Source of the DNA: an uncultured Alphaproteobacteria bacterium
GTDB lineage: Bacteria; Pseudomonadota; Alphaproteobacteria; Rs-D84
Assembly (NCBI GenBank): GCA_944389595.1
Contig: CALXMY010000003.1
Location: 1 to 64,000, forward strand
Direction of reading: 5' to 3'
Length of the DNA: 64,000 nucleotides
Positions 1 through 64,000 of this stretch are shown here, piece after piece. The first letter of the stretch is position 1; every line of letters starts with the position of its first letter. The notes under the pieces are model-generated. The model was not told the origin of the DNA. It was given only the letters and a program-made list of their open reading frames with translations, and did no database searches. A program made the position numbers and the translations under genes.

Positions 1-764
1 TCTATACGATTTGGATTATCTATATATCCGCCTTCTTCTGCCATTGTTTTGCGTATAGATTCTTCACGAATCTGATCATTGTGTTTTTCTGGTGACATAT
101 TATTTGCTTTTTGCGTATTCTGATTATGTTCGTCTGATCGAGTCGTATCTGCTGGCCGATTACCGGCAAACTGACTGCGTCTTAGTACATTCCCTTTTTC
201 ATCGATTTCTATTTCTTCCACCCAGCAACGACAATTTGGATGCGCCGGTATTTCGGGAATGTCTGATTCATTAAAAAATATGGTTTCGTCCAATGCGGCA
301 CATTCATCGCACGTGCCGTTGGTTCCTTCACTGTGCCATCGCCATATTTTTGGTTGTTTTGCAAAGTTGGGAATGTTTAAATCATATACAAGTAGATTAC
401 GTGTTATAATGTTGCCCGAAGGATATAATACTTTGACCGCTATGGTTTCGGATTGGATTACATAATTGTCTATATCAAAATCAATTCCCAGATTGTCAAA
501 ATATTCACCATATTCTGTTTGAATTTCGTTTTCGGCTTCTTGTTTGGCGTTTTCAAAATCGGAATCTAACTCAAATTGGGCTGTTTGGAATTGTTCCAAT
601 GTCATATCGTACTGTGGTTGAATCATATTGCCCGATGTATCAAAATTAATTTTGCCGGGATATAATAAATTCATATACTTGGTTGCGCGTGCAAATTCAT
701 CGCTGTTTTTGTTTGCGTATGCTGGTGATGTTATTAATTTTGTTAAAAAATGGGGTTGTTTCAT
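1..764 (-). CDS. MuF-like phage head-morphogenesis domain fused to a muramidase-like start (3' end outside window)
   Basis: The frame is open from the ATG at 764 to the window edge, so the C-terminus is missing. An AAAGGAAA ribosome site lies just upstream. About residues 1-190 align by eye with the protein at 53398-54526: a shared start (SPAY..KNS.EFA.A), YDMT.EQF, an acidic/Gln segment, then W.WHSEG..GTCDECAALDE and IPAHPNCRCWVEE. The C..C and HPNCRC pattern is that of the SPP1 gp7/Mu F minor head protein family. After a polar linker the visible end reads EEGGYIDNPNRI, like the start of GH108 muramidases (EGGY..dP). No capsid, portal or terminase gene adjoins it. It may be a domesticated phage gene or a MuF-type toxin. 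The domain fusion is inferred because only the first residues of the second domain are visible. Confidence 0.7.
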   Translation of the reverse strand, partial: MKQPHFLTKLITSPAYANKNSDEFARATKYMNLLYPGKINFDTSGNMIQPQYDMTLEQFQTAQFELDSDFENAKQEAENEIQTEYGEYFDNLGIDFDIDNYVIQSETIAVKVLYPSGNIITRNLLVYDLNIPNFAKQPKIWRWHSEGTNGTCDECAALDETIFFNESDIPEIPAHPNCRCWVEEIEIDEKGNVLRRSQFAGNRPADTTRSDEHNQNTQKANNMSPEKHNDQIREESIRKTMAEEGGYIDNPNRI

Positions 765-791
765 ATTTGTTTCCTTTTGATAAATAAAAAA

Positions 792-832
792 ATCCCGCGG
801 GGCGGGATAAAAAAGATGGACGCACTGTGTCC
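792..832 (-). terminator. Two tandem hairpins ahead of the MuF-like gene
   Basis: Read on the minus strand, hairpin GGACA/TGTCC-type (818-832) and hairpin ATCCCGC/GCGGGAT (792-808) are each followed by T-runs. The last one ends 27 nt before the ATG at 764, leaving no room for a promoter. The same arrangement precedes the paralogue at 54526. Confidence 0.65.
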
Positions 833-877
833 GATTGTTGTGTGCAATTATATCATAAAATGTGGAATTTTTCAATA

Positions 878-898
878 AAAAACGCCGCAATGCGGCAT
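878..898 (-). terminator. Terminator of tRNA-Ser(CGA)
   Basis: On the minus strand GCCGC-ATT-GCGGC is followed by GTTTTTT, a few bases after the tRNA 3' end. Confidence 0.75.
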
Positions 899-904
899 GT
901 ATTC

Positions 905-994
905 TGGCGGAGACGAAGGGATTTGAACCCTTGATACGGTTGCCCGTATACGCGATTTCGAGTCGCGCGCATTCAACCACTCTGCCACGTCTCC
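905..994 (-). tRNA. tRNA-Ser(CGA)
   Basis: Ninety nucleotides with encoded CCA. The acceptor GGAGACG pairs with CGTCTCC. The anticodon stem CGCGA/TCGCG holds loop CTCGAAA with anticodon CGA. A class II variable arm (TATACGGGCAACCGTATC) is present, followed by GGTTCAAAT in the T arm. It reads UCG. Confidence 0.95.
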
Positions 995-1036
995 GACGAA
1001 GTGTGATTATACAGATTTCGTTTTTATTTGCAAGTG

Positions 1037-2206
1037 TTAAACATCAAAATTATAACCCTGGACCGATTTGACGATTGCAGCCACCAATTTATCCTGGTGC
1101 GCGGATGATTTTAACAGTTTTTCTTCGGCGGCATTGGACAGATGTCCCAATTCCAGCAATGCCCCCGGCACAGTTGAACGCAGCACCGCGAATGGTGCAT
1201 GTCGCACATCCGGGCCCGGTTGCTGGGTTATGTTTGCGCGTTTAAATGCAGATGCGGCACTGTTTGCATATTCGACCGACATTTCGGCCACCGCGTGTTG
1301 TTGCAATGACGACAGCGCGATACGGATATCCTTGTCAAATTGTTCAAATCCACTGACATCGATTTTGTCGGCGGCGTTTTCGGCATCGGCCAGTTTTGCG
1401 GCCTCCTCGTCCGATGCCTTTTCAGATAATGTGTAAATTGAAAATCCCTTCATTGCGCGACTGGGGTTTGCGTTCGCGTGCAGTGATAAAAATAAATCCG
1501 CGTGTTTTTGTTCCCCGATTGATGCGCGATGCGCCAATTTCAGGTATGTATCATTGCTGCGTGTTAAATAAGTTTGGAAACCCGCCGCATCCAATTTTGT
1601 TTTTAATTTTTTCGCGACAGATAATACAACAGTTTTTTCCTGGGTTCCGCCCTTGCCGATACAGCCGGGATCCTTGCCCCCGTGACCGGCATCAATAACG
1701 ACAATATATTTGCGCGCCGGGGCTGTTTTAGTTTTCGTCTTGGTCGTTGTGGGTGTTGTGGCGGCCGCGACTTTGACAATTCCACTGCCCGCGGTAAAAT
1801 CCAATACCAATCGGTAATCGTTGTCACCGTTTGGATTCAGCAACATAATATTACTGCGTGGAATTTCATCAATTGGTTTTGCCAAATCGGCAATAATTTG
1901 TAATTTGTCGCCGGATTGTACCTGGGTTATGGCGGTAACCAGTGTGCCCGATGCCATTGCCGGGGCCAACGACGCGTTTGCCGCCGTATTTGACAATGTT
2001 ACCACCAATTGATTTGTTGGATACGACAATGAATACGATGGGCGCGAAGCCGTTTCAATAACCAGTCTGGTTTTATTGCCCGGTTGAACACCCGTACGAA
2101 CAGTACGTAATGAATTACGGGCCGCAAACGCCATGCGTGGCAACAATGCAACGATGATTGTTGTCAGTCCAGAAATCTGTAAAATTTTACGTCGGGTAAA
2201 TTTCAT
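1037..2206 (-). CDS. amiC: N-acetylmuramoyl-L-alanine amidase (AmiC-like, AMIN + Amidase_3)
   Basis: This 389-residue periplasmic zinc amidase should cleave the lactyl-peptide bond of peptidoglycan during cell separation. I start it at 2206 (MKFTRRKILQ...) because that gives a twin-arginine signal peptide (TRRK then a hydrophobic stretch to AFA), as in E. coli AmiC. An in-frame extension to 2299 would bury the signal. About residues 30-140 form an AMIN-like beta region. Then comes a Thr/Lys linker and the Amidase_3 domain with zinc and catalytic motifs DAGHGGKDPG, TQEKTVVL, SLHANA and LLELGHLSN. A terminator at 2260-2282 separates it from the upstream gene in the same direction. Confidence 0.9.
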   Translation of the reverse strand: MKFTRRKILQISGLTTIIVALLPRMAFAARNSLRTVRTGVQPGNKTRLVIETASRPSYSLSYPTNQLVVTLSNTAANASLAPAMASGTLVTAITQVQSGDKLQIIADLAKPIDEIPRSNIMLLNPNGDNDYRLVLDFTAGSGIVKVAAATTPTTTKTKTKTAPARKYIVVIDAGHGGKDPGCIGKGGTQEKTVVLSVAKKLKTKLDAAGFQTYLTRSNDTYLKLAHRASIGEQKHADLFLSLHANANPSRAMKGFSIYTLSEKASDEEAAKLADAENAADKIDVSGFEQFDKDIRIALSSLQQHAVAEMSVEYANSAASAFKRANITQQPGPDVRHAPFAVLRSTVPGALLELGHLSNAAEEKLLKSSAHQDKLVAAIVKSVQGYNFDV

Positions 2207-2259
2207 TATTGATATATTATACCAAATTTTTAACCCCCATTCAAGCGATATGGCGGAAT

Positions 2260-2284
2260 AAAAACCGCCCAAATATGGGCGGAA
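2260..2284 (-). terminator. Intrinsic terminator after the secreted protein gene at 2303
   Basis: CCGCCC-ATATTT-GGGCGG followed by TTTTTATT on the minus strand, between the stop at 2303 and the amidase start. Confidence 0.7.
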
Positions 2285-2302
2285 TTTATTTTTTGTCATT
2301 AA

Positions 2303-3556
2303 TTATCGATTAACACATGTTGCAAACATTTGTGCAATCATATTTGTTTCCTGGGTTGTCATTGTTGTTACCGGAACGATATAGCAACGTGCACTGTCAC
2401 GAATAATGAACACCTTGGTTCCGCGGACGTATGCCGTTTGCATATCTGACAGTTGCGCGGTTGTTAAAAACGCATTTTGTGTTGTGGCCGGATTACTCAT
2501 TGCGGCCTGAACAACCTGTTGCGCGGTGGCGTAATCGTATATTTCGGACATAGATGTTAATTCCATGTATAAACTTTGGGATTCGTATGGATTTTCAACC
2601 TGGGGCGCGGTTGTTGGGAATGCCACCCCGGTTAACAATGCAGCTGCGGTTTGCAATGTTGTTGGTTGTGACGAATCCGACGATGAATATGCCGCGGTAT
2701 TTATTTGTAAATCATCGCCACATGCCAAATTCATACGGTTTGCATAGCTGGCCAACACGGAATTTATTGCATTCTGCCAATCTTCGCCCTTGTTATTCAT
2801 GTCCAAATTCAGGATTTTTTCAGCCCATCCCCATACATTCGCGCCAACATTTCCGGCGTTTGCAAAACGGGTTACCATTTCGGCCGAACCGCCCGGCACA
2901 CCGGCACCACATGCGTCGGTTAATTGTGTGATTAACATGCTGGTCGTTTCGTTGCCATATGCCAACGCAACAGAATGGCATGCCATTGCAGCCTCTAATT
3001 CCTGGCGACGCTGCAGACACAAATCGCTGTGTGATTTTGATAATTCATCGGCCATATTGGACATGGCCAGGTATGACATAACCTCTTGTTGTACATATGA
3101 TGGACACAAACGCGCGGCCGTATTCATGCCGCCGGCACTGGTGCGATAGCCCGTGTTGTATTGTGGCAGCAATGGCGAAGTGTCGCGTTGCAGACACAAT
3201 AATGCATAGTTATACAATTCACTTTCCGTTGCATATTGACAACGACTGGAACGTTGGCCCGGTACGACGGTAACATCGCCACAATATTCGGCCAAACAAT
3301 TATAAATTTTTTCACGACACGCGGAATCAACATCCGGTTGTGTTACCATGTAATACGTATTACGTTGATTTTGTTGATACGCATTTGCCAAACCCTGGTA
3401 TCCGCGGTTAACAGTATTTGTGGTTGTGCCAGATGTTGCATATGATGCCATACCGCGCGACATTGAATCCCCCGCGACCGTGCCGGCCGACACCGCGAAT
3501 GCCGATGATGCACAAAAACACGCCATTAAACCAAATGCAAAAAACGTATATTTCAT
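2303..3556 (-). CDS. Secreted Cys-containing protein of unknown function
   Basis: A 417-residue protein with a clear Sec signal peptide (hydrophobic to SSAFA, about residue 22). I do not recognise a named family. The N-terminal third has CREKIYNCLAEYCG, and the rest has scattered paired cysteines typical of disulphide-bonded periplasmic proteins. The same C-R-E-x-Y-x2-C motif occurs in the 913-residue protein at 28217-30958 (CREAYATCMDQFCA), so the two are probably members of one lineage-specific family. An AGAGGGA ribosome site precedes the ATG. It is divergent from prfB across about 120 bp. Confidence 0.8.
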   Translation of the reverse strand: MKYTFFAFGLMACFCASSAFAVSAGTVAGDSMSRGMASYATSGTTTNTVNRGYQGLANAYQQNQRNTYYMVTQPDVDSACREKIYNCLAEYCGDVTVVPGQRSSRCQYATESELYNYALLCLQRDTSPLLPQYNTGYRTSAGGMNTAARLCPSYVQQEVMSYLAMSNMADELSKSHSDLCLQRRQELEAAMACHSVALAYGNETTSMLITQLTDACGAGVPGGSAEMVTRFANAGNVGANVWGWAEKILNLDMNNKGEDWQNAINSVLASYANRMNLACGDDLQINTAAYSSSDSSQPTTLQTAAALLTGVAFPTTAPQVENPYESQSLYMELTSMSEIYDYATAQQVVQAAMSNPATTQNAFLTTAQLSDMQTAYVRGTKVFIIRDSARCYIVPVTTMTTQETNMIAQMFATCVNR

Positions 3557-3676
3557 GATAAAATCCCTCTCGTTGAATAAATTTTAACATATTGCGAAAA
3601 AAAACGCAATTGTTCATTTTAGTCTGTTTGAATAATTTTATTGATTTAGCATATCAAGTCTGTAATATATTATAAT

Positions 3677-4763
3677 ATGATTACGCCAAATGAAATTTTG
3701 ATACAAATTTCCGACGACATTTCCGCCGTCAGGGGGTTTCTTTGACCCGGAAAAATTGGAAAAACAAATTGCCGAATTAGCCGAACAAACAAATAATCCT
3801 GAATTATGGGCAAAGCCCGAGGAAGCGCGCGCATTATTGCAAAAAAAATCCAACATGGAAAAATCGCTGAATGGATTGCGCGAATTGGAAACGGAATATA
3901 AAAATCTGGTTGAATTATATGCGATTGCCCCCGACGATCATGATGTGATTACGGCCATTGAAAAATTATCGGATGCCGCGCATCGTGCAAAATTTATTAC
4001 TTTGTTTGCGGACCCTGCGGATAATAATGGTGCGTTTTTGTTTATCCAGGCCGGTGCCGGCGGTACCGAGGCCCAAGATTGGGCACAAATGTTATCACGT
4101 ATGTATACGCGTTGGGCCGAACGTCATGGTTTTGGGTACGAAATTGTCGAAGAGCATCCAGGCGATGTCGCAGGCATCAAAAATATTACATATCGTATCA
4201 CAGGTGATAAAGTATACGGATGGCTGAAAAATGAAATTGGTGTGCATCGTTTGGTGCGAATATCGCCATTTAATGCAAATGGCAAACGGCAAACCAGTTT
4301 TGCATCGGTTGATGTGTGGCCTGATATTGACGATTCAATTCAAATTGATATTAATGAAAAAGATTTGCGAATTGACACATATCGTTCATCTGGTGCGGGC
4401 GGACAGCATGTTAATAAAACAGACAGTGCCGTGCGTATAACGCATATACCAACCGGTGTGGTCGTTACATGTCAAAATGAACGCAGCCAAATTCAAAATC
4501 GTGAAATGGCGATGAAAATGTTGCGCAGTCGCCTGTATGAATTGGAACGCCAAAAACGTGCAGAAATTGAAAACGCCGCATTGGCACAACAAAAGAAAAT
4601 TGAATGGGGCAGTCAAATCAGAAATTATGTATTGTATCCATATCAATTGGTCAAAGATGTGCGCACCGGTGTTGAAAAAACTGATTCAGATGCGGTATTG
4701 GACGGTGACTTGGACGATTTTATGCTGGCGTGTTTACAGCGCAATCAAAACAATGCGAAATAA
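3677..4763 (+). CDS. prfB: Peptide chain release factor 2, with programmed +1 frameshift
   Basis: RF2 terminates translation at UGA and UAA. The reading frame starts at ATG 3677, encodes 22 residues ending in RGFL, meets TGA at 3743-3745, and must shift +1 so that translation continues as DPEKLEKQ from 3744. The slip site CTT TGA C preceded by the Shine-Dalgarno-like AGGGGG (3731-3736) is the classic autoregulated site with the E. coli spacing. The combined product is about 361 residues. The catalytic GGQ lies in SSGAGGQHVNKT and the UGA-recognition motif SPF in RISPFNANGKRQ, both intact. It is monocistronic by appearance. Confidence 0.96.
3731..3746 (+). promoter_or_regulatory. prfB +1 frameshift signal
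   Basis: AGGGGG, three bases, then CTT TGA C. Low RF2 causes a pause at the UGA and a shift into the +1 frame, so RF2 controls its own synthesis (established for this family). Confidence 0.95.
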
Positions 4764-4771
4764 TTTGTAAC

Positions 4772-4800
4772 TTGACAAATTGCATAAATGGAAATAGAGT
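4772..4800 (+). promoter_or_regulatory. Promoter of the kinase-like gene
   Basis: TTGACA (4772-4777), 17 bp, TAGAGT (4795-4800), about 28 bp before the GTG start. Confidence 0.5.
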
Positions 4801-4828
4801 AGTAATATAATTATATAAAAGTATAACA

Positions 4829-5623
4829 GTGAATATAGTACAATATTTTCCCGCGGTACGCAGCGTTATTCCATATGCGTACACAATTAATCAACCCAAT
4901 ATTCCGGGCAGTTTACGGACTGTGCTGGTTGTAAAGTCAAAAGACGGCCGTTTTATATGCAAATTTAATCATCGCGGTTTGGCGGCGAAAAATGCGGTGG
5001 TTAGTAATTCTTTGCGTGGGCGCGGAATAATTGTGCCCGACATAAAAATATATAACTATGATGAAAAATGGTTTGAATTATATCGTATGATTCCTGGCCT
5101 GACATTATATGAGCATATGGGCAAGGGTTTAACAAATGCGGATTTGCAATATATTTATCATGACATGGTGGACGCGTTCGCAAAAATGGATTCAATCAAT
5201 CCAAAAATATTAAAAGACATGAAATACAGATATATACACCAGGTCGCATATAAAAATATTTCGGATACCAATGGCCAATTTGCGGGTAAAATCGCATCCA
5301 GAATAATCCAGGCCATGAATAGTTATAATTCTGATGATTATGGTATTTATCATTGCGGCATGACACCCAAAAATGTGATTTTGGACAGCGATAAAAAATT
5401 TCACGCATTATTGGATTTGGATGAAATTGCCATTGCCGATCGAAATTATGCATTTGCCATGATGGCCGCGAAATATCAAAAATCGGGTCATAATATAATG
5501 GATTTAATACAATATTACGAAGAACAAACCGGAATTAAACTGGATCACAAAAAAATCAAACGAATTGTTGAAACGGTCAATATTGGCAAACATATTTTAT
5601 ATAATGGCGCGAAATCGCGATAA
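4829..5623 (+). CDS. APH/choline-kinase-like protein with an altered catalytic loop
   Basis: 264 residues from a GTG start with no strong ribosome site. The fold assignment rests on the C-terminal half: YHCGMTPKNVILD followed by ALLDLDEIAIADRNYAFAMM resembles the catalytic loop and metal-binding region of aminoglycoside/choline phosphotransferases (HGDLHPGN...DWE..). The N-terminal LVVKSKDGRFICKF could carry the nucleotide-binding lysine. The loop has Cys-Gly after His where family members have Gly-Asp, so the usual catalytic Asp is missing and the protein may be a pseudokinase or bind another ligand. It lies alone between prfB and tRNA-Arg. Confidence 0.55.
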   Translation: MNIVQYFPAVRSVIPYAYTINQPNIPGSLRTVLVVKSKDGRFICKFNHRGLAAKNAVVSNSLRGRGIIVPDIKIYNYDEKWFELYRMIPGLTLYEHMGKGLTNADLQYIYHDMVDAFAKMDSINPKILKDMKYRYIHQVAYKNISDTNGQFAGKIASRIIQAMNSYNSDDYGIYHCGMTPKNVILDSDKKFHALLDLDEIAIADRNYAFAMMAAKYQKSGHNIMDLIQYYEEQTGIKLDHKKIKRIVETVNIGKHILYNGAKSR

Positions 5624-5668
5624 AATAAATTGCTTTTTACACGTATATAATTATAATACCTTTGATTT

Positions 5669-5745
5669 GCACCCGTGGCTTAACTGGATAGAGCATCGCC
5701 CTCCGAAGGCGGGGATTGCGCGTTCGAATCGCGCCGGGTGCGCCA
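5669..5745 (+). tRNA. tRNA-Arg(CCG)
   Basis: Seventy-seven nucleotides with encoded CCA. The acceptor GCACCCG pairs with CGGGTGC, the anticodon loop is CTCCGAA with anticodon CCG, and the T loop is TTCGAAT. A terminator follows at once. Confidence 0.95.
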
Positions 5746-5949
5746 GAAATTCAACCGCCGTATGGCGGTTTAATTTATGCAGCGCACCCCGCGATTTGGA
5801 CGCGCAGCGTTCGACAACGAGTAGTTGAGAACAAGCAACGCGCAGTTCGAAACGTCAGGAATGCCCCGCAGCCGACACGTATGTGTCGCGCGAGGGAATC
5901 CGCCGGGTGCGCCAGAAATTCAACCGCCGTATGGCGGTTTAATTTATGC
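5732..5949 (+). repeat. 49-bp perfect direct repeat of the tRNA-Arg 3' end plus its terminator
   Basis: Positions 5732-5780 and 5901-5949 are identical. Each contains the last 14 bases of tRNA-Arg including CCA, then AACCGCC-GTAT-GGCGGTT with a short T-run. The 120 bp between hold no convincing ORF. A duplicated tRNA 3' end is the usual footprint of an integrase att site or of a local duplication. Confidence 0.85.
5753..5774 (+). terminator. Terminator of tRNA-Arg (first copy)
   Basis: AACCGCC-GTAT-GGCGGTT then TAATTT. A second copy is at 5922-5944 inside the direct repeat. Confidence 0.7.
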
Positions 5950-5976
5950 GGTGCGCCCACCCCGCAGCCGACATAG

Positions 5977-6174
5977 TTATTTAATTGCGTTTAAAGTATG
6001 ATGTGTTAAATTCATGAACAAAATCAATTGCAAATTTGTTGGGTGTACGGTGCCACGAACTATATCGCGGTATCCACGTTCGTCGACATCAAAAGTGTTG
6101 TACATTTCAAAAATTGAAATATTGCATTCACAACGAATTTTTTCTATTTCCCGCCCCAGTGGTAATTTTGTCAT
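5977..6174 (-). CDS. Small protein of unknown function behind a structured leader
   Basis: 65 residues, with a GGGGAA ribosome site upstream. The pattern (REIEKIRCECNISIFEMY then DERGYRDIVRGTVHP) is faintly like a small helix-turn-helix regulator, but I cannot assign a family. Its main point of interest is the 170-nt structured leader that ends about 30 nt before the start (6204-6376) and resembles the leader of the nuclease-like gene at 40406. Confidence 0.5.
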   Translation of the reverse strand: MTKLPLGREIEKIRCECNISIFEMYNTFDVDERGYRDIVRGTVHPTNLQLILFMNLTHHTLNAIK

Positions 6175-6203
6175 TATATTCCCCGCGTTTTGTTGTGTAA
6201 CAA

Positions 6204-6376
6204 AAAACCACCGGAATAAAAATTCAAGTGGTTGGAGGATACAAACTATAATAGAGTATAGCGGGCTTATTCGATATATTCACCACCCTCCAACCAATGT
6301 TGGAGTTCTCTTCGATCAAAAAAATGACCGCTCTATTGGGGTTTGTATGCCCCGCAACAACAACACATTGTTGCGT
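6204..6376 (-). ncRNA. Structured RNA leader, copy A (attenuator-like)
   Basis: Read on the minus strand: hairpin GCAACAA/TTGTTGC, GGGG, helix ATACAAAC..AATAGAG pairing with CTCTATT..GTTTGTAT, an internal hairpin CTCCAAC/GTTGGAG, the conserved GGTTGGAGGGTGGTGAATATA, then CCTCCAACC and a terminator AACCAC/GTGGTT with T6. GGTTGGAGG can pair with the later CCTCCAACC, which overlaps the terminator stem, so two exclusive folds are possible. Copy B at 40213-40386 keeps the folds with different bases in the long helix. Confidence 0.7.
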
Positions 6377-6452
6377 TTGTAATTATAACACCGCGCAATT
6401 TTAATTGCAAATAATTATGACGTTGGTATAAACTGGGGCAAAAGGGGTTTTT

Positions 6453-6926
6453 ATGAAACGTTTGTTTTTATTGGTTGCGGTTTTATCTTTGGCGGCATGT
6501 AACAGTGTTTATTACAAACCAAATTCTGTTGACACAACCCAGGTGTTTTATGCCGACCGTGGCGGATTTTCAATGAAACGCAGTATTAAAAATTTAATGC
6601 GCCATCGTGGTTATACGGTTGTTGTTGGGACAGCTGAATCCAGCAGTGGAATTACCAGTGACAGCACCAGCATAGAAATTGATTCCGCCGTTGTCCCGGA
6701 TGATGCACGATATATAATAAAGGTCCGCGAACGCCGCGAAAAATTTAATCCAATTTGGTGTTTGTTTAATGGATTTTGGTGGTGGAATTTTAACGTTTCC
6801 ATTGCAGACCAGAAAACAGGCGAAGAAATAATGTCATGGCGTGGGCGCATGTGTCAAAACAGCGCAATGCGTATATTGGACGATACACTGAATAAAATGG
6901 AGGCAACCGATGCAGAAAACGAATGA
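6453..6926 (+). CDS. Small lipoprotein of unknown function
   Basis: 157 residues with a signal peptide ending in a lipobox (LSLAAC, Cys 16), so it should be acylated and anchored in the envelope. The mature part has no family I recognise. It has a WCLFNGFWWWNF aromatic patch and a SMKRSIKNLMRHRGYTV segment. AAAAGGGG precedes the start. Its 3' end overlaps the next gene by 17 bp, so they are probably co-transcribed. Confidence 0.8.
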   Translation: MKRLFLLVAVLSLAACNSVYYKPNSVDTTQVFYADRGGFSMKRSIKNLMRHRGYTVVVGTAESSSGITSDSTSIEIDSAVVPDDARYIIKVRERREKFNPIWCLFNGFWWWNFNVSIADQKTGEEIMSWRGRMCQNSAMRILDDTLNKMEATDAENE

Positions 6927-7335
6927 TATTGAATCAATTATTAATGTTGTAAAATCATGTGATGATACAGTATTGTCCACCAACCGATTGGACAGTTTTC
7001 CCGAAGCGCGCACTATTATGAATGCATTAAATGCGGAAACGGTTAATTTAAATTTGCATTTTATAACCGATCGCGACAGTCCAAAAATGGCGCAATTAAA
7101 TCGTGATGCAAAATGCTGTTTATATTATTTTAATTCGGAAACACGTTATGCGGTGCGTTTATTTGGCGAAATGCGCGTTGTTGATGATATGGGCGAAAAA
7201 CAAAAATATTGGCGCGACAGTTATCGTGAATTTGGCTATACCGGTGCGGATGACGCGAATTTAACACTGTTGGAATTTGTGCCGAAATCATATAAATTTT
7301 ATGTTGGCGATGAAATGAAAGCCGGGCTGGTGTAA
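6910..7335 (+). CDS. Pyridoxamine 5'-phosphate oxidase-like FMN-binding protein
   Basis: 141 residues matching the small split-barrel family (general stress protein 26 type). An N-terminal helix is followed by TVLSTNRLDSFPEARTIM, NLHFITDRDSPKMAQLNRD (FMN phosphate region), CCLYYF and a C-terminal FYVGDEMKAGLV. These proteins usually bind FMN or a related cofactor, and the substrate is unknown. It is translationally coupled to the lipoprotein gene through the 17-bp overlap and ends before a strong terminator. Confidence 0.75.
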   Translation: MQKTNDIESIINVVKSCDDTVLSTNRLDSFPEARTIMNALNAETVNLNLHFITDRDSPKMAQLNRDAKCCLYYFNSETRYAVRLFGEMRVVDDMGEKQKYWRDSYREFGYTGADDANLTLLEFVPKSYKFYVGDEMKAGLV

Positions 7336-7383
7336 TTCCCGGTATTCCGGTACCCGTATCATTTTGGGCCGGGCATAAGAAAA

Positions 7384-7410
7384 AATCCCGCAGATGCGGG
7401 ATTTTTTTTA
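7384..7410. terminator. Bidirectional terminator
   Basis: AATCCCGCAGATGCGGGATT with A- and T-runs on both sides, lying between the two convergent genes. Confidence 0.85.
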
Positions 7411-8031
7411 GTCATCTATTTTTGCATATTCGCAAAAACCTTCGTTCGTGTCACAGCGTGAAATTGTTCCCTCGCTGATGAAATAGCCCTGGGCGTGCAA
7501 ACATGCCGGGCATACTTTTGGGGCCTCGGTCCCGATGTGCCACATGCCGCAATTTGTGCAACGCCACATAACGATTTTATCCTGTTTGAACAATGTGCCT
7601 GTTTCGATTGCTTCGATTAATGCGCGATAACGTGATTCGTGATAACGTTCCGCATAACCAATGTTTTTCAGGATTTCTGCGATGGAATCAAAACCTTCCT
7701 GGGCCGCGATTTGCGCAAATTTCGGATACATATTGGTGTTTTCTTCGTGTTCACCATATGCAGCCGCCTGTAAATTTTCCAATGTCGTGCCAATTTTGCC
7801 CGCCGGGTATGATGCGGTTATTTCTAAATCGCCACCCTCTAGGAACTTGAACAAACGCGACGCGTGTTCTTTTTCCTGTTCGGCTGTTTCCAAAAAGATT
7901 TTAGCAATTGCCTGGTATCCTTCGTCTTTGGCCTTGGATGCAAAGAAAGTATAGCGATTACGTGCCTGGGATTCGCCGGCGAACGCAATCAGCAAATTTT
8001 TTTCAGTTTGTGTTCCTTTTAATGATGCCAT
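7408..8031 (-). CDS. rbr: Rubrerythrin
   Basis: A 207-residue peroxide-scavenging di-iron protein. The start at 8031 (MASLKGTQTEKNL) is chosen because AAGGAGA lies 7 nt upstream; an in-frame ATG at 8067 lacks this. The N-terminal ferritin-like four-helix domain carries the metal ligands in FAGESQARNRY, EQEKEHA, YGEHEE and ERYHESRY. The C-terminal rubredoxin-like domain has CTNCG and CPAC iron ligands. It suggests an anaerobic or microaerobic life with need for peroxide defence. Confidence 0.93.
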   Translation of the reverse strand: MASLKGTQTEKNLLIAFAGESQARNRYTFFASKAKDEGYQAIAKIFLETAEQEKEHASRLFKFLEGGDLEITASYPAGKIGTTLENLQAAAYGEHEENTNMYPKFAQIAAQEGFDSIAEILKNIGYAERYHESRYRALIEAIETGTLFKQDKIVMWRCTNCGMWHIGTEAPKVCPACLHAQGYFISEGTISRCDTNEGFCEYAKIDD

Positions 8032-8122
8032 ATTTGGTTCTCCTTTATTTTTTTTATTGCCCTGCAATATTATCAGATAAACTTTTAAAAATCAAATTTT
8101 GTATAGCATATTGTTTTTGGCA

Positions 8123-9638
<1,516 letters not shown>

Positions 9639-9646
9639 TTAAAAAC

Positions 9647-9674
9647 TTGCATTTGCCACCATAAATATTATAAT
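9647..9674 (+). promoter_or_regulatory. Promoter of the tmRNA gene
   Basis: TTGCAT (9647-9652), 16 bp, TATAAT (9669-9674), directly ahead of the acceptor piece of ssrA. Confidence 0.6.
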
Positions 9675-9680
9675 TATTTT

Positions 9681-10005
9681 TGTCGCAAAAGCGATGATGA
9701 TTCTGAATCCGTTGCGGAATAGTCGTTTTGGACTGGGGGGCGGTACCCCACAGCTCCACCAATAAATATTATGGGGCTGACATAGTTTCGACAGGCGCAG
9801 TAAAGGCAAATCGGGTGAATCCGACGTGGTGTCGTTAAAAGCCAAATAAAAACTGAATGGCGATAGAATCGCTGCGAACGACAATGTTCGCCTTGCAATG
9901 GCTGCCTAATTGGCGTTTGAACATAATTGGCAATTGTTAGTTATGTTCGTATGGCTTATTGCGGGGCCGCTGGGTGCCCGGCAACAGAAACCCAGCAAAT
10001 TTGAA
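9681..10005 (+). ncRNA. ssrA: Circularly permuted (two-piece) tmRNA
   Basis: The 3' tRNA-like part lies first: TGGGG/CCCCA T stem, then CAGCTCC-A-CCA ending at 9761. After 11 bases (9762-9772) the 5' part begins with GGGGCTG (9773), which pairs with CAGCTCC, and runs into the coding piece. This order is the permuted form known from alphaproteobacteria, where the linker is cut out to give two RNA pieces. The resume codon GCG is at 9874 and the tag ORF ends at TAA 9907-9909, giving ANDNVRLAMAA (plus the charged Ala). The coding piece ends near hairpin GCTGGGT/ACCCAGC. Exact 5' and 3' ends are estimates. The partner smpB is at 59439. Confidence 0.92.
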
Positions 10006-10035
10006 CAAAATTATATAAAATAAAAAGGTTACATC

Positions 10036-10266
10036 ATGTTTGGAAAAATCAAAAAAGTATTCTTTACAGGAATGTTTGGGATTTTATATATATCTTTTGT
10101 CGCACAAATTGTATATGTTCTGGGCTGGGTCCCGGGTGTTGATGCAAAGTTGGGTTGGTTGGGTGTAATGGCGTTTGAATGGTTGGCATTGATTGCCGCG
10201 CGCTATTTGTCCAAACGGTCCAGCAATAATGCACAATACAATGGGTATAACAATCGCCGCCGTTAA
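10036..10266 (+). CDS. Small membrane protein
   Basis: 76 residues with two predicted membrane helices (about 10-32 and 41-58) and a polar Arg/Asn tail (SNNAQYNGYNNRRR). AAAAAGGTT precedes the ATG. It follows ssrA closely and ends before a terminator. Function unknown. Confidence 0.65.
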   Translation: MFGKIKKVFFTGMFGILYISFVAQIVYVLGWVPGVDAKLGWLGVMAFEWLALIAARYLSKRSSNNAQYNGYNNRRR

Positions 10267-10285
10267 TAAAAGTGCGCATAAAAAT

Positions 10286-10314
10286 AAAATTCCCCACGGA
10301 GGGGAATTTTTTTA
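10286..10314 (+). terminator. Intrinsic terminator
   Basis: AATTCCCC-ACGG-AGGGGAATT followed by TTTTT, after the small membrane protein gene and before lon. Confidence 0.85.
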
Positions 10315-10358
10315 TACCACTTGAAAAATTATAAAAAAATTCTTATATTAAATTCGCT

Positions 10359-12116
10359 ATGAAAAATTATATTTTACCATTTCGTGATTTAGTTGTGCAC
10401 CCTGGATTAACAGTGCCAATTTACATTGATAATCCATTGTCTGTTGCATGTATAGAGGCCGCGGCCACCGCAAATCAACGCGTGGTTATTACCCCACAGC
10501 ACAGTTGGTCGTATCCGTCAATGCCCGGCGATATATATGATGTTGGCACAATTGGTGATATTGCCCAGGTTTTACGCATGCCTGATGGCACACTGCATGC
10601 CATTGTTCGTACAACAGATGTTGTTCAATTGACTGATATAGGTGTTGAAAACGGCATATTCACCGCCGATGCCACACCAATTGAAATTGTGGACGACAGC
10701 GGTTTGGAACAAACAATCGCCCTGCGTGACAAGGTTGCCGAAAATATTCAGGCATTGGCCATAACGCGCAAATTTAAAATGGAAAAAATGCGCGCTATTA
10801 TTCAAAATTATCCGATGGCCGCGTTTGTCGATTCGGTTGTTCAATCAATCGATATGGATACCGATGATGCGGTGCGTATTTTGCGTGCGCAATCGTGGCG
10901 TGAAAAATTGATGATATTGTTGGAAAAAATTAATCTGATTGCGGAAACTGCGAAAATCGAAAATTCTATTAATCGCCGTATTCAACAGCAAATGGAAAAT
11001 GGTCGCCGTGAAGCGATTTTACAGGAAAAAATGCGTGCGATTCAACGCGAAATGGGCGATGACAGCGAAGAAATGGATACGGAAAATCTGCGTAAACGTA
11101 TTGAACGTTCCGCCATGCCAAATGATGCCAAAGAAAAAGCATTGTCCGAATGGAAACGTATGCGCAGCATGTCGCCAATGTCCAACGAAGGCGGATTATT
11201 AAAAACATATTTGGAAGAATTGTTGTCCATGCCATGGGATAAATCTGATAATGCACCAATTGATTTAAAAACTGCGCGTAGCGTATTGGATTCGCAACAT
11301 TCGGGTATGCAGGGGGTCAAGGAACGCATTCTGGAACATATTGCTGTTATGAAAAAAACAGGTGGCAACCACGGCAGTATTTTGTGCTTTGTTGGTGCGC
11401 CGGGTGTTGGAAAAACATCGCTGTGCAAATCCATTGCCGCGGCATTAGGGCGCAAGTATCAGCGCATATCATTGGGTGGCATTTCGGACGAGGCACATTT
11501 TCGCGGCCATCGTAAAACATATATCGGTGCACAAACCGGGCGCATTATGGATGCCTTGAAACGTTGCAAATCGAACAACCCGGTTATCGTATTGGATGAA
11601 ATTGATAAAATGGGTCGCGATTGGCGCGGGGATCCCGAATCAGCATTGTTGGAAATTTTGGATCCGGAACAAAACAAATCATTCCGCGATCATTATCTGG
11701 AGGTTGATTTTGATTTATCAAATGTTTTATTCATTGCAACCGCGAACAGTTTAAACATGTCAAACGCATTAAAAGACCGTATGGAAATTATCGAAATTCC
11801 CGGATACAGCGAAGATGAAAAAGTTCAAATTGCCCGCGAACATTTGATTTCACGCGCGGCGGCTGATACCGGATGGAATGTGGATAATATTATTATCAGT
11901 GATGATGCGCTGCGGCATTTGATACGCAATTATACATCCGAAGAAGGCGTTCGTGAATTACAGCGTGAATTAACGGCATTGTTGCGCCGAACGTTATTGG
12001 AACACGATTGTATGGATGTAAAAACAGAATTTACACCGCAAAAAATTGATGAATTGTTATCACTGCGCAAATCTGCAACATTATCAAAGCGTATTGGGTT
12101 TGGTGTGCGCGCATAG
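10359..12116 (+). CDS. Lon-family AAA+ protein lacking the protease domain
   Basis: 585 residues, against about 780-810 for LonA. Residues 1-190 form the LON substrate-binding domain (ILPFRDLVVHPGLTVPI). A coiled helical region (EAILQEKMRAIQREMGDD) follows, then the AAA+ module with Walker A GAPGVGKT (346-353), pore-loop region SLGGISDEAHFRGHRKTY, Walker B VIVLDEID (409-416) and the sensor/lid region up to GVRELQRE. The protein stops at KRIGFGVRA, just where the Ser-Lys protease domain should begin, and tsaB starts 12 bp later, so no remnant remains. It could unfold or remodel proteins but should not degrade them by itself. It forms an operon with tsaB and rimI. Confidence 0.85.
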   Translation: MKNYILPFRDLVVHPGLTVPIYIDNPLSVACIEAAATANQRVVITPQHSWSYPSMPGDIYDVGTIGDIAQVLRMPDGTLHAIVRTTDVVQLTDIGVENGIFTADATPIEIVDDSGLEQTIALRDKVAENIQALAITRKFKMEKMRAIIQNYPMAAFVDSVVQSIDMDTDDAVRILRAQSWREKLMILLEKINLIAETAKIENSINRRIQQQMENGRREAILQEKMRAIQREMGDDSEEMDTENLRKRIERSAMPNDAKEKALSEWKRMRSMSPMSNEGGLLKTYLEELLSMPWDKSDNAPIDLKTARSVLDSQHSGMQGVKERILEHIAVMKKTGGNHGSILCFVGAPGVGKTSLCKSIAAALGRKYQRISLGGISDEAHFRGHRKTYIGAQTGRIMDALKRCKSNNPVIVLDEIDKMGRDWRGDPESALLEILDPEQNKSFRDHYLEVDFDLSNVLFIATANSLNMSNALKDRMEIIEIPGYSEDEKVQIAREHLISRAAADTGWNVDNIIISDDALRHLIRNYTSEEGVRELQRELTALLRRTLLEHDCMDVKTEFTPQKIDELLSLRKSATLSKRIGFGVRA

Positions 12117-12127
12117 GGGGCAATGAA

Positions 12128-12676
12128 ATGATTTTGGTAATCAATACATCTGGCGCAGGATTGGAATTTGTTCTGGACGACAAGTACAAGCATATTGACA
12201 CGGAAAAACAGTCTGTTGCCCTGCCCGTGGAAACGGAAAAATTCTTGGATGAATGCGGTGCGAAATGGTCCGATCTGGGCGCAATTGGTATTGTTGTTGG
12301 CCCCGGCAGTTTTACGGGAATTCGTTTGGGTATTGCATATGCCAAGGGTTTGGCATTGGGTTTGAACATTCCGGTTGTTCCAATAAATGCGTTTGAATTA
12401 TATTTGCATGATACACCCGATGCGTTTGTTGCGATTGATTCGGGGCGTGGCGATTTTTTTGTTGCCGCGAATGGATTGGAACCGTGCACCATGACAATTG
12501 ATGAAGTCGAAGTAAAACAAATGAATTGGGCGCGTACTGTTGGGCACAAACCGTTTAATTTGAAAAATGCGGTATCAATCGTAAATCAAAAATTGGCGCG
12601 TGGTGAAAACGAACCCGTGGTGCCGATGTATCTGCGCCCCAGTTATGCGGAACAAAAAAATCAAAATGTTAAATGA
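12128..12676 (+). CDS. tsaB: tRNA threonylcarbamoyladenosine biosynthesis protein TsaB
   Basis: 182 residues of the ASKHA-fold TsaB/YeaZ family, which scaffolds TsaD and TsaE to make t6A37 in tRNAs reading ANN codons. Key text is MILVINTSG at the start and the family signature VVGPGSFTGIRLGIAYAKGLA. It is shorter than E. coli TsaB (231). An AGGGGGCAATGAA segment supplies the ribosome site. It lies 12 bp after the Lon-like gene and overlaps rimI by 11 bp. Confidence 0.88.
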   Translation: MILVINTSGAGLEFVLDDKYKHIDTEKQSVALPVETEKFLDECGAKWSDLGAIGIVVGPGSFTGIRLGIAYAKGLALGLNIPVVPINAFELYLHDTPDAFVAIDSGRGDFFVAANGLEPCTMTIDEVEVKQMNWARTVGHKPFNLKNAVSIVNQKLARGENEPVVPMYLRPSYAEQKNQNVK

Positions 12677-13052
12677 ATTGGAAAAACTTCATCGGGCATG
12701 TTTTCCGAACAAGCCGTGGTCAGCGGCCGATTTCGCAGATTTGAAAAAATCAGGCTGTGATATAATTGCCAGTCAAAATGGCTTTATTGTTTGGCGTGTT
12801 GTCGCGGACCAGGCGGAAATAATAACAATTGGTGTTCATCCAGACGCGCGCCGTGGCGGCATTGCAACCGCGATGTTGGTGTTGGCGGAAACGGACGCAA
12901 AAAAACGTGGCGCAACAAAAATGTTTCTGGAGGTAGCAGACAACAATCACCCTGCCCGTGCGATGTATGAACACAACGGTTACAAACAAATAAATATTCG
13001 ACCAAAATATTATGATGGTATTGATGCAATTTTAATGGAAAAGATTTTATAA
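12666..13052 (+). CDS. rimI: GNAT N-acetyltransferase, RimI-like
   Basis: 128 residues. The GNAT acetyl-CoA site is visible as GVHPDARRGGIATAMLV, followed by FLEVADNNHPARAMYEHNGY, which is the pattern of RimI (acetylates the ribosomal protein S18 N-terminus in E. coli). The start at 12666 lies within the end of tsaB; tsaB-rimI pairing is common and supports the call. The protein is slightly short at the N-terminus compared with E. coli RimI (148). Confidence 0.8.
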   Translation: MLNELEKLHRACFPNKPWSAADFADLKKSGCDIIASQNGFIVWRVVADQAEIITIGVHPDARRGGIATAMLVLAETDAKKRGATKMFLEVADNNHPARAMYEHNGYKQINIRPKYYDGIDAILMEKIL

Positions 13053-13056
13053 CGCA

Positions 13057-14325
13057 TCAATTTTCCACAAATTCCAAAACACGATTATCAAAAATAACAT
13101 CGCGTGCGCGCAGTGGCGCGGCCACATGCATATCGGATGCATTACGTGTGCGCGACAATGCGACGTATGTTTGCCCATGTGCGAACGCGCCGCGCGATAT
13201 ATCAACAATTACGGCATCCAGTGTTTTACCCTGGGCCTTGTGTATTGTCATGGCATAGCCCAAATTTAATGGAAATTGTTTAAAACTGCCGACCTCGTTT
13301 TCCTGTAACCGGTCGTTTTCATCACGCACGTATTCGATTTTTTGCCATGTTTCGGGTTTTACTGTAACGATATCGTGTGATTTATTTAATAATTCAACCG
13401 TGATTTCGCGTGCCGATAAATTACGCACAATGCCCATTGAACCATTGTGCCATTTATCGCCATTTTTAACAAAGACAACCAATGCACCAACTTTTAATGT
13501 TAAATTCATTGGCGCGGGAACATCACGTTCGGAAAAATTTCCGTTTAATTCACCGGTATATGTAACTTCTGGGGCATCAATTTGCGCCAAACGCGATGCA
13601 TTTATTCGTTCGGCCACCGCGCGAAAAGGCGTTATAATCACCGCATTTTCACGACGTGCGGCATCATTGATTTTGCAATTGTTAAAAAATTCCAATGCAC
13701 CAATGTCATTATGACGCAACCGACGCAGGTTTTCCAGTAATTCCGAATCGTTTTGCCGATAAACCAAATCAAAATCGTATCGCATAAAATCGGCGCGCCG
13801 ATATGCATTGCTGTCAAAAAAATACGCGTTATCGTGTTCGTATTCTGCGCGATAATATTCCATGGCATCGCGCGTAATTACCGGTGGCAATTGAAACAAA
13901 TCGCCAATTGCAACAATTTGCAGTCCGCCAAATGGCGCATTATTACGTCGCGCCATGCGTGCCAGAATATCAACTGCATCCAATAAATCCGGTGCCACCA
14001 TTGATATTTCGTCAATAATTAATACGTCGGCCGCGTTCAGTATATTACGTGGTTTGGCCTTTAATTTTAATAATTCCGGCATAATAAAATCACGCGGTTG
14101 AATTTGAAACAACGAATGAATCGTTTGTCCGCCAACATTTAATGCAGAAACCGCCGTTGGACATGCGCATATAATACGTTTTTTTGAAACGGATTTTAAA
14201 TAGTTTACAAATGTTGATTTTCCGGTTCCTGCCTGGCCCAGGATTAGCAAATTTGAATTTGTGCGTTCAATTGTATTAAACGCGGCCTGTTGAGTATCAC
14301 TTAATATTTTTACCAATTCAGACAT
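13057..14325 (-). CDS. Pif1/RecD-like superfamily 1 DNA helicase
   Basis: 422 residues from ATG 14325. Helicase motifs in order are GQAGTGKST (I), CPTAVSALNVGGQTIHSLF (Ia), VLIIDEISMV (II), AIGDLFQLPPV (III), VIITPFRAVAERIN (IV region), and near the end LGYAMTIHKAQGKTLDAVIV (V) and YVALSRTR (VI). This is the arrangement of single-subunit Pif1/Dda 5'-3' helicases acting in replication or recombination. Upstream in-frame starts up to 14394 would add a hydrophobic stretch and are unlikely. It converges on rimI with only a 4-bp gap. Confidence 0.88.
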   Translation of the reverse strand: MSELVKILSDTQQAAFNTIERTNSNLLILGQAGTGKSTFVNYLKSVSKKRIICACPTAVSALNVGGQTIHSLFQIQPRDFIMPELLKLKAKPRNILNAADVLIIDEISMVAPDLLDAVDILARMARRNNAPFGGLQIVAIGDLFQLPPVITRDAMEYYRAEYEHDNAYFFDSNAYRRADFMRYDFDLVYRQNDSELLENLRRLRHNDIGALEFFNNCKINDAARRENAVIITPFRAVAERINASRLAQIDAPEVTYTGELNGNFSERDVPAPMNLTLKVGALVVFVKNGDKWHNGSMGIVRNLSAREITVELLNKSHDIVTVKPETWQKIEYVRDENDRLQENEVGSFKQFPLNLGYAMTIHKAQGKTLDAVIVDISRGAFAHGQTYVALSRTRNASDMHVAAPLRARDVIFDNRVLEFVEN

Positions 14326-14415
14326 GCCACATATGTTACACAGTAATAAATAAAAATAAAGCAGATAATAAAAATCACTTGCAACGAACGACAAATAATA
14401 TATAATTGCGTCCGT

Positions 14416-14492
14416 GGGTTAGTAGCTCAGTTGGTTAGAGCGGAGCGCTCATAACGCTTTGGTCGTGGGTTCGAGTCCTACCTAACCCACCA
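14416..14492 (+). tRNA. tRNA with CAT anticodon (Met elongator, or Ile2)
   Basis: Seventy-seven nucleotides with encoded CCA. GGGTTAG pairs with CTAACCC, and the loop CTCATAA carries anticodon CAT. The first pair is G-C and the D arm is TAGCTCAG, so it is not an initiator. The anticodon-arm text resembles both elongator Met and lysidine-modified Ile2, so the charge cannot be settled by eye. Confidence 0.9.
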
Positions 14493-14494
14493 CA

Positions 14495-14519
14495 CACACG
14501 CCGATGGCGTGTTTTTTTA
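14495..14519 (+). terminator. Terminator after tRNA-CAT
   Basis: ACACGCC-GAT-GGCGTGT followed by TTTTTT. Confidence 0.8.
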
Positions 14520-14527
14520 TTGCGTCA

Positions 14528-14580
14528 CGGGTTACTGGTAACTCGTTACTCGTAACTTGTTACTCGTGATACCCCCCCCC
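14528..14580 (+). repeat. Short degenerate TTACTCGT/TAACTCGT repeats and a C9 run
   Basis: Variants of GTTACTCGTAAC recur four times at 14530-14568 and are followed by nine C at 14572-14580. No coding potential is seen. Confidence 0.6.
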
Positions 14581-14620
14581 GCCGGAGGCGGTGGGCATTA
14601 TTAGATACTTAATCCCCATT

Positions 14621-14758
14621 GTCACCCCGTGGCTTGACCACGGGGTCCAGGTCATTAAAACTTATTTGCGTCAGCAAATACCAAATTGAATAAAAATAAG
14701 TGTCGCTTTCGCGACAACTTTATTCACCTGGATCCTGGGGTCAAGCCCCAGGATGACA
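14621..14758. repeat. Pair of inverted alphaproteobacterial palindromic repeats
   Basis: 14621-14652 (GTCACCCCGTGG then CTTGACCACGGGGTCCAGG) and 14727-14758 (CCTGGATCCTGGGG then TCAAGCCCCAGGATGACA) are two members of one palindromic family in opposite orientation, 75 bp apart. Between them a GTCGC/GCGAC hairpin occurs (14702-14715). The motif is widespread in Alphaproteobacteria and often gives false ORFs with VILGLDPRIQ, which is what the minus strand shows here. Confidence 0.8.
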
Positions 14759-14900
14759 AGAAAAAGAATCTCACAGGATGACAAAGAGAAATGGTCAAGA
14801 CAGCACCCCGCACACAGGATGACAAGAAAAATAATGCCCCAGGATGACAAAGAATAAAGTAACCCGAATTCAAGGATGGCAACATATATAATCCACGCAA
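14759..14900 (+). repeat. Decayed tandem copies of the repeat end (AGGATGACAA)
   Basis: AGGATGACAA(G/A) recurs at 14751, 14775, 14816 and 14851, each followed by an A-rich spacer, as if the right end of the palindromic element had been partly duplicated. No gene is seen in 14493-15042. Confidence 0.6.
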
Positions 14901-15042
14901 TGACAATGGAAAGAATACACATGGTGTTCTTTTTTTATTTTCCATCCGGTTAATATAAAAATAATTTATGAATAATTTTTATTTTTTCCCTTGCACCGTA
15001 TACGTCTTTTTTTCTAAGATGTAATATAAAAGAGAGGAAAAC

Positions 15043-18000
15043 ATGGGGAAAAAGCGTTATTTTCTGGGTCTTTTAACATCTTTATTTATTCTGGCGGGGG
15101 GGGCGTTTGCCGCCGGTGGCACGGATCTGTCAACCGGCACGGCCGGAAATATTGGCACCGGCACCGGGGGAACAGTTGTGACACCCGGTGGTGATCAGGT
15201 TGGTGGCGGCGTAACCGTCGCGGGCAGTGGATATTTATGTGACGACACACGCATGTATTTCAAATGTGCCGCCGGGTATTATGGAAAAGATACGCAAATG
15301 GGCCAATATGATCCAAACAAGTTTCAACGGTACCCTTATACAACAGAATGTTTAAAATGCGGCGACAATTCAACCACACCCGCCGGCGTTGTGGGAACTT
15401 CACCGTTTTTGCGTGCATGTAATTGTAATACTGGTTATACCAGTGACGGGCAACCATTAAACGATTCGAATGGTACATCGACCACCGGATGCCAATTGGC
15501 AACGGTTCATTGTGATGCCGGAACATATTTGCCGGCTGGCGGATGGGCCTGCGAGAGTTGTGGCAAGGGCGATATTTGTCCGGGTGGCGATTTTAATTAC
15601 AATGCAAGTGAAAATCAGGGTATTGAAAAATGCCCAGATGGTTATACAACCGATGAAGGCCCTGTAACCACCCAAGTGCAATGTTTTATACAGGTTGATG
15701 CGGGGCATTATTTGCCAACCGCCAACGGCACCAGCGAAAATTTCATGGAATGTGCGGCCGGTACGGCGAATCCTGTTCACAAGGTATATTACGGTGGCAC
15801 ATCAATATGCACCGCGTGTTCGGACAATGAATATTCCGATGCGGGCGCGGGTGCATGTACGGCATGTGCCACGGGCTATTCATCGGCCGGAACCGATCAT
15901 GCGGGTGTAACGTCATGTAAAACAACCTGTGCCGATGGGTATATTGTTGAAACTGCAAATGAACAATGCACGTTGCTGGACAACGGATGGATTAAGGCCG
16001 AACACACCGTGATTCAGGGCGAAGTTAGTACCCCGGCCGAACAATGCCCCGCGGATTTCCGCGATGGTGCGCCCGTTGGTACACGTGCAGAATGCGTAAA
16101 ATCCGACACACGCATCGGTGAACAAATTGAACCAGATGTGCCCGATGGATGTGAAACAGCACGTGGCGCAGCATGTTCGCCAGCAACATGTTCATATAAA
16201 CAATATTATGGCGAAAATGGTGATGGCGAGGTATTTGATGGTTGCGCAAATACCGAAGGTTTGGATTGTAACCAGACTTTGACCGGCGTTACCGCCGCAG
16301 CCGGACATTACAGCGATATGGATACACTCAGCTGTCCGGCATGCGATCCGGGTTATACATCCGAAGCCGGCGCGACCAGTCCGTATCAATGCACCAAGGA
16401 GTGCACGGTTGCCTGCAGAAATCCGGGACAATCGGGCTGCCCAGATAACTCAACATGTACATTTAACACGGACGAGGTTTCAACCGGAACGCAAAATCAG
16501 GAAGAGGAACGTTGCAGTGCGCTGCAAGAGGATTGTACTTTAAAAGATTTCACGTGTAATAACGGTTATGTTAAAAACGAAGGGAAATGCGATCCTGTTG
16601 TGTCCCAGGTATCATATTCGTGCGGCAACGGCAGTGGCATTGCCCCGGGTGCGTCATCGGTACAGTATGGTGAATTCTATAATGTTCAACATAATACATG
16701 TACCGCCCCGGCCGGAAATGAATTTGCGGGTTGGTCCGATGGTGAAAAAATTGTATTCCCGGGCGAAGGATGGCGTTGGCCATATACCACAGACATTACC
16801 TTTACCGCGCAATGGACACCATGTGCGGGCGGAACCAATGCGGCCGGACAATGTGGATGTGGCGAGAACACTTATCCGAACGGCACCGGTGGTTGTGATA
16901 CATGCATCATGCAATGCGCCGAAGAACATCCATCTTACCCAAATGGCACATATAATATCTGTGGTACAAGTGGCGATCCGAATTCCGCCTGCAGCCGTGC
17001 ATGTCGAACCAGCGACGTTCCAAACGCCAGTGGTGTTAATGGATCCTTTACAATGGGCCAGGTAAACGAATGTTACGCGACCGCATGCCAAGAAAACTTT
17101 TATCTTACCGGTTCAGGGAAAAAGACAGCATGTGCCCCATGCGTGCCAAACGCAACATGTCCGGGTGGCACGGAAACATTCAAATGTCATCCTGGGTTCC
17201 ATTTGTCAGATGACGGTACATATTGCGAACGTGATAATATCATTATTACGTTAAAAAAGAACGGCGGCAGTGGCACTGTTAATGGTGCGACCGGTGTAAA
17301 TGACGCAATGCATACATGTCAATATGGCTTGATGTGCACTTTGCCCGATGGCGCGGGTCTGGAACGCGAAAACTATGCGTTCACCGGATGGGGTGATTCG
17401 CCAGAATGCGACAAGGGCGTATTCCAAAAAGAATTTACAGAAGCCACAACAATGTATGCGTGTTGGTCACAGCAATCAACAACGTGCCAAGTGGGTAAAT
17501 ATTATAATGGTTCCGAACATGTTGATTGTCCGGCCGGTATGTATTGCCCAGGAAATGGCAGTACACCAATGGGCGCGCCGGGATGCGGTGAAACTTGCGT
17601 GGCCGACGCAAATGGTGATCGTGATGTTACCACCGATGGCGGTGCGACCGAAGTAACACAATGTTACGTAACCTGCGAAGCGAAAGTAATTAGCAATGGT
17701 ACAACAACCGCCATTAATGATACAATAAACTATAACGGTTCGGAATACCCGGTATGTACATATACGGCAAGTTGCAATGCCGGGTATATCGCAGAAAACC
17801 AGGGTACCGCAGATGCAACATGCCGTCCATGTCGTGATGGCGAATATTGCCCGGGTGGTTCGGGTACTGACCCGGATGAATGTCCCGAAGACGGATGGTG
17901 CGAAGATGGTAATTACACACCATGTCCAGATGGCGGAACTGCACCGGCCGGATCAACATCGTCCGCGGCATGTTACAAGGCCTGCCCGACCAAGACGGGT

Positions 18001-21000
18001 GCAAACGGAACAATAACCGTAAACGCCCCGGGAACAATGCATTACAGTGATTCATTGCAGGCATATAACCAGGCACAATGTACATATGAAATCAGTTGTG
18101 ATGCAGGGTATAAAGTTATCGAAGAAACCCAGAATACAAACAACCCGCAATGTACGGATTGTTTACCCGGCGAAATTTGTGGTGGCGGCACGGATCCGAT
18201 TGATCCGGATACTGACAAGTGCCCAGCACCAGGAACGTCCGAACCAAATGCAACATCAATTGAACAGTGCTTTAACCCATGTACCGGGAGCGAGCCTGAT
18301 GTTGAACATGCAACATCGGTAAAATCGGATGGTCCGCAATATTATAAGTCTTACCTGCATGGCTATCCTGCCTGTACATTCAGTGTGGAATGCGAGGACG
18401 AATACACACCAACGGGTAACGGAACGCCAAGTCCATCGTGCGAGCAATGTTTGCCGGGGCAATGGTGCCCGCCGGATGGCAGCGACCCCCAGAACTGTCC
18501 GGAACCTGGAACGTCCGATGCCGGTGCAACGGCCGCAACAGATTGCTATATTGAATGTTCGTTGGCCGGACCAATTACGGGCGGAACATTGGTATCAAAT
18601 GCGTCTGGCACCGATGACAAACAGTATTGGGACGGCAACGCATACCCAACATGCACATATCATGCAACATGTAATCCGGGCTATGTCGTAAAGAATCAAG
18701 ATACGGCCGCCGCAACATGCGAAAAGTGTATTGATGGTGTTAACTGTCCGGGGGGTGACGAAGAAAAAGAACCTGATGAATGCGAAGAAGGCTTTTATTG
18801 CGAGGATGGTATTCAGAAAGAATGTCCAGTGGGTGGAACATCCAATGCCGGCGCGGAACATATAACCGACTGTTATAAAGTGTGTCCGGCATCAATGACA
18901 CCGGAAATTGCACACGGTAAAACGGAAAGCACCGGTAACGCGCATTATGATCAACGTCTGAGTGCGTATCCACAGTGTGAATACCGTGCAATTTGTGGCA
19001 CGAATTACGAGGCACAGAACAGCCCGGGGCCAAATCCATCCTGTATATTTGGCAACACTGATGAATGCCCAGCGGATCATTATTGCCCGACGGACGGCAG
19101 TGGGCCAATCGCCTGCCCGGATGGTGGAAAATCCGAAAAGGGTTCAACATCTATAACCCAATGTTACAAGATATTTGACCCATACAGCGGATTTAAAAAT
19201 GGTACGGCATCTGCAAAGTGTTTCTTTGACGGAACAGCGGAAAGTGGGAAATATGATCGCTGCAGTATAGAGGAAGTACATGACTGTATCGCGGGTTATT
19301 GGTACGGCGAACAAGGTGCATTCGCATGCCAGGGTGTCGACAGTGGATATTACAGCCCTGATGGTGCCAAGAATCAAACCAAATGTCCGGTTGATCCAAC
19401 AGGTGGCGATGTGGAATCTGATGAATATGCAGACAGTTATACAAAGTGCTATATGTCATGTGATTCAACATTTGACCATTCAACATATGTTGCCGCGGCA
19501 CAAAATAATGTGTATGGCATCAGCGCAACAGAATATGCCAAATGTTCATATAATGTGACATGCGTAACTGGATATACTGTTCAAAATAATAACACCGAGG
19601 CCCCATCGTGCAACGCGAATGTATACACGGTGACGTTGGACAAAAACGGTGGCACTGGTGATACACCAAACAGCATACAATGCACATTTGACAGTGGTAA
19701 ATGTGAATTGCCGGCAACCAGTGGATTAACTCGTCCGGGGTACAGCACACAAAACAAGTGGTGCAGCAACCGTGATGGTACCGGTACATGTTACTATGCG
19801 GGTCAATCCACATCTGCGAATATTTCTGTGGATGGGACTGGTGCCACGTTGTATGCGGTGTGGGTGCCAAATGTATACACGGTGAATCTGGATCACCAGT
19901 CGGCCAATACAGACGGTGCACCGGAAACTGTATATCTGAAATATGCAACCGGGTGGTTCAGCAATTCGGGTGCAACAACCGGAATAAGTGCGTTGACGAC
20001 ATTGCCAACAAAAACAGGCTTTGAATTCGCGGGCTATTACAGCGAAACATCCGGCGGTGTCCAAATTGTTAATAACACCGGCGCGCTGCAAACAAGCCAA
20101 GAAGCGTTGACGTTCACAACCATCGATCCATCGACAATATATGCCAGATGGTCGAATGGAATGACACCGTGTGCACCCGGTACATATTACACCGGAACAG
20201 GTACAGAATGTGCCCAGTGTACTGAAAACCATTACTGTCCGGGTGGCAAATTCCCAACCAACAGTGGACATGCAGATGGTTTGAACATGTGTCCGAACAA
20301 TGGGTATTCAATTGCGGGTTCGGATGATGCGTCTGATTGTTACCAGACAGGTTTGGAATATGTGGCAACACATGGTTCCGGAACCCAGACGTGTTATTAC
20401 GATAATGTGGCGCAATCGTACAGTGTGAAATGCATGGACAAAGAAATCACGGTTTGCCATGCGGGGTACTGGCTGGCCGACCCGGGCAATGAAAATCCGG
20501 ATTGTGATGTCGTGGGCAATGGATATTACAGTGGCGGCGATACAATTGTACGCACGCAGTGTCCGAATGGTGGCAATACCGAAAGCGAAACATCAACTAT
20601 GGTCCAGGAATGCTTTAAAACCAACCTGCTCTATACTGCGGTGCATGGTTCGGGAACGCAACGGTGTTTCTATACCAGTGGTGATGGTGCCGATGCGGTT
20701 TATCAGCGCGATTGTGATACCAAAGTAATCACCAGCTGTAACGGTGGGTATTGGTTGGCAAATTCGTCTGATACCGACTGTGTAGAGGTGCAACAGAATT
20801 ACTATAGTGAATCTGGTGATTTGGAACGTCACGCATGTCCGGCCGATGGAAAGACCAACAGCGCAACAACAGAAAGCATTACATTCTGTTATAAGGATGG
20901 TCTGCCTTATGATGAGGCCCAGCATGGGTACGGTGAATATTTATGCTATTACACCAGTGGCGAAGGTGATAATGCAAAGTATACGTCCAGCTGTGATGAC

Positions 21001-22491
21001 CCCAGAATGTTAAGCTGTGATCCGGGATACTATTATGATCACCTGGTGCTGGTTACCGATTGTATGGAGGTTGGCCATGGATATTACAGTCCTGATTTGG
21101 ATTTGACGCGGTATCAATGCCCACCAAGCGGTACAACCCGTGGCACAACCAGTGTATCTGCATCAGAATGCTATATGGAAGGATTGGTGTGCGATATAGA
21201 AAATGGTATCGGTGAACAGACGTGTAATTATGACGAAATCGATAAATCCTATACCGCCAGTTGTCAGACATGTATTGTGACCAACTGTAACGAAGGCTAT
21301 TCACAGGTTGGTAACACATGTGTGGATTGTCCCCCGGGCAGCGTGTGCGACGAAGGCTCGCAAAAGACTTGCGCGGAATTAACGAACGGATTATACACAG
21401 AATCCGACGCTGGCACTGAAGATGTTGCGTACTGCTATCGCGAATGTGCGTTGGAAGCAAATGCACTGGCAATGACCGGGCGCGATTACTATGCAGCAAC
21501 AGACACATGTGCAATCAGTCGCTGTGTGGCGGGATACACGTTGGAAAATGGTCAATGTGTGGAATGCCCCGAAGGTAGTTTCTGTGACCCAGATAATCCG
21601 GGCGGTGACAAGATGTCTTGCGCGGATTTGGGTAACGGTGAATGGTCACTGTCACTGCCGGGTGCCAAGGATGAATCAGGATGCTATCAGGTATGTGAAG
21701 CCTATCCGTTAATTGGCGGCACCGCGATTCCGGTAAACGACAAAGCGTTCTATCCGAATGAATGCGAATACGAGGGCAGATCTGAAACCGGCAACCCATG
21801 CGAAATCATTGATGGCGTGTGTGTTGAAAAATCCTGTGTCGGCGGATTCATTATGCAGGATGGCAAATGTGTGCCGTGTGATGTTGAATATGCAATAACA
21901 TATAAGCCAACAGGAATTTGCCAGGTCGCAGAATGCGTCATAGGATTCCATCCAAATGGCAACAAATGCGAGTCAAACATTCAGGAATGCACGGCACCAA
22001 ATGCGGTGTATGCAGAACGCGAATGGGATTTCGCAAAGCAAGCATTTGGAACATGCACAATACGCGAATGTGATTATGGATTCCATCTGTCGTCGAATGC
22101 ATGTGTGGCCGATGCACAACCGTGCTATGTCGAAAATGGTACAGGTTACAAGGAATGGGATTATAATCTGGACGATTGGGGCGAATGTGTCGCTGTATCG
22201 TGCAACCCAGGTTATACAAATGACCCATCCGAAACAAATGAACGCACAAAGCAATGTGGCGAGTGCAAAAACCGCTATAGCGTATTGGGCAAATTGGCAG
22301 CCAGCAGTTATGTCCAAGGATGCGAAATTGCATCGTGCATGTACCAGGGTGAACTATATAACCTGGAATACAACGAGTGCGTGCCGATTTGTCCGATGAC
22401 CGAATACGAGGACGAAACGGGTACCATGATATGGGACGACAGCAGAAAGAAATGCGTCCGCACATGTAAAGATGGTTACACAATGTGGTAA
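15043..22491 (+). CDS. Giant secreted Cys-rich protein with InlB-type B-repeats
   Basis: 2482 residues. A Sec signal peptide (FLGLLTSLFILAGGAFA) ends near residue 23. The mature protein is mostly a chain of 40-80-residue Cys-rich units of the form C..G.YCPGG...CP..GT...GA....CY..C, similar to GCC2/GCC3 or TNFR/EGF-like modules. Four beta-grasp InlB/Flg_new-like repeats are set among them at about residues 521-590, 733-809, 1527-1607 and 1611-1703 (YTVTLDKNGGTGDTP, then LYAVW). No LPXTG anchor, autotransporter barrel or transmembrane segment is visible near the C-terminus (CKDGYTMW). It is probably an exported adhesin or surface fibre stabilised by many disulphides. The route across the outer membrane is not visible. 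GAGAGGAAAAC gives a good ribosome site. Confidence 0.85.
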   Translation: MGKKRYFLGLLTSLFILAGGAFAAGGTDLSTGTAGNIGTGTGGTVVTPGGDQVGGGVTVAGSGYLCDDTRMYFKCAAGYYGKDTQMGQYDPNKFQRYPYTTECLKCGDNSTTPAGVVGTSPFLRACNCNTGYTSDGQPLNDSNGTSTTGCQLATVHCDAGTYLPAGGWACESCGKGDICPGGDFNYNASENQGIEKCPDGYTTDEGPVTTQVQCFIQVDAGHYLPTANGTSENFMECAAGTANPVHKVYYGGTSICTACSDNEYSDAGAGACTACATGYSSAGTDHAGVTSCKTTCADGYIVETANEQCTLLDNGWIKAEHTVIQGEVSTPAEQCPADFRDGAPVGTRAECVKSDTRIGEQIEPDVPDGCETARGAACSPATCSYKQYYGENGDGEVFDGCANTEGLDCNQTLTGVTAAAGHYSDMDTLSCPACDPGYTSEAGATSPYQCTKECTVACRNPGQSGCPDNSTCTFNTDEVSTGTQNQEEERCSALQEDCTLKDFTCNNGYVKNEGKCDPVVSQVSYSCGNGSGIAPGASSVQYGEFYNVQHNTCTAPAGNEFAGWSDGEKIVFPGEGWRWPYTTDITFTAQWTPCAGGTNAAGQCGCGENTYPNGTGGCDTCIMQCAEEHPSYPNGTYNICGTSGDPNSACSRACRTSDVPNASGVNGSFTMGQVNECYATACQENFYLTGSGKKTACAPCVPNATCPGGTETFKCHPGFHLSDDGTYCERDNIIITLKKNGGSGTVNGATGVNDAMHTCQYGLMCTLPDGAGLERENYAFTGWGDSPECDKGVFQKEFTEATTMYACWSQQSTTCQVGKYYNGSEHVDCPAGMYCPGNGSTPMGAPGCGETCVADANGDRDVTTDGGATEVTQCYVTCEAKVISNGTTTAINDTINYNGSEYPVCTYTASCNAGYIAENQGTADATCRPCRDGEYCPGGSGTDPDECPEDGWCEDGNYTPCPDGGTAPAGSTSSAACYKACPTKTGANGTITVNAPGTMHYSDSLQAYNQAQCTYEISCDAGYKVIEETQNTNNPQCTDCLPGEICGGGTDPIDPDTDKCPAPGTSEPNATSIEQCFNPCTGSEPDVEHATSVKSDGPQYYKSYLHGYPACTFSVECEDEYTPTGNGTPSPSCEQCLPGQWCPPDGSDPQNCPEPGTSDAGATAATDCYIECSLAGPITGGTLVSNASGTDDKQYWDGNAYPTCTYHATCNPGYVVKNQDTAAATCEKCIDGVNCPGGDEEKEPDECEEGFYCEDGIQKECPVGGTSNAGAEHITDCYKVCPASMTPEIAHGKTESTGNAHYDQRLSAYPQCEYRAICGTNYEAQNSPGPNPSCIFGNTDECPADHYCPTDGSGPIACPDGGKSEKGSTSITQCYKIFDPYSGFKNGTASAKCFFDGTAESGKYDRCSIEEVHDCIAGYWYGEQGAFACQGVDSGYYSPDGAKNQTKCPVDPTGGDVESDEYADSYTKCYMSCDSTFDHSTYVAAAQNNVYGISATEYAKCSYNVTCVTGYTVQNNNTEAPSCNANVYTVTLDKNGGTGDTPNSIQCTFDSGKCELPATSGLTRPGYSTQNKWCSNRDGTGTCYYAGQSTSANISVDGTGATLYAVWVPNVYTVNLDHQSANTDGAPETVYLKYATGWFSNSGATTGISALTTLPTKTGFEFAGYYSETSGGVQIVNNTGALQTSQEALTFTTIDPSTIYARWSNGMTPCAPGTYYTGTGTECAQCTENHYCPGGKFPTNSGHADGLNMCPNNGYSIAGSDDASDCYQTGLEYVATHGSGTQTCYYDNVAQSYSVKCMDKEITVCHAGYWLADPGNENPDCDVVGNGYYSGGDTIVRTQCPNGGNTESETSTMVQECFKTNLLYTAVHGSGTQRCFYTSGDGADAVYQRDCDTKVITSCNGGYWLANSSDTDCVEVQQNYYSESGDLERHACPADGKTNSATTESITFCYKDGLPYDEAQHGYGEYLCYYTSGEGDNAKYTSSCDDPRMLSCDPGYYYDHLVLVTDCMEVGHGYYSPDLDLTRYQCPPSGTTRGTTSVSASECYMEGLVCDIENGIGEQTCNYDEIDKSYTASCQTCIVTNCNEGYSQVGNTCVDCPPGSVCDEGSQKTCAELTNGLYTESDAGTEDVAYCYRECALEANALAMTGRDYYAATDTCAISRCVAGYTLENGQCVECPEGSFCDPDNPGGDKMSCADLGNGEWSLSLPGAKDESGCYQVCEAYPLIGGTAIPVNDKAFYPNECEYEGRSETGNPCEIIDGVCVEKSCVGGFIMQDGKCVPCDVEYAITYKPTGICQVAECVIGFHPNGNKCESNIQECTAPNAVYAEREWDFAKQAFGTCTIRECDYGFHLSSNACVADAQPCYVENGTGYKEWDYNLDDWGECVAVSCNPGYTNDPSETNERTKQCGECKNRYSVLGKLAASSYVQGCEIASCMYQGELYNLEYNECVPICPMTEYEDETGTMIWDDSRKKCVRTCKDGYTMW

Positions 22492-22496
22492 TCACA

Positions 22497-22524
22497 GAAA
22501 ATCCCCCAAACGGGGGATTTTTTA
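22497..22524 (+). terminator. Terminator of the giant gene
   Basis: AAATCCCCC-AAAC-GGGGGATTT then TTTATTTT, starting at the stop codon. Confidence 0.9.
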
Positions 22525-22637
22525 TTTTAAACGTACAGTGCATCCAAAAACGTTGTGTTTCCGGCAATAAAAAATTTTTAATATTTTTTCAAATAATGTG
22601 GTTGCCCCAGGTAACTATTTTTTGCTATTGTCATGGC

Positions 22638-25600
22638 ATGGAAAATCAATTTGTTCATCTTCGCACTCATTCGCGCATTTCAATTGGTGCGGGTACATTA
22701 AAAATCAAACAGATTCCCGAACTGTGCCGCGCCAATAATATGACCGCATGCGCATTGACCGATACAAATATGATGTCTGGGTGTGCCGAATTTTCCGATG
22801 TTATGCCGAAAAACAAAATTCAACCGATAATAGGAACAGAAATCACACTGAACCAGCATAACGCAGATCCAAAAATTTTACGTGCATCCGCCCTGTCCCG
22901 CGTCGTGTTGTTGGCACAAAATCACGAAGGGTATCTGAATTTGTGCGAAATGAGTCGCATTATGTACATGCGAACAGAAAATCATCATTTGGGGCCATAT
23001 ATTACATTTGATGATCTGGCCACGCACAGTGCGGGATTAATATGTTTGTCTGGTGCGCAAACTGGGCCAATTGGCATGGCAATATTAAATGCACAAAATG
23101 GATTGGCGCGCCAATATGCCGAACAATTAATGCAAATATTTGGCGACCGTTTTTATATGGAAATTCAACGTCACGGTTTGGACGACGAAATTAAAACAGA
23201 ACCGGAATTTTTAAAAATTGCGTTGGAAATGAATATTCCAATTGTTGCAACAAATGATGTCGAATTTGCCACACCACATGATTATGAAGCCGAAGATGCG
23301 CTGAGTTGCGTTTTGGGGCAAACAAAAGTTATTGACCCGGACCGGCCACGCAAATCATCAGAACAATATTTTAAATCTGCGGATGAAATGGCGGAAATAT
23401 TTTCTGACCTGCCCGAAGCAATTCAAAACACTGTTACCATTGCAAATCGATGCGGATTTATGGTGAATGTTCACGAAAAACCGTTGTTGCCGCGCTTTGG
23501 TGATGATTTGGAACAAGAATGCCAAATGCTGCGTGATAATACTATGTCGGGATTGGCGAAAAAATTAGCCCAGCATAAAATTACCGATACCAAACCATAT
23601 TATGAACAGGCGGAATTTGAATTGGGCGTTATCATAAATATGGGATTCCCGGGATATTTTCTGATTGTTGCCGATTATATTGATTGGTGTCGCCGCAATG
23701 ATATTATGACCGGCCCAGGGCGCGGTTCGGGTGCCGGTTCTATTGTGGCATGGGCATTGGGAATTACGCATGTAAACCCATTAAAATATGGTTTACTGTT
23801 CGAAAGATTTTTAAATCCTGATCGTATTTCTATGCCTGATTTTGACGTGGATTTTGAACCGACCGGTATTGAACGTGTGTTGGCGTATATCTGTGATAAA
23901 TATGGCCATGATTCTGTATGCCGCATTATAACGTTTGGCAGTTTACAGGCCCGTGGTGCGATTCGTGATATTGGGCGTGTGTATGGTATTCCATATTCGA
24001 AATCTGACCGTTTGTCGAAACTGATACCCCAGGATGCAAAAACATTAAAAGATGCCGTTGATGCATCGCCAGAAATTCAAAGCATTCTGCAAACAGATGA
24101 AGATATGAACAAAGTTGTCACAATTGCCGAAGAACTGGAAGGTTCATTGCGTAATTTGGGCCAGCATGCATGTGGTGTGGTTATCGGCGACCGGCCAACA
24201 ACAAAAATTGCACCAGTATATCGTGATCCTGCCAATGCATTGCCATCGTGTCAATTTGATGGACATTATTTGGAATCTGCGGGATTGATTAAGTTTGACT
24301 TTCTGGGTTTGGAAACGTTGGCAGTATTAAAATATGCAATTAAATTAATCCAGCAAACGCGCGGTATCAATATTGATTTAGATAAAATCCCAACCGATGA
24401 TGCAAAAACAATGAAACTGTGGCAGGCCGGATTAACCGAAGGCATATTCCAATTTGATGCCCCGTTTGTACAGCAAACTTTGCGAAAAATGCATCCAACC
24501 AGTTTTTTGGAAATTTCCGCGTTAAATGCACTGAATCGTCCGGGGCCAATTGCATTTATTCCACAATTTATCGCGCGTATGCACGGCGAGGAAAAAGTAG
24601 AATATGTGCATCCACGCGCAGAACCAATATTAAAAGAAACATATGGCATTATCGTATACCAGGAACAGGTTATGCAACTGACACGCGCATTGGCCGGGTT
24701 CACACGCGGACAATCCGACAACGTGCGCAAGGCGATGGGTAAAAAAATTGCCAAGATGTTGGATGAACTGGAAGGAAAATTTTACGACGGATGCGAACAG
24801 GAACAAACACTGAATCGCGACCAGGCCAAAGAATTGTGGGAAAAGTTCAAGGAATTTGCAAAATACGCATTTAATAAATCTCATGCCATTGCATATTCGA
24901 TTGTCGCAAATCAATGTGCATATTTAAAGGCAAACTATACCCCGGAATTTTTGGCGGCATCCATGTCCAGTAATTTGAATGACACGGATCAACTGGCGTT
25001 ATTTGTTGACGATGCCAAGGCGAATTTTGGTATACAAATTGTTGCACCTGATATTAACGAAAGCGAATCGTTGTTCACGGTGCGGAACGGCAAAATTATT
25101 TATGCGTTGGCAGCAATCAAGGGTGTTGGCACGGTTGCAACCGACGCAATTGTTGCGGAACGCAACGCAAATGGTAAATTCAAAAACCTGACTGATTTTG
25201 CAAAGCGTTGTGCCCCAATTATAAACAAAAGAATTCTGGAGGCTTTTGCCAAGGTTGGTGTTTTGGATTCATTAGAGCCGAATCGCGCGGCAATATTTAT
25301 GAATGCGGATACCATATTGTCATATGCATCTAAATCACGTGATGGTGCAAATTTGTTATCGTTGTTTGCAAACACTGTCGAAGACGATGTCGCCGAAGAC
25401 AGATTAAGAAAAAATCTGCCTGATACACCGGCGTGGACATTCGCACAGCGTTTGGAAAATGAATTATCGGCATTGGGTTTTTATATTTCTGCACATCCAT
25501 TGGATCAATATAAACATTTAATTGAACGCACACGTTTGGCCACCAGTGCGACATTGGCATCGCTGGGGGACAGAAAAAGTGTGCAAATTGCCGCCACAGT

Positions 25601-26048
25601 TGGGTCTTTCTCGCGTCGTCGTACCAAGGCCGGCAAAGACATGATTACAATCAATGCATCGGACAGTTATGGCAATATCGAAGCCGTTGCATTCGGGCAA
25701 TCGGCATCTGAACTTGCCCAGATTTTATCAACAGAAACATTGGTTTTGATTTCCGGCAAAACGTCATGTCGTGATGACAGGGTGTCAATTTTTGTGGACT
25801 CGATTATACCGCTGACAAAATGGGTGGCAACAATTGCAAAGAAAATTACACTGGACATATACGATGGCAATGTTCTGCCCGATGTAAAAAAGGCTATAAT
25901 GGCATTACGACCGGGACACACGCATATTGTGTTGAATCTGCATGCGGGCGACAAAGTTGCCGCAATGGCATTGCCGGGTGGTGTTGAATTGGGTGCCACC
26001 ACCGCAAACGATTTTATAAACTTGGGTATACGGGTTGAAATAGAATGA
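22638..26048 (+). CDS. dnaE: DNA polymerase III alpha subunit
   Basis: 1136 residues, the replicative polymerase. I start at 22638 (MENQFVHLRTHS); upstream in-frame codons run through the previous terminator and are not native. The PHP domain comes first, then the C-family polymerase palm with GPGRGSGAGSIVAW and the catalytic aspartates in PDFDVDFE, the fingers (NALNRPGPIAFIPQFI, FNKSHAIAYSIVA), a helix-hairpin-helix region (ALAAIKGVGTVATDAIV) and the OB fold (VQIAATVGSFSRRRTKAGKD). Its TGA overlaps the rsmH ATG (ATGA). Confidence 0.97.
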   Translation: MENQFVHLRTHSRISIGAGTLKIKQIPELCRANNMTACALTDTNMMSGCAEFSDVMPKNKIQPIIGTEITLNQHNADPKILRASALSRVVLLAQNHEGYLNLCEMSRIMYMRTENHHLGPYITFDDLATHSAGLICLSGAQTGPIGMAILNAQNGLARQYAEQLMQIFGDRFYMEIQRHGLDDEIKTEPEFLKIALEMNIPIVATNDVEFATPHDYEAEDALSCVLGQTKVIDPDRPRKSSEQYFKSADEMAEIFSDLPEAIQNTVTIANRCGFMVNVHEKPLLPRFGDDLEQECQMLRDNTMSGLAKKLAQHKITDTKPYYEQAEFELGVIINMGFPGYFLIVADYIDWCRRNDIMTGPGRGSGAGSIVAWALGITHVNPLKYGLLFERFLNPDRISMPDFDVDFEPTGIERVLAYICDKYGHDSVCRIITFGSLQARGAIRDIGRVYGIPYSKSDRLSKLIPQDAKTLKDAVDASPEIQSILQTDEDMNKVVTIAEELEGSLRNLGQHACGVVIGDRPTTKIAPVYRDPANALPSCQFDGHYLESAGLIKFDFLGLETLAVLKYAIKLIQQTRGINIDLDKIPTDDAKTMKLWQAGLTEGIFQFDAPFVQQTLRKMHPTSFLEISALNALNRPGPIAFIPQFIARMHGEEKVEYVHPRAEPILKETYGIIVYQEQVMQLTRALAGFTRGQSDNVRKAMGKKIAKMLDELEGKFYDGCEQEQTLNRDQAKELWEKFKEFAKYAFNKSHAIAYSIVANQCAYLKANYTPEFLAASMSSNLNDTDQLALFVDDAKANFGIQIVAPDINESESLFTVRNGKIIYALAAIKGVGTVATDAIVAERNANGKFKNLTDFAKRCAPIINKRILEAFAKVGVLDSLEPNRAAIFMNADTILSYASKSRDGANLLSLFANTVEDDVAEDRLRKNLPDTPAWTFAQRLENELSALGFYISAHPLDQYKHLIERTRLATSATLASLGDRKSVQIAATVGSFSRRRTKAGKDMITINASDSYGNIEAVAFGQSASELAQILSTETLVLISGKTSCRDDRVSIFVDSIIPLTKWVATIAKKITLDIYDGNVLPDVKKAIMALRPGHTHIVLNLHAGDKVAAMALPGGVELGATTANDFINLGIRVEIE

Positions 26049-26890
26049 CAAAACATATACCGGTGTTATTGGATTCTGTTATGCGCGCATTGGGCGACAT
26101 TGCGGGCAAAACGATTGTTGATGCAACATTTGGGGCCGGTGGATATTCGCGCGCATTTTTAAATGCAGGCGCGCGGGTTATTGCGTTTGACCGTGATCCA
26201 ACCGTCGCAACAGATGCAAAAAAAATGTGCGCTGAATTTGATGGCCGTTTTGAATTTATACCCCGCCCTTTTTCGCATATTTCCGATTTAGACGGCACAT
26301 ATGATGCCATTGTTTTTGATTTAGGCATATCATCAATGCAAATTGATGTGCCGACGCGCGGTTTTTCATTTCGTGGCAACGGGCCATTGGATATGCGCAT
26401 GTCGGGTGCCGGCGTGTCGGCCACGGAATTAATCGAAAATACATCTGTTGATGAATTGGCACAAATACTGCGCGATTATGGCGATGTTAAAAAGGCGCAC
26501 ATTTTGGCACGGGTGATAAAAAACGCCCAACCCAAAACAACATTTGAATTACGCGATTTAATTCATAATCCGCATGACATCGCCCCGGTGTTTCAGGCAT
26601 TACGTATCGCGGTAAATGACGAAATGGGCGAATTAACGCGCGCATTGAATGCAGTGCCAAATTTATTAAATTGCGGTGGCAAATGCATATGCGTCACATT
26701 TCATTCAATCGAGGATCGTATTGTAAAAAACACTTTCCGTGAATGGACAACCCCCGCGGGCGATCCGCGTATGCCCACAATTGTAAGCGCACCGTTTGAA
26801 CCAATAAAAACCGTTACCCCGCCGGCCACAGAAATCGAACAAAATCCCCGCGCGCGCAGTGCGCATATGCGCGGCGTAACAAAGTTATAA
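26045..26890 (+). CDS. rsmH: 16S rRNA (cytosine-1402-N4)-methyltransferase
   Basis: A 281-residue SAM-dependent enzyme modifying C1402 in the ribosomal P site. Motifs include HIPVLLDSV at the start, the SAM site VDATFGAGGYSRAFL, DLGISSMQID, RGFSFRGNGPLDMRM, and the C-terminal CVTFHSIEDRIVK. It is coupled to dnaE by an ATGA overlap. It is not followed by ftsL or ftsI, so it has been separated from the usual division/cell-wall cluster. Confidence 0.95.
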   Translation: MTKHIPVLLDSVMRALGDIAGKTIVDATFGAGGYSRAFLNAGARVIAFDRDPTVATDAKKMCAEFDGRFEFIPRPFSHISDLDGTYDAIVFDLGISSMQIDVPTRGFSFRGNGPLDMRMSGAGVSATELIENTSVDELAQILRDYGDVKKAHILARVIKNAQPKTTFELRDLIHNPHDIAPVFQALRIAVNDEMGELTRALNAVPNLLNCGGKCICVTFHSIEDRIVKNTFREWTTPAGDPRMPTIVSAPFEPIKTVTPPATEIEQNPRARSAHMRGVTKL

Positions 26891-26960
26891 AATCATGTTG
26901 ACCCACATATGTAATTTTTTGTACGATAAAAAAAAGTTTTGATAAATACAGGTGAAATAT

Positions 26961-27470
26961 ATGAAAAAAATATTGTCTTTGATGTTTTTTCCAATAATTG
27001 CAGCAATAATGTTTGTCCCCATGGCGATGGCGGTATGCCCCGTATGCACGGTGGCGGTTGGTGCCGGACTGGAGGGTATGCGTCTGTTGGGTGTTGACGA
27101 TGTTATCACCGGAATTTGGGCGGGTGCATTGACGCTGTCGATATTTTTATGGACGGTTGGTTGGCTTAAAAAACGCGGTGTTAAAAATGCATTTTTGCAA
27201 ATAGGATTGCCATTTATCATCTATTATGGATTATTGGCGGCGGTTTATGCGTTGCCAGGGGTTGAATTTGGTGCCACCACATTGTGGGGAATTGATAAAT
27301 TCCTGTTGGGGATTATTGTCGGCACAATTGCGTTTTATTTGGGCGCACGGTGGTATGTGCGTATCAAGCGTAAAAATGGCGGCCATGCACAGTTTGCTTT
27401 TCAAAAAGTCGTTGTTCCATTATCATTTTTAGTTGTGGTAACAATTGTGTTTTGGCTGATTACGATGTAA
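26961..27470 (+). CDS. Membrane protein with CPVC motif
   Basis: 169 residues starting at ATG 26961 with CAGGTGA 6 nt upstream. The N-terminal signal-like helix ends in AMA and is followed at once by VCPVCTVAVGAG, a possible metal or disulphide site on the outer face. Four further hydrophobic segments follow (near residues 50-68, 80-98, 110-128, 145-165). Similar small CPVC membrane proteins occur in many anaerobes, with no established function. Confidence 0.7.
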   Translation: MKKILSLMFFPIIAAIMFVPMAMAVCPVCTVAVGAGLEGMRLLGVDDVITGIWAGALTLSIFLWTVGWLKKRGVKNAFLQIGLPFIIYYGLLAAVYALPGVEFGATTLWGIDKFLLGIIVGTIAFYLGARWYVRIKRKNGGHAQFAFQKVVVPLSFLVVVTIVFWLITM

Positions 27471-27503
27471 TAAATTAAATTTACAGAAAGGAAGGAAAAA
27501 ATC

Positions 27504-28154
27504 ATGGCAAAAAAATCGGACACAAAGGCAGCAAAACAATCCAGCCGCCGCACACGCGCATCAAAAATGACGCTGGAGGAAATGGTTGCCAAAGTTGACG
27601 CATCAAAAAAAGTTAATCCATTGGATTTATCATCGGACCAGGATTTATCAATCGCACTGATGAATTTGATTTCACTGGAGGAACATTTCTTTTTCAGTGG
27701 TGCAAAAACGCAAAAAACCGGATTTTATGATTTGATAAATACTGTGCGTGACATGCGCAAAGAACTAATGTCGCGCATTGTGAAAAAATCAACCGCCGAA
27801 AATGGCGAAGTTTGGTGCATTTCGAAACACTTGTTGGCGGCATCTATGCGTATTATGGAGGTCGGCACCAAGGCATTGTCCGCTGGCAACACGCATACGG
27901 CATATGATTTGTTTAACAAATCGTATGAATTGTATTCGTTATTCTGGGGAATCAATATGGATTTGATTGATTTAACCGGGGTTAAAAAAATTGCACCGGA
28001 TGTGTATAATCACGCCATGTCGGAATGCAAACTGGGCGGTGAAAAACCGGCCGCGGCGGAATCAAACACGGCCCCCAGCATCAAGGAATCCAAATCTGCG
28101 GTGCGTCGTTTGGGTGATTGGGTAAAAAATGCGGTAAATTGTTGCATAGAATAA
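27504..28154 (+). CDS. Hypothetical cytoplasmic helical protein
   Basis: 216 residues with a strong ribosome site (AAAGGAAGGA). The N-terminus is basic and disordered (KSDTKAAKQSSRRTRASK). The core is predicted helical (EEMVAKVDASKK, LISLEEHFFFSGAKTQ, INTVRDMRKELMSRIVKK). A basic amphipathic C-terminus ends in CCIE. I recognise no family. It lies 33 bp after the membrane protein and probably shares its transcript. Confidence 0.7.
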   Translation: MAKKSDTKAAKQSSRRTRASKMTLEEMVAKVDASKKVNPLDLSSDQDLSIALMNLISLEEHFFFSGAKTQKTGFYDLINTVRDMRKELMSRIVKKSTAENGEVWCISKHLLAASMRIMEVGTKALSAGNTHTAYDLFNKSYELYSLFWGINMDLIDLTGVKKIAPDVYNHAMSECKLGGEKPAAAESNTAPSIKESKSAVRRLGDWVKNAVNCCIE

Positions 28155-28164
28155 AAATTTTGTG

Positions 28165-28192
28165 TTGATTCAATATGCGCAAAAATGATAAA
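28165..28192 (+). promoter_or_regulatory. Possible promoter of the 913-residue secreted protein gene
   Basis: TTGATT (28165-28170), 16 bp, GATAAA (28187-28192), 24 bp before the proposed TTG start. Confidence 0.4.
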
Positions 28193-28216
28193 ATATGCAA
28201 AAGAGAGATGTAAATT

Positions 28217-30958
28217 TTGACTATACGTATTGTTAATTTTTGCAAATATTCATTGTGTTTGGCCATGACATTGGTCACATTGGGTGCATACGGTGCCCAG
28301 GCACCAAACCCACGTGGTGGCACGGCGGTAACCCGTGGTGGCACGGCGGGGGGTGTGGCCACAACCACATCGACACGCACAAATACCGCGGCAACATCCA
28401 CACGCGCAAACACAAATTCATCGGGGCGCGCCACTGTATCACGCAGTGCGACGGCCCGCCCCAGCACGGTTGTTTCACGTTCCGCCGTGTCCCAGGCGGG
28501 TGCATCAAATGTCGTCACGGGGCGCAGTGGCACCACCGTACGCCAGGTTGTGTCCCCAACAACTGTATCGCGCAGTGCAACAAACGCCCGCGCGGCATCA
28601 ACAAACGTTGTACGTGGCGCAACACCAACAACGGCCCGTGCGGGAGCGACAAATTCCGTGGTTGGTTTGGCACGTGCGGGCACGGCGCGCGCAACGGCGG
28701 TATTTACAGACATGTCCGTTATTGGCGGCGGATACGCCCAGTGTCGCGAGGCATATGCCACATGTATGGATCAATTTTGCGCAACCACAAATGACCAATA
28801 TCGTCGCTGTGTTTGCAGTGCACGGTATGACGAATTCCGCAATACCGAGGCTGCAATTGATGAAGCATTGAATTTATTGGCGCAATTCGAGGATAATAAT
28901 TTGGCGGCGGTCGGTCTGTCGGCCGAGGAAGTTGCCGCCATGTATCGCGCATCCGAAGGGGAACAGGCAATCAAACGTGATACCAGTGCGGCGGCAGAAA
29001 TGCTGAACGAAATCAGCGATTTGTTGTCCGGGAACAGCAAATCTTCATCAACAACATCGACAAATTCATCCAGTACATCATTGGGGTTATTAAGTGTTGA
29101 TTTTACGTCTGATTTGGATGATATCTGGGGCGATACGGGATCATCAATATTTGATTCATCAACCGGTGTTGATTTATCAACATTAACAGGCGAATCGCTG
29201 TATACCCAGGCCAGCAAACAATGTTTGGAATTGGTGGCCGAATCGTGCGAAAGCGATGCCGTGTTAAACATGGCGCGCAGCGCATATGGCATTATGATTA
29301 CCCAGGATTGCAACATATATGAACGCAGTGTTAATGCCAAGGAAGAAAGCCTTAAAACAACAGTGCGCACCGCCGAAAAATATCTGCGCGAGGCACGTTT
29401 AGAAGAATATCAATCACACAATTCGGCCGATGTTAACGAATGCGTGGCAAATGTTCGTACGGCAATGTTAGCCGATGTTGCATGTGGCCCGAATTATGAA
29501 CGTTGTTTGGATCCAACGGGTGCGTATATAAACCAAACAACGGGCGAACCAATTTATTCACCGCGTTTGTTCCAGTTGGCTGATATAATTACCTTAGATG
29601 GCGTTTCATCTGATGGCGAATGGAATAATAATATCCTAAACAATAATGCATCGTTTAATACCTTTTTAGATAACAAAAAAATATATGCCGAATCGGCGTT
29701 GGATACGTGCCGTGATATTTCGGACACGGTTTGGACCGAATTTAAACGCCAGGCAATAATCGAAATTGCCCAGGCCCAGGACGACAAAATCGAACAAGTA
29801 AAAATGTCGTGCGTGGGTGTTATTGCCGATTGCTATGACACACAAACCGGCGCATTGCGCGATTTGGACACAACAACATCGCAATACGCGGGCGCAATCA
29901 GTGCCGCCGCCGCACGTTCAATGTGTGCGGACCAGGTTATTATGTGCGCATCACTATATGGTAATGCGGATGATTGTGAATTTGATAACAAAGGTCGTTT
30001 AGTACACGGTAACAGTACAAATACTATTATTACCGGTGAGGCGGCGGGTGAGTATTGTGGATTAACAGCATTGTTGGCATTTGTTGACACGGTTGACCGC
30101 GCCCGTATTAACGAGGGTTGCGAGACAGCAATTAACACTTATGTACATGATTTATGCACACCATCCAGCGGCGATGAGGATTATCCATGGAATTGCCGTA
30201 ATATCAGTATGAATGATTTGCGTACAAACATCGAAAACTTTGCCAAAACGACATGCAGATTTGGTAAGGATAATGATTATTTGACCACCGATATTGCAGA
30301 TTTGATTAATTCATTAATCGAAGAGGTTCAATCAGATTTACAATCAACATTGGCGCAAAAATGCGAAAGTTTTGGGGTAACGGTTGCTGCCGATGGTACC
30401 ACAACTGGTATCGGCGGGTATTGGATTTTCGGTGGAAACGTGTATTCATACGGGACGACCACAACCACATCGCGGCGCACAGTTTCGTCAACCATATCAT
30501 CGCAACCAATCCAGATTCAAAGTGGAATAACCGCAACCATGAGTCAGCAAATGGCATCAAACCGTGTGGATGGAAATTTGACATTGGCATCGGGCACAAC
30601 ATCAACCAGTGGTATCACATCATATGGTGGCGGTGATACAACATATGGCGCAACATACAGCACAATATTGCAAAATGCAAAACCATTGGCCGGATTTTAT
30701 AGCGCATATTTTGGACTTAATCCATCCAGTTTCACCAGCCCGGGTATGTCAAATGCCATAAGTTGGGGATTGTGTGCGGAAAATACGGCGGCAGTTATGT
30801 GTTTAGATTATCAAACCAAATATAACGATAATACTATCGCACAAATCAGTCCACGTGATGGTTCATGTATATTATCCGATCAATGGTATATTGAACAATG
30901 CGAACAAGTATTAAATGGTTATTGGGAAAACAATACGTGTTATGCGGTACGACAATGA
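28217..30958 (+). CDS. Large secreted Cys-containing protein, Ala/Thr-rich N-terminus
   Basis: 913 residues from a TTG start 9 nt after AAGAGAG. A later start would cut the signal peptide (CLAMTLVTLGAYGAQA). About residues 35-165 are low-complexity Gly/Thr/Ala/Arg (TRGGTAGG, ATSTRANTNSSGRAT). Next comes CREAYATCMDQFCA and RRCVCSARYDEF, a motif shared with the protein at 2303-3556. Further paired cysteines recur through the helical middle (CLELVAESCES, CGPNYERCLDP, CADQVIMCASLYG) and the C-terminal part has Ser/Thr-rich beta text. It is likely periplasmic or surface-exposed. Function unknown. Confidence 0.75.
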   Translation: MTIRIVNFCKYSLCLAMTLVTLGAYGAQAPNPRGGTAVTRGGTAGGVATTTSTRTNTAATSTRANTNSSGRATVSRSATARPSTVVSRSAVSQAGASNVVTGRSGTTVRQVVSPTTVSRSATNARAASTNVVRGATPTTARAGATNSVVGLARAGTARATAVFTDMSVIGGGYAQCREAYATCMDQFCATTNDQYRRCVCSARYDEFRNTEAAIDEALNLLAQFEDNNLAAVGLSAEEVAAMYRASEGEQAIKRDTSAAAEMLNEISDLLSGNSKSSSTTSTNSSSTSLGLLSVDFTSDLDDIWGDTGSSIFDSSTGVDLSTLTGESLYTQASKQCLELVAESCESDAVLNMARSAYGIMITQDCNIYERSVNAKEESLKTTVRTAEKYLREARLEEYQSHNSADVNECVANVRTAMLADVACGPNYERCLDPTGAYINQTTGEPIYSPRLFQLADIITLDGVSSDGEWNNNILNNNASFNTFLDNKKIYAESALDTCRDISDTVWTEFKRQAIIEIAQAQDDKIEQVKMSCVGVIADCYDTQTGALRDLDTTTSQYAGAISAAAARSMCADQVIMCASLYGNADDCEFDNKGRLVHGNSTNTIITGEAAGEYCGLTALLAFVDTVDRARINEGCETAINTYVHDLCTPSSGDEDYPWNCRNISMNDLRTNIENFAKTTCRFGKDNDYLTTDIADLINSLIEEVQSDLQSTLAQKCESFGVTVAADGTTTGIGGYWIFGGNVYSYGTTTTTSRRTVSSTISSQPIQIQSGITATMSQQMASNRVDGNLTLASGTTSTSGITSYGGGDTTYGATYSTILQNAKPLAGFYSAYFGLNPSSFTSPGMSNAISWGLCAENTAAVMCLDYQTKYNDNTIAQISPRDGSCILSDQWYIEQCEQVLNGYWENNTCYAVRQ

Positions 30959-31007
30959 GAAATTACATAATTAACGTGCATGTTTTTGACAAAAGGCCAG
31001 GAAAGAA

Positions 31008-32318
31008 ATGATAAAGTCGTTTAAATATTTTTATATTTTATTTGCATTACTTGTTTGCAATAATGCCACCGCCCGTGATGCCAGTTCTTTTATGAACGAT
31101 TGGGGCGTTCCGGCGGAATTTCCGATGTGCCAAAATTCTGATACGTTTAACGCTTTGATTGGCCCCGAAAGAGAAGTATGTAAAGGAGAGTCCGCGACAG
31201 AAGGCGGCGGTGGTCAGAGAGCAAAGAGTACATGTTCAGTACAAGGAAGTAAATATGTATACGGCATTTCAATGATGGTTGCACGCATTGTAAATTCGCA
31301 TGGTGCGTATTTTTGCCCAACGGTCATAGGTGGCGACAAAAAAGGCGGATGGGATTGGGGTAATATTTCGTGGAACAAACCGTATACCACAAGATATTAT
31401 GAAAGCCCAGAAATAAACAACAGCGATTGTTTTTGGGTATGTAAATCAGGTTATCATGGCAACGAATGTGCCCAAACATCATATGATGGGTGTAATTTTA
31501 ACCAATTAAAGCGTGAGAATTATGATGATCCTGAAAAATATAGCTTAGCAAACGCTAGCCAAGATATCGAAACCGATGTTGCAATGTTTCACGCGGGTGT
31601 AAAAGATAGATGCGGCAGAAAATCAAAGTCGCCATTTGAGCACGACGTGATATTGGTTATATCGGATTGGCTGGAAAACGGCCATGGTGTATATGCCCAG
31701 CCATTTGTTGTTCATCCAGATTATTATGGAAATCATTATTCCTCAGGTCCGGGGTATATCAAGGCATATGAAATTAGCGAGCCGATTTTATTGTGTCGAT
31801 CTGGGTATGTATCTAATAATGCGGGTGATTCATGTGTTCCATTGGATTCCGAGGCCTGTGCATTAGAAGAGGCGCGTTCAACCGGTACCACATGTCCGAC
31901 GTTTACCAATGATAAATTTAATGACACTACGATGGAATGGTATTATGCTGACTCGTGCCCGAATAACTATAATTATACCGGCGGGTTCGCGTTTAGATGC
32001 ACAGATCCAGATTATGGTTTTAAATCAGCCACCGAATTATTTTGCATTGAATGCCCAGAAGATAAACGTAATGGTATTTCAGAAGATGGCGTATGTATAA
32101 AATGCGAGACGGGACAAATCTTTGACAGCAGTGTCAAAGGTAATTGCGTAACTGCGACTGCATTGGATAAAGACAGAATGCGTTTCGGTCCGCACCAATC
32201 CGCCAGTACCCCATTAACCCAACAGTGCTGGACCATGGCAGATACTGACGAGTACGCAGATTGTGTATTTAATACGGAAAACAGAGCTAACCGATCTCTG
32301 ATGGAAAAATATAAATAG
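31008..32318 (+). CDS. Secreted Cys-rich protein
   Basis: 436 residues with a signal peptide (FYILFALLVCNNATA) and AGGAAAG ahead of the ATG. The mature part has many cysteines, including CKSGYHGNEC and, near the C-terminus, CIECPEDKRNG and CIKCETGQIFD, which resemble the Cys-rich units of the 2482-residue protein. A central part (WDWGNISWNKPYTTRYY) looks like a beta domain. It follows the 913-residue gene by 49 bp, so the two may be co-expressed envelope proteins. Confidence 0.75.
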   Translation: MIKSFKYFYILFALLVCNNATARDASSFMNDWGVPAEFPMCQNSDTFNALIGPEREVCKGESATEGGGGQRAKSTCSVQGSKYVYGISMMVARIVNSHGAYFCPTVIGGDKKGGWDWGNISWNKPYTTRYYESPEINNSDCFWVCKSGYHGNECAQTSYDGCNFNQLKRENYDDPEKYSLANASQDIETDVAMFHAGVKDRCGRKSKSPFEHDVILVISDWLENGHGVYAQPFVVHPDYYGNHYSSGPGYIKAYEISEPILLCRSGYVSNNAGDSCVPLDSEACALEEARSTGTTCPTFTNDKFNDTTMEWYYADSCPNNYNYTGGFAFRCTDPDYGFKSATELFCIECPEDKRNGISEDGVCIKCETGQIFDSSVKGNCVTATALDKDRMRFGPHQSASTPLTQQCWTMADTDEYADCVFNTENRANRSLMEKYK

Positions 32319-32379
32319 AAAGCACAGGAACTCAGACGGGAATTTTATATAAATTTGAATGATTGTTTATTATTTGCAA

Positions 32380-32793
32380 TTATTCCGCGCCGGTCAGACT
32401 TTTTAACATTTTCATTATCATGCCACGCTGTTCATCATTTGGCAATTTCCAATACAGGCGGATTAATTCCAATGATTCATTTTTTGCCAATGGGTCGTCG
32501 CTTTTTTGTTCCGATACGCGCGAAATACGCCCACTGCGATTTGGTTCGGGTAAATAACCGGGCAATCCCTGGAAAAAGAATGATATTGGCGTGTCCAATG
32601 CCGCACTAAGCAGGAACAGCCGCGATGCAGAAATGCGATTGCCCGCCGTTTCATATTTTTGAATCTGTTGAAATGTGACACCACATTTGGCCGCCAAATC
32701 CTTTTGCGACATGCCCATCATAACACGGCGCAATTGAACGCGTTGCCCAATGTGCTGATCAACAGATGTTGGTTCAAAAGCATTTTTTTTCAT
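32380..32793 (-). CDS. XRE-family transcriptional regulator
   Basis: 137 residues. A Cro/CI-type helix-turn-helix occupies about residues 14-70 (GQRVQLRRVMMGMSQKDLA, then CGVTFQQIQKYETAGNRIS), followed by LDTPISFFFQG and a C-terminal helical tail ending LIRLYWKLPNDEQRGMIMKM. This is the common chromosomal regulator of many Alphaproteobacteria. It converges with the secreted protein gene and diverges from gpmI over about 155 bp. Confidence 0.9.
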   Translation of the reverse strand: MKKNAFEPTSVDQHIGQRVQLRRVMMGMSQKDLAAKCGVTFQQIQKYETAGNRISASRLFLLSAALDTPISFFFQGLPGYLPEPNRSGRISRVSEQKSDDPLAKNESLELIRLYWKLPNDEQRGMIMKMLKSLTGAE

Positions 32794-32948
32794 TTCTTTT
32801 TCTGCCCCGGGGTTTGTATTGTATTTGTTATGAAATACTTCCTATGACTTATGCATAATTTATACAATTTTTCTTTTTCTTTTGCAATAAAAAAACAGTT
32901 GTGTTACATTTTTTTCGAAATTTATGTAAGCAAAGGAGATTTTTGAAT

Positions 32949-34424
32949 ATGGGAAATAAACCACTGGTATTATGCATTATGGATGGGGTCGGCATTGGCC
33001 GTGGCCGCGAACACAACGCGGTGGAATTGGCAAATATGCCCGTGTTTAACGAATTATTACGCAAATACCCGCATTCGCGGCTGGATGCCAGCGGCCCGGC
33101 CGTCGGATTGCCCGATGGAACAATGGGAAATTCCGAGGTTGGACACATAACAATCGGGGCCGGACGGGTTGTGAATCAATTTCTGCGCCGGTTTCAATTG
33201 GAAAATTGGGATGAAAACGCACCACTGAACAATTTTATTGAATCGGTGCGAAATCGCGGCGGTATTGTTCATTTGGCCGGGTTAATGTCTGATGGACGTG
33301 TGCATGCCGATATTCATGATATGATGCTGATTGCGAATCGTGTGTTGGATGCCGGATTACGTTTGTGCATTCATTTTATCGCTGACGGGCGCGATACCCC
33401 GCCAAAATCGGCCCCAATTTATATTAATTTTATAACCGATTCGTTGGCGCAATATTTTGCCGATGGGCGCGCGTTTTTTGGCACGCTGTCTGGGCGGTAT
33501 TATTCCATGGACAGAAATAAAAACATGGATCGCACGCAATTGGCCGTGGATGCGATTGCATGTGCAAAATCACAATATGTGGCGGAAAATATTAATGCGG
33601 CATTGGGTGCGGCATATGCGCGCGGCGAAACTGATGAATTTATTCAACCAACGGTGATAAGTGGCGATGTGCCAATTACCCCAAATGATGGATTTCTGTT
33701 CGGCAATTATCGCAGTGACCGCGCCCGTCAAATTGTGCGCGAAATTTTAAAAACAGGCGCGGAAATGTTATGCTTTTCGCAATATGGCGAAGGATTAAAT
33801 GAATTGTGCCCCGCCCTGTTGCCGGATGTGGCGGTTGAAAATACACTGGGCGATTTGTTGGCAGCAAACGGAAAATCACAACTGCGAATCGCCGAAACAG
33901 AAAAATACAATCATGTTACTTATTTCTTTGACGCGGAACGCAATGTTGATTTTGCCAATGGCGAAAAAATACTGATTCCGTCGCCAGATGTGGCAACGTT
34001 TGATTTAAAGCCGGAAATGTCCGCACGTGAAATCACTGATGCGTTGATTCCAAAATTGTCACAATTTGATGTGGTTATTTTAAACTATGCCAATGGCGAT
34101 ATGGTTGGGCACACCGGAAACCAGGATGCCGCTATACGCGCAATGGAATTTTTGGACACGCAATTGGCACGGTTGGTGCCGGCGGTGCTGGATTTGGGTG
34201 GAACAATGCTGATAACTGCGGATCATGGCAATGCCGAAAAAATGTGGGATGATGTAAATAATATTCCATGGACGGCGCATACAACGAATCCGGTGAACTT
34301 TATTGTTGTGTCAAACGACAAATATTCCGTGCACGATGGCGGTTTGGCCGATATTGCGCCAACAATGTTGAAAATATTGGGATTGCCGCAACCGGCGGAT
34401 ATGACCGGCCACAGTTTGGTATAA
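32949..34424 (+). CDS. gpmI: 2,3-bisphosphoglycerate-independent phosphoglycerate mutase
   Basis: 491 residues, interconverting 3- and 2-phosphoglycerate using two Mn ions. The start at 32949 has AAAGGAGA upstream. Metal and catalytic motifs are CIMDGVGIG, GTMGNSEVGH (catalytic Ser), HFIADGRDTPPKSA, NYRSDRARQI, NYANGDMVGHTGN, ITADHGNAEKMWDD and WTAHTTNPVNFIV. Length is normal for the family. Confidence 0.96.
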   Translation: MGNKPLVLCIMDGVGIGRGREHNAVELANMPVFNELLRKYPHSRLDASGPAVGLPDGTMGNSEVGHITIGAGRVVNQFLRRFQLENWDENAPLNNFIESVRNRGGIVHLAGLMSDGRVHADIHDMMLIANRVLDAGLRLCIHFIADGRDTPPKSAPIYINFITDSLAQYFADGRAFFGTLSGRYYSMDRNKNMDRTQLAVDAIACAKSQYVAENINAALGAAYARGETDEFIQPTVISGDVPITPNDGFLFGNYRSDRARQIVREILKTGAEMLCFSQYGEGLNELCPALLPDVAVENTLGDLLAANGKSQLRIAETEKYNHVTYFFDAERNVDFANGEKILIPSPDVATFDLKPEMSAREITDALIPKLSQFDVVILNYANGDMVGHTGNQDAAIRAMEFLDTQLARLVPAVLDLGGTMLITADHGNAEKMWDDVNNIPWTAHTTNPVNFIVVSNDKYSVHDGGLADIAPTMLKILGLPQPADMTGHSLV

Positions 34425-34450
34425 TTTAACCCACGGGTGGGGAATACATA

Positions 34451-34503
34451 CCTGTCCCATTATGTCAAAAATTAATTTACACTGGCATAAACACAGGGAC
34501 AGG
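34451..34503. promoter_or_regulatory. Inverted repeat before the hydrolase gene
   Basis: CCTGTCCC (34451-34458) and GGGACAGG (34496-34503) are perfect inverted arms 37 bp apart, ending 7 bp before the ATG. It could be an operator pair or an RNA stem that hides the ribosome site. Confidence 0.5.
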
Positions 34504-34510
34504 TTTTGTT

Positions 34511-35425
34511 ATGAAGGAAATAAAATTTACTGCGTATGACGGCAAAAAATTAGTTTGCTCGTTATGGGACAATGTGAAAAATCCAATTGCCGTGGTGCAA
34601 ATAATACATGGCATGGACGAACATGTTGCACGATACGACCGATTTGCACAATTTATGAATAAAAACGGGTATATCGTGTTCGGGGATGACCACCGCGCGC
34701 ATGGCCGAACCGCCGGCGACCCGTCAAAAATCGGCCAGCCCAATGGCGACGAAGATTTGTTTGCGGCGGCTGTATCCGATGAAATTGCGATTTCAAAATA
34801 TCTGAAGCGCAAATATAAATTACCAATTTTATTATTTGGCCACAGTTATGGCAGCTTTATCGCACAACGCATTGTTACGGAACCTGATTTAATTACCGCG
34901 GGCGTATGTTTGTCCGGATCGGCCAAATACCCCATGGGATTAATGCTGCCCGGGTTAATTGCCGCATTTATTGGCACAAAATTATTCGGCCCAAATGCGC
35001 CCGCGCGATTCATAGAATACTTTTCACCGATACGCGGAAAAACATCTGATGGGCAAAGCCGTCTGACGCGTGACGCAAACCAGGCGAAAATTCACGATGC
35101 TGATAAAATGCGGGCACGGTATTTTTCATATGGATTTTATTATTCGTTGTTTAAAAATCTGATGAAATTTTCTGGTTATGTGAATCCAAATCTGCCGATA
35201 TTAATAATCAGCGGCAGTCGCGATTTAGTCAGCATGAATGCGCGATTGGCAACGTCGCTGTATCGTATGTATAAAATGCAAAATGTTAAAAATTTGACGA
35301 TAATTATTTATCCTGGGGCGCGACATGAATTATTAATGGAAACCAATTATATCCAGGTACAGCGCGATATATTAAAATTCTTTAATTCTGTTGTACGCAA
35401 ACATCGGCGAAGCCCAACGGAATAA
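34511..35425 (+). CDS. Alpha/beta hydrolase, monoacylglycerol-lipase-like (serine aminopeptidase S33)
   Basis: 304 residues. The fold is shown by VVQIIHGMDEHVARYD (oxyanion HG), GDDHRAHGRT, nucleophile elbow LFGHSYGSFIAQ (Ser), LPILIISGSRDLVS (acid) and GARHELLMET (His). This matches lysophospholipase/monoacylglycerol lipase proteins. No signal peptide is present, so it acts in the cytoplasm. Its 3' end overlaps the convergent ybaK-like gene by 44 bp. Confidence 0.85.
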   Translation: MKEIKFTAYDGKKLVCSLWDNVKNPIAVVQIIHGMDEHVARYDRFAQFMNKNGYIVFGDDHRAHGRTAGDPSKIGQPNGDEDLFAAAVSDEIAISKYLKRKYKLPILLFGHSYGSFIAQRIVTEPDLITAGVCLSGSAKYPMGLMLPGLIAAFIGTKLFGPNAPARFIEYFSPIRGKTSDGQSRLTRDANQAKIHDADKMRARYFSYGFYYSLFKNLMKFSGYVNPNLPILIISGSRDLVSMNARLATSLYRMYKMQNVKNLTIIIYPGARHELLMETNYIQVQRDILKFFNSVVRKHRRSPTE

Positions 35426-35861
35426 GTTTTTCCAAATCAGACGGCGAAACTTCGACCTGGTACCCAATGCGACCAGCACTGAATATAATTGTCGCAAAAT
35501 TTTGTGCGGACGCGTCGGCAATCGTTTTAAATTGCTTTTTCATGCCAATCGGACTGCACCCGCCATGCACATATCCGGTTAGCCCCAACAGTTCACGCGA
35601 TTTCAGCATATTAATCGATTTTTCACCCACAGCCATGGCGGCACGCTTTAAATCCAATTCGGCGCAAACAGGCACCATAAACACATAATGGATGCCCGAA
35701 CGCGCAACCGTTACCAATGTTTTGAAAACCTGGGCCGGATTTTGATGTAATGCCGCGGCAACGGCATCGCCACTGGTGGCACCGGTGCCAACGTATGAAT
35801 ATGATTTATACGGTGTGTGGTGGGCATCTAAAATCCGCATCACGTTTGTTTTGGTTTCCAT
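35382..35861 (-). CDS. ybaK: Cys-tRNA(Pro)/aminoacyl-tRNA deacylase, YbaK/EbsC family
   Basis: 159 residues from ATG 35861; upstream in-frame codons to 35918 overlap the promoter region of yjbR. The YbaK fold is seen in YVGTGATSGDAVAAAL, AQVFKTLVTV, VPVCAELDLKRAA, LTGYVHGGCSPIGMKK and SAGRIGYQVEVSPSDL. These enzymes hydrolyse Cys mischarged on tRNA-Pro. It is divergent from yjbR. Confidence 0.9.
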   Translation of the reverse strand: METKTNVMRILDAHHTPYKSYSYVGTGATSGDAVAAALHQNPAQVFKTLVTVARSGIHYVFMVPVCAELDLKRAAMAVGEKSINMLKSRELLGLTGYVHGGCSPIGMKKQFKTIADASAQNFATIIFSAGRIGYQVEVSPSDLEKLIPLGFADVCVQQN

Positions 35862-35933
35862 AATAGCCAGTGTATAATGCCGTATATACAAATTCAATTG
35901 TATTTTTGACGAATGCATATATAATTTTTACAA

Positions 35934-36311
35934 ATGGAATTATCATATCGCGAAAATATATTACAGTATGTAAAACGAAAATATAAAACGCGCCCTGAAT
36001 ATTTATGGGCGCGATACCCGACTTATGCGGTATTGCGGCGCGATGATAATCGTAAATGGTATGGCATAATTATGAACGTGCCACGCGCGCGTCTGGGTTT
36101 GTCCGGCAACGATGCCATTGATATATTAAACGTTAAATGCGATGCGGGGTTATATGATTTCCTGCGTGGCGAACGCGGTGTATTACGGGGCTATCACATG
36201 GGTGGCACATGGATTTCGGTGTTGTTGGATGGCACGGTTCCAATCAATCAAATTTATTCATTAATACGCGGCAGTTATGATACAGTTGGCCCAAAGCAAT
36301 TAATGACGTAA
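35934..36311 (+). CDS. MmcQ/YjbR-family protein
   Basis: 125 residues. Typical pattern: YVKRKYKTRPEYLWARYPTYAVLRRDDNRKWYGIIM, then LNVKCDAG, GVLRGYHMGGTWISVLLD and SYDTVGPK. This is the DNA-binding-like YjbR fold of unknown cellular role. Its stop overlaps the convergent Nudix gene by 12 bp. Confidence 0.85.
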   Translation: MELSYRENILQYVKRKYKTRPEYLWARYPTYAVLRRDDNRKWYGIIMNVPRARLGLSGNDAIDILNVKCDAGLYDFLRGERGVLRGYHMGGTWISVLLDGTVPINQIYSLIRGSYDTVGPKQLMT

Positions 36312-36806
36312 CATTTCAATATAATCACACACCATGTTAAATCCCGTCATTATCGATGGAATAAATTCCCCGGCGGCCAGCATGTCTTTTATTTTATCGG
36401 CCGATGCCCACATGACATTTTGAACCTCGTCCGGTTGCATTTTTATATCAGACAAATCAACATCCTGGGCCACCATCCAAACATCAACAAAACTATGTGG
36501 ACGTTTAAAAGTACCAACCCATACAGAATTTTCTAATTTTGGGGTTATGCCGATTTCTTCGGTTGATTCACGAACACAGCAATCCCAACCTGATTCACCG
36601 GCAATCGCGCCGCCACCGGTCTGGCCCCACATGTTTGGAAATTTTTTTGACGTGGGTAATCGCTGTTGTAACAAAAATTGGCCGCGCGAATTAACAAACC
36701 ATACATGAACCGACAATTTGTTTAGGCCATCTGGTATCGGTGCCCGGCGTTTGGCCGTTGTTACAAACCGACGTGCATTATCATATAAATCTATTATTTC
36801 CGACAT
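36300..36806 (-). CDS. Nudix hydrolase (isopentenyl-diphosphate isomerase-like length)
   Basis: 168 residues. The Nudix box GX5EX7REXXEEXG is present as GGGAIAGESGWDCCVRESTE then EIGI. The N-terminal DGLNKLSVHVWFVNSRGQFLLQQR is typical of the IPP-isomerase/YfcD-like subgroup, which hydrolyses nucleoside or prenyl diphosphates. Substrate cannot be told from sequence. It converges with yjbR. Confidence 0.88.
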   Translation of the reverse strand: MSEIIDLYDNARRFVTTAKRRAPIPDGLNKLSVHVWFVNSRGQFLLQQRLPTSKKFPNMWGQTGGGAIAGESGWDCCVRESTEEIGITPKLENSVWVGTFKRPHSFVDVWMVAQDVDLSDIKMQPDEVQNVMWASADKIKDMLAAGEFIPSIMTGFNMVCDYIEMLRH

Positions 36807-36929
36807 GAATACCCCTGTTTCAAAAATTTATAATAACAGCCATATAAATATTAGTCAATGGTACTTGACCTGAATATATTTATACTATATCTTTATAGCG
36901 GTCAAAAAAACGTTACAAATGTTATAATT

Positions 36930-37322
36930 ATGAAATACAAAGATTTTATATTTATGGAACGCTATACTTTTCAACATAAAATGGCGTTTTTACGTGTTGA
37001 ACATCAATTATTAGGACATAATACGATACGTGGCTATTTACATGATGCAGATAAATTATTATATCTGTACCCAATTGCATATATTTTTGGCAAAGATAAA
37101 AAATGGGTGCAACAAAAACACCGCGCGCATAATCGGCATCACGTGGAAAACAAATTATCAAAAACATACAATGATTATGTGGAAATGGTCATCGATTGGG
37201 AATGCGCCCGATATACAAAACCTGACAAGCAATTAAGCGCATATGAAACCATGAAAAAATTTTATCCATTTATGGAACCGCATTTGTTACCAATAATGAA
37301 AAAATTCGGCCTGGTGCGGTAA
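36930..37322 (+). CDS. DUF5662-like protein
   Basis: 130 residues from ATG 36930. Sequence RGYLHDADKLLYLYPIA and HRAHNRHHVENK places paired His/Asp residues as in DUF5662 proteins (HDxSK...HxxxNxHH), suggesting a metal site. A longer frame from 36858 exists but starts with a hydrophobic, poorly supported extension. No ribosome site is clear for either. Function unknown. Confidence 0.6.
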   Translation: MKYKDFIFMERYTFQHKMAFLRVEHQLLGHNTIRGYLHDADKLLYLYPIAYIFGKDKKWVQQKHRAHNRHHVENKLSKTYNDYVEMVIDWECARYTKPDKQLSAYETMKKFYPFMEPHLLPIMKKFGLVR

Positions 37323-37514
37323 TAAATAAAACAAAGATGTCACGTTGCTTATTACAGTAATGGGCCCCTTAAAACATCCCCATCTGTTCAATATGATTGC
37401 ATAAGCCTGCCCCCCCCAGATAAATCCACCAAATTTGGGCGATGTTTTTGTTAGTTTTTCAATACTTTCATAATTGTATGTGGACAAATATGAAAATCGT
37501 TATATAATTTGCGT

Positions 37515-38327
37515 ATGACACAAGGAACACAACTTTTAACAGATAACAATGGAAATGTGGTAACCGCATTCCATGGAACTTATTATGATTTTGATTATTT
37601 CTTCCCTCTTACGCACTTCGGAACAGAATATGCGGCAAAAAGAGTGCTGAATGAGGGTAAACGGAAACGCGACAAGAACATCAATATAAACAAACCAAAG
37701 ATAATTCCCGTTAATTTCAAACGCGGCAACTATGTCAAAATTCCTGATTTGAATAATCACTATACAGATGACTGGCAAGCAATCATATTGGCGCTGCTAT
37801 TAGACAAATCTATTATTGACGACATAAATTCGTTAGTTCCATGGAAAGGGATAGAGCAAAAATGTAAAGTTGCGGCAACAAAGGAACTACCATATCAATA
37901 TGATTTTATACGCGAACAAATCGCACCAGATTCTGTTCAACAAGAATTATCGTTGGAAACTCTGTATAGCCAACCAACCAATGAAAATTTATTTTATCAA
38001 CGCATGATTTTGTTTTTAGAGTCTGTTGGCATAAACGGTTTTACATACCCCAATTTTACAGAGGGTGGCGGTCGGGATTCCTATATAATACTCAGACAAA
38101 ATAATGTTGTTCGCTTGGATAAAAACGTGCCACTGTTGCCGATAAAAAACAATATTACACAATTACAAAAGATCGAAAACGCCTTTGCAGCAAGATACCA
38201 ACCAAGACAGTTAAGCGCATCAGAAATACAAATATGGATAAAAAAACTGCATGATTTTTACGATTTCAAAACATCTGAAATTGCATTGCAAAAACACAAA
38301 GCAGAAATTATTACTCAACAAAAATAG
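37515..38327 (+). CDS. Possible phage-type ADP-ribosyltransferase-like protein
   Basis: 270 residues from ATG 37515. The N-terminus VVTAFHGTYYDFDYFFPLTH then FGTEYAAKRVL resembles the start of phage and toxin ADP-ribosyltransferase-like domains (FHGT..dFd.F...HFGT..AA). The following IIPVNFKRGNYVKIPD and later GINGFTYPNFTEGG, SYIILRQNNVVRLD complete a plausible beta core. I see no clear catalytic Glu motif, so enzyme activity is a guess. It lies at the left edge of the accessory region and has higher AT content than its left neighbours. Confidence 0.45.
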   Translation: MTQGTQLLTDNNGNVVTAFHGTYYDFDYFFPLTHFGTEYAAKRVLNEGKRKRDKNININKPKIIPVNFKRGNYVKIPDLNNHYTDDWQAIILALLLDKSIIDDINSLVPWKGIEQKCKVAATKELPYQYDFIREQIAPDSVQQELSLETLYSQPTNENLFYQRMILFLESVGINGFTYPNFTEGGGRDSYIILRQNNVVRLDKNVPLLPIKNNITQLQKIENAFAARYQPRQLSASEIQIWIKKLHDFYDFKTSEIALQKHKAEIITQQK

Positions 38328-38711
38328 CGTTCCTCAAAAAACACTTTTACATCTTTCCAAAAAAATAAAATTTTATGAAGAAAATCAGCTCGTGAATCGC
38401 GCAGTAAATCCTGCAAAAATAAGCAACGCCCCGCCGCCGGGGCGTGTTTTTTATTGTGGCGGTGCAAGAAACCTTTTACCTTTGGCTTATGAAAAACCTG
38501 CGCCCAACACACGAACGAAATGGTTAAAAACAGGGAAAAACAGGGAATTTCCGCAAAAAACGGTCTTTCTAGGCAATTTTCACACAACTCAGACTAGAAC
38601 ACGCCCGCAGATTTGCGGAGTTTTTACCCTGCCCCGCATAAAAAATCCCTACAAAAATAACAGGGAATTTTTTGGCCTATATCAGGGAGCTTGAGCTCTA
38701 AGTTAGGATTT
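38328..38711. other. Non-coding stretch with two terminators and ACAGGGAA repeats
   Basis: A GC hairpin GCCCCG/CGGGGC with T-run (38429-38453) and CCGCA/TGCGG with TTTTT (38610-38627) are visible. AACAGGGAA recurs at 38527, 38537 and 38661, with a partial copy at 38684. The frames here are not supported as genes. Similar AACAGGGAA strings are found beside recombinase genes in other Alphaproteobacteria as far as I recall. Confidence 0.45.
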
Positions 38712-39557
38712 TTAGTTTTTTAAAAAATCTATGATTTTATCCGACAAAACCTTTTCTTGGTTTTTGAATACATGATTTGCGTCTGGAATCACAACTGCCC
38801 GTCCGCATGATACAGAATTCGCAACCTTTTGCATGTATTCTTGTGCATTCTCATCTTCCTTGGAACCGATAATTGCTAACACAGGACAGGTTATTTTCTG
38901 AAGTCTGGACATATCGCCCCCCGGTGTTTTGTACGGGATATTATTAATTTTTTTATTGGTAATAAAATCATAATATGTCTGACTAGATATAAGGCACCCA
39001 CCCAATAATTTTTTCGTTAAAAGTTTGTCTGCTTGGTTATTTGCTATATTTTCTTGAGCCTCTTCTAACATCCCTTCGTGCATAGAAAGTTTTGGAAAAT
39101 TTACACTGTCTTGTGGTGCTAATAAAACAAGTTTCTTAAGGTTGGAGGGCTGACGTTCTTGCAAATAATACACGACCTTATTACAACCCAAACTGTGAAC
39201 TACTAAGTGTACAGATTCATAATTTGACACAAATTTTAACCATGCATCAAAATCGTATACACAATCTTCAAAGTGCTCGTATGCGGCACCTTTTCTTATA
39301 TTAGAAAGTTTACCGTCTTCTTTTAAATACGGAAAATCCATAATTTGAAAAGACCCCTGATTGTGTGCAAACAAGAAATCCATTCCGTTTTTAAGACAAT
39401 CGTCCGCCAAAACACGTGCAAATTTACTTTCCAAGAAATTACCTGCAAGCCCTGGCATAAACAAGACACAAGATTTGTTGTCGTGGCTGGCAAAAAATCC
39501 ATTTAGAAATATATTTTGTTCTGTTTTCACTTCTGTATATGTAAATTGCACCTGCAT
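38712..39557 (-). CDS. Alpha/beta hydrolase
   Basis: 281 residues. It shows VLFMPGLAGNFLESKFARVL, then HLVVHSLGCNKVVYYLQ (nucleophile elbow HSLG), ITCPVLAIIGSKEDEN (acid) and IPDANHVFKNQEK (His). It resembles DUF1749/UPF0613-type hydrolases. The start at 39557 follows AAAGGGG closely; a TTG at 39585 is an alternative. It lacks a signal peptide. It diverges from the terminase fragment. Confidence 0.75.
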   Translation of the reverse strand: MQVQFTYTEVKTEQNIFLNGFFASHDNKSCVLFMPGLAGNFLESKFARVLADDCLKNGMDFLFAHNQGSFQIMDFPYLKEDGKLSNIRKGAAYEHFEDCVYDFDAWLKFVSNYESVHLVVHSLGCNKVVYYLQERQPSNLKKLVLLAPQDSVNFPKLSMHEGMLEEAQENIANNQADKLLTKKLLGGCLISSQTYYDFITNKKINNIPYKTPGGDMSRLQKITCPVLAIIGSKEDENAQEYMQKVANSVSCGRAVVIPDANHVFKNQEKVLSDKIIDFLKN

Positions 39558-39591
39558 CCCCTTTCTTAAACATAAGAACACTAACAAAACA

Positions 39592-39644
39592 TGTATACTA
39601 AATCAAATAAATTAGACTTTGACAATAATATTTTATAGTATACA
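39592..39644. promoter_or_regulatory. Inverted repeat TGTATACTA/TAGTATACA around a promoter
   Basis: Perfect 9-bp arms (39592-39600 and 39636-39644) flank TTGACA (39619-39624) and overlap a -10-like TACAAT on the plus strand. It lies between divergent genes and may be a repressor site pair. Confidence 0.5.
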
Positions 39645-39688
39645 ATAAGTGAGTCATAAAGGCATATTTAGACGACGTTGTATAGAAA

Positions 39689-40180
39689 ATGAACATTATT
39701 TCTACAATCACAAATGCTTTTTCAGCATGTAGCGTTATAGGTATTAAAAATCAAAAATTATATTTATTGCAAATTTATCGTGAACGATTGGAATTCCCAG
39801 CCCTTTGCAAAAAAATTTCCGAACTGCACGAAGAATACAAAACGAAATACCCATCGGCGCTTATAACTACACTAATAGAAGATGCATCATCGGGCCCGTC
39901 TTTGGCACAGCAATTACAGTATGAACACAGAGATATGAAAGTAACACTAGTCAAACCAGACACAGATAAAATCACACGTCTGGAAAGCGTATCAAGTTAT
40001 ATTGAAAATGGATTGATATTATTTCCAGCAGATGTCGCAAATTGGTGGCAAGATTTTTCCAGTGAACTGTTTACTTTCCCGAACACGACTTTCAAAGACC
40101 AGTGCGATGCTTTTTCACAGTGCCTTCACGTTGCGGCACCAATTGTGACAAAACCTGCCCCACACGTATTTGTTTTCTAA
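39689..40180 (+). pseudogene. C-terminal fragment of a phage terminase large subunit
   Basis: 163 residues matching the nuclease half of TerL: LYLLQIYRERLEFPALCKKI, LIEDASSGPSLAQQLQ, VTLVKPDTDKITRLESVSSY, ENGLILFPAD and FPNTTFKDQCDAFSQCL. The ATPase half is absent and a TAG stop lies two codons before the first Met. It is a prophage relic and should not package DNA, though the nuclease fold itself may still be translated. Confidence 0.75.
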
Positions 40181-40212
40181 GTTGATAAAAAATCGCACAA
40201 GTGGTAAAATAT

Positions 40213-40386
40213 TCCTGATATCGGGAGTTCTGATATCGGGGTGTAGTAACCCGTTTACGAGTGTCCGCAGTGACATAAAACCATCCAACCGTTTGGTTGG
40301 AGGGTTGTGAATATACAGAATAAACAACACAATTCTCGTAAATTGTTACTAACCTCCAACCACCAGATTTCTTGGTGGTTATTTTA
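40213..40386 (+). ncRNA. Structured RNA leader, copy B (attenuator-like)
   Basis: Order: hairpin GATATC/GATATC (40217-40237), GGGG, helix TAGTAAC..TTTACGAG (40244-40261) with CTCGTAAA..GTTACTA (40335-40351), hairpin TCCAACC/GGTTGGA (40284-40301), conserved GGTTGGAGGGTTGTGAATATA, then CCTCCAACC (40353-40361) and terminator AACCACC/GGTGGTT (40358-40380) with ATTTTAT. GGTTGGAGG can instead pair with CCTCCAACC and prevent the terminator. The coding start at 40406 follows GGAGGG. Copy A at 6204-6376 has the same plan with different helix bases. Confidence 0.72.
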
Positions 40387-40405
40387 TAAACCAGCGGAGG
40401 GAAAA

Positions 40406-41557
40406 ATGTCCACAGCAAGAATTGTACAAAGACCGATTATCGTAGATAAATCTGGTAAAACCGTTTCACCAGAACTGGTCAAAATGCCTAACGAGGCTTG
40501 GCTACAAAAATTGCTGCCGACCTGCCCAGATATACTACCAACAGCAGAAATAGACTCTAAATATTCGCAACTTTTTTATATTGCCAGTGAAGTCGCCACA
40601 GAATCCACCAAAACAGGCAAAGGTCATATTGATATTCTGTACGTATCAACAAATGGTAATTTAGTAATTGTTGAAACTAAACTATACCGCAACCCAGAAT
40701 CCAGTCGCCAAGTAATTGGACAAGTTTTGGATTATGCTGTAAGCCTGCACGACACAAAACAGTGGAATTGGGACAAGTTAGAGTCAATTTACAAAGGGAA
40801 AGATTTATACTCAGACATTAAACGCAAATACCCAGAAATCACCAGCAAAGAAAACTTTATTGAAAAAGTAAATGAATCTATTCGCAAAGCCGACTTTCTT
40901 ATGATGATTGTTGGTGATGCAATCAGGCCAAGTGCAGATAAAATAGCAGAATTTATCAACAGCCCAATAGATATGCATCACAGATTGGCTCTTTGCGAAC
41001 TTACAACCTATAAAATGGCAGACAAATTCTTGGTTGTTCCGCGTTTAACAACTTCCACTAATATACTAGAACGGGCAGTAATTACTCTGAAAGATTCAAA
41101 AATTATCGCAACAGAAACAAAGCAACAGCAAGCCACAGAATCAGAATACAAGTACTTTCAAATCTCTATGGAAGACTTTATTTCAGACTTTACAAACAAG
41201 AACACACAGATTACTCCTGATATGTTATCTGCATTTTTTGACGCCTTGCATTCGGCAGGTTTCAGCACAAAAACTGCAACAAAACAGGTTTCTATCGGTA
41301 TTCCGGGCGTAGTGTCTTTATTTCAAATATCAACAGACAGCATATGGTTTACACCATCAAAATTGCAGGCAACATTAAAAGGCACGAAAGCCAAACCCGC
41401 CCTGTCCTATTTATTAGAAAGCCTGAAAGACTTTTTAATAAAAGGTCAAAATCCATACAAAGTTATGAACAAGTTCTACCGTTTGGATTTCTCGGTTATA
41501 AATACCAAACGCACAGAATTTATATCAGCACTTTCTAAGTTTAAGGAAATTGTATAA
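40406..41557 (+). CDS. PD-(D/E)XK nuclease-like protein
   Basis: 383 residues from ATG 40406 with GCGGAGGG upstream. The core GHIDILYVSTNGNLVIVETK, then SSRQVIGQVLDYA, fits a PD-(D/E)XK restriction-like fold (D, ExK, QxxxY). The N-terminal MSTARIVQRPIIV and the C-terminal 180 residues are unassigned; the C-terminus has helical text ending FYRLDF and may bind DNA or a partner. It sits at the left of the restriction operon, convergent with it (3-bp gap), and its expression may be switched by the leader at 40213-40386. Confidence 0.65.
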   Translation: MSTARIVQRPIIVDKSGKTVSPELVKMPNEAWLQKLLPTCPDILPTAEIDSKYSQLFYIASEVATESTKTGKGHIDILYVSTNGNLVIVETKLYRNPESSRQVIGQVLDYAVSLHDTKQWNWDKLESIYKGKDLYSDIKRKYPEITSKENFIEKVNESIRKADFLMMIVGDAIRPSADKIAEFINSPIDMHHRLALCELTTYKMADKFLVVPRLTTSTNILERAVITLKDSKIIATETKQQQATESEYKYFQISMEDFISDFTNKNTQITPDMLSAFFDALHSAGFSTKTATKQVSIGIPGVVSLFQISTDSIWFTPSKLQATLKGTKAKPALSYLLESLKDFLIKGQNPYKVMNKFYRLDFSVINTKRTEFISALSKFKEIV

Positions 41558-41560
41558 ACC

Positions 41561-42010
41561 TTAAAAGTTATAATAAGTTGTGCCACCGATTTTATTTGCA
41601 CTGGATGCTACACGGCGATTACCAATACTTCCCGTTGTATACGTTGTAGCACCTATTCTATTCGTAGTCGTATTAACACGGCTGTCACCGAAACTGCCCG
41701 AATGATAAACAGTATTTCCAATTCTGTTTTCACTGACGTTTACACGCCTATCACCAATAGAGCCACTAGTATAAACCGTTCCACCTATTCTATTAGAGCT
41801 AGTGTTTACCCTTTCATCACCAATACGACCAGTGGTATACGTCGTATTGCCAATTTTATTCGTTGTAGTACTGACATAGTTTCCATCAGAATCACGCCCA
41901 GAACAGTAAACAGTATCACCAATAGTATTACAACTGACACCTGCCAAGCACGACATTGGCGTACAAAAGAATACACCAAGCAGAATAAAAAACGCTGTCA
42001 AAGATCTCAT
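41561..42010 (-). CDS. Secreted protein of 22-residue repeats
   Basis: 149 residues. Signal peptide (FFILLGVFFCTPMSCLAG), then about five repeats of N(K/R)IGxTxYxxGxxGxxRVxxxx, 22 residues each, forming a likely beta-solenoid or beta-hairpin stack. Its ATG overlaps the stop of the GIY-YIG nuclease gene (ATGA), so translation is coupled to a restriction-type operon, which is unexpected for an exported protein. Function unknown. Confidence 0.75.
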   Translation of the reverse strand: MRSLTAFFILLGVFFCTPMSCLAGVSCNTIGDTVYCSGRDSDGNYVSTTTNKIGNTTYTTGRIGDERVNTSSNRIGGTVYTSGSIGDRRVNVSENRIGNTVYHSGSFGDSRVNTTTNRIGATTYTTGSIGNRRVASSANKIGGTTYYNF

Positions 42011-43179
42011 ATTTCCACTATGCTTTGTTGTTCTCTGTCATATTTATATTTTACAATGTCACCAGAAATAAGTAATTCTATGGCTTGTTGGATTATTCCT
42101 AAAGGAACACTAAACCACTCTTTAGGCGAACATCTAGTACCATTATTATCGATAACATCTATCAACACTTGTGCCGATTTAAAAAATTTATGTATTAAAT
42201 CCTCAAATTTTTGTGCATTAACATTATAAATCTTATATGTCTCTACAATTTTTACTTTGGACATTAAGTAAGTAGGTTCATTAATAGCGTTTTTTATTCT
42301 ATCTTCAACTTTTGTACTAGACCAACCTATCTTATATAAATTTGGAATTTCTTTTACTTTTATGTCCTTACTTAAAGATTTCAATATATAAATATAACCT
42401 GTTTCTGCATCTTGCTCATCAATTCCTGCCATATTTTTCAATGTGTTTTCTATATTTTCTGAAACAATTTGACCTTCCGTATACATAGTTTTTGCCAAAG
42501 AATTTTTTAATATGTCAGACTCTGTCCCATTTTCATAAATACATCTTGTTCTGGCCTGCATCCTATGATTACGAAATGAAGCTTTGCCCAAACTATCAAT
42601 ATAAAGCAACATCCCACGTAAAATAAAAAATGTTCCAGGTTTAATACTTCCTTCATTAGAAAACTTCATTAATCTGCGCTTGTTATTTTTTAAATCTTCT
42701 TGGCACGATTTAAATAAAGGTTCAAACTTATCAAAGTCCAAACATTTTTTTTGCTTTGCAACATGATCAAAGGTTCCAACACTCTTGCTTACGGATCTAC
42801 CATGCTTAATGGTAAATATATCATGTTCTGGATCTGTTTTTAACATACCAAAATCATCACTGGCCATAATTTCTTCAATGGTCGATGGCGCAGTTTGTAC
42901 AACATGTTCTGGTAATAACTTATGAACATCAACTTCTTTTAATTTACTAGCTAATTCAGGGATGTCTCGGATCGCCTTTAAGCGCATAAACAACCTTTTT
43001 TCTATAATGTCATCGGGGTTATCTTTAGGCTCTGCATTATGTTCTTCAAAAAATTTATTAATTTCTTCAAACCCAATTACAGTACGTTCTTCCTCTGTCA
43101 AAGGCCGAACAATTGGCTTCGTATATAGTAATCCAAATTCGTCTTCATTAATAATCTGTTGTAGCCAATCTTCTATCAT
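42007..43179 (-). CDS. GIY-YIG (T5orf172-type) nuclease
   Basis: 390 residues. The C-terminal about 130 residues hold the nuclease: GYIYILKSLSKDIK (GIY part), NLYKIGWSSTKVEDRIKN (YIG part with Arg), EDLIHKFF and the SPKEWFSVPL end (Glu/His/Trp), typical of T5orf172/MUG113 domains. The N-terminal 240 residues are charged and helical with no family I can name. It probably acts as the DNA-cutting subunit for the upstream helicase and methyltransferase, to which it is coupled (ATGA overlap at 43176-43179). Confidence 0.8.
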   Translation of the reverse strand: MIEDWLQQIINEDEFGLLYTKPIVRPLTEEERTVIGFEEINKFFEEHNAEPKDNPDDIIEKRLFMRLKAIRDIPELASKLKEVDVHKLLPEHVVQTAPSTIEEIMASDDFGMLKTDPEHDIFTIKHGRSVSKSVGTFDHVAKQKKCLDFDKFEPLFKSCQEDLKNNKRRLMKFSNEGSIKPGTFFILRGMLLYIDSLGKASFRNHRMQARTRCIYENGTESDILKNSLAKTMYTEGQIVSENIENTLKNMAGIDEQDAETGYIYILKSLSKDIKVKEIPNLYKIGWSSTKVEDRIKNAINEPTYLMSKVKIVETYKIYNVNAQKFEDLIHKFFKSAQVLIDVIDNNGTRCSPKEWFSVPLGIIQQAIELLISGDIVKYKYDREQQSIVEI

Positions 43180-45113
43180 TTGGTCGCCTTTTGCTTACGA
43201 ATCTCATCTTTTAAGCATAATAAAGCCTCTGCCAATTCTCGTTCTTTTGGATCGTTAGAATGATAATACGGTTCACGCCCAATTGATTTACGAAATTCTA
43301 AGATTTGCGGCCATAATATGCGCGCTTGATCTAATGTCATCTTAATTCTAGTTGTATCAATAGAATCTTGAATCATTTTGAACATTTTTTTATCAAGTGT
43401 TTTTGACAAAACTTCAAACGCTTTCTGAAATGGGTTAATTGCATCAATAAGATCAATATCTAAATCCACAATATTTATAAATTGATTTGCAATTCTGATA
43501 AATTGTTTATCTCCTACTTGCTCGATATGACCTGCTTTAATAGCCGAATCCGCAACAACTCTTTGTCTTATCTGATCAACTTCGTCATCATCCAAATCCG
43601 GATATGCTGTTCTAATAATTTTTGGTATCAAATGTTTGTTTATAATCAGTGGATCTACGTTGCCAGGAATTGCTTTTTGAATATCGGTATCTTGTAAAAC
43701 CTTGGCCTTCAAATCGTCTAAATCTGTTTCCAAAATTTTACTAACCCTATCCGTAGTATCTTTCAGACCACGAACTTTGATTTCACCTGGTTTATTATCG
43801 CTAGCATCGGATCCTTTGCGTGGTTTAAAGTCGAATTTTGGTGCAATAACCTGTTCCATCAACAAAGAGCAAGTGATGGCTTTCAACATATTTTGTACCG
43901 CCACTGTTGTTTGTTCCTCTGTTGCCGCTGGTTCAGCTATAAGATTTGTAAATTGTGCATGGGTTTTGTTTTCACTATCTCTGGTACAACGTCCAATAAT
44001 CTGCACAACTTCCGTCAAAGATCCTCTGTACCCAATTGTCAAAGTATGTTCACAATAAGGCCAATCAAACCCTTCTTTCGCCATACCAAGAGCAATCAAA
44101 ATATCCAAATCATCTTCACTTTTCATGTTCCGAAGATAAGTCACTACACGATCACGCCCATCTTCTTCCACCAGATCTGCCACTTTCAAAATCTTACCAT
44201 CTAAATGTCTTTTTACATAGATTATACCAGTGTCTTGGTCTTCATGGTCTATTTCGCCTATGACATCTATAATCTTTGAAACCTCTTCATATTTATCTTT
44301 GGTTGAAGCCTGTGAATTAACGTACGGAATATGAATAATTGTTTTCTTGTCGGTATCCAACACATCTTTGATTGCCGAAATATATTGCCCCTGATAAAAA
44401 TGATAACCAATTCCCAAAGACTTCAAATATTTATATCCATTCAATTGTTCATAGTAGTTATAGGTTACACGATCAAATTTATACTCATCCTCAGGCAACA
44501 TAACTGCTATACCATCCCCACGAAAATAAGATCCGGTCATGGCTATAATATGTGCAGTAGATCCAATTATAAGCCCATGAAACAAATCGCCCAGTTTACT
44601 GCTATTTACATCAGCGGAAACATGGTGAAATTCGTCTATGGCCACCAAACAATCATTAAAATCTTCCGCCTTCAGCTGTTCATAAGCAAAACGTAAAGTC
44701 GCATGCGTACAGATCAAAATTCTATCTTTTGGATCCGTTGAATGCATAAAGGCAACAAACTTACCAATCTTGCTTTTATTATCGTCTGCATCTGGGGTAC
44801 AAAGGTTATATTTATCGTCTGGTTCCCAATCTGCAAAAAAGCCGTATGTTGTCAGATCTGTTTTTTTGAATGATGCACCGATTGATCTTTCTGGAACAGC
44901 GACAACGACCTTTCTGATTCCTTGATGTTCCAACTTATCCAGGGCAATAAACATCAATGCACGAGACTTACCAGATGCCGGTGGTGCCTTGATAAGCAAA
45001 TATTTAGATGTTCTGTATGCAAACGCCTTTTCCTGCATTTCACGCATACCAAATTTGTTTGTTTTGGTACTGTTCCCGGTTTGCTCATAATTTACTTCTA
45101 CAACATTCGGCAT
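43176..45113 (-). CDS. DEAD/DEAH-box helicase of a restriction-type system
   Basis: 645 residues. Superfamily 2 motifs are Walker A LIKAPPASGKSRALMF, VVVAVPERSIGAS (Ia), ILICTHATLRFA, DEFH in CLVAIDEFHHVSAD (II), AMTGSYFRGDG (III), IIHIPYVNSQAS (IV), LGMAKEGFDWPYCEHTLTIG (V) and QIIGRCTRDSENK (VI). This is like the motor subunit of restriction or DISARM/Hma-type systems. The C-terminal 230 residues are helical and charged. It starts 11 bp after the methyltransferase stop, with AAAGGATAAACC as ribosome site. Confidence 0.85.
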   Translation of the reverse strand: MPNVVEVNYEQTGNSTKTNKFGMREMQEKAFAYRTSKYLLIKAPPASGKSRALMFIALDKLEHQGIRKVVVAVPERSIGASFKKTDLTTYGFFADWEPDDKYNLCTPDADDNKSKIGKFVAFMHSTDPKDRILICTHATLRFAYEQLKAEDFNDCLVAIDEFHHVSADVNSSKLGDLFHGLIIGSTAHIIAMTGSYFRGDGIAVMLPEDEYKFDRVTYNYYEQLNGYKYLKSLGIGYHFYQGQYISAIKDVLDTDKKTIIHIPYVNSQASTKDKYEEVSKIIDVIGEIDHEDQDTGIIYVKRHLDGKILKVADLVEEDGRDRVVTYLRNMKSEDDLDILIALGMAKEGFDWPYCEHTLTIGYRGSLTEVVQIIGRCTRDSENKTHAQFTNLIAEPAATEEQTTVAVQNMLKAITCSLLMEQVIAPKFDFKPRKGSDASDNKPGEIKVRGLKDTTDRVSKILETDLDDLKAKVLQDTDIQKAIPGNVDPLIINKHLIPKIIRTAYPDLDDDEVDQIRQRVVADSAIKAGHIEQVGDKQFIRIANQFINIVDLDIDLIDAINPFQKAFEVLSKTLDKKMFKMIQDSIDTTRIKMTLDQARILWPQILEFRKSIGREPYYHSNDPKERELAEALLCLKDEIRKQKATK

Positions 45114-45124
45114 GGTTTATCCTT

Positions 45125-47827
45125 TTATAACAATTCTAATTGTTTTATATCATCTTCTTTTGCACCAGATGACATCAATTCATACATTTTGAATAAATGC
45201 TTTAATCTTTGATTGTCGTTTTCAAATGGTCTTTTTCTGTAACAAGATTCAATATATAAATCCAGATTATGATGAGCCTCTGCTAGATCACCAGGCATTT
45301 TATCTGGATCATAAAGCTCTGCAAGTGTCTTAGTAAAGTATTTCTCACGTACTTCCAAAGTCTGATTAGCATATAATTCGATTTTCTTTTTTTGTTGATC
45401 TGTAATTTTTGGGAAAGGGAATGTGTTATAACATAACTCCGCAGAATATCTGTAATCGGTTTTTAATCTACCACCAACTGATTTTACCCACATCATGTGC
45501 ATATAAGAAGTCAGTACACCAAATATCCATAATTCTGCATCATATATAGCCTGTGCTGCATTGGATATAACAGTATCTTTATCCACAAACCCAATAGGAA
45601 TATATTTCCTACGTTCTGACGATACAGAAGGTATAATAATCGCATTTGTCGGTTTATATCTAACTTCGCCAAATCTATATGGGACATTAGATAACTTGCG
45701 TGTTGCCCCTCTTGTGCTTTCTTCCCTATATGTTTTTACTTTGTTTATCCTGTCCGCTATAAAGCGTATTTTATTGGCTTCATTAATATCTTTAGGATCT
45801 ATCCATAAACAGAATCTGCTTATAGAGTTTATGTAATCGTCCGCCCCAATAAATCTTTTTATGAACTTTCGAGAATTTGCATGGCCCGACAATAACTCTT
45901 CACGTTCTTCGGCACTAAGAATGAGGTTTCCTCCGTCATTTGGCATACTGCCGAATGATATTTGAGGGAACCCCGATATTGCTTTTCTTTTTTCTGAATT
46001 CACGTAAACATTGTTATAATCAATCAAATATGCATTTATATTTTGTGCATTATATTTTCCATCAAGTGTATATATGTATAATGGCGTAGAATTGTTGTTT
46101 GATAACCCGATTATATTACACGTAACCCCTGCATTATTTTTAGCATTGTTTGACCATTTGAACGATGTATAAGCAAAATCTATGCATGTTTTATTTGTCA
46201 AAACATGTGGCCAAAATAGTGGCACTTGGCTCCCCTGTGTAACAGAATTAGTCGTTACAAAACCAAGTCTGTGATGTGTTTTTTCGATATACTTTTTGCC
46301 CAAGAAAAACCAACAACATATATAATCAAGGTTGCTGTACTGGCAGCCAGTATTTCTAAATACATACGCCATATCTTCTTTTTGTTCTGCACTTTGTTTT
46401 CGTGCCCCTTCGTATGGAGGATTTGAGGGCAGACAAATCTCTACCTTGGCGTCTGTTTTAGGACAAACTTCTTCCCAATTCAATCTGCAAGCGTTACCAC
46501 ATACGATATGCCCGCTTTCTGTTAGCGGTAATGTCGGTCTGGTAACACCAAATTCCTCTTTGAATTTACAATTCATTTGATGTTCGGCCAGCCATAAAGA
46601 CAAACGCGCTATTTCACATGCAAAATCATCAATTTCTATACCATAAAACTGCTTTAATTGAATTATAGACAGATTTATTTGCATATTAGGGCTTTTGTTC
46701 AACTCTGCCATTCGTTTGATTATATTCATTTCAAGCAACTTTAACTGCTTCAAGGCGATAATAAGAAAATTTCCGGATCCGCATGCAGGATCAAATATAT
46801 GAATTTTTGATAATCGGGCCCACAATTTTTCAAGTTGCCTTGAATCATTATACGCTCTTTGAAAGTCCTCACGCAAATCATCCATAAACAACGGATTGAT
46901 AACCTTCATGATATTTGGAACAGATGTATAATGTTGCCCCAACCCACTACGAACTTTGGCATCTTTTACCGCCTGAAACATGGAACCGAAAATATCAGGA
47001 TTGATTTCAGCCCAATTATTTTGATCCCCGCATTCTAAAATTAATCTACGTGCATTCGCTGTTAATTTAGGAATTGGACACTTATCCGCAAATAGATGAC
47101 CGTTAACATATGGAAATTGTTGAATATAACTTGGGTATAACGACTTATCGCGCTTATCCAGGGATTCGAACAAAGAATCAAAGAAACTGCTTAGATCGCT
47201 ACCATCTTCCAATGTATGATTAGAAATAGCTTCTGTAAATATATTATCACCATCAAAAATACCAGTATCTTCTGCAAAAAAACAAAATAATAACCTTACA
47301 AGAAATACATTTAACGCATGATTATTCTCTTGGGCAAACTCCTTATCATTATTGTATATTTCATCATATATCTTAGCCATCTTGCCGGCAGCTTTAACAT
47401 CAGCAGGATTTTCTAAATGCGCCTCATACTTTTCACGCCCGGCCCAAGGCAAAAAGAACTCAGAATGCTTATATAACTCCTTAAAAGGTACAAATAAGGG
47501 CGCTTCTTTTGTTTTTGTATCATATGCCGCAATATCTTTAAAGTCTGTAACTATAATAAATCGTGGATCTTTGTTATAACTTTTTTCATCTTTTTGTAGT
47601 TCATCCAATCGATTAAGCACATTAACGCCAGTATCCACTTGTTCAAAAAATACTTTCTTTTTCAATATTATTTGATTTCGATTCCCAAAAATGTCTGGGA
47701 TATCCTTTTTAGCTTTTGTAATAGTAGTTTTTGATATTCCGTAAGCCAACAAAAGATCATAAATAAAATCACTATGATCTTTCTTGCTTACTATATTTTC
47801 AATTACATTTTCTAAATTTTGCATCAT
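45125..47827 (-). CDS. MmeI-like N6-adenine DNA methyltransferase without an evident nuclease motif
   Basis: 900 residues. The helical spacer (VRLLFCFFAEDTGIFD, FGSMFQAVKDAKVRSGLGQH) and the gamma-class methyltransferase motifs DPACGSGNFLIIALKQ (I) and SNPPYEG (IV, NPPY) match the MmeI/type IIG family, followed by a target-recognition and C-terminal region (AELCYNTFPFPKI). In MmeI the N-terminus is a PD-(D/E)XK nuclease; here residues 40-110 (IILKKKVFFEQVDTGVNVL) lack a visible D...ExK, so cutting is probably done by the GIY-YIG protein of the same operon. It starts from an ATG-ATG pair and heads the operon. Confidence 0.85.
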   Translation of the reverse strand: MMQNLENVIENIVSKKDHSDFIYDLLLAYGISKTTITKAKKDIPDIFGNRNQIILKKKVFFEQVDTGVNVLNRLDELQKDEKSYNKDPRFIIVTDFKDIAAYDTKTKEAPLFVPFKELYKHSEFFLPWAGREKYEAHLENPADVKAAGKMAKIYDEIYNNDKEFAQENNHALNVFLVRLLFCFFAEDTGIFDGDNIFTEAISNHTLEDGSDLSSFFDSLFESLDKRDKSLYPSYIQQFPYVNGHLFADKCPIPKLTANARRLILECGDQNNWAEINPDIFGSMFQAVKDAKVRSGLGQHYTSVPNIMKVINPLFMDDLREDFQRAYNDSRQLEKLWARLSKIHIFDPACGSGNFLIIALKQLKLLEMNIIKRMAELNKSPNMQINLSIIQLKQFYGIEIDDFACEIARLSLWLAEHQMNCKFKEEFGVTRPTLPLTESGHIVCGNACRLNWEEVCPKTDAKVEICLPSNPPYEGARKQSAEQKEDMAYVFRNTGCQYSNLDYICCWFFLGKKYIEKTHHRLGFVTTNSVTQGSQVPLFWPHVLTNKTCIDFAYTSFKWSNNAKNNAGVTCNIIGLSNNNSTPLYIYTLDGKYNAQNINAYLIDYNNVYVNSEKRKAISGFPQISFGSMPNDGGNLILSAEEREELLSGHANSRKFIKRFIGADDYINSISRFCLWIDPKDINEANKIRFIADRINKVKTYREESTRGATRKLSNVPYRFGEVRYKPTNAIIIPSVSSERRKYIPIGFVDKDTVISNAAQAIYDAELWIFGVLTSYMHMMWVKSVGGRLKTDYRYSAELCYNTFPFPKITDQQKKKIELYANQTLEVREKYFTKTLAELYDPDKMPGDLAEAHHNLDLYIESCYRKRPFENDNQRLKHLFKMYELMSSGAKEDDIKQLELL

Positions 47828-47922
47828 GATAAAAATCTACTTAAATTATACATTAAGAGTGTAGCATAAAATTATTATACTTTCAAAGTGCTAAATATAC
47901 AGAAATACAATTTGATTTAACT

Positions 47923-47955
47923 TGACTTTCGGGGAAAGGTAAGCAGTAATTGGAC
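47923..47955 (+). promoter_or_regulatory. Conserved upstream element, copy 1
   Basis: AACTTGACTTTC, then GTAAGCAGTAATTG. The same frame of bases recurs at 51431-51463 before the serine recombinase gene, with a different middle. It contains TTGACT and may be a promoter or recombinase/repressor site. Confidence 0.55.
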
Positions 47956-47991
47956 AAACTTAAAAACATAGTAAAAACAAAGGAGTCCAAT

Positions 47992-48186
47992 ATGCCTAAA
48001 TACCCTGATATAAAGGTTTATTTAACAAATCGCGATGGTAATGCTTTCGCTATCCTTGCACGGTGTAAAAACGCCTTGGTCTTAGCTGGTTTAGAAGATA
48101 AATGGCCCGAATTCTTGACCGAAGCAACCAGTGCAGATTACCCACACCTGCTTGTCACTGTTATGAAATGGTTTGAGGTTGAATAA
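47992..48186 (+). CDS. Small phage-type conserved protein
   Basis: 64 residues after AAAGGAG. The pattern YPDIKVYLTNRDGNAFAILA, then EATSADYPHLLVTVMKWFEV is that of a small protein common beside DUF5681/DUF2924/recombinase genes in alphaproteobacterial mobile regions (DGNAFAILG..EATSGDYDHLL). Function unknown. It overlaps the next gene by one base. Confidence 0.7.
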   Translation: MPKYPDIKVYLTNRDGNAFAILARCKNALVLAGLEDKWPEFLTEATSADYPHLLVTVMKWFEVE

Positions 48187-48371
48187 TGCCATACAAAAAT
48201 CCACCTAAATCAACCAGATTCCATATCGGTAAGTCCGGCAATCCGTTCGGGCGTATGCCCGTAATTACCAATAAAGACCTGTATCACAACTTGCGTATTC
48301 TACGTATGTTAGTTGATATTGCTATGCAGCATCTGCGACAAAAAGGAAATTCTAATGCAAAGGAAAGTTAA
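48186..48371 (+). CDS. DUF5681-like small protein
   Basis: 61 residues. The start YKNPPKSTRFHIGKSGNPFG then RMP matches the N-terminal basic motif of DUF5681 proteins (P.stRF..GqSGNP.GRP), which are normally near phage terminase genes. It overlaps the DUF2924 gene by 17 bp. Confidence 0.65.
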   Translation: MPYKNPPKSTRFHIGKSGNPFGRMPVITNKDLYHNLRILRMLVDIAMQHLRQKGNSNAKES

Positions 48372-48804
48372 AGACATTTTACCAAAAACATTTGAAGAGT
48401 TGAAAGCGTTATCACAAGATGAACGCGCACGTTTATGGGCACGGTATTCGCCCCACCCTTTTAAGCGACAAATGCGATCGCTTTGGTATTATATTCAATC
48501 CGAACGACTAAACCTGCGTATTGAGCCAAAGTTCATCAAAAAAATCAAAAAGTATAAAGATAAACCTGATGAATGCGTAAATCGCGTATTAAAGCACAGG
48601 TATAACATTACACCCGGTACAACTATCATTAGGCACTTTCGGAATATAGAACATAAGGTCCTGGTCAATTATGACAACACGTTTTTGTATAACGGAAAGC
48701 AGTATCGTTCTTTGTCTGCGATTGCGTCTGATATTTGTGGCACCAAGACATCGGGACCGCACTTTTTTGAACTGGACAAAAGGAAAGTAAATGCCGGTGA
48801 TTAA
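48355..48804 (+). CDS. DUF2924 protein
   Basis: 149 residues from ATG 48355 (AAAAGGAAATTCTA before it). The C-terminus has the family signature PGTTIIRHFRNIEHKVLV, then FLYNGKQYRSLSAIASDICG and TSGPHFFELDKR. In Alphaproteobacteria DUF2924 genes usually precede a serine recombinase. Here the recombinase that follows is only a stub (48791-48843). A decayed second copy of its 3' end lies at 51366-51413. Confidence 0.85.
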   Translation: MQRKVKDILPKTFEELKALSQDERARLWARYSPHPFKRQMRSLWYYIQSERLNLRIEPKFIKKIKKYKDKPDECVNRVLKHRYNITPGTTIIRHFRNIEHKVLVNYDNTFLYNGKQYRSLSAIASDICGTKTSGPHFFELDKRKVNAGD

Positions 48805-48843
48805 ATGCGCTGTCTACTCACTATTGCTGTTTTTTCTTACGTA
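48791..48843 (+). pseudogene. 5' stub of a serine recombinase gene
   Basis: ATGCCGGTGATTAAATGCGC, then TGTCTAC, is nearly the same as the start of the intact recombinase at 51484 (ATGTCGGTGATTAAATGTGC). After about 10 codons (MPVIKCAVYS) similarity stops and the 3' end of the CYTH gene begins. This marks one edge of an inserted or exchanged segment. Confidence 0.75.
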
Positions 48844-49381
48844 GCATCAGTTCTGGTTTACCTGCATTCAATTCTGGCGATACTGACAAGCCCAAATTAT
48901 CAATAAAGGATTGAATCTGTGATTTTATCTGCACCGTATCTACGTCATCTGCGGTGCAATATTCCACCTCTAAAAACATTCCCAAGTCCGCCACAGTTTC
49001 AAATTCAATTGTATAATCGCCCGAACGATATGTACGCTTTAGATTATCTATTTTAATCAATTCACGCAGCCCCAACGCATGCATAACTTCACATAGGGTA
49101 GACATATCCGCAACTGTTGTTTCTGCTTCATCCGAATATAACCATGTATCGCCGTCAAAATGGTCTTTTTTATAGGTGATATAATTTACATTGTCCTTTT
49201 GTCGTGTGCGACAACAAGCGTACAAACGACCATTTGCGTCAGGTTGTAAATCTGGGCGTAATGGGTCATAATAGTATGTATCAACTGTTCGTTTATCACC
49301 CAAGAATTCAAATTCAGATAATTTATGCAAAACATCTTCTTCGTCTGCAAAAACCTGAACCAAGATCTCAATTTCTTTCAT
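48821..49381 (-). CDS. CYTH-domain protein (class IV adenylate cyclase/thiamine-triphosphatase-like)
   Basis: 186 residues. The CYTH start EIEILVQVF (variant of ExExK), DTYYYDP, RLYACCRTRQKD, YITYKKDH, then IKIDNLKRTYRSGDYTIEFE and GMFLEVEY form the tunnel fold with acidic and basic ligands for a triphosphate substrate. Members make cAMP or hydrolyse triphosphates; which applies here is not visible. ATGA overlap with the methyltransferase gene shows a shared operon. Confidence 0.8.
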   Translation of the reverse strand: MKEIEILVQVFADEEDVLHKLSEFEFLGDKRTVDTYYYDPLRPDLQPDANGRLYACCRTRQKDNVNYITYKKDHFDGDTWLYSDEAETTVADMSTLCEVMHALGLRELIKIDNLKRTYRSGDYTIEFETVADLGMFLEVEYCTADDVDTVQIKSQIQSFIDNLGLSVSPELNAGKPELMLRKKKQQ

Positions 49382-50838
49382 TTATAACTCTCCATTTTTT
49401 CTATCGCTTTTTTCAAAGATTCTTTAGTATCGATGGTTACACCCATTTTCATCCACCAAAAAGTCCTGTGTTCTTTCATAACTGCATTCGCTGCATCGCG
49501 TCCAAACAAATGCCCCATAACATTTACAGATTCTTCCAAGTTTGCAAACATCAATGGAACTTTGATATTGGTTTTATACCATGTCAGGCAGCAATTTCTA
49601 GGGCTGTGAATCTTTGCAGACCGTTTATCACACCATTCGTTAAACGAATTTGCAACAATACTATCTGGAATATACCGATACCACATTTCATTAAGTTCAT
49701 CCTTGAACGTTTCATCCCAACCGATTGTAACAAAAATACCATCATCGGATAGATTTCTGTAAACTGATTTTAATTCATCTAAACAAGTCTCTTTATTAAA
49801 TATCCGTGAAGGGAATCCAAAAGAACTGATTATAAAAGATGATGGCTTACCCAACACAAAATCCTTGATCGAATTTTGTTCCAACTTTATGTCATTAACA
49901 TACAATTTTTGCCGGTTTATAATTCGTTCTAAATAAGCTAACATATCGGCACTAAAGTCAACGCCATACAATGTGCCTTCATAAGGTATTCTTTTCAGAA
50001 TATGCCTAAATGTCTTGCCCGTTCCTGTCGCCAAATCAACAGGATTTACAATTTTTAATCCCATTTTCTTGATTTTTCTTAATACTAAATCAAAACATAC
50101 GTTCTCGATATCTTCCGCCTCTGAAAAAATATTATAAACGCTAGGGTCTGCATACCATTTATCAGTATCATCGGCAATCAGTCCATTCTCATTTACGCGA
50201 CATCTGGAAAGAATCTTACGTTCCGAACGTATTTGTTCATTTTTTATACGGGATAAAGTATCAGTAGCCTCACTTATAACCTGTTGATTGTTTTCTTCGT
50301 CCAACAAATCTTCTATTATACTTATATTTCTACGCGCATTTATCTTGGACAAACCACGTAATGACATCTTACGAATAAGAGGATCTTTGCTTTTTAACCC
50401 GGCAATAAAATTATCTTCAAAACTGCCTCTTGGGTCTTTAGATGCAACCGTGTAGGCAGTATAAATTATTTCATAATCAGTCGATGTTTCTATTATATGT
50501 TTTATATGCTGTATAATTTCATTATCAAATAGACGCAAATGTCCAATAAGCCACATTGTATTTTTCAAGATATTTTTTTCATTTGATTCCAAGAAATATT
50601 TCTTCAAACTAGGAAAAATCTTTTCCTTGATATCAATATTAGTCGCATTTAATAGAATAGATATTATATTTCTTTTATCTTCAATATGCTTCAAACTATC
50701 TTCCAGACCACAAACCTTACGACCTTTTAAGCTACGTTTTAGGTTGTTAATTGAACTTTTCCCAGTTAATTTTTCTAATGCAAAAGCAGACATCCACCAA
50801 GACTCTGAACTTTTTGCGTAATTCAAAACCTCGTACAA
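49378..50838 (-). CDS. HEAT-repeat/SAM-dependent methyltransferase protein (probably 3' part of a longer gene)
   Basis: 486 residues from a TTG; ATG 50793 is an alternative. The N-terminal about 215 residues are HEAT-like helical repeats (KDPLIRKMSLRGLSKINARR). The C-terminal half is a class I methyltransferase with motif I NPVDLATGTGKTFRHILK, YGVDFSADMLAYLE and a FVTIGWDE strand. Upstream, the frame remains open as KNTKDQTIVDFLYEVLNY, overlapping the end of the preceding ORF; one extra A in the A6 run (T6 at 50867-50872 on the plus strand) would join the two into a single protein of about 600 residues. Substrate unknown. Confidence 0.7.
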   Translation of the reverse strand: MYEVLNYAKSSESWWMSAFALEKLTGKSSINNLKRSLKGRKVCGLEDSLKHIEDKRNIISILLNATNIDIKEKIFPSLKKYFLESNEKNILKNTMWLIGHLRLFDNEIIQHIKHIIETSTDYEIIYTAYTVASKDPRGSFEDNFIAGLKSKDPLIRKMSLRGLSKINARRNISIIEDLLDEENNQQVISEATDTLSRIKNEQIRSERKILSRCRVNENGLIADDTDKWYADPSVYNIFSEAEDIENVCFDLVLRKIKKMGLKIVNPVDLATGTGKTFRHILKRIPYEGTLYGVDFSADMLAYLERIINRQKLYVNDIKLEQNSIKDFVLGKPSSFIISSFGFPSRIFNKETCLDELKSVYRNLSDDGIFVTIGWDETFKDELNEMWYRYIPDSIVANSFNEWCDKRSAKIHSPRNCCLTWYKTNIKVPLMFANLEESVNVMGHLFGRDAANAVMKEHRTFWWMKMGVTIDTKESLKKAIEKMESYK

Positions 50839-50846
50839 GAAATCAA

Positions 50847-51188
50847 CTATAGTTTGATCTTTTGTATTTTTTCACCAAAAGCCCAAACTAAACCTTTAGA
50901 TTCGTATAAATATGCACGTTTTCTTTCAGAAATATTTTTTAACCCACTTACAATTGTAGACACATCAAAATGTTGGACAATACTGCCAACATTCCAATCC
51001 AGATTTTCGTCAAATTGGTAATTTGTCATATACTCTAGAAATAATAACATGTATTTGTTTGCAGAATCATTTATAAGCTTTTCTGCCAAACACTGTAAAA
51101 CACTTTCGGAATAACATTTATCATACAAGACAGACAAGTTGTCTTTTTGTAGTTGTTCAAATATATGTTGAGAAAGAACTTCTGACAT
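50847..51188 (-). CDS. N-terminal helical part of the same methyltransferase protein, split by a frameshift
   Basis: 113 residues (SEVLSQHIFEQLQKDN, then WAFGEKIQKIKL). The text is helical and continues the HEAT-like repeats of the next ORF if one base is added in the A6 run near its end. As it stands it is either a separate small protein or the front half of a broken gene. AAAGGTTTTATGCT precedes the ATG. Confidence 0.6.
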   Translation of the reverse strand: MSEVLSQHIFEQLQKDNLSVLYDKCYSESVLQCLAEKLINDSANKYMLLFLEYMTNYQFDENLDWNVGSIVQHFDVSTIVSGLKNISERKRAYLYESKGLVWAFGEKIQKIKL

Positions 51189-51365
51189 AGCATAAAACCT
51201 TTGTAATATATTATTTTATGCTGAATTATTATAAAAAGACTTTTTTCTGTTGTCAAGATAAGCATTACAGCTTATTTACTAACAAATCTGCAAACACCTG
51301 TTGGCCTATCATCAGCTTATGGACTACTTCCAAATGTATACTAGCGTATTTGGATGTATCCTGTG

Positions 51366-51420
51366 TACGACACTTATCGGGCACTTTCAGAATATAGAAC
51401 ATAAGCTCTTGAAAAACAAG
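51366..51420 (+). pseudogene. Remnant of a DUF2924 3' segment
   Basis: GGGCACTTTCAGAATATAGA then ACATAAGCTCTTG matches 48634-48664 of the intact DUF2924 gene with few changes. In frame it reads HFQNIEHKLL. It lies just before the second upstream element and the intact recombinase. Confidence 0.7.
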
Positions 51421-51430
51421 TTTTATAACT

Positions 51431-51463
51431 TGACTTTCTGTGGTTTGTAAGCAGTAATTGCAA
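51431..51463 (+). promoter_or_regulatory. Conserved upstream element, copy 2
   Basis: AACTTGACTTTC, then GTAAGCAGTAATTG, matching 47923-47955 at both ends. It lies 20 bp before the recombinase start. Confidence 0.55.
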
Positions 51464-51483
51464 CAACAAAAAGGTGTAACAAA

Positions 51484-52749
51484 ATGTCGGTGATTAAATG
51501 TGCTGTTTATGTCCGTAAGTCAACTGAACATGGATTGGAACAAGAGTTTAATTCCCTGTTAAACCAGGATGAATCTTGTAAAGCATACATTGCGTCCCAG
51601 GCATTTAATAACTGGGAATATGTTCGCACTTATACTGATGCGGCGATTTCTGGTGGAACCATGGAACGGCCTGCCCTAAAGCAAATGTTGGGAGATATAT
51701 CCAAAGGGTTGATAAACACTGTTGTTGTGTATAAGGTTGACCGATTATCCCGTTCTATCTTAGACTTTCACAATATGATGAAGTATTTTGATAAGTATAA
51801 CTGCAACTTTGTGTCCATTACCCAGGCATTTGATACCAGTACTTCTATGGGTAAGTTAACGTTGAATATGTTGCTGTCATTTGCACAGTTTGAGCGTGAA
51901 GTTGCCAGTGAACGTGTGCGTGATAAAATACGTGCCAGTAAAGCCAAGGGTTTATGGATGGGTGGTAATCCACCACTTGGGTATGATACCAAAGACAAAA
52001 AGCTGGTTGTAAACGAGGCGGAAGCCCAGCAAGTAAAACAACTGTTTGAAAAGTATTTAGAGTTGCAGTCTGTAAAACGCTTGGTTCAATATGCTGAAGC
52101 ACAGGGTATATATTCCAAGAAATGGATTTCCAAAAAAGGCAATCAAAAAGGTGGCAATAAAATATCACTGATGGGAATGCACCGCCTGTTGCGTGATATG
52201 ACTTATATTGGTCAAATTGCACACAAAAAAGCAAATACCTTTGCCAAGGGCGAACAAGACGCAATTATTTCAAAAGAACTTTTTAACGAAGTTCAACAGG
52301 CACTAAAAAACAATTCTAATAACAAAACAGAATCACACCGTTCACCAAACTTGTTGTCAGGCAAACTGTTTAACAGTCAAGGCGAACGTTTTATCAACCA
52401 AGTAAAAACCAACAAAAATCATACTAAAATACATTACTATGCGCAAAAGGGACTTTTTATACCGGCGGCCCCTGTTGATGAAGTTGTATCAAATACTATT
52501 TCAGAGTTTCTAAATTCCGACCTGTCCCATCTGCCCCCAGATTCAGCAAGTGCATTAAAGTCGGTAAATTGGGCGGCTCTATCGGGCGTACAAAAGCGCG
52601 ACTTTATACAAGCCATAGTTGACAAGGCTATTTTCTCAAATAAGCAACTGATTATCTATTTGGATATATCGCCAAATTCCGTGCGACCATTTATTACAGA
52701 TGTCTATGTAAATCAGTCAAGCTTACCAATGGTAATTTATTACAAATAA
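51484..52749 (+). CDS. Large serine recombinase
   Basis: 421 residues. The resolvase catalytic domain has VYVRKSTEHGLEQEFNSL (catalytic Ser in RKST), KVDRLSRSILDF and LSFAQFEREVASERVRDKI. A recombinase domain follows (GNPPLGYDTKDKKLVV) with KLFNSQGERFI and HYYAQKG text. It should catalyse site-specific integration, excision or inversion through a phosphoserine link to DNA. It is shorter than many large serine recombinases and lacks a clear zinc ribbon. Weak AAAAAGGTGT serves as ribosome site. Confidence 0.9.
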   Translation: MSVIKCAVYVRKSTEHGLEQEFNSLLNQDESCKAYIASQAFNNWEYVRTYTDAAISGGTMERPALKQMLGDISKGLINTVVVYKVDRLSRSILDFHNMMKYFDKYNCNFVSITQAFDTSTSMGKLTLNMLLSFAQFEREVASERVRDKIRASKAKGLWMGGNPPLGYDTKDKKLVVNEAEAQQVKQLFEKYLELQSVKRLVQYAEAQGIYSKKWISKKGNQKGGNKISLMGMHRLLRDMTYIGQIAHKKANTFAKGEQDAIISKELFNEVQQALKNNSNNKTESHRSPNLLSGKLFNSQGERFINQVKTNKNHTKIHYYAQKGLFIPAAPVDEVVSNTISEFLNSDLSHLPPDSASALKSVNWAALSGVQKRDFIQAIVDKAIFSNKQLIIYLDISPNSVRPFITDVYVNQSSLPMVIYYK

Positions 52750-52751
52750 AT

Positions 52752-52887
52752 ACAGTGTCACAACAACCACGCCAATAGTTTTCCGCAGGTATGCAAACAC
52801 TAAATTTAGCGAAGCAAAAACAAGCCTGCGCACCAACCACGGAAAACAACAAGGCTTTGGCAACAGCGTGGAAATAGAAAGCACTGT
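52752..52887. repeat. Nested imperfect inverted repeat (136 bp)
   Basis: ACAGTG/CACTGT (52752, 52882), CCACGC/GCGTGG (52767, 52866), GTTTTCCG/CGGAAAAC (52778, 52840) and GCAGG/CCTGC (52785, 52825) nest in order. It follows the recombinase stop and contains no ORF. It could be a structured RNA, a recombination site or a small terminal-inverted-repeat element. Confidence 0.6.
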
Positions 52888-52982
52888 ATGAACAAGGCAT
52901 AGGGTCTAATAAAGGACATATGCCCCTCAAAATAACTTGTTTTGAATTGACGACAAATGTAATTAGAACTATTATATTAATC

Positions 52983-53393
52983 ATGAAAACATTTTATTTT
53001 GGCTTTCTGGTGGCTTTTATAACACCAACCGTATGTGTAGCAAGCATATATCATGAAATGATACAGCAATGTGATAAAGCTGCTGAAACAGAATTGGAAA
53101 ATGCGTTATCAACCGTACAAATGACACAAATTATTAACGACCAAAAAAACTGTTATAAAAATGTTGTATACAAAATAATTGATACAGAATATGCAAAGAA
53201 CAAGCAAAAAATGATGTTAGATTTTGATAACTTTATTACAAATTCTTCTATGGTTACTTATTCTATGCAATATCCTGATGTGTGCACTCCTAATTGTGGA
53301 ACAGACATTGGATTAAATGCAACAAATGCTGACCTTGAAATAATCAAAGTCTATATTCAACAACTTTTATATGCTTTGCCGGTAAAACAATAA
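52983..53393 (+). CDS. Small secreted protein, possible lysozyme-inhibitor-like
   Basis: 136 residues from ATG 52983 with a Sec signal (FYFGFLVAFITPTVCVAS). The mature part is helical with four cysteines (QQCDKAAETELENAL, KNCYKNVVYK, CTPNC). The pattern is loosely like LprI/DUF1311 lysozyme inhibitors, but the match is weak. It converges on the MuF-muramidase gene with a 4-bp gap, which would suit a periplasmic immunity protein. That role is inferred only. Confidence 0.5.
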   Translation: MKTFYFGFLVAFITPTVCVASIYHEMIQQCDKAAETELENALSTVQMTQIINDQKNCYKNVVYKIIDTEYAKNKQKMMLDFDNFITNSSMVTYSMQYPDVCTPNCGTDIGLNATNADLEIIKVYIQQLLYALPVKQ

Positions 53394-53397
53394 ATGT

Positions 53398-54526
53398 TTA
53401 ATTATTAAATAGGTTAAATTCTTGCTGCCTGCGATTAGTTAAACCCGCCATTTCCCTGCCACCAGATTTATTCCATGCCATCCATGCAGATTCCAATGTT
53501 GGGTATTTTGTATTATGATAATTTGAATCATTTACATATTTTACAACTGTGGAATTAGCAAAGTTTTTTGCGCCTATGTTATACGCCAAAGATACCAATG
53601 CATCATATTGATTTTGAGATAGCGGGATAGTTATATTGTCTTTAATTGCACGTTCTGCTGTTGATATGTCTGAACGCAATATTTCGGTTGCTTGTCTTTC
53701 TGTGATACCATGCTTAAAGTCTTCATCCGATTTTATCAAATGACCATAACCAATTGTTGCACCAGCGGGTAATTCTTTATCTGAATTTACAGGTCTTCCT
53801 GTTTTATCATCATAGATAACATGCCGGGCACCGATTTTAACACTGCCTTCAAATCGTTTTAACATATTTATACCATTATCGCTGATTTTCATATTGCTTG
53901 CTTCACTTGTTTTATTTTCTTTTTTGTAACCTTTATATACTCTGCTGAAAACAGTTTTATTATTATCATCTAGTTCCTGTTCTTCCACCCAGCAACGACA
54001 ATTCGGATGAATAGGAACATCTGGAATATCATTTTTGTCTTCAAATACTTCACCATTATGCGATGCGCAATCATCGCAAATACGTTCATCGTCTTCACTG
54101 TGCCAAATCCAAATCTTTTTTGCCTCGGTGTGCTCTTCATCATCGTCATCTGGAATGTTTAGTGTATAAACAATCAATTTTTCATTTTGTATATCACCCC
54201 AAGGCATTAAAACACGAACATCTATTTCTTCGTCGATTTCCACAAATTGTGAATAATCGACCAAAATATCGTTTTCTGCTTCCGCTTCTGCCTCGGCTTC
54301 TTGAATTGCATTTTGTATGTCATAGTCAAATTTTTTTTTGTGCATCCAGAAACTGTTCGTAGGTCATATCGTATTTGGGTTCAATATATTGAGCAGTTGC
54401 ATCTTGCTGCAATTCGCCAGGAAACAGTTTTTCCAGATATTCATTTGCTTTTGCAAATTCGGCGCTGTTTTTATCCATATATGCGGGTGACGACATAAGT
54501 TGCCGCAAAAATTCCGGTGTTTTCAT
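53398..54526 (-). CDS. MuF-like domain fused to GH24 lysozyme, frame interrupted in an A9 run
   Basis: The N-terminal ORF starts at 54526 after AAAAGGAATCATAA (SPAYMDKNSAEFAKANEYL, YDMTYEQFLDAQKK) and stops at 54326. The rest (53398-54345) continues in the next frame with IQNAIQEAEAEAEAEN, W.WHSEDDERICDDC, IHPNCRCWVEE, then a GH24 muramidase (MLKRFEGSVKIG, TIGYGHLI, NQYDALVSLAYNIGAKNF, GREMAGLTNRRQQEFNLF). Eight instead of nine A at 54331-54339 (minus strand) would restore one protein of about 376 residues. It is a clear paralogue of the gene at 1-764. It may be a sequencing error, pseudogene or slippage-controlled gene. Confidence 0.78.
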
Positions 54527-54554
54527 TTATGATTCCTTTTTGTAAATAAAAAAA

Positions 54555-54599
54555 GCCGCGCACGCGGCGGGCAATAAAAAACGGCGACAAAATGTCGCC
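54555..54599 (-). terminator. Two tandem hairpins ahead of the second MuF-like gene
   Basis: On the minus strand GGCGACA/TGTCGCC (54583-54599) with GTTTTTT and GCCGCG/CGCGGC (54555-54568) with CTTTTTTT; the second ends 28 nt before the ATG. The layout mirrors 792-832. Confidence 0.75.
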
Positions 54600-54769
54600 T
54601 GCTAAATTGATTGTATTGTATCACAAATCGCGTAAAAAATCAACCAAAACTGGCATCGGGTTTTTGGGCAGGGTATATAGTTGTGGGGAGTTTGGGCGGT
54701 TTTGGTATAACCGGCGATATACACTGGTAATGTCGCCCACAAAAACCGCCGGAAACTGGACGAAAAAGA

Positions 54770-54796
54770 ACATCCCGCGGAATTACCACGGGATGC
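54770..54796 (-). terminator. Terminator of tRNA-Ser(GGA)
   Basis: CATCCCG...CGGGATG hairpin followed by TTCTTTTTC on the minus strand, about 12 bp after the tRNA. Confidence 0.6.
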
Positions 54797-54806
54797 CCGA
54801 TTTTAC

Positions 54807-54897
54807 TGGCGGAGACGAAGGGATTCGAACCCTTGATACGGTTGCCCGTATACTACATTTCCAATGTAGCGCACTAGACCAACTATGCGACGTCTCC
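54807..54897 (-). tRNA. tRNA-Ser(GGA)
   Basis: Ninety-one nucleotides with encoded CCA. Acceptor GGAGACG/CGTCTCC, anticodon stem CTACA/TGTAG with loop TTGGAAA (anticodon GGA), and the long variable arm TATACGGGCAACCGTATC identical to that of tRNA-Ser(CGA) at 905-994. Confidence 0.95.
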
Positions 54898-54912
54898 TGA
54901 AAAACAATATTT

Positions 54913-55287
54913 TTATTCGGCGGATAATTCGGCCGTATCCTCGGTTTCTGCGGGTTCGACCGGATTTTCAATCAATGTATTTTCCAATTCTGCATCAATT
55001 TCACGCAGTTTTGGATCCTCGGCTACATCGATTTCCAACGATTCTTCGTCATCAGAAATTGCCGGTGTATCCTTGTACGATTGAATAAATTCATGGCGCA
55101 GATTTTCGACATCTAGTTTTCCGGTTGCGATTTCACGCAATGCGACGACCGTTGGTTTGTCATTCTCTTTATCAACCACGGGTTCGGCACCGCCGTTTAA
55201 ATCACGCACACGCTGGGATGCCAGCATTCCCAATTCATAGCGACTTTCCACGAATGGCAAAGTATCTGAATTTGTTATACGAGCCAT
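54913..55287 (-). CDS. rpoZ: RNA polymerase omega subunit
   Basis: 124 residues from ATG 55287 (AAAGGATTTTAC before it). MARITNSDTLPFVESRYELG, LASQRVRDLNGG, DKENDKPTVVALREIATG is the omega fold that clamps beta-prime. The C-terminal 60 residues are acidic (SDDEESLEIDVAEDPKLREI), longer than in E. coli omega and similar to other alphaproteobacterial forms. Confidence 0.92.
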   Translation of the reverse strand: MARITNSDTLPFVESRYELGMLASQRVRDLNGGAEPVVDKENDKPTVVALREIATGKLDVENLRHEFIQSYKDTPAISDDEESLEIDVAEDPKLREIDAELENTLIENPVEPAETEDTAELSAE

Positions 55288-55346
55288 GTAAAATCCTTTG
55301 TTGCAAACATTTCTAACCACGTTATAATGCCCCAAAGGTGGCAAAA

Positions 55347-56582
55347 ATGCAAGCAGAAAATAAAAAAAATAACATACAGACCTTATCTTTGGGTTGCAGA
55401 TTGAATGCATTAGAGACAGAAAAAATTAAAAACAAGCTGTCGCCGATGCTGAACACCGCGGTTTTGGTAAATACTTGTGCCGTCACGGCCGAGGCCGAAC
55501 GTCAATCGGGGCAATCTGTGCGCAAAATAGTACGTGAAAATCCAAATGTTCCCGTTTTTGTCACGGGATGTGGTGCCACACGAAATCCTGGGTTATTTAA
55601 TCAAATTCCAAATGTTTTTGTTATTGCAAATCATGATAAAATGAATACTGGGGCATATATGGATGCAATTGCCACCGCACCATGCGATTTCAGCACCGCC
55701 ACGATTACAAAATTTAACCGCCCCGCCCCACATTTATCAAAACAATATATACAAATTCAAAATGGCTGTAATCATCAATGTACATATTGTGTAACACGAC
55801 TGTTGCGTGGGCCGGCAATATCATTCCCATACGATGAAATTTTGGCCGATGCAATTACAGCCGTACAAAACGGATTTTATGAAATCGTCTTAACCGGTGT
55901 GGACAGTGCCAGCTATGCACGCGATGGAATGTTGGTTTCAGATATATGTGAAAAACTGTTGCATGACGTGCCAGAAATTCAACGGCTGCGCATTTCATCG
56001 TTTGATCCCGCATCGCCCCAGGTTTTTAAAATTATCGATTTAATGCATAACGATGCACGTATGATGCCACACATGCATTTATCCATGCAATCCGGCAGCG
56101 ATACTATTTTACACGCCATGCAGCGACGGCACACGGCCGACACAATTCGAAAAATTGTTAACTATGCCGGTTCAAATATTACATTCAGTTGGGATATTAT
56201 TTGTGGTTTTCCGGGCGAAACAGACGAACTATTTTATGAAACAATGGATTTAGTGCGCGAAACACGCCCAATAAAAATTCATGCTTTTCCTTTCTCTGCG
56301 CGTCCGGGCACCCCGGCATTTGATATGCCAAACAAAATCAATCGTGTTGTGGCCCGAAAACGCGTTCATGAAATTACCGCGGTGTCCAACGCCATTCGTG
56401 GCGAATTTATGTCAACGCATTTAGGGCAATGCGTTCCTGTATTGTTTGAAGAGCATAATATTGCACGTACACCGCATGATATTGATGTTAAAATTAATGG
56501 CGCGGCCATACCCGCCCGCACAATTTGCAATGTAAAATTGGTTGATGTTGTCAATGATAAATATATCGGTATTTTGATATAA
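55347..56582 (+). CDS. mtaB: tRNA t6A37 methylthiotransferase (MtaB-like)
   Basis: 411 residues. ATG 55347 is preferred to GTG 55338 because AAAGGTGG sits 5 nt before it. The N-terminal methylthiotransferase domain has LGCRLNALETE, NTCAVTAEAE and VTGCGA cysteines for one Fe-S cluster. The radical SAM domain has QNGCNHQCTYCVTRLLRG (CxxxCxxC), then SSFDPAS and HMHLSMQSGSD. A TRAM-like end follows. The enzyme converts t6A to ms2t6A at position 37. It is divergent from rpoZ. Confidence 0.9.
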   Translation: MQAENKKNNIQTLSLGCRLNALETEKIKNKLSPMLNTAVLVNTCAVTAEAERQSGQSVRKIVRENPNVPVFVTGCGATRNPGLFNQIPNVFVIANHDKMNTGAYMDAIATAPCDFSTATITKFNRPAPHLSKQYIQIQNGCNHQCTYCVTRLLRGPAISFPYDEILADAITAVQNGFYEIVLTGVDSASYARDGMLVSDICEKLLHDVPEIQRLRISSFDPASPQVFKIIDLMHNDARMMPHMHLSMQSGSDTILHAMQRRHTADTIRKIVNYAGSNITFSWDIICGFPGETDELFYETMDLVRETRPIKIHAFPFSARPGTPAFDMPNKINRVVARKRVHEITAVSNAIRGEFMSTHLGQCVPVLFEEHNIARTPHDIDVKINGAAIPARTICNVKLVDVVNDKYIGILI

Positions 56583-56625
56583 AAATCTGTTGGCAATATG
56601 ATTTATAATTGCTATTATCACAAAC

Positions 56626-57801
56626 ATGAAAAAGAAAATATTTATATTGTTGTTGGCATTAATAACAACATCTGCGCACGCGGATTTTTCTACGCGCGCA
56701 AAATCAGCATTTTTAATTGATTATGATTCTGGTGCCGAAATTGTTGCCAAGAATGCAGATACACTGATGCCGCCGTCATCCATGATTAAATTGATGACAT
56801 TGGCGGTGTTATTTGATGAAATCCGCGCCGGTAATTTAACCATGGACGACAGATTGACCGTATCTGAAAACGCCGATTATGAAAATCCACTGTGGTATCC
56901 GGCCAGTAAAATATGCCTGGTTGCGGGGCAAACAATCACTGTGCGCGATGCCATATTGGGATTGATTGTGCTGTCGGGCGGTGACGCGTCGGTCGTTGTT
57001 GCGGAAAAATTGGCGGGGTCTGAATCCGCATTCACAGAATTAATGCAAAAAAAAGCCCGTGATTTGGGCATGATGCAATCGACATTTGGCAACGCCAGCG
57101 GTTTACCAAACCCAAATAATTTAATGACAAGTCGCGAATTGGCGATATTGGCCCAACATATAATTTCGGACTATCCCGATTTATATCCAATGTTTGCAAC
57201 AAAAAGATTCAAATTTGCTGAATATCAAAGCGATTGGTGCCGCGAATGGGGGCGCACACATACAACCAGTTATAATAAATTACTGTTTACTATGCCGGGT
57301 GCCGATGGATTAAAAACGGGGCACACTGATGATGGTGGTTACGGCATGGTTGCCAGTGCGAAAATCGGCGGGCGGCGATTAATCGGTGTCATTAACGGAT
57401 TTAACGGCAAAAATCATGATGCATTGGCCGCAGAAATGAAAAAGTTACTAGAATACGGTTATTCCACAACTATAAACCGTACGTTTTACGCCGCAGGCGA
57501 CAAAATTGTTGACGTGCCAGTATGGTATGGTCGCGATGATACGGTTGCTGCAACCGTGGCCAAGCCATTTATCATAACAATTCCAAAAACAGACGGAATG
57601 AACGGCGTTCGTGTTGTCGCACGATATAACGACCCTGTGTCTGCACCAATCAAGGCGGGCGATAAAGTCGGTGAAATAATCGCACAAAAAAATGGCCAGG
57701 TTATCGCCAGTGCACCATTAATCGCACAAAACGATGTTAAAAAGACCATATTATTTGGACGTTTGATTAAAAATATACGCGTAATATTTGGAATCGATTA
57801 A
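56626..57801 (+). CDS. dacA: D-alanyl-D-alanine carboxypeptidase, DacA-like (SxN motif altered)
   Basis: 391 residues, signal peptide (FILLLALITTSAHA), acting on peptidoglycan stem peptides in the periplasm. The SxxK nucleophile is in PPSSMIKLMT and the KTG triad in GADGLKTGHTDDGGYG. The second motif is LSGGDASVV where PBP5-type enzymes have SGND, so the conserved Asn is Gly. The C-terminal beta domain (VDVPVWYGRDDTVAATV) and an amphipathic end (LFGRLIKNIRVIFG) fit the PBP5 family. It leads an operon with holB, tatD and smpB (gaps of 1 bp or overlaps). Confidence 0.88.
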   Translation: MKKKIFILLLALITTSAHADFSTRAKSAFLIDYDSGAEIVAKNADTLMPPSSMIKLMTLAVLFDEIRAGNLTMDDRLTVSENADYENPLWYPASKICLVAGQTITVRDAILGLIVLSGGDASVVVAEKLAGSESAFTELMQKKARDLGMMQSTFGNASGLPNPNNLMTSRELAILAQHIISDYPDLYPMFATKRFKFAEYQSDWCREWGRTHTTSYNKLLFTMPGADGLKTGHTDDGGYGMVASAKIGGRRLIGVINGFNGKNHDALAAEMKKLLEYGYSTTINRTFYAAGDKIVDVPVWYGRDDTVAATVAKPFIITIPKTDGMNGVRVVARYNDPVSAPIKAGDKVGEIIAQKNGQVIASAPLIAQNDVKKTILFGRLIKNIRVIFGID

Positions 57802-57802
57802 C

Positions 57803-58705
57803 ATGGCACCACGGAAATCAACAAATTCTTATAATTTTCCCGCCCCAATAGATAATGATTTTTTGGTGGGGCATACGGATGTACTGAACGATTTTATAAA
57901 CGCATGGAATGGTCGCGATACGCATCCGGTGCATCCTGTGTGGATGTTGGCCGGGCCACGCGGCATCGGCAAAGCGACACTGGCGTACAAAATTGCAAAA
58001 ATGGTTTATGGCAATGTTGGCGATTTTTTTATCGTTGATATGGCGCATAATATTGATAAAAACGGCAATCCAAAAACAGATGGTAAAAGCATTTCGATTT
58101 ACACCGTACGCGCAATGATTGAACGAATGCAAATGTCATCTATGTCGGGCGGATGGCGGGTTATAATTATTGATTCTGTTGACGAATTAAATTCATCTGC
58201 GTCAAATGCATTATTAAAATTACTGGAAGAACCACCCGCACAAACACTGTTTTTATTAATTGTGCACCAATTGGCAAACGTGTTGCCGACCGTACGTTCA
58301 CGCGCACGTGTTGAAAAGATGCGTCCATTAACACGTGGGCAATTGTGCGAATTGTGTGCAAAATTTATGCCTGATACCGATATCAGTGACGAAATGTTGC
58401 GATTATCAAATGGCAGTTTTGGCCGCATCGCCGGATTAAAAAAATCCGGTGGCGATGTAATATATAATGAACTGATGGAATGTTTGAATAATCCCCATTG
58501 CACCAGTGCAGATATGTTGGCAGTTGCTAAAAAAATTGCCGTTTCACCGGAATTGCATGGGATTTTATTGGATGCGATTGCGGCATTTGGATTGGCAGAT
58601 CTGTATCCATCGGCCACGCACGCGATTGCTGATATTACACGCATTAATTTGGAACCTGAAACAGCACTGTTTAAAATAATTACGCAAATAAAACAATGTT
58701 TATAG
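57803..58705 (+). CDS. holB: DNA polymerase III delta-prime subunit
   Basis: 300 residues. AAA+ clamp-loader fold with LVGHTDVLNDFINAW, Walker A LAGPRGIGKATLAYKIAK, Walker B-like VIIIDSVDELNSSASNALLK then LLEEPPAQTLFLLIVHQ and PTVRSRARVEK (the SRC region lacks Cys). No zinc-module cysteines are evident. The ATG is one base after the dacA stop. Overlap with tatD is 10 bp. Confidence 0.88.
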   Translation: MAPRKSTNSYNFPAPIDNDFLVGHTDVLNDFINAWNGRDTHPVHPVWMLAGPRGIGKATLAYKIAKMVYGNVGDFFIVDMAHNIDKNGNPKTDGKSISIYTVRAMIERMQMSSMSGGWRVIIIDSVDELNSSASNALLKLLEEPPAQTLFLLIVHQLANVLPTVRSRARVEKMRPLTRGQLCELCAKFMPDTDISDEMLRLSNGSFGRIAGLKKSGGDVIYNELMECLNNPHCTSADMLAVAKKIAVSPELHGILLDAIAAFGLADLYPSATHAIADITRINLEPETALFKIITQIKQCL

Positions 58706-59454
58706 ATACACACTGTCATTTAACTGATAACTATGTTTCCGGCGATTTGAATGATGTTATATCGCGCGCCGTGGCGGCCGGTGTCGGAATGATGATATGC
58801 CCAACGGCCGACCCAGATGATATTCCGGGTGCAATAAAAATTGCGGAAACATATAGTAATATTTTTACGACAATTGGCATTCATCCAGAATACGCCGGTG
58901 TTGATGCATCAAAATATTTAACGAATGCAGTATTAACAAATCCGCGTGTTGTTGGGGTTGGCGAAATTGGGCTGGATTACCACGAACGCAATGATAATCG
59001 CGCGGCGCAAATTAAACTGTTTGAACAGCAATTGGAATTGGCAAAAAAATACGCCCTGCCCGTTGCCATACATACCCGCGATGCAGAATCAGACACAGCC
59101 GCAATTTTAACGGGCGATGTGCGCGGGGTTATGCATTGTTTTACCAGTTCATGGGATTTGGCAAAAAAGATGCTGGACCGTGGATTTTATTTTTCCGCCA
59201 GTGGCATTTTGACATTTAAAAATGCGGTCGAAATCCGCGAAACATTTGCCAAGATTCCAATTGACCGCATCGTAATTGAAACAGACAGTCCATATTGCGC
59301 CCCAGTGCCGTATCGTGGAAAGACATGTGAACCGGCGTTTGTGATTGAAACTGCGCGTGTGTTGGCGGACATTCACGGCTTGCAATTGACGGATTTAGAA
59401 ACTATACTGTATCAAAATACAATGAATTTATATCCAAAATGTCACGTCAAATAA
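58696..59454 (+). CDS. tatD: TatD-family metal-dependent DNase
   Basis: 252 residues. Metal ligands are in FIDTHCHLTD (HxH), GEIGLDYHER (Glu), PVAIHTRDAE (His), VMHCFTSSWDLA (His) and VIETDSPYCAPVPYRGK (Asp). TatD/YcfH proteins are 3'-5' exonucleases of TIM-barrel fold. The gene overlaps holB by 10 bp and smpB by 16 bp; holB-tatD pairing is very common. Confidence 0.93.
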   Translation: MFIDTHCHLTDNYVSGDLNDVISRAVAAGVGMMICPTADPDDIPGAIKIAETYSNIFTTIGIHPEYAGVDASKYLTNAVLTNPRVVGVGEIGLDYHERNDNRAAQIKLFEQQLELAKKYALPVAIHTRDAESDTAAILTGDVRGVMHCFTSSWDLAKKMLDRGFYFSASGILTFKNAVEIRETFAKIPIDRIVIETDSPYCAPVPYRGKTCEPAFVIETARVLADIHGLQLTDLETILYQNTMNLYPKCHVK

Positions 59455-59906
59455 TAAAATTTGGTCAGGTTTCTGAAAATCGCAAAGCGCGGTATAATTA
59501 TTCTATTGAAGACACAATAGAGGCCGGCATTTCATTAACTGGGGCGGAAATAAAATCAATTCGATATGGGTTGGTAACCATAGTTGATGGATTTGTGCAA
59601 CGCCGCGGACGCGATTTATATCTGGCGGGAATCGAAATTCAAAAACTGCCCACGGCCGCACGTATTGTCAATTTTGATGAACGGCGACCACGGCAATTGC
59701 TGTTGCACCGGGCACAAATTAATCGCCTTGTTGGTAAATTACAGGAACGTGGCGCAACCATTGTACCGTTAAAGTTATATTTTAACAATCGTGGAAAATT
59801 AAAGGTTTTATTGGGCATAGGATACGGAAAAAATCGTGCCGACAAACGCGAAACGATAAAACGTCGTGAATGGGAAAAAAGTAAGTCACGAATATTAAAA
59901 GGCTAA
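59439..59906 (+). CDS. smpB: SsrA-binding protein
   Basis: 155 residues, the tmRNA partner for ribosome rescue. VSENRKARYNYSIEDTIEAG, ISLTGAEIKSIRYG, VPLKLYFNNRGKLKVLLGIG, YGKNRADKRETIKRREWEK are family motifs, with the basic C-terminal tail KSKSRILKG expected to enter the mRNA channel. It overlaps tatD by 16 bp. Its RNA partner is at 9681-10005. Confidence 0.96.
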   Translation: MSRQIIKFGQVSENRKARYNYSIEDTIEAGISLTGAEIKSIRYGLVTIVDGFVQRRGRDLYLAGIEIQKLPTAARIVNFDERRPRQLLLHRAQINRLVGKLQERGATIVPLKLYFNNRGKLKVLLGIGYGKNRADKRETIKRREWEKSKSRILKG

Positions 59907-59910
59907 ATTA

Positions 59911-60243
59911 ATGAATAAAATGACATATTCACAAAAATATGAATTAATCAGGAATATGATTTCACCCGAAGATTACAAAAGTGCCGAATTTATTTTTTAT
60001 AACGATATTCAACCAATTCGTGTGCGTAAAAATATATTCAGTTTTTATGATCATGCGGAAATAAAAAAATGCGCGCGACATATATTAAACAACTATGACA
60101 GATGCGAATATACATTTGATTTAATGTCCGCCGTCGCAGACGATAAATTTATCGCACGTATGTTGCGTGAATCTGTTCCATATTGGAAGCGTGTTATAAA
60201 TGCATATATGCGCGCATATAATAAACATTCTTTGCAACGATAA
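59911..60243 (+). CDS. Hypothetical protein after smpB
   Basis: 110 residues, charged and helical (SQKYELIRNMISPEDYKSAE, HAEIKKCARHILNNYDR). It starts 4 bp after the smpB stop and ends at a terminator, so it is the last gene of the dacA-holB-tatD-smpB operon. I recognise no family. Confidence 0.65.
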   Translation: MNKMTYSQKYELIRNMISPEDYKSAEFIFYNDIQPIRVRKNIFSFYDHAEIKKCARHILNNYDRCEYTFDLMSAVADDKFIARMLRESVPYWKRVINAYMRAYNKHSLQR

Positions 60244-60273
60244 ATAAAAAATCCGCAAATGCGGATTTTTTTA
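60244..60273. terminator. Bidirectional terminator
   Basis: AAAAATCCGC-AAAT-GCGGATTTTTTT between convergent genes. Confidence 0.85.
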
Positions 60274-60753
60274 TTAACGATGTTCACGACGCATTTGACG
60301 ATGCATTTCCGATTTTATTGCGCGATATTCACCGCGTGTAATGCAACCATCATGATTGGCATCCATAATTGGTAACGCCATTTGTAATTGTGGACATTTT
60401 ACAGACGATACATCCAAACAGCCATCATCAAAATCAACACGTGGGCCACGGAATCCGTCGCAACTTAATAACTTGGCCGCACCAAAGCCCAGTGCAAACA
60501 CAATTAAAATCATGATTAATTTAATCATAAAACGACCAAATTTTGAACCGCCACGCATACATTTGCAATCCGCACCACATGTGCAATTTTCACCGCATTT
60601 GCATTTCGGCATTTCGGGCACGATGACAGTTTCCTGTAATTCAGGGGCAGATTTTTTAACAGTCTTTTTCACAGCTGGCTTTTTTGCGGCAACTGTTTTT
60701 TTAGTCACTGTTTTTTTTGCAGATGTTTTTTTAACTGGTTTGTTTGTTGGCAT
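60274..60753 (-). CDS. Membrane protein with Lys-rich tail, Cys cluster and EF-hand
   Basis: 159 residues after AAAAGGAAGGAA. Residues 1-36 are Lys/Ala/Thr-rich like a histone-H1 tail. Residues 50-65 hold CKCGENCTCGADCKC, a dense metallothionein-like cluster. A membrane helix follows (KLIMILIVFALGFGAAKLL). The C-terminal part has a complete EF-hand loop DANHDGCITRGE. The tail and cluster should be cytoplasmic and the EF-hand periplasmic if the N-terminus is inside. Function unknown. Confidence 0.75.
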   Translation of the reverse strand: MPTNKPVKKTSAKKTVTKKTVAAKKPAVKKTVKKSAPELQETVIVPEMPKCKCGENCTCGADCKCMRGGSKFGRFMIKLIMILIVFALGFGAAKLLSCDGFRGPRVDFDDGCLDVSSVKCPQLQMALPIMDANHDGCITRGEYRAIKSEMHRQMRREHR

Positions 60754-60828
60754 TTTATTCCTTCCTTTTATTCGTTTTACGTTGCAATTGTATTCAAAAC
60801 AGAAAAATATGTAAAGGAATTTTTTTAT

Positions 60829-61740
60829 TTATTTGTCTGCCAATGGATGCGCATGTTCATATACATTCATAATTTCGGACATATTTACTTTGGTATATAA
60901 CTGTGTGGTGGACAATGATGAATGTCCCAATAATTCCTGTAAACTGCGCAAATCAGCCCCGCCCGCCAACATTGCGGTTGCGAACGTATGGCGCAATGCA
61001 TGTGGTGTAACATAGTCCGGCAATTGCAAATAATGGCGCAATTTTTCAACGACCTTTTCCGCCATGCGTGGCGACATTGGCAATCCGCGAACACTGCGAA
61101 ACAATGCATCATTTGCAGCATTGCCAAACGGGCGTATACGCATATATTTTTCAATGGCATCCAACACGGCGGGTAACATCGGAACAATTCTTTCCTTGGA
61201 TCCTTTGCCCAATATGCGCAACGAATCCGGCCGACCGCGAACATCACTGTTCGTTAACCCCAATGCTTCGGATATACGCAGGCCACATCCAAACAACAAC
61301 ATTACCAATGCCCAATCACGCGCGGCAATCCATGGTTCGGATTCATCAATTGCCGAAATTGCATCATGCATATGTTCAACATCGGTGACATCAATGGCCT
61401 TGGATAATTTGCGCGGAACCTTTGGCGAAGAAATCAATCCGATTGCATCATTTTCTATATTATGGCGATTTGCCAGAAATTTATAAAAACCACGTAATGA
61501 TGATAATGCACGCGCGGTGGATTTATGCGATAAATTGCGCCGTGCGCGATCCGCCATCCATGCACGAAAACAAATCGCATCAGCCTTTGCAATATTTGAT
61601 ATTCCGACATCCGCGCCAATATAATTGTTATAAAACTTTATAAAATCGCGGATGTCGGTTTCATACGCAGTCGCCGTATGCACAGAATAATTCTTTGTCT
61701 GTGTTAAATATTCTATAAATTCGGCGACATATTCATTCAT
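60829..61740 (-). CDS. xerC: Tyrosine recombinase XerC/XerD type
   Basis: 303 residues. The SAM-like N-terminal domain (FIEYLTQTKNYSVHTATAYE) is followed by the catalytic domain with Arg in LFGCGLRISEALGL, Lys in LGKGSKERIVPM, HALRHTFATAML (HxxR), LGHSSLSTTQLYTKV (His, Tyr). Length and motifs fit the chromosome-dimer-resolving Xer pair. XerC is chosen over XerD tentatively. A SIMPL protein gene lies 3 bp upstream. Confidence 0.88.
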   Translation of the reverse strand: MNEYVAEFIEYLTQTKNYSVHTATAYETDIRDFIKFYNNYIGADVGISNIAKADAICFRAWMADRARRNLSHKSTARALSSLRGFYKFLANRHNIENDAIGLISSPKVPRKLSKAIDVTDVEHMHDAISAIDESEPWIAARDWALVMLLFGCGLRISEALGLTNSDVRGRPDSLRILGKGSKERIVPMLPAVLDAIEKYMRIRPFGNAANDALFRSVRGLPMSPRMAEKVVEKLRHYLQLPDYVTPHALRHTFATAMLAGGADLRSLQELLGHSSLSTTQLYTKVNMSEIMNVYEHAHPLADK

Positions 61741-61743
61741 TTT

Positions 61744-62487
61744 TTATTTTATTTCAAATGTTGCAGATACACTGACGGAAACCTCGGTGTCTTTGGCAAC
61801 TATACTGCCCGTGGCTGAAAAAGCCTCGGCATCAGCAACCGCCATTTTTGCGGACGCAGTCAGAAAATTTGATGCCCGTGGTTGAATTGTGGATGCACCA
61901 CCAACATTGTATGAAACGCTTAACATTTTTCCGGCACTGCGACCATCGCCCGCCGCCAATGCATCGGCGCGTTCACGTGCGTTTTCAACCGCCGCCCCCA
62001 GGCAATCTTCTAATATTGGTTTCATAGCCTCGGCACTGGTGTACATGCGCAGATTTTCAGAATAAACATCTTCCTGGCCGGCGAACTGGGTCAGAATTTT
62101 TTCGATTGTTTCAATATTATCGGCGGAAACTTCGATTGCGATTGTTGTTTCAGTGCCCAACACAACGGATTTTTCCAATTCGCGATTCCATTCAGACCGT
62201 TCATACGAATTAAATTCGGTGGTCTGCATCTGGACATCTTGGGTTTTCAGATAATTTGTGATTTCGTTAATCTTGGCCGTTGCCATTTTCATTGATGTGG
62301 CCGCCGATTTATCCAAAGTCGTCACACGCAATGTGATTGCGGTTCTGTCCTTTGGCGCAGAAGTTAAACATTCGCCATTAACCGATATTATGCGTGGCGT
62401 GTCCGGTTTGTCCAACCATCCAAACAACAGCGCCAACACGGCACCAACGCCGATTACACTGCCCGTCCAAATTAATGCGTTTTTCAT
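61744..62487 (-). CDS. SIMPL-domain (DUF541) protein
   Basis: 247 residues after GGAAAGGAGAAAG. An N-terminal membrane anchor (ALIWTGSVIGVGAVLALLFG) is followed by the SIMPL fold (RIISVNGECLTSAPKDRTAI, SFEIK-like end, ARERADALAAGDGRSAGKML). These periplasmic proteins are widespread, with some linked to stress. The role is unknown. Confidence 0.85.
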   Translation of the reverse strand: MKNALIWTGSVIGVGAVLALLFGWLDKPDTPRIISVNGECLTSAPKDRTAITLRVTTLDKSAATSMKMATAKINEITNYLKTQDVQMQTTEFNSYERSEWNRELEKSVVLGTETTIAIEVSADNIETIEKILTQFAGQEDVYSENLRMYTSAEAMKPILEDCLGAAVENARERADALAAGDGRSAGKMLSVSYNVGGASTIQPRASNFLTASAKMAVADAEAFSATGSIVAKDTEVSVSVSATFEIK

Positions 62488-62516
62488 ATTTTCTTTCTCC
62501 TTTCCTGGTTTATATT

Positions 62517-63572
62517 TTAATCAAAATAGTTTAATTTCATTGCACGCTTTACCCGCGCCAAAGTATCCGCCGCCGCCGCACGCGCATCCATTGTGCCACG
62601 ACGCAGTATTTCCATAACCGCCGCCGGATCACGCGCCAACGCTTCGCGTCGTTCCCGTATCGGGCGCAACGTTTCCTGCATTACGGCGTTCAGGAACTTT
62701 TTAACCTTTACATCGCCCAAACCGCCGCGTTCATAGTGCGCCGCCAATTCATTATAATCTTTATATTCTGGCAAAAACGCCGCAAAGTGTTCAGGACGCG
62801 CAAAAACCGACAAATATATAAACACCGGATTTTCCGTCGTATTACCCGGGTCTTCAACACGGATATGATTTGGGTCGGTGTACATAGATTTTACCTTGGC
62901 CGCGATTTCATCGGCGGAATCTTTCAGATAAATGCCATTGTTTAACGATTTGCTCATTTTCGCATTACCGTCAATACCAGGCAGACGCGCTGCTGATTTT
63001 GTTTTCGGCACAACTGCGCGCGGCATAATCAACGTGTCGCCATATATACTGTTAAACTTATGCACAATTTCCGCCGCCTGTTCCAACATAGGCAACTGGT
63101 CATCACCAACGGGCACAATATTCGCACCAAACGCGGTTATGTCCGCCGACTGGGATATCGGATAAGTAAAAAAGCCAACTGGTACACCACCATTAAACTT
63201 TTCCTTTTGCGCGATTTCCGTTTTTACCGTCGGGTTACGCTGCAGGCGTGCAATCGTCACCAGATTCATATAGTAAAACGTCAATTCGGTCAGTTCCGAT
63301 ATTTCGGATTGAATAAATATCGTTGTTTTTTCCGGATTGTACCCCGTTGCCAGCATATCCAGTGCGACTTCCATAACATTTTCACGCACGCGTTCAGGAT
63401 TGTCAAAATTGTCGGTCAATCCCTGGGCATCCGCAATCATAGCGTACATTTTTTTATATCCGCCCGCATTTTGAATTTCAATATTCGGTATCAATGCACC
63501 GACCATATGCCCGATATGCAATGGGCCCGTCGGGCGTATTCCAGTCAGAATAATATCGTTTGATTGTGTCAT
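62517..63572 (-). CDS. trpS: Tryptophanyl-tRNA synthetase
   Basis: 351 residues from ATG 63572 with AAAGGATTTTTATA upstream. The class Ic signatures are GIRPTGPLHIGHMVGAL (HIGH) and GIDGNAKMSKSLNNG (KMSKS). MIADAQGLTDNFDNPERVRE and GGVPVGFFTYPISQSADITA lie between. Length is normal. Confidence 0.95.
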   Translation of the reverse strand: MTQSNDIILTGIRPTGPLHIGHMVGALIPNIEIQNAGGYKKMYAMIADAQGLTDNFDNPERVRENVMEVALDMLATGYNPEKTTIFIQSEISELTELTFYYMNLVTIARLQRNPTVKTEIAQKEKFNGGVPVGFFTYPISQSADITAFGANIVPVGDDQLPMLEQAAEIVHKFNSIYGDTLIMPRAVVPKTKSAARLPGIDGNAKMSKSLNNGIYLKDSADEIAAKVKSMYTDPNHIRVEDPGNTTENPVFIYLSVFARPEHFAAFLPEYKDYNELAAHYERGGLGDVKVKKFLNAVMQETLRPIRERREALARDPAAVMEILRRGTMDARAAAADTLARVKRAMKLNYFD

Positions 63573-63631
63573 TATAAAAATCCTTTGCCTGTATAATAAA
63601 ACGTTTGCAAAATCTTTGCCAGTAAAAAGAA

Positions 63632-63656
63632 ATCCCGCCGGAATCGGCGGGATTGA
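63632..63656 (-). terminator. Terminator after rpsD
   Basis: On the minus strand AATCCCGCC-GATTCC-GGCGGGATT followed by TCTTTTT. Confidence 0.8.
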
Positions 63657-63673
63657 ATTTTTCACGTTTATTA

Positions 63674-64000
63674 TTAACGAGAATAAAATTCGACGACCAA
63701 TTCCGGGAACATCTGGACAGGATATGGAACATCTTCGAACAATGGTACACGCGTAAATGTCGCGGTAAAGTTCGCACTGTCCACATTGATATAATCCGGC
63801 CAATTGCGTTCCGCAGATTCCAACGCCAACACAACCAATGGCATTTGTTTTGCCTTTTCGCTGACCGTGATAACATCGCCCGGTTTTACACGATAAGACG
63901 CGATTTTAACACGTTTGCCATTGACATAAATGTGACCATGGCTGACCAATTGACGGGCCGAGAAAACAGTTGGTGCCAATTTTGCACGATATACAACCGC
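63674..64000 (-). CDS. rpsD: 30S ribosomal protein S4 (5' end outside window)
   Basis: The C-terminal 108 residues are present. [20 protein letters not shown] then [21 protein letters not shown] is the S4 RNA-binding domain, ending in [14 protein letters not shown]. The gene enters from the right edge. A terminator follows the stop, so trpS is a separate unit. Confidence 0.95.

Follow-up and report, generated by a model that had tools for sequence, protein, structure and literature searches.

Two copies of a structured leader RNA in a gut alphaproteobacterium of the order Rs-D84: probable transcription attenuators related to sRNA-Xcc1

The C4 antisense RNA of phages P1 and P7 (RF01695) lies upstream of an antirepressor gene on the same transcript and pairs with the translation start of that gene. 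ZTP and fluoride riboswitches place a ligand-stabilized pseudoknotted core beside an overlapping terminator. A third RNA, sRNA-Xcc1 of Xanthomonas (RF02221), was detected as an 88-nt RNA by Northern blotting and RACE (PMC2996969). In Xanthomonas, it has been reported upstream of symE and in integron cassettes (PMC12444791), and Chen 2011, going by its title as cited in PMC12444791, calls it trans-acting and integron encoded. Xylella carries seven copies, five of which are clustered (PMC12189769). A literature search, with most subscription papers outside its reach, returned no description of sRNA-Xcc1 as a leader.

This work describes two copies, A and B, of a leader RNA within a 64,000-nucleotide window, by which we mean the whole stretch of DNA that was analyzed (contig CALXMY010000003.1, positions 1 to 64,000). 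The window comes from a Candidatus Enterousia-type gut alphaproteobacterium of the order Rs-D84, whose genome holds about 13 copies of the RNA. Candidatus Enterousia belongs to the GTDB order Rs-D84 and has genomes of <1 Mb and a symbiont- or parasite-like lifestyle (PMC12306168). We regard it as likely that copies A and B are best explained as cis-acting attenuator leaders, forming the type I branch of a superfamily that contains sRNA-Xcc1. They differ from C4 in both fold and sequence, giving no C4 match and showing no pairing to a ribosome-binding site. They also differ from ZTP- and fluoride-type riboswitches, with no Rfam riboswitch match and no metabolic theme found by Pfam, NCBIfam, or PADLOC among the genes behind the leaders. 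Family members were gathered with covariance models, referred to here as R1 (built from five copies), R2 (built from the 61 copies of alignment A5), and R3 (the model of type II, described below). The elements of the two copies are as follows; the percentages of paired cells lean high, for a reason given with alignment A5 below.

40213-40386, + strand: copy B leader RNA
40205..40210, + strand: copy B -10-like box TAAAAT, part of the leader's own promoter (sequence; -10- and -35-like boxes enriched here across 133 aligned copies)
40213..40241, + strand: P0, the 5' hairpin, where the transcript is expected to start (fold; double-sided change at 7 of its 8 pairs across 61 copies)
40239..40252, + strand: P1a, local GGG..CCC hairpin with the P1 5' strand as its loop (97.5% paired, covarying)
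40244..40250, + strand: P1 5' strand TAGTAAC, partner at 40345-40351 (95.6% of cells paired, with covariation at 6 of its 7 pairs)
40254..40261, + strand: P2 5' strand TTTACGAG, partner at 40335-40342 (z = 38.8 against partner-shuffled copies)
40262..40275, + strand: P2a hairpin, missing from some copies (covarying, 90.5% paired)
40284..40290, + strand: P3 5' strand TCCAACC, putative anti-antiterminator (pairs with the middle strand, more loosely than PK3)
40295..40303, + strand: middle strand GGTTGGAGG, common to P3 and PK3 (covaries with both partners)
40304..40328, + strand: P4 hairpin with two AAUA motifs (GAATATACAGAATAA) (loop conserved in type I)
40330..40345, + strand: P5 hairpin CAATT..AATTG, loop containing the P2 3' strand (A-U to U-A in 23 of 61 copies)
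40335..40342, + strand: P2 3' strand CTCGTAAA (covariation)
40345..40351, + strand: P1 3' strand GTTACTA (covariation)
40353..40361, + strand: PK3 3' strand CCTCCAACC, putative antiterminator partner of 40295-40303 (99.1% of cells paired in 61 copies)
40358..40385, + strand: copy B intrinsic terminator AACCACC..GGTGGTT (stem 40358-40380), then a T-rich tract (sequence, covarying stem)
40396..40401, + strand: ribosome-binding site GGAGGG of the copy B gene (sequence)
6204-6376, - strand: copy A leader RNA (model match 6191..6378; R2 142 bits, E 4.7e-36; R1 165.6 bits)
6382..6387, - strand: copy A -10 box TATAAT (sequence)
6287..6295, - strand: copy A middle strand GGTTGGAGG (sequence)
6230..6238, - strand: copy A PK3 3' strand CCTCCAACC (sequence)
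6202..6233, - strand: copy A intrinsic terminator (sequence)

Copy A has the same elements as copy B with the bases changed (TACAAAC/GTTTGTA in P1, and ATAGAG/CTCTAT). All leader elements that an earlier note on this DNA had named in the two copies were found where it had placed them; it had missed the -35/-10 promoter, P1a, P5 with the P2 3' strand as its loop, and the two AAUA motifs in P4. The window also encodes an alphaproteobacterial tmRNA (9643-9999, + strand), within which the permuted-tmRNA model matches.

Both the folding and the covariation data bear out the proposal that these leaders are structured. In dinucleotide-shuffle folding, the two copies gave z-scores of -5.69 and -5.67, and none of 200 shuffles folded as well. 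The compensatory change that had been read from a comparison of the two copies recurs in alignment A5, where 37 of the 50 pairs in the named structure show double-sided change. The covariation score of the whole structure in A5 is 0.453, compared with 0.176 ± 0.007 for shuffled versions and at most 0.107 for slid versions. When A5 was scanned for excess pairing without reference to any structure, the top column pairs fell in P1, P0, P5, P4, and P2, and P5 supplied one of the strongest covarying pairs. PK3 is more constant than P3 (99.1% versus 94.4% of cells paired in 61 copies), both percentages leaning high because the sequences of A5 were picked among copies in which every helix had been detected. 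The same helices are present in the first 36 model matches, which were not preselected in this way. For 144 nonredundant copies, z-scores relative to partner-shuffled copies were 38.8 for P2, 35.4 for P0, and 16.9 for P4; those for P1 and PK3 are inflated, as the parser itself used both helices. P1 and PK3 are also near perfect in 37 divergent copies that come from other families in the order and class (score of 30.2 versus 17.2 when shuffled). There, the P4 region takes the form of a variable hairpin within an internal loop, flanked in nearly all cases by the two AAUA motifs. Because they are two members of a large family, copies A and B encode a real structured RNA, far beyond chance, and we consider structure and family settled. 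A core variant without the AAUA pair, GGGTTATGTCC..GCTAAAAGCCCGC, was observed on the same P1/PK3 chassis at four loci of one family (L259, L265, L269, and L273 of family f2).

The middle strand has two possible partners, one upstream (P3) and one just ahead of the terminator (PK3). The three competing strands vary in step between versions of the RNA (GGTTGGAGG, GGCAGGAGG, GGCTGGAGG, GGCAGGAAG, GACTGGGAG, and GGTCGGGG), and of 144 copies, 137 have a terminator stem that overlaps with the PK3 strand. PK3 is a helix of 9 bp that competes with P3. Sequence and covariation thus place a structured core and a mutually exclusive expression platform in copies A and B, which supports the antiterminator/terminator switch put forward in the earlier note. 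As we picture it, each leader would be a cis-acting element of ∼170 nt that controls the next gene by transcription attenuation. Its fixed chassis would comprise P0, P1a with the loop that makes P1, P2 with a 3' strand that doubles as the P5 loop, P3, and P4 with its paired AAUA motifs. In the OFF state, formation of P3 would leave the strand before the terminator free, so that the terminator forms. In the ON state, PK3 would form instead, stack beside P1, and take away the lower half of the terminator stem. Mean summed energies are -23.1 kcal/mol for OFF (P3 plus terminator) and -20.0 kcal/mol for ON (PK3 plus residue), sums that leave out pseudoknot and tertiary contacts; on these estimates, the two states lie near balance, and a factor could tip them. 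The polarity of the two states and their switching in the cell are what we infer from this arrangement.

Ribosome-mediated attenuation offers another way to decide termination, in which GGAGGG followed by GTG or TTG in the P4 loop would start a leader peptide. A start codon does lie 3 to 12 nt after GGAGG, opening a frame of at least 4 codons, in 114 of 144 copies compared with 52 after shuffling, and in copy B the frame stays open into the gene. This excess follows from conservation of the AAUA loop. GCG and GTG are about equally frequent at the loop position (55 and 54 copies), and the start codon is not conserved. Moreover, frame lengths are scattered, the copy A frame stops early, and the start codon is missing in divergent families and in type II, leaving translation of a leader peptide a very improbable basis for the switch.

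A transcription attenuator is further supported by where the leaders sit. In 133 aligned copies, a -35/-10 pair directly precedes P0, so that the transcript would start at the 5' hairpin, and the start of the next gene follows PK3 at a median of 51 nt (quartiles, 45 to 57). Taken together, the leader's own promoter, P3, a PK3 strand overlapping the terminator, and a gene starting ∼50 nt farther on suggest that the leader RNA very probably decides whether its gene is transcribed. By a simple heuristic, 127 of 242 downstream products appear to bear a signal peptide, and the families represented among the downstream genes include Cro/C1-like helix-turn-helix proteins, Stealth, PAP2, EamA, and hexapeptide acetyltransferases. 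The genes behind copies A and B are as follows.

40406..41557, + strand: gene controlled by copy B in our reading, encoding a 383-aa PD-(D/E)xK-like candidate defense protein (PADLOC PDC-S11, E 6.6e-12)
5977..6174, - strand: gene after copy A, encoding a 65-aa small protein that by eye resembles the small Cro/C1-like proteins behind other copies

The earlier description of the copy B gene as nuclease-like finds support in weak matches of its product to models of the BbrUII/HgiDII restriction enzymes and NucS; the protein matched nothing in Pfam or PDB, and the PADLOC assignment given above is to a candidate defense family. No family match was obtained for the 65-aa protein in family-model searches. 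Two signals considered for the switch, c-di-GMP and ppGpp, are unlikely, as neither GGDEF nor RelA/SpoT was found in any of 13 genus genomes. Other families of the order, unlike the 13 genomes sampled from the genus, mostly have GGDEF and RelA/SpoT.

Some genes have not one leader before them but two or three in a row, every one carrying its own promoter and terminator (L051, L016, and L211). Such an arrangement fits stand-alone RNAs and hence an alternative in which the RNA of ∼170 nt released at the terminator, or its 3' half after processing, is the functional molecule and acts in trans on other mRNAs, as has been published for sRNA-Xcc1, and the next gene is incidental. Detection of sRNA-Xcc1 as a discrete RNA (PMC2996969) and the five clustered copies in Xylella (PMC12189769) also speak for a trans-acting product. 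Against it stand the near-constant distance at which genes start behind the terminator, the fact that the strand adjoining the terminator forms the most conserved pairing, and a match between leader and adjoining gene in gammaproteobacterial relatives, described below. We consider action in trans unlikely and prefer cis attenuation.

The range of the family was assessed with blastn and the covariance models. A blastn search with copy B found five places in its own genome and, at that sensitivity, relatives only within its own genus. R1 gave 36 strong matches in 34 loci and detected the RNA in 91 of 96 genus genomes, with type I copies reaching at least 25 per genome in genomes of ∼0.9 Mb. For the window's own genome, R1 gives 13 matches and R2 gives 11 with E < 1e-4. 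Within the order Rs-D84, R2 found the RNA in 188 of 201 genomes, representing 21 of the 23 genera. Of 289 genomes from elsewhere in the class, 17 had matches (20 in all, E ≤ 1e-4); in a 200-genome sample of the phylum, the window's own genome was its sole match. Thus, the search of relatives with a covariance model, suggested in the earlier note as a check, retrieved many copies upstream of genes, with compensatory changes. Occurrence in viruses was considered as well and set aside: three pattern matches lie in viral contigs, but the neighboring genes look host-like.

This distribution bears on whether the element might be a mobile repeat or an integron attC-like site rather than a regulatory RNA. 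The AAC..GTT ends of P1 resemble attC cores, and sRNA-Xcc1 is integron borne in Xanthomonas (PMC12444791). However, the copies have a promoter before them, a terminator within, and a ribosome-binding site after, and their helices are kept by compensation at an aligned core identity of ∼79%. They lie on many contigs, on both strands, and in several families across the class, and a blastn search with copy B against 50,697 phage records and 72,556 plasmid records gave no match. The locus flanks that were read showed no integrase array. A mobile repeat or recombination site is scarcely credible on this evidence, and we retain the regulatory leader.

The link between these leaders and sRNA-Xcc1 runs through a second type of the RNA. 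In type II, a sister type found in the same genus, GGTCGGG, mostly accompanied by GGGTCAT, replaces GGTTGGAGG and CRCTAT. The window's own genome has five type II copies (L068, L073, L074, L075, and L076), and further ones were collected from relatives (L283 to L312). Type II sits before many genes for secreted Cys-rich proteins, on the type I chassis. The two types detect each other: R3 scores are 42.8 bits for copy B and 37.2 bits for copy A, and R2 finds 30 of 30 type II loci, with E values from 1e-11 to 6e-3. R3 matches 112 of 113 genomes of the family, a count that partly reflects cross-detected type I copies. Among the relatives' type II copies, one (L293) reaches 56.4 bits with RF02221 and is the sole copy above the gathering cutoff of 53, and eleven others score 39 to 52 bits (E ≤ 0.002). 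RF02221 gave no match to copies A and B up to an E value of 10, its gathering cutoff not being reached, and left the type II copies of the window's own genome unmatched as well. The link to sRNA-Xcc1 is therefore transitive, and we treat copies A and B as a branch related to RF02221 rather than as members of it. The earlier note did not recognize the RNA as a known riboswitch class, and for copies A and B themselves, Rfam gave nothing above noise, every known riboswitch class included. The RNA does have known relatives, however, in that the sister type II matches RF02221 and the types cross-detect.

RF02221 spans only the 3' half of the architecture, from the PK3 5' strand to just past the PK3 3' strand, and across it the elements follow in the order PK3 5' strand, P4, P5, P1 3' strand, and PK3 3' strand. 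The closing PK3 helix, P4 with AAUA/GAAUA motifs, P5, and the P1 3' strand are thus shared, in the same order, with the Rs-D84 leaders. We place type I as a diverged branch within one RNA superfamily, together with type II and sRNA-Xcc1, and the full architecture of this superfamily is so far unrecognized in the sources available to us. An 88-nt RNA of the sRNA-Xcc1 kind would start at the PK3 5' strand; in Rs-D84, the promoter lies before P0. The branches also differ in some respects. Rs-D84 copies, unlike sRNA-Xcc1, number in the tens per genome, before surface and regulator genes. They also end in an intrinsic terminator and lack a ribosome-binding-site tag (z 2.2 and 0.9), whereas the gammaproteobacterial relatives carry such a tag and, in place of the terminator, a hairpin without a T-run.

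In these gammaproteobacterial relatives, sRNA-Xcc1 copies lie directly upstream of ORF6N, Ant, KilA-N, BRO-N, or AntA/B genes, in E. coli prophages, a P. aeruginosa plasmid, and Acinetobacter and Pasteurella phages. RF02221 scores the copy in an E. coli prophage (L313) at 79.6 bits and that in the P. aeruginosa plasmid (L314) at 72.6 bits; in both, P1, P2, P3, and PK3 are present, with P1, P2, and P3 upstream of the Rfam boundaries. Five distinct versions carry all four helices by automatic parsing. The 5' strand of P2 is repeated just before the start codon as CAAGTAG, CCAAGCAGAGG, ACGAAG, or GCGATAGG, with CCAAAAA less well placed. This repeated tag was seen in six copies (L313, L314, L315, L316, L318, and L319), where it matches the ribosome-binding site of the gene that follows and differs from case to case; this is the match between leader and adjoining gene that argues against action in trans. 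Because the P2 5' strand recurs before the start codon, the P5 loop could pair with the ribosome-binding site and could thereby block translation of the antirepressor gene in the manner of C4. In L320, as read by eye, the 3' half matches its own ribosome-binding site and the 5' half is mismatched; it may be a recombinant. The pattern in these copies suggests that sRNA-Xcc1 is a cis leader rather than a trans-acting sRNA. The layout of C4 is shared by these relatives, and a C4 match lies near L313: in the same E. coli prophage as the sRNA-Xcc1 copy, C4 antisense RNA (77.1 bits) and isrK (58.7 bits) match upstream of rha (L313:1462-1649).

We tentatively propose, as a possibility we would not yet bet on, that one chassis, full-length sRNA-Xcc1, has been put to two uses. 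In phages, it would act as a C4-like immunity device holding a private tag three times, in the P2 5' strand, as its complement in the P5 loop, and in the ribosome-binding site of the antirepressor gene. The version in gut alphaproteobacteria would have been rebuilt with a terminator and copied throughout the genome, forming a regulon of surface proteins and Cro/C1-like regulators.

For sRNA-Xcc1, these findings offer a testable function, in that its known 88 nt would correspond to the 3' half of a leader acting in cis before phage antirepressor genes. For the order Rs-D84, with type I copies reaching at least 25 in a genome in addition to type II, and with mostly secreted and surface proteins encoded behind the leaders, a single family of leader RNAs may govern an appreciable part of the gene complement across an order of host-dependent gut bacteria.
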